DNA from: Pedococcus sp.
GTDB lineage: Bacteria > Actinomycetota > Actinomycetes > Actinomycetales > Dermatophilaceae
Direction of reading: 5' to 3'
NCBI GenBank assembly: GCA_025936615.1
Contig: JAICSZ010000067.1
Span: 1 to 8,469 of the forward strand
DNA: 8,469 nt
The position numbers and the translations under genes are program-made. The notes beneath the pieces are model-generated. The model saw only the letters and a program-made list of their open reading frames with translations, did no database searches and was not told the DNA's origin. Below, piece after piece: positions 1 to 8,469 of this stretch. Position 1 is the stretch's first letter. Each line of letters starts with the position of its first letter.

Positions 1-708
1 ACGATCAACGGCCGCGTGGTCCACGAGGCCCGCGTCGAGATGGGCCGCACACTCGCCCGCGAGCACCCGGCCGACGCGGACCTGGTGATCCCGACGCCGG
101 AGTCGGGGACCCCGGCGGCGATCGGGTTCGCCCAGGAGTCGGGTATCCCCTACGGCCAGGGGCTGGTCAAGAATGCCTACGCCGGGCGCACCTTCATCCA
201 GCCCTCGCAGACGATCCGGCAGCTCGGGATCCGGCTCAAGCTCCACCCGCGGCGCGAGGTGGTCAAGGGCAAGCGGCTCGTAGTCGTCGACGACACGATC
301 GTGCGCGGCAACACCCAGCGTGCGGTGGTGCGGATGCTGCGCGAGGCGGGCGCTGCCGAGGTGCACCTGCGGATCTCGGCGCCGCCGGTGAAGTGGCCGT
401 GCTTCTACGGCATCGACTTCCCGACCCGCGCGGAACTGATCGCCACGGGGATCGGCGTCGAGGAGATCTGCAACTCGATCGGTGCCGACTCCCTCGGCTA
501 CATCTCCGAGGAGGGGATGGTCGCCGCCACCGAGCAGCCCACGTCGGCGCTGTGCACAGCGTGCTTCACCGGCCGGTACCCGGTGGAGCTGCCCGACGAG
601 TCGCGGTTCGGCAAGAACCTGTTCGAGACGCTCCCGATCGACGTCGACGTCGATGGCGTGTCACTGGGGCTCGGCGGCGGCGCGGCCGACGCCCTCACCC
701 GCCCCTAG
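1..708 (+). CDS. purF: Amidophosphoribosyltransferase, C-terminal half (partial, 5' end outside window)
   Basis: PurF makes 5-phosphoribosylamine from PRPP and glutamine, the committed first step of purine synthesis, in the cytosol. The reading frame is open from base 1, so the glutaminase domain with its N-terminal cysteine nucleophile lies upstream of the window; 235 codons of the phosphoribosyltransferase half are present. The type I PRTase signature VVVDDTIVRGNT is at 280-315. Three cysteines match the [4Fe-4S] ligands of the B. subtilis-type enzyme: WPCF (Cys codon 400-402) and the CTAC pair (553-555 and 562-564); the fourth would be upstream. Other family blocks are ESGTPAAIGFAQESGIPYG and SIGADSLGYIS. 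The frame ends at TAG 706-708. purM, the usual next gene, lies downstream but is separated by an opposing membrane-protein gene. Nothing looks defective in the visible part. Confidence 0.96.
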   Translation, partial: TINGRVVHEARVEMGRTLAREHPADADLVIPTPESGTPAAIGFAQESGIPYGQGLVKNAYAGRTFIQPSQTIRQLGIRLKLHPRREVVKGKRLVVVDDTIVRGNTQRAVVRMLREAGAAEVHLRISAPPVKWPCFYGIDFPTRAELIATGIGVEEICNSIGADSLGYISEEGMVAATEQPTSALCTACFTGRYPVELPDESRFGKNLFETLPIDVDVDGVSLGLGGGAADALTRP

Positions 709-767
709 GTCACCGTCGAGAACGCACGACGCGCTGAAGAATCGCATTGCGCTTCGGCGTGTTGCGC

Positions 768-1688
768 TCACTCGACTGGGGCGGCGACCGAATCGGTGGT
801 CTCAGGCGCTGGAGCAGGAGCGGGAGTCGGGGCAACGGGCCCGCCGCGGTGCGGCTCGTTCCAGAGCTCGATCGTCTGGGTGAGCCAGTAGGTCGCGAAC
901 TGGCCGATCAGCAGTGCCTCGAGCCAGAACACCCAGTTGTCCAGCCACCCCTGCCACGGGCCGGCCACCACGACGACGGCGATCGAGGCCACCATGAGCA
1001 CGAACCCCCAGAAGTAGCGGTTCCACAGGTGCTCCCGCCACGGTCGGCCGTCCTGCTCGGCCTGCTTGTGCGCCAGACCCCAGCCGCTGATGAACACGGT
1101 CCCCACGATGCCGACGAAGAGCATCAGCGCCGAGCCGTCGTGCCCGTGGCACATGAAGGTGCCCCGGCCGAACAGGTAGAACCCGGCAAGCACCAGGAAG
1201 GCCGCCACCGAAACGGCGATGGCAATGCCTACGCCCTTGGACAGCTCGCGCTCGGCGGCGGGCGTGGCGAAGACCTGGATCCACATGACGACGGCGAACG
1301 CCAGCGCGGCCAGGATCAGCAGCGCCCCGACGTTGTTGCGGATGGCCAGCTGCACGTCCTGCGGGATGGCGCTGGGCACGCAGCGCGCCTCGGGACGCGT
1401 CGGGACGAAGGCCACGATGAACGCGAAGAAGCCCGACCCGTTGAGCAGCACGTCCTCCAGAGGAGTGTTGCCCTGGTACACGATGAGGCATGCCCCGATG
1501 GCGCACAGGCTGGAGACGAAGACGGCCCGCACCGGCGTGTAGTACGACGCACTGATGGACTGCAGCAGGGCTCCCCGCGACAGGACGTACAGCCCCACCG
1601 CCACGAAGAGCAGCAGCACGAGCAGCACCATGGCCAGCCGCAGGAAGCGATAGGTGCGCAGGAGGTCGAACTGGTACGAGCTGGTCAC
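768..1688 (-). CDS. Uncharacterised multi-pass membrane protein (SISASYYTP motif family)
   Basis: This is a 306-residue integral membrane protein of unknown function. I chose GTG at 1688 because an AAAGGGG Shine-Dalgarno (1695-1701) precedes it by 6 nt. An ATG at 1727 would add 13 residues that merely translate the Shine-Dalgarno region and has no good site of its own. Hydrophobic stretches suggest about seven or eight helices: roughly residues 16-34, 52-67, 80-92, 112-135, 146-168, 175-197, 218-238 and 244-262. Between helices 1 and 2 lies SISASYYTPVR, followed by VYQGNTPLEDVLLNGSG. I recall similar signatures in bacterial hypothetical membrane proteins but cannot name the family. The short CxxxHGHDGSA-like loop (FMCHGHDGSA) could bind metal, which is speculation. 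The C-terminal tail is a low-complexity Pro-Ala run. The gene is divergent from purM and convergent with purF, so it is not part of the purine operon. Confidence 0.85.
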   Translation of the reverse strand: MTSSYQFDLLRTYRFLRLAMVLLVLLLFVAVGLYVLSRGALLQSISASYYTPVRAVFVSSLCAIGACLIVYQGNTPLEDVLLNGSGFFAFIVAFVPTRPEARCVPSAIPQDVQLAIRNNVGALLILAALAFAVVMWIQVFATPAAERELSKGVGIAIAVSVAAFLVLAGFYLFGRGTFMCHGHDGSALMLFVGIVGTVFISGWGLAHKQAEQDGRPWREHLWNRYFWGFVLMVASIAVVVVAGPWQGWLDNWVFWLEALLIGQFATYWLTQTIELWNEPHRGGPVAPTPAPAPAPETTDSVAAPVE

Positions 1689-1774
1689 GGCGGACCCCTT
1701 TCCCTCGTGGGTCCCTGCATTTGCCATGGTCCACGTCCACTACCCGTCGTGTCATCCGTCATCTGCAGTGCCTC

Positions 1775-1780
1775 TAGGCT
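1775..1780 (+). promoter_or_regulatory. -10 box of a predicted leaderless purM promoter
   Basis: TAGGCT matches the actinobacterial TANNNT -10 element and ends 6 nt before the purM GTG at 1787, so transcription would begin at or within a base of the start codon. No Shine-Dalgarno precedes that GTG. A direct repeat of GTCATC (1751-1756 and 1758-1763) lies where the -35 region would be and may be the -35 contact or an operator. Confidence 0.5.
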
Positions 1781-1786
1781 TGTCGC

Positions 1787-2908
1787 GTGACCGAGGGCCC
1801 TACCACCTACGCTTCCGCCGGCGTCGACGTCGAGGCCGGTGACAAGGCGGTCGAGCTGATGAAGGCCAGCGTTCGCCGGGCCACCCGTCCGGAGGTGCTC
1901 GGCGGCCTCGGCGGGTTCGCGGGCATGTTCGACGCCTCCGCGATCGCCCGGATGACCCGGCCAGTCCTGGCCACCTCCACCGACGGCGTCGGCACGAAGG
2001 TAGCCATCGCGCAGGCCCTCGACCGGCACGACACCATCGGCTTCGACCTGGTCGGCATGGTCGTCGACGACATCGTGGTGTGCGGCGCTGAGCCGTTGTT
2101 CATGACTGACTACATCGCCACGGGCAAGGTCGTGCCCGAGCGGGTCGCGGCAATCGTGTCGGGCATCGCCGCCGCCTGCGAGCAGGCGCGGGTGGCGCTC
2201 GTGGGCGGGGAGACCGCAGAGCACCCCGGCCTGCTCGAGCCCGACGAGTACGACGTGGCGGGTGCCGCCACCGGCGTCGTGGAGTATGCCGCGGTGCTGG
2301 GTCCGGACCGTGTCGCACCTGGCGACGTGGTCCTGGCCATGGGCTCCAGCGGGCTGCACAGCAATGGCTTCTCTTTGGTGCGCAAGGTGTTTCGCGATGC
2401 GGGCTGGGAGCTGGACCGCCAGGTCGACGAGTTCGGGCAGACCCTCGGCGAGGAGCTGCTCACCCCGACCCGGGTCTACTCCGCCGACCTGCTCGAGCTC
2501 ATCCGCACGGACGGGGTCGACGTCCACGCGCTGTCCCACGTCACGGGCGGCGGGCTCGCGGCCAACCTGGCCCGGGTCCTTCCTCCTCACGTGGTCGCCC
2601 GCCTCGACCGGGCCACCTGGACGCCACCGCCGGTCTTCCAGACGGTCGGTGCCCTCGGCAGCGTTCCTCGCTCCGACCTCGAGCGCACGCTCAACATGGG
2701 GGTGGGCTTCGTGGCGCTGCTGCCCGCCGCCCACGTCGACGCAGCCACGCGGCTCCTCGAGCAGCGCGGCATACCGGCTTGGGTGATCGGCCAGACCCAC
2801 GGGGCCGAGGACGCGCCCCTGGACGACCACCACGAGGTGGTCCGCGGCGCCAAGGGAGTCGCGGGCGGCGCCGTGCAGGTCGTGGGCGACCATCCGTCGT
2901 CCGGCTGA
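1787..2908 (+). CDS. purM: Phosphoribosylformylglycinamidine cyclo-ligase (AIR synthetase)
   Basis: PurM closes formylglycinamidine ribonucleotide to aminoimidazole ribonucleotide using ATP, step 5 of purine synthesis, in the cytosol. The 373-residue product is slightly longer than the roughly 345 residues typical of enterobacterial and Bacillus forms, as is common in actinobacteria. Family blocks appear in order: YASAGVDVEAGDKAVELMK near the N terminus, GGFAGMFD, ATSTDGVGTKV, a GFDLVGMVVDDIVVCGAEPL segment, LVGGETAEHPGLL, GLHSNGFSLVRKV, HVTGGGLAANLARVLP and NMGVGFVALLP. The GTG start is chosen from the N-terminal family block and the -10 box just upstream; the mRNA is probably leaderless. 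The gene contains two copies of the decamer GTATGCCGCG (2284 plus, 2765 minus). They cause its only TAT tyrosine codon and an ATA isoleucine codon. It looks fully functional. Confidence 0.97.
   Translation: MTEGPTTYASAGVDVEAGDKAVELMKASVRRATRPEVLGGLGGFAGMFDASAIARMTRPVLATSTDGVGTKVAIAQALDRHDTIGFDLVGMVVDDIVVCGAEPLFMTDYIATGKVVPERVAAIVSGIAAACEQARVALVGGETAEHPGLLEPDEYDVAGAATGVVEYAAVLGPDRVAPGDVVLAMGSSGLHSNGFSLVRKVFRDAGWELDRQVDEFGQTLGEELLTPTRVYSADLLELIRTDGVDVHALSHVTGGGLAANLARVLPPHVVARLDRATWTPPPVFQTVGALGSVPRSDLERTLNMGVGFVALLPAAHVDAATRLLEQRGIPAWVIGQTHGAEDAPLDDHHEVVRGAKGVAGGAVQVVGDHPSSG
2284..2293 (+). repeat. GTATGCCGCG decamer, copy 1
   Basis: Exact copy inside purM, read as Tyr-Ala-Ala with TAT GCC GCG. 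The other tyrosines I checked in purM use TAC. Confidence 0.6.
2765..2774 (-). repeat. GTATGCCGCG decamer, copy 2
   Basis: Exact copy on the minus strand inside purM (plus strand CGCGGCATAC). It is read across Arg-Gly-Ile-Pro and uses the rare isoleucine codon ATA. Confidence 0.6.
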
Positions 2909-2939
2909 CGATCGCCGGCTGAGTAGTCGAGCGGGTGGT

Positions 2940-2954
2940 GCCCCAGGAAGGGGC
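2940..2954 (+). terminator. Possible weak terminator hairpin after purM
   Basis: GCCCC (2940-2944), loop AGGAA, GGGGC (2950-2954), followed by CTTCTC. It lies 31 nt after the purM stop. The stem is only 5 bp and the pyrimidine tail is poor, so it may not act alone. Confidence 0.3.
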
Positions 2955-3050
2955 CTTCTCGGAGGCGTCCTCGGGTGTGGTGCCGGTGCCTGCCTGGTCG
3001 CCTGCTGAGCTGAGCGGCGTCCTCGTCTTCTCGTGACCGCCCACCCGGCG

Positions 3051-3056
3051 TACCTT
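3051..3056 (+). promoter_or_regulatory. -10 box of a predicted leaderless promoter (paralogue A)
   Basis: TACCTT is followed by exactly 6 nt and then GTG at 3063. This is the same geometry as at purM. It supports GTG 3063 over the in-frame upstream GTG at 3033, which would sit in front of this box. No convincing -35 element is visible. Confidence 0.45.
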
Positions 3057-3062
3057 CGAGGC

Positions 3063-3548
3063 GTGGACGACCCCGACCCCGAGGACGTCGTGGTCCGGCA
3101 GTACCGCTACCTCCTGCGCACCGCCCCGGCCGACGCGCTCGAGGCTGCCCACGTGCAGGCCCTCTCCGAGCTCGACGACAACGCGTGCGCTGCGGTCCTG
3201 CGCGCGGTCCAGACGGCGCTGGTCTGCGGGCTGCGGCTGTCGTTCGACCAGCCACGGCAGCTCGCACACCTCATCACCCTCGGTGAGCGTCGCGTGCCGG
3301 GCGCGTTCCTCGCTGCGTTGGAGCGGCACTGGAAGCGCGAGCTGGCTGACCACGTCGTGCTCGCCGAGGCGTCGTTCGGGCTCTTCGCGGGGTATGCCGC
3401 GTGGGACGGGTCCGATCCCGACGCACCAGAGCAGGTGTGGGCCGACGACGAGTTCGCCGAGCCGTGGCACGCCGCTCTGCAGCCCGTCTACTACCGGGGC
3501 TACCACGGCGGCCCGGCCAGCGCCGACCTGTTCGGCGGCGCAGGCTAG
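3063..3548 (+). CDS. Uncharacterised protein, tandem paralogue A
   Basis: The function is not recognised. This is a 161-residue soluble, probably mostly helical protein with no signal peptide or membrane segment. It shares a clear set of blocks with the gene at 4446-4997: VVRQYR-LLRTAP-DALEAAH near residues 9-30, AVL-AVQT-LV-G-RL around 40-57, AHL---GE-R-P-AFL-A around 65-83, and EA-FGLF-GYA-WDG-DP around 101-120. The two are paralogues, and 3971-4441 is a shorter, more distant relative. The tail is tyrosine- and glycine-rich (PVYYRGYHGGP). The GTG at 3063 is chosen because of the -10 box 6 nt before it. One GTATGCCGCG decamer at 3392 encodes Tyr-Ala-Ala in the conserved GYAAWDG block and gives the gene its only TAT codon among those I checked. 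The gene is intact. Confidence 0.78.
   Translation: MDDPDPEDVVVRQYRYLLRTAPADALEAAHVQALSELDDNACAAVLRAVQTALVCGLRLSFDQPRQLAHLITLGERRVPGAFLAALERHWKRELADHVVLAEASFGLFAGYAAWDGSDPDAPEQVWADDEFAEPWHAALQPVYYRGYHGGPASADLFGGAG
3392..3401 (+). repeat. GTATGCCGCG decamer, copy 3
   Basis: Exact copy in paralogue A, read Tyr-Ala-Ala. Identity with the intergenic copy at 7103-7112 extends to 14 bases (GTATGCCGCGTGGG). At the equivalent place paralogue C uses TAC GCG AGC, so the decamer is not a by-product of the protein motif. Confidence 0.6.
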
Positions 3549-3605
3549 GGGCCGGTCCCCGTCACAGCGTCGGCACGCCGTCGGGCGGGCGCGGCCGCGG
3601 GTCAG

Positions 3606-3704
3606 CCGGGTCAGCAGGTCCAGCACGGCGGCGCCGCGCTCCTGGTCCAGCGCCGAGGTGGGCCCGTCGACGAGCAGGACCTTGGGGTCGTTCATCGACG
3701 CTCT
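3606..3704 (-). pseudogene. Relic of an ABC transporter ATPase (Walker B/D-loop segment only)
   Basis: Read on the minus strand, about 33 residues are recognisable: RASMNDPKVLLVDGPTSALD, followed by QERGAAVLDLLTRLT. This is the Walker B and D-loop region of an ABC ATPase, most like the small lipoprotein-export or MacB-type cassettes. The Walker A, Q-loop, LSGGQ signature and H-loop are all missing. The catalytic glutamate after the Walker B aspartate is Gly (GGG, one base from GAG). Homology stops at both ends: after RLT the frame runs into unrelated sequence, and before RAS it enters a region coding well on the opposite strand. Nothing here could make a working ATPase. It is a decayed remnant lying in the gap between two members of the tandem family. 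Confidence 0.6.
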
Positions 3705-3915
3705 CGGGGAGGTCCTGCTCGTCGCCGCTCACCTGCACCTCCCACTGCGCGCCGCCGTCCTCGTCCACTGGGTGGTGGCGGTGTCGCGCACCGCGCTGGA
3801 CGAGGCGGACCACTCCCACGCGCTCGACCTGGTCGCGCTCCCCGTCGTGGTGGACGCCGAGCGGCCGTCCCTCAAGGCCATGCTCCAGACGCCGCTCGGG
3901 CTCGTCTCGATCTGA
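3691..3915 (+). pseudogene. Probable 5'-truncated ORF of unknown family
   Basis: From about 3691 to TGA 3913-3915 the plus strand reads as a well-formed protein, with nearly every third base G or C. It begins FIDALGEVLLVAAHLHLPLR and ends LKAMLQTPLGLVSI. The alternating hydrophobic and charged pattern and clean codon use argue that it is, or was, coding. No good start exists: the nearest in-frame candidates, TTG 3682 and GTG 3658, have neither a Shine-Dalgarno nor a -10 box, and they lie inside the antisense ABC relic. I therefore read it as the 3' part of a gene that lost its 5' end. If GTG 3658 is used the product would be 85 residues. The family is not recognised, and it does not align obviously with the flanking paralogues. 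Confidence 0.4.
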
Positions 3916-3956
3916 GGCTCCCTCATCTGGCGGATCCGCCGCCCCGGACGGACACC

Positions 3957-3962
3957 TAGCGT
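3957..3962 (+). promoter_or_regulatory. Candidate -10 box upstream of paralogue B
   Basis: TAGCGT lies 8 nt before ATG 3971. No Shine-Dalgarno is visible between them, so the mRNA may be leaderless or have a leader of one or two bases. The spacing is slightly longer than at the three other genes. Confidence 0.35.
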
Positions 3963-3970
3963 CACGTCCC

Positions 3971-4441
3971 ATGGGGCTGCTGCGACTTTCCCGCCGCGCT
4001 CCCCGGGAGGAAACCCCGCCCCCGGAGCGACCCGAGGTCACGGACTACCGCGACTTCCTGCTCACCGCACCCCGCGAGCAGCTCGTGGCGGTGCACCACC
4101 AGGTGCTTCCCGGGCTCGACCTCTTCTTGCGCGCGGTCATCCTCAACACCGCCTGCCGGCTCACCGGGGCAGGGGCAGGCGTCGCGCCCGAGGACACGTT
4201 CGGCCTCACCCAGCTCGTGCTGGCCAGTGGCGGCGCCGAGCGGGTCGCGATCCTCGAGGCCTACGACGACGCCGTGCGCCACCGGCTGGCCCATGCGGTG
4301 GGGGTCGCCCTGAGGCCCCCGGTCGAGGAGGAGCCCGTCGAGGAGGAGCCCGAGGAACCGGCGCCGGAGCAAGGGACCGACGAAGGCACGAAGCTCAGCC
4401 AGGTGGACGAGCCGCGCAGGGAAGCCACCCTCCTACCCTGA
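3971..4441 (+). CDS. Uncharacterised protein, divergent tandem paralogue B with acidic tail
   Basis: The function is not recognised. This is a 156-residue soluble protein. After a basic and proline-rich N terminus, residues about 23-50 read VTDYRDFLLTAPREQLVAVH, matching the YR-LLRTAP-DALEAAH block of genes A and C. The next segment (FLRAVILNTACRLTG) parallels their AVL-AVQT-LV-G block. The conserved FGLF-GYA-WDG end is absent. Instead the chain ends in an acidic Glu/Pro tail containing a perfect 15-bp tandem duplication (4322-4336 and 4337-4351) that encodes VEEEP twice. The ATG at 3971 is preferred because the family block follows shortly after it and a -10-like box precedes it. The TGA overlaps the -10 box of the next gene, which starts 4 nt later. 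Confidence 0.7.
   Translation: MGLLRLSRRAPREETPPPERPEVTDYRDFLLTAPREQLVAVHHQVLPGLDLFLRAVILNTACRLTGAGAGVAPEDTFGLTQLVLASGGAERVAILEAYDDAVRHRLAHAVGVALRPPVEEEPVEEEPEEPAPEQGTDEGTKLSQVDEPRREATLLP
4434..4439 (+). promoter_or_regulatory. -10 box of a predicted leaderless promoter (paralogue C)
   Basis: TACCCT is followed by exactly 6 nt and ATG 4446. Its last base is the T of the upstream gene's TGA, so the promoter would lie inside the end of paralogue B. This suggests paralogue C can be expressed independently of it. Confidence 0.45.
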
Positions 4442-4445
4442 GTGG

Positions 4446-4997
4446 ATGAGCCGGTTCATCCGCAGGGATCGGCACGGCCGGTCGGCCTCCGATCCAGACG
4501 TCGTCGAGGACCCCGTGGTCCGCCAGTACCGCTTCCTGCTCCGCACTGCGCCACGAGACGCGTTGGAGGCGGCGCACACCGAGTCCCTTCGCCGGCTCAG
4601 CGACGCTGACCGCGCTGCCGTGCTGACTGCCGTCCAGACCGGGCTGGTGACCGGGCAGCGGCTCACACCCGACTCGGTGACCAAGGTCGCCCACCTCGTG
4701 GTCAACGGCGAGCACCGTGACCCCCGTGCGTTCCTGCGCGCCTGCCCGCAGGAGAGCCTGCGCGCGCTCGCCGGGGCCGTCATCCACAGCGAGGCCCTGT
4801 TCGGGTTGTTCGGCGGGTACGCGAGCTGGGACGGAGCCGATCCCGAGCCAGTGGACGACTCGGCGTGGAGGGACGCCGGATTCAACCCGGACAGTGGACG
4901 CTGGAGCCTCGACCGTGAACCGGGGCGTGACAACTCCGGCATCGTCAGCGGCGCGGGTGGTGGCTTTGGCGGCGACGGCGGTGGAGGCGGGGGCTAG
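4446..4997 (+). CDS. Uncharacterised protein, tandem paralogue C with glycine-rich tail
   Basis: The function is not recognised. This 183-residue protein is the closest relative of 3063-3548. Shared blocks are DPVVRQYRFLLRTAP with DALEAAH (about residues 22-44), AVLTAVQTGLVTGQRL, AHLVVNGEHRDPRAFLRA and SEALFGLFGGYASWDGADP (about 117-135). It has an extra basic N terminus (MSRFIRRDRHGR) and an extra C terminus ending in an almost pure glycine run (GGGFGGDGGGGGG). No membrane segment or signal peptide is seen. The ATG is supported by a -10 box 6 nt upstream; no Shine-Dalgarno is present. The TAG at 4995-4997 interlocks with the stop of the convergent cysteine hydrolase gene within CTAG (4994-4997), so the two transcripts must overlap or end inside coding sequence. 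Confidence 0.8.
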   Translation: MSRFIRRDRHGRSASDPDVVEDPVVRQYRFLLRTAPRDALEAAHTESLRRLSDADRAAVLTAVQTGLVTGQRLTPDSVTKVAHLVVNGEHRDPRAFLRACPQESLRALAGAVIHSEALFGLFGGYASWDGADPEPVDDSAWRDAGFNPDSGRWSLDREPGRDNSGIVSGAGGGFGGDGGGGGG

Positions 4998-5551
4998 CCA
5001 TCGCCGAGCAGCTCGTCGGTCGTCGTGAAGGACACGAGCGGCTGGTAGAGGGCCATCACGTCGAGCGCCTTCTGGTGGTTCCCGTCGGTGGAGCCGGCAC
5101 AGGCGTCGGTGACCACCGTGATGTCGGCACCGTCGTCCGCGGCTGCCAGCACCGTTGAGATGACGCAGCAGTCGGTGGCTACGCCCGTCACGACCAGCTT
5201 CGGCTGGTCACCGACGACGGCGCGCAGGTCCTCGCCCCACTTCCCGAACGTCGTGGCCGTGACCACCTGCCCCGCCTGCGCTGCCACCTTCGACACCTCG
5301 TCGGTGAACTCGTACAGCTCGCTGTCCGGAGGCTGCAACGCCCACGGGAACGACTCGTAGTACGGCACCCACGACCCGCTCGGCTCCGACGGCGCCACGA
5401 ACCGGGTGAACACGCTGCGCCCGCCCCACTCGGAGGCGAGGCGGACGACGTTCGCCGCCGCCGCGGCATACCTGGGCGCACGCCACTCGCTGGACGGGTC
5501 GCCGAAGACGCGCTGCAGGTCGATCGCGACGAGCCAGCCGGGGTCGGTCAC
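4994..5551 (-). CDS. Isochorismatase-family cysteine hydrolase
   Basis: This is a 185-residue cytosolic enzyme of the isochorismatase-like cysteine hydrolase fold, the group that includes nicotinamidase, N-carbamoylsarcosine amidase, biuret hydrolase and ureidoacrylate hydrolase. The general acid/base aspartate is D11 in LVAIDLQRVF. The nucleophile region is GVATDCCV, with C129 in the usual nucleophile place and C128 beside it. The catalytic lysine expected 11 residues before L109 is not there (T98-A99); the nearest lysine is K104 in TTFGKWGEDL. The GTG start overlaps the permease TGA (GTGA, 5548-5551) and has a strong AGGAGG (5559-5564) 7 nt upstream, so translation is coupled to the permease. 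The substrate is unknown; an imported cyclic amide, ureide or nicotinamide-like compound is a reasonable inference. It carries one GTATGCCGCG decamer (5462). Confidence 0.88.
   Translation of the reverse strand: MTDPGWLVAIDLQRVFGDPSSEWRAPRYAAAAANVVRLASEWGGRSVFTRFVAPSEPSGSWVPYYESFPWALQPPDSELYEFTDEVSKVAAQAGQVVTATTFGKWGEDLRAVVGDQPKLVVTGVATDCCVISTVLAAADDGADITVVTDACAGSTDGNHQKALDVMALYQPLVSFTTTDELLGDG
5462..5471 (-). repeat. GTATGCCGCG decamer, copy 4
   Basis: Exact copy on the coding strand of the hydrolase, read Tyr-Ala-Ala (TAT GCC GCG) in RYAAAAANV. The other tyrosines I checked in that gene use TAC. Confidence 0.6.
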
Positions 5552-7011
5552 GTGCCCTCCTCCTGGCGGCGCACGGTTCCGCGCCGCAGCAACAGGGTGC
5601 CGACCAGCCCGATGACGAGGGCGAGCAGCACCCCGAGGTTGGCGTAGGCCCAGCTGCCGTCCTTGCCCCCGAGGCCGAGCGGGCCGAGCAGGTAGCCCTG
5701 CCAGTTGTTCCACGACGCCGCGTCGGCGAACAGGTTGATCACCAGGCCCCAGCCGACCACCGAGGCGAGCACCATGAGCCCGATCGAGGTCCAGTCCCAC
5801 TGGCCGTAGCGGCCACTGCCGTCGAAGAGGGCGTCCTCGTCGTAGTCGCGGCGGCGCAGCCAGATGTCCGCGATCATGATCCCGGCCCACGCGGCGAGCG
5901 GCACCCCGAGGGTGATGAGGAACGACTGGAACGGCCCGAGGAAGTCCTCGGCGAAGAACACCACCCAGATCGTGCCCAGGGTGAGGATGACGCCGTCGAT
6001 GAACGCCGCCCTGGGTCGGGGGATGCGCACGCCGAGGGACAGCAGCGTCAGCCCGGAGGAGTAGATGCCGAGCACCGCCCCGCTGACCAGTGCGAGGATC
6101 GCGGCCACGAGGAACGGCACCAGCACCCAGGTGGGCAGGATCGTGGCCAGGGTGCCGACCGGATCGGCGGAGATGCCGTCCTGGAGCTTCTTGTCCGAGC
6201 CGGCGAGCAGCAGTCCGTAGAGGACGAGCAGCACGGGCGCCAGGGCACCGCCGAAGGTGTTCCACCACACGATCGAGCCGCCGGAGGCGTCGCGGCGCTG
6301 GTAGCGGGACCAGTCGGCTGCGATGTTGATCCACCCCAGGCCGAAGCCCGTCATCACCATGACCAGTGCGCCGATGACCGCCTGGGTGGACCCGGAGGGG
6401 ATCGCGGTGACGGTGTCCCACTTGACGTGGTCGACGGTCATCGCGATGTAGAGGATCGTCACGACGCCGGTGATCCAGGTCAGCCAGGACTGCAGCCGCA
6501 TGATGACGTGGTAGCCGGCGACCGAGGCGGCGACGATGAGCGCGGCGGTCACGAGCGCGGCCACGATCTTGGTGGCCGTGCCACCGCTCCACCCGAGCTC
6601 GCGGAAGATCGTGGCGGTGGCCAGGGTCGCGGTGATCGCAAGGAAGGTCTCCCACCCGATCGACGTCAGCCACGAGACGACGCCCGGCACCTTCTGGCCG
6701 GTGACCCCGAACGCCGCCCGCGACAGGATCATCGTCGGGGCGGAGCCGCGCTTGCCGGCGATCGCGATGACGCCGCACAGCAGGAAGGACACGATGATGC
6801 CGACGACGGCCACGAGGACGCCCTGCCAGAACGAGATCCCGAACTGGAGGGTGAACGCGGCGTAGGAGATCCCGAAGACCGAGATGTTGGCGGCGAACCA
6901 CGGCCAGAACAGGTCTCTCGGCCTGGCGGTGCGCTCCGCCTCCTCGATGATCTCGATGCCGGTGGTCTCGACCCCGAGCCGCTGGGTCTGCGCCCGCGTG
7001 TCAGTGCTCAT
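5548..7011 (-). CDS. NCS1-family purine/cytosine permease
   Basis: This is a 487-residue membrane transporter of the nucleobase:cation symporter-1 family (CodB-like), expected to import a nucleobase or related cyclic compound with H+ or Na+. About twelve hydrophobic helices can be counted. Family features are the FWPWFAANISVFGISYAAF first helix after a charged N terminus, KRGSAPTMILSRAAFG in the loop after helix 2 (the NCS1 substrate-loop region), GLGWINIAADWSRYQ mid-protein, and a basic C-terminal tail (LLRRGTVRRQEEGT). I start at ATG 7011 (MSTDTRAQTQRLG). The open frame extends 49 codons further, but that extension is Arg/Pro-rich and not like the family. There is no clear Shine-Dalgarno at 7011. 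The gene is first in a coupled pair with the hydrolase downstream. Substrate specificity cannot be read from the sequence. Confidence 0.93.
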   Translation of the reverse strand: MSTDTRAQTQRLGVETTGIEIIEEAERTARPRDLFWPWFAANISVFGISYAAFTLQFGISFWQGVLVAVVGIIVSFLLCGVIAIAGKRGSAPTMILSRAAFGVTGQKVPGVVSWLTSIGWETFLAITATLATATIFRELGWSGGTATKIVAALVTAALIVAASVAGYHVIMRLQSWLTWITGVVTILYIAMTVDHVKWDTVTAIPSGSTQAVIGALVMVMTGFGLGWINIAADWSRYQRRDASGGSIVWWNTFGGALAPVLLVLYGLLLAGSDKKLQDGISADPVGTLATILPTWVLVPFLVAAILALVSGAVLGIYSSGLTLLSLGVRIPRPRAAFIDGVILTLGTIWVVFFAEDFLGPFQSFLITLGVPLAAWAGIMIADIWLRRRDYDEDALFDGSGRYGQWDWTSIGLMVLASVVGWGLVINLFADAASWNNWQGYLLGPLGLGGKDGSWAYANLGVLLALVIGLVGTLLLRRGTVRRQEEGT

Positions 7012-7049
7012 GGCCAGAGCGTGCCAGACCAGCGGGTGCGAGGACAGCA

Positions 7050-7062
7050 CCTCGGGCCGAGG
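7050..7062. promoter_or_regulatory. Palindrome upstream of the permease, candidate operator
   Basis: CCTCGG-G-CCGAGG is a perfect 6-bp inverted repeat around one base, centred about 45 bp upstream of the permease ATG. Its size and place fit a repressor or activator site for the permease-hydrolase operon. GC-rich palindromes also arise by chance, and no regulator gene is in the window. Confidence 0.3.
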
Positions 7063-7102
7063 CCACAGCCCAGGGCCGCAGGCCCCGGGCGGAAGGTGCC
7101 CA

Positions 7103-7132
7103 CGCGGCATACGGGCATGGCGAGATGCCGCG
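7103..7132. repeat. GTATGCCGCG decamer, copy 5, in an inverted repeat
   Basis: The decamer is on the minus strand at 7103-7112 (plus strand CGCGGCATAC). Eight of its bases are repeated in the opposite direction at 7125-7132 (ATGCCGCG), giving an 8-bp inverted repeat with a 14-nt spacer. This is the only intergenic copy. It lies in the 187-bp gap between the permease and DUF3073 genes, about 95-120 bp upstream of the permease start. Confidence 0.5.
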
Positions 7133-7190
7133 CGGGTGCGGCGGCGTGACACGGGCACCAGGCCCGCGCATGAGGTCGTGCTCGGTCAGC

Positions 7191-7216
7191 GCCTCGGGTC
7201 AGCCCTGACCCGAGGC
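7191..7216 (-). terminator. Strong 12-bp hairpin at the DUF3073 stop codon
   Basis: GCCTCGGGTCAG (7191-7202) and CTGACCCGAGGC (7205-7216) are perfect inverse complements separated by two bases. The stem covers the last codons and the TGA of the DUF3073 gene. No T run follows, so it would be a tailless terminator or an mRNA 3'-end stabiliser of the type common in GC-rich actinobacteria. Confidence 0.55.
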
Positions 7217-7393
7217 CCACTTTCCGTACTCGTCGTACTCGTCCTCACCCGAGTCGTCGGAGACAGGCTCCGGCTCCCGGTAGGTGGACCCGTGCAGTTC
7301 TCGCTCAAGCGCGCTCAGGTCGGTGTCGGGGGAGAAGTACTTCAGCTCCCGAGCAACCTTCGTCTGCTTGGCCTTGGCCCGGCCGCGCCCCAT
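7199..7393 (-). CDS. DUF3073 family protein
   Basis: This is a 64-residue protein whose N terminus MGRGRAKAKQTKVARELKY and following FSPDTDLSALERELHG are characteristic of the DUF3073 family, small conserved actinobacterial proteins of unknown role. The first half is basic and could bind nucleic acid or ribosomes. The second half is acidic (SDDSGEDEYDEYGKW). The ATG at 7393 has a good Shine-Dalgarno, GAGGGGG (7401-7407), 7 nt upstream. In Mycobacterium and Streptomyces the homologue sits beside purM, which supports the assignment and shows that the genes between 3063 and 7011 interrupt a conserved neighbourhood. The stop codon lies inside a strong hairpin. The role is unknown; the consistent link to purM suggests only shared ancestry of the locus. 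Confidence 0.93.
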   Translation of the reverse strand: MGRGRAKAKQTKVARELKYFSPDTDLSALERELHGSTYREPEPVSDDSGEDEYDEYGKWASGQG

Positions 7394-7435
7394 GGCGTGA
7401 CCCCCTCATGCGTCTGCCGGGACGGCATCGCTTCC

Positions 7436-7460
7436 GTCAGCGCCTCGTGGAGGCGTTGAC
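7436..7460. other. 11-bp hairpin upstream of the DUF3073 gene
   Basis: GTCAGCGCCTC, GTG, GAGGCGTTGAC. The two arms pair over 11 positions with one G-T wobble in the plus-strand RNA; in the minus-strand RNA the same position is an A-C mismatch. It lies between the dehydrogenase stop (7594) and the DUF3073 start (7393). It could terminate the upstream gene or be part of the DUF3073 leader. Pairing is better on the plus strand, where no gene ends nearby. Confidence 0.4.
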
Positions 7461-7593
7461 TCCACGGAGCGGTCCCGGGAATCGTGTATGTGTCGTGGGT
7501 ACAACGCTACAGGAGCGGTGCAAGTTGCGCGTCCCGGTTCCGGTCAGGGGTTGCGTGTCGCGCGCCACCCGACGGCGACCCGGGGAAGGCGTC

Positions 7594-8259
7594 TCAGTGG
7601 GCGGGCAGCCAGATGCCACCCGCCGCCTTGGCGGCCATCCGCTCCTCGGCCACGTGGTCCGCTGCCGCGGCAGGGGTGGTGCCGCGGGCGTCGGCGGTCT
7701 CCAGCACCTCGAGGGTGTGGTCGAAGATCGCCGAGGCGCCCTTCTTGGCCCGCTCGAAGTCGAACCCGTGCAGCTCGTCGCTGACCTGGATCACGCCGCC
7801 GGCATTGACGAGGAAGTCGGGAGCGTAGGTGATGCCGCGAGCCATGAGCTGGTCGGCGGTGCCACCCTCGCCCTCGCTGACGAGCTGGTTGTTGGCGGCA
7901 CCACACACGACCTTGGCCGTGAGTGCCTGGACGGTGGCGTCGTCGAGCGCCCCACCCAGCGCACAGGGCGCGTAGACGTCGAGGTCGGCATGCACGAGGG
8001 CGTTCGTGTCGGCGACGGCGTCGATCTCGGGGTGCTGCGTGCGAAGCGCGGCCACCGCGTCCTGGTCGACGTCGGTGACGACGACCCTGGCGCCGTCCTC
8101 GAGAAGGTGCGCGGCAAGGATGTGGCCGACCTTCCCGACGCCGGAGATCCCGACCGTGCGGCCCTCGAGGGTGGCTTCGCCCACCACGTGCTGCGCGCTG
8201 GCGCGCATTCCCTGGATGTCGCCGTCCGCCTTCAGCACCGAGGTTTCGCCGGCGCCGCC
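7594..8259 (-). pseudogene. vdh: Valine/leucine dehydrogenase, C-terminal NAD-binding part after an in-frame stop
   Basis: The 221 codons after the TAA at 8260-8262 encode the Rossmann domain of a Glu/Leu/Phe/Val dehydrogenase, which deaminates branched-chain amino acids with NAD. Visible are the dinucleotide fold GISGVGKVG, the strand end [15 protein letters not shown] and [17 protein letters not shown], all as in intact enzymes, and a normal C terminus (GGIWLPAH). The start of this piece is damaged: the family's GDxSxLTAYGVFQGM-like stretch reads [15 protein letters not shown]. Possible restarts are GTG 8238 and ATG 8208, but neither has a well-placed Shine-Dalgarno. The Rossmann domain alone lacks the catalytic lysine, so the piece could not be an active dehydrogenase. 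In Streptomyces vdh sits beside purM and the DUF3073 gene, which supports the name. Confidence 0.75.
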
Positions 8260-8469
8260 TTACTCCTGGTAGCTGCCGGTGGCTAAGTGGGTGGTCTCGC
8301 TGACCACGTCCATGTCGGCGACGTAGGTGCCCACGTCGCAGGCGGTGACGTAGCGGCCGTTCAGGCTCTCGACGAAGCGTCCGTAGGCGCGCAGCAGCTC
8401 GGGGGTCTTGTCCGTGGCGGGGTCGCCGATGATGACCGCCTTGCCGCCGCCGAGCTCGAGCCCGGCGAC
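8260..8469 (-). pseudogene. vdh: Valine/leucine dehydrogenase, N-terminal part ending at an in-frame TAA (partial)
   Basis: The frame runs in from beyond the window edge and contains the substrate-domain core: [20 protein letters not shown] with the glycine-rich lysine of the active site, [12 protein letters not shown], then [18 protein letters not shown] with the conserved aspartate. It then reads [10 protein letters not shown] and stops at TAA (8260-8262) where the family continues into a GGAGD segment. The same frame resumes that segment straight after the stop, so this is a nonsense change with no net frameshift. The leucine codon just before (8284-8286) is TTA, very rare in such genomes. 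Together with the downstream piece it is one broken gene, or one good gene with sequence errors at this point. Confidence 0.75.

Follow-up and report, generated by a model that had tools for sequence, protein, structure and literature searches.

A highly iterated, non-palindromic octamer as a candidate self-DNA mark in a clade of actinomycetes

Among the genome words that are repeated far beyond expectation, the DNA uptake sequences (DUS) of Neisseriaceae come in dialects, for which a plus-then-minus arrangement of inverted pairs is reported by Frye et al. (PMC3630211). The cyanobacterial octamer HIP1 has been linked to orphan methyltransferases (PMC4390886). In Micrococcus luteus, an actinomycete, Flp pili are required for transformation (PMC4322843). 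An open-access literature search found no signal of this kind in Actinomycetota, for the bare word among the matches listed. The DNA described here carries a word reminiscent of the address labels that certain other bacteria use to recognise DNA of their own kind.

The window, i.e. the whole analysed stretch of 8,469 nucleotides, contains five exact copies of a decamer, at the coordinates and on the strands listed in the first-pass annotation. Two of them lie in purM: copy 1 on the forward strand (2284..2293, core 2284-2291), where the gene reads GAG TAT GCC GCG (E-Y-A-A), and copy 2 on the opposite strand (2765..2774, core 2767-2774), where it reads CGC GGC ATA CCG (R-G-I-P). Copy 3 (3392..3401, core 3392-3399, forward strand) falls in the 3033-3548 gene, which encodes 171 amino acids without a Pfam match, and reads GGG TAT GCC GCG TGG. 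Copy 4 (5462..5471, core 5464-5471, reverse strand) reads AGG TAT GCC GCG in an isochorismatase-like gene, and copy 5 (7103..7112, core 7105-7112, reverse strand) precedes the likely ATG (7011) of a cytosine/purine permease gene by 91 bases. The 14 bases said to be common to two copies are GTATGCCGCGTGGG, shared by copies 3 and 5. The use of TAT GCC GCG at three coding copies and of ATA at the fourth was also as annotated, and with the gene coordinates of this report three of the four TAT codons and the sole ATA codon of the window's genes fall inside the motif. The estimate that the decamer is far above chance was borne out: dinucleotide shuffles expect 0.02 copies and none of 200 shuffles reached five, while Markov models of order 1 to 3 expect 0.008-0.024. 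A search allowing a single mismatch gave no further copies in the window.

Genome-wide counts and tests were performed with genomes of relatives, which stand in for the window's own. The repeated word proved to be real, but the decamer is slightly off as its unit: the octamer GTATGCCG forms the hard core, whereas preference for the final CG depends on the lineage. In the 4.3 Mb of Knoellia koreensis, the nearest relative, there are 3,986 octamers, and P. elongatus Lp2 has 641 in 800 kb, where 28.7 are expected. The density is about 1 per kb, amounting to thousands per genome in these motif-rich soil actinobacteria, and the genome count that had been proposed as a check lies, in these relatives, far above both the Markov and the codon-shuffle expectation. 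GTATGCCG differs from its complement CGGCATAC and is thus non-palindromic. Eight bases are hard and the neighbouring positions are near background; the flanks form dialects by lineage, with YG, TC/TG, CT and CC/TC/TG extensions (some from samples of 10 to 60 copies), and these dialects follow phylogeny. The decamers of the window are part of a genome-wide element that consists of the non-palindromic octamer and a softer, lineage-specific extension.

The pull of the octamer on codon choice was assessed in the same relatives. In the K. koreensis sample, tyrosine codons in the context nnG-TAY-GCC-Gnn are TAT in 169 and TAC in 21 cases, whereas the remaining tyrosines are TAT in 160 and TAC in 2650; TAT GCC is thus not equally common outside the motif. 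Because 169 of the 329 TAT codons in this sample lie inside the octamer, the octamer accounts for the TAT anomaly. The synonymous positions tested are drawn towards the octamer, and against a codon-shuffle null the excess is seen in all six frames. For P. elongatus, the preceding base is G in 299 cases (155 expected), GCC is used 332 times (200 expected), GCA 142 times (19 expected) and ATA 42 times (2 expected). Among named loci with the purF TLYAAR site, 16 of 18 motif-rich ones and none of 50 motif-poor ones have the octamer there. The codon-shuffle null and the pull at individual positions support the annotation's view that protein constraint is insufficient and that selection or drive acts at the DNA level. 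Its alternative of GTACGCC avoidance as the sole cause is refuted, since the pull extends to further bases of the octamer. Chance is ruled out as the source of the word, and so are protein constraint and a mutation bias at single bases.

Over 81 motif-rich genomes the strand totals are 84,296 forward and 84,411 reverse, and in two genomes the counts per 20 kb are more even between strands than chance (chi2 16.5 for 40 and 9.0 for 25). No replication-strand bias was found in the whole-genome totals or the 20-kb stretches, both taken without reference to an origin position. A polar replication signal was rejected, as strand bias is absent and orientation is locally balanced. The octamers show no preference for any part of the gene, and their spacing is Poisson if orientation is ignored; a pattern emerges only once orientation is counted. 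Within about 1 kb, copies avoid others of the same orientation but not those of opposite orientation (same/opposite 0.46, p 4e-24), and this exclusion is symmetric for 5' and 3' neighbours. Each strand seems to need its own octamer. Plus-then-minus intergenic inverted pairs within 60 bp, judged from sequence without folding, number 14 in genome G012 and 13 in G001; the excess is weaker in eight further genomes (1.27-fold).

The identical test applied to known words gave same/opposite ratios of 0.84 for Neisseriaceae DUS, 1.02 for Pasteurellaceae USS and 2.0 for E. coli Chi. The DUS and USS values are a coarse control, derived from viral contigs that were picked because they contain an inverted pair and were then cleared of duplicates by context. 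The DUS sample leans weakly to exclusion, with 66 same and 94 opposite pairs at 60-500 bp (p 0.03, post hoc) and 239 alternating against 199 same consecutive copies (p 0.06). In the USS sample, 48 same and 47 opposite pairs were counted at 60-1000 bp, and successive copies tend to share their orientation (149/100).

Within the family, 81 of 149 genomes have at least 600 octamers and 54 have fewer than 150. The clade carrying the octamer comprises Dermatophilaceae, Ornithinimicrobium/Serinicoccus and Dermacoccaceae-type genera, and several genera nested within it lack the word. Based on a purM tree, one gain and four losses are suggested as the simplest history. Two island-like stretches of P. 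elongatus, about 29 kb of DNA, contain no octamer.

The family carries ComEA/ComEC and Tad/Flp genes as well as a putative competence regulon, recognised by a repeat with 29-bp spacing that lies upstream of the comEA-comEC, flp/tad, recA, ssb and yraN-yifB-dprA genes. ComEC exceeds the cut-off in 145 of 149 genomes and the Tad-type ATPase TIGR03819 in 135, and neither is specific to motif-rich ones; motif-rich G043, G047 and G048 have no ComEC match, perhaps through incompleteness. Machinery and regulon are also held by motif-poor G095, G117 and G016 (20, 21 and 14 elements), and strict regulon elements are few (0-2) in motif-rich G012, G057, G084, G074, G007 and G106. The type IVa pilin signature PF07963 occurs in 4 of 149 genomes. 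None of PF07963 pilins, ComEC, Tad ATPase, RecC and three DNA-methyltransferase families tracks the motif. When the 20-kb surroundings of comEC and tad were compared between 10 rich and 10 poor genomes, no gene proved to be present in most rich and absent from poor ones; one cluster occurs in 4/10 rich and 0/10 poor, and others in 4/10 poor and 0/10 rich.

Several explanations other than uptake were weighed. That mutation bias or mismatch repair converts GTACGCCG to GTATGCCG, by cytosine deamination or Vsr-like repair, is extremely improbable. In its favour, the most frequent synonymous change leading to the word is TAC to TAT, and 258 of the 476 coding copies in P. elongatus are in the Tyr-Ala frame; however, the preceding G, GCC, GCA and ATA are pulled there too, and GTACGCCGCG is found in 4 copies against 3.8 expected. 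The proposal is contradicted; it would call for several biases converging on one and the same set of eight bases. A role of the word in telling the strands apart during post-replicative repair is improbable. Each strand's own copy would be modified with delay, an unmodified copy flagging the new strand, and one copy per strand would be needed per repair tract of about 1 kb. This would explain the strand-specific need, the lack of replication bias and the range, which resembles that of GATC-directed repair in E. coli. Against it, motif-rich G022 has no match to PF01555, PF00145 or PF02384, G107 has no match over the cut-off in these families and only a sub-cutoff PF01555 fragment, and G001 has no PF01555 match. 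The proposal of a methylation target is weakened by the first two genomes. PF01555 is present in 60 of 149 genomes, and among 48 hand-picked genomes PF00145 is found in 18/26 rich and 15/22 poor and PF02384 in 19/26 rich and 19/22 poor ones.

That the octamer is bound by a protein of the nucleoid or of chromosome organisation, or serves as some other signal in the cell, is unlikely. Random spacing without regard to orientation, occurrence on both strands and indifference to gene parts would suit such a role, but a simple binding site offers no reason for exclusion among same-orientation copies without exclusion among opposite ones, nor for the absence from several nested genera. Slightly less doubtful is a polar recombination or resection signal in the cell with Chi-like logic, where a machine at break ends would heed the octamer in one orientation and both orientations would be needed within about 1 kb. 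The symmetric, orientation-specific redundancy over that distance suits ends of both polarities. On the other hand, E. coli Chi (450 kb) is strand-biased (74:42, p 0.004), and its same-orientation pairs outnumber the opposite ones at 60-1000 bp (28 against 14, p 0.04; small sample), unlike the octamer. Among enzymes that might respond to such a signal the search covered RecC, which was found in 24 of 81 motif-rich against 29 of 54 motif-poor genomes. Moreover, several lineages lost the octamer, and a search for a replacement word in two pools of motif-poor relatives yielded a competence-type repeat and weaker words, none comparable. The absence of strand bias, the same-orientation repulsion and the RecC distribution thus disfavour the Chi-like signal that the annotation had offered.

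Of the annotation's candidates, an uptake-like sequence fits the counts, dialects, inverted pairs and distribution best, although it is unproven. GTATGCCG is best read as a highly iterated self-DNA mark of an actinomycete clade, most likely working like a DNA uptake sequence, a reading to which we give about an even chance. Natural transformation would favour DNA with the octamer on the strand taken up or processed, and octamer-bearing fragments would replace alleles without it. The reader may be part of the transformation machine, where the Tad/Flp pilus, ComEA/ComEC and a cytoplasmic single-strand protein are candidates. It would recognise one strand, which would oblige both strands to have a copy of their own in every stretch of about 1 kb. 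The uptake reading is backed by the over-representation, the multi-base pull, the flank dialects and the clade-wide distribution with losses, and also by the absence from the two island-like stretches, the intergenic inverted pairs and the strand-specific redundancy. The com/tad genes and putative regulon of the family, together with the role of Flp pili in M. luteus, likewise speak for it. Against it stand the strong orientation-specific exclusion, not seen in the DUS or USS samples (DUS leaning weakly that way), and eight hard bases with near-background neighbours, which is sharper than expected of a pilin-based preference. The regulon and com/tad genes of motif-poor relatives, the scarcity of strict regulon elements in six motif-rich genomes, the three motif-rich genomes with no ComEC match and the lack of a reader gene in the neighbourhoods compared also count against it. 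Because these relatives share the machinery and no reader protein was found, we only infer the function.

Tentatively, with the balance somewhat against it, the octamer may represent a genome signal of a new class, in which redundancy is measured separately on each DNA strand across roughly 1 kb; the weak lean of DUS counts slightly against this. The clade would then carry two interleaved grids, one per strand, with about one copy per one to two kilobases each. If true, no earlier uptake-type or single-strand self-recognition mark would be known from Actinomycetota within the literature searched, and per-strand redundancy would mean that the reader acts on one strand. An uptake mark would imply that common actinomycetes of soil and water exchange genes in a sequence-selective manner, and would offer a route to their transformation. 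As a quantitative fingerprint, the orientation-specific exclusion is absent here from USS and Chi and at most weak in DUS, and it makes directly testable which strand the reader sees.

Compared with known systems, the octamer is highly iterated like HIP1 (GCGATCGC), but HIP1 is palindromic, and none of three methyltransferase families is common to all the motif-rich genomes tried. It is a non-palindromic octamer in which polarity matters, as is Chi (GCTGGTGG), whereas Chi is strand-biased with a same-orientation excess and RecC does not track the present word. With the Pasteurellaceae USS it shares iteration of a non-palindromic word on both strands and inverted pairs (the USS loci being picked by such a pair), although the sequence is unrelated and USS has no same-orientation exclusion. 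It is like the Neisseriaceae DUS, as described in PMC3630211, in being non-palindromic, in its thousands of copies, in its hard core with lineage dialects, in its intergenic inverted pairs and in having relatives without the word. It differs from DUS in that the uptake role is deduced from sequence, with no receptor found in the comEC/tad neighbourhoods, in its hosts, which are actinomycetes that have Tad/Flp genes and in which the type IVa pilin signature is nearly absent, and in the strength of its same-orientation exclusion over about 1 kb.

The first-pass annotation had reported five exact copies of the decamer GTATGCCGCG in the window, and all five were found again (2284-2293 and 3392-3401 on the forward strand; 2765-2774, 5462-5471 and 7103-7112 on the reverse strand). 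Dinucleotide shuffles give an expectation of 0.02 copies and order-1 to order-3 Markov models one of 0.008 to 0.024; no further copies were found in the window at one mismatch. The decamer, with the octamer GTATGCCG as its hard core, covers three of the four TAT codons and the sole ATA codon of the window genes, which according to Pfam include part of purF, purM, an isochorismatase-like gene, a cytosine/purine permease and a Glu/Leu/Val-type dehydrogenase. Because the closest purM loci found were those of Knoellia koreensis DB2414S (88% identity) and Phycicoccus sp. Root101 (87%), the window was placed in the Dermatophilaceae group. Three adjoining window genes (3033-3548, 3974-4441 and 4446-4997) have no Pfam match and resemble one paralogous group; parts of the first and third are about 70% identical in DNA.

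The decamer was counted in 15 whole genomes reached via their purM loci. K. koreensis contained 1,777 copies versus 14 of the reversed control, P. elongatus Lp2 contained 1,197, seven further genomes had 142 to 587 each, and at most seven each were present in Phycicoccus sp. CSK15P-2, P. flavus, Mobilicoccus, Paraoerskovia, Cellulomonas and Streptomyces. P. elongatus was sampled at even intervals in 40 stretches of 20 kb (800 kb of 3.17 Mb). No word stood out more strongly there than the octamer, with 641 copies versus 28.7 expected from an order-3 model, and the two bases after it favour YG. One-change neighbours of the eight core positions were close to background in this sample (for example GTACGCCGCG, 4 versus 3.8), except for GGATGCCGCG (23 versus 8.9) and GTAGGCCGCG (18 versus 3.6). 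Across 149 genomes of the family the octamer count ranged from 7 to 4,724; with limits of our own choice, 81 genomes were classed as motif-rich (at least 600), 54 as motif-poor (fewer than 150), and 14 lay between (150-599). The ratio of octamer to reversed control had a median of 10 in the rich genomes (lowest 2.5) and 2.0 in the poor ones (highest 5.0). On these ranges the control is a coarse one, and a small number of the genomes classed as rich are so only weakly.

When synonymous codons were shuffled within each gene, the coding copies fell from 476 to 44.8 in P. elongatus and from 365 to 26.2 in K. koreensis. All six frames showed an excess, although one held just 3 or 4 copies. The free bases tested at fixed amino acids were drawn towards the octamer. 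It was present at 268 of the 367 x-Tyr-Ala-[VADEG] sites of P. elongatus, where a preceding G (299 versus 155 expected), GCC (332 versus 200) and TAT (305 versus 92) were all favoured; in the same genome GCA was used 142 times versus 18.8 at [SPTA]-Ala-Tyr sites and ATA 42 times versus 2.0 at Gly-Ile sites. In the Met-Pro frame, CCG was weakly favoured in P. elongatus (53 versus 47) and more distinctly so in K. koreensis (44 versus 29). Codon use in 23 pooled motif-poor loci, which hold 2 octamers in 477 kb, was near expectation apart from a mild excess of GCC (116 versus 88.6) and GGC (87 versus 71.2). Deamination or a single biased repair process was ruled out as the cause because several free bases are drawn towards the octamer. 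Among named loci holding the purF TLYAAR site, the octamer occurred there in 16 of 18 motif-rich and none of 50 motif-poor ones; the two rich exceptions (L013 and L029) use TAC, and five poor loci use TAT outside the octamer.

Summed over the 81 rich genomes, the octamer is balanced between strands (84,296 forward, 84,411 reverse), and individual 20-kb stretches are balanced more evenly than expected at random (chi2 16.5 for 40 and 9.0 for 25). Spacing is Poisson when orientation is ignored (CV 1.02), and density is about twofold higher in non-coding than in coding DNA. Plus-then-minus pairs within 60 bp are enriched 2.2- and 2.4-fold in the two main samples and 1.3-fold in eight further rich genomes; 27 of the main-sample pairs are intergenic, and many are near-perfect inverted repeats as judged by sequence rather than by folding.

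Consecutive copies more than 60 bp apart still alternate in orientation: alternating neighbours outnumber same-orientation ones by 370 to 196 in P. elongatus, 285 to 137 in K. koreensis, 150 to 72 across the eight further genomes and 77 to 51 across twelve named loci. In both main samples the alternation is lost past 1.5 kb, and pair counts trace it to a depletion of same-orientation pairs up to about 1 kb: observed/expected values in bins from 60 to 1000 bp were 0.26, 0.50, 0.40, 0.59 and 0.75 in P. elongatus and 0.21 to 0.65 in K. koreensis. Opposite pairs scatter about 1 (0.92-1.77 and 0.67-1.36, respectively), with a wider spread and lower counts in the other eight genomes, and seven control octamers gave 1.04 to 1.72 for same-orientation pairs. 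The exclusion is visible among pairs with both copies coding alone (143 same, 324 opposite). At fixed-amino-acid sites, the fraction carrying the word fell from 0.77 (of 505) where no copy in the same orientation lay within 750 bp to 0.49 (of 259) where a single side had one and 0.30 (of 33) where both sides did. No comparable rise with distance to opposite-orientation copies was found at such sites; in P. elongatus the fraction ranged from 0.43 to 0.74, being 0.50 (of 56) at 0-150 bp and 0.43 (of 23) at 2-3 kb. Copies on one strand thus seem to fill a different need from those on the other, and a single copy every 1-2 kb seems largely to satisfy each need.

On a tree of one gene, purM, labelled from short stretches, some below 9 kb, 21 of the 81 rows including the window reach 0.2 octamers per kb or more in the locus, all inside one 28-row clade (SH-aLRT 98, quick method). 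Five changes are required to explain the label, of which strongly supported branches alone force only two; most simply, the octamer was gained once and lost four times (in Mobilicoccus, in Arsenicicoccus, in Kribbia, and in Phycicoccus sensu stricto with one MAG). The core is constant and the flanking bases vary by lineage, several of the samples being small: YG in K. koreensis, P. elongatus and two further genomes (G057, G074), TC or TG in Knoellia, CT in all 10 copies of an Intrasporangium chromatireducens locus, CC, TC or TG in Terrabacter and Humibacillus, and most commonly TG or AG in pooled Ornithinimicrobium, Serinicoccus, Leekyejoonella and Flexivirga loci. Two copy-poor stretches of P. 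elongatus, about 29 kb of which lack any octamer, carry transposase-like and island-like genes as read from their sequences, and their copies lie in or beside apparent core genes.

ComEC scored over the cut-off in 145 of the 149 genomes, and the Tad-type ATPase TIGR03819 over the cut-off in 135 and at all in 147, a lower threshold that 13 of 14 control genomes also pass; type IVa pilin signatures occurred in four. A direct repeat, GTCCACAG-N21-GTCCACAG (gene strand, 29-bp spacing), lies upstream of comEA-comEC, flp and tad genes. It was found in 21 of 24 genomes searched, with up to 21 copies per genome versus 0-1 for the reversed control (loci L130, L157-L196 and L227-L266, for example L228, L231, L237, L244-L246 and L253). 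In four genomes read by eye, its neighbours also include yraN-yifB-dprA-xerC, recA-recX, a comF-like gene, two ssb genes and several paralogues whose N-terminus is AbiEi-like; directly downstream of three elements no gene was called. In NCBIfam, YraN, DprA, RecA, the YifB family and one SSB scored over the cut-off, the second SSB and the ComF match fell below it, and the Flp-like, DUF4192-like and AbiEi-like proteins beside the repeat had no match. The look-alike AbiEi-like paralogues (L230, L233, L234, L238-L240, L242, L247, L248, L252, L256, L257 and L260) lie downstream of the repeat in rich and poor genomes, and the one tested matches PF13338 just over cut-off. This set of actinomycete genes resembles a competence regulon, and it occurs in genomes rich and poor in the octamer.

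Sequence-selective transformation would drive the spread of the octamer, and such a drive would explain its over-representation, near-saturation, dialects and inverted pairs, its absence from foreign DNA and its loss in some genera. The strand-specific redundancy suggests a reader that sees one strand, for which the single strand entering via ComEC, or handled by DprA, SSB or RecA, would be a candidate. No candidate gene for such a reader was found in 20-kb comEC and tad neighbourhoods of 10 rich and 10 poor genomes. A polar intracellular recombination signal accounts for this redundancy equally well, but RecC does not track the octamer (24 of 81 rich versus 29 of 54 poor genomes), and Chi as measured here behaves otherwise. 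A methylation-based strand mark is weakened because the motif-rich genome G022 has no match in three methyltransferase families and another, G107, only a sub-cutoff fragment.

In the open-access literature, no report of the octamer was found in searches on the word itself (for the bare heptamer, among the matches listed), on uptake sequences in Actinobacteria or Intrasporangiaceae, or on iterated words in these genera; by term counts, "uptake sequence" is absent from two Micrococcus luteus papers (PMC8467076, PMC4322843). For the DNA uptake sequences (DUS) of Neisseriaceae, passages of Frye et al. (PMC3630211) describe dialects that share a conserved core, along with inverted pairs and DUS-less relatives. 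At 60-1000 bp the same/opposite ratio of the octamer was 0.46 (237/512, p 4e-24) and 0.35 (39/110), whereas DUS gave 0.84 (168/199, p 0.12) and the uptake signal sequences (USS) of Pasteurellaceae 1.02 (48/47), both in viral contigs chosen by an inverted pair. DUS lean as the octamer does at 60-500 bp (66/94, p 0.03, a range picked once the bins were known) and from one copy to the next (239 alternating, 199 same, p 0.06), whereas consecutive USS lean the opposite way (100 alternating, 149 same). E. coli Chi, in 450 kb of MG1655, gave 2.0 (28/14); same-orientation Chi sites in these K-12 stretches (L267-L275) lie 1.6- to 1.9-fold over uniform within 2 kb, with small counts.
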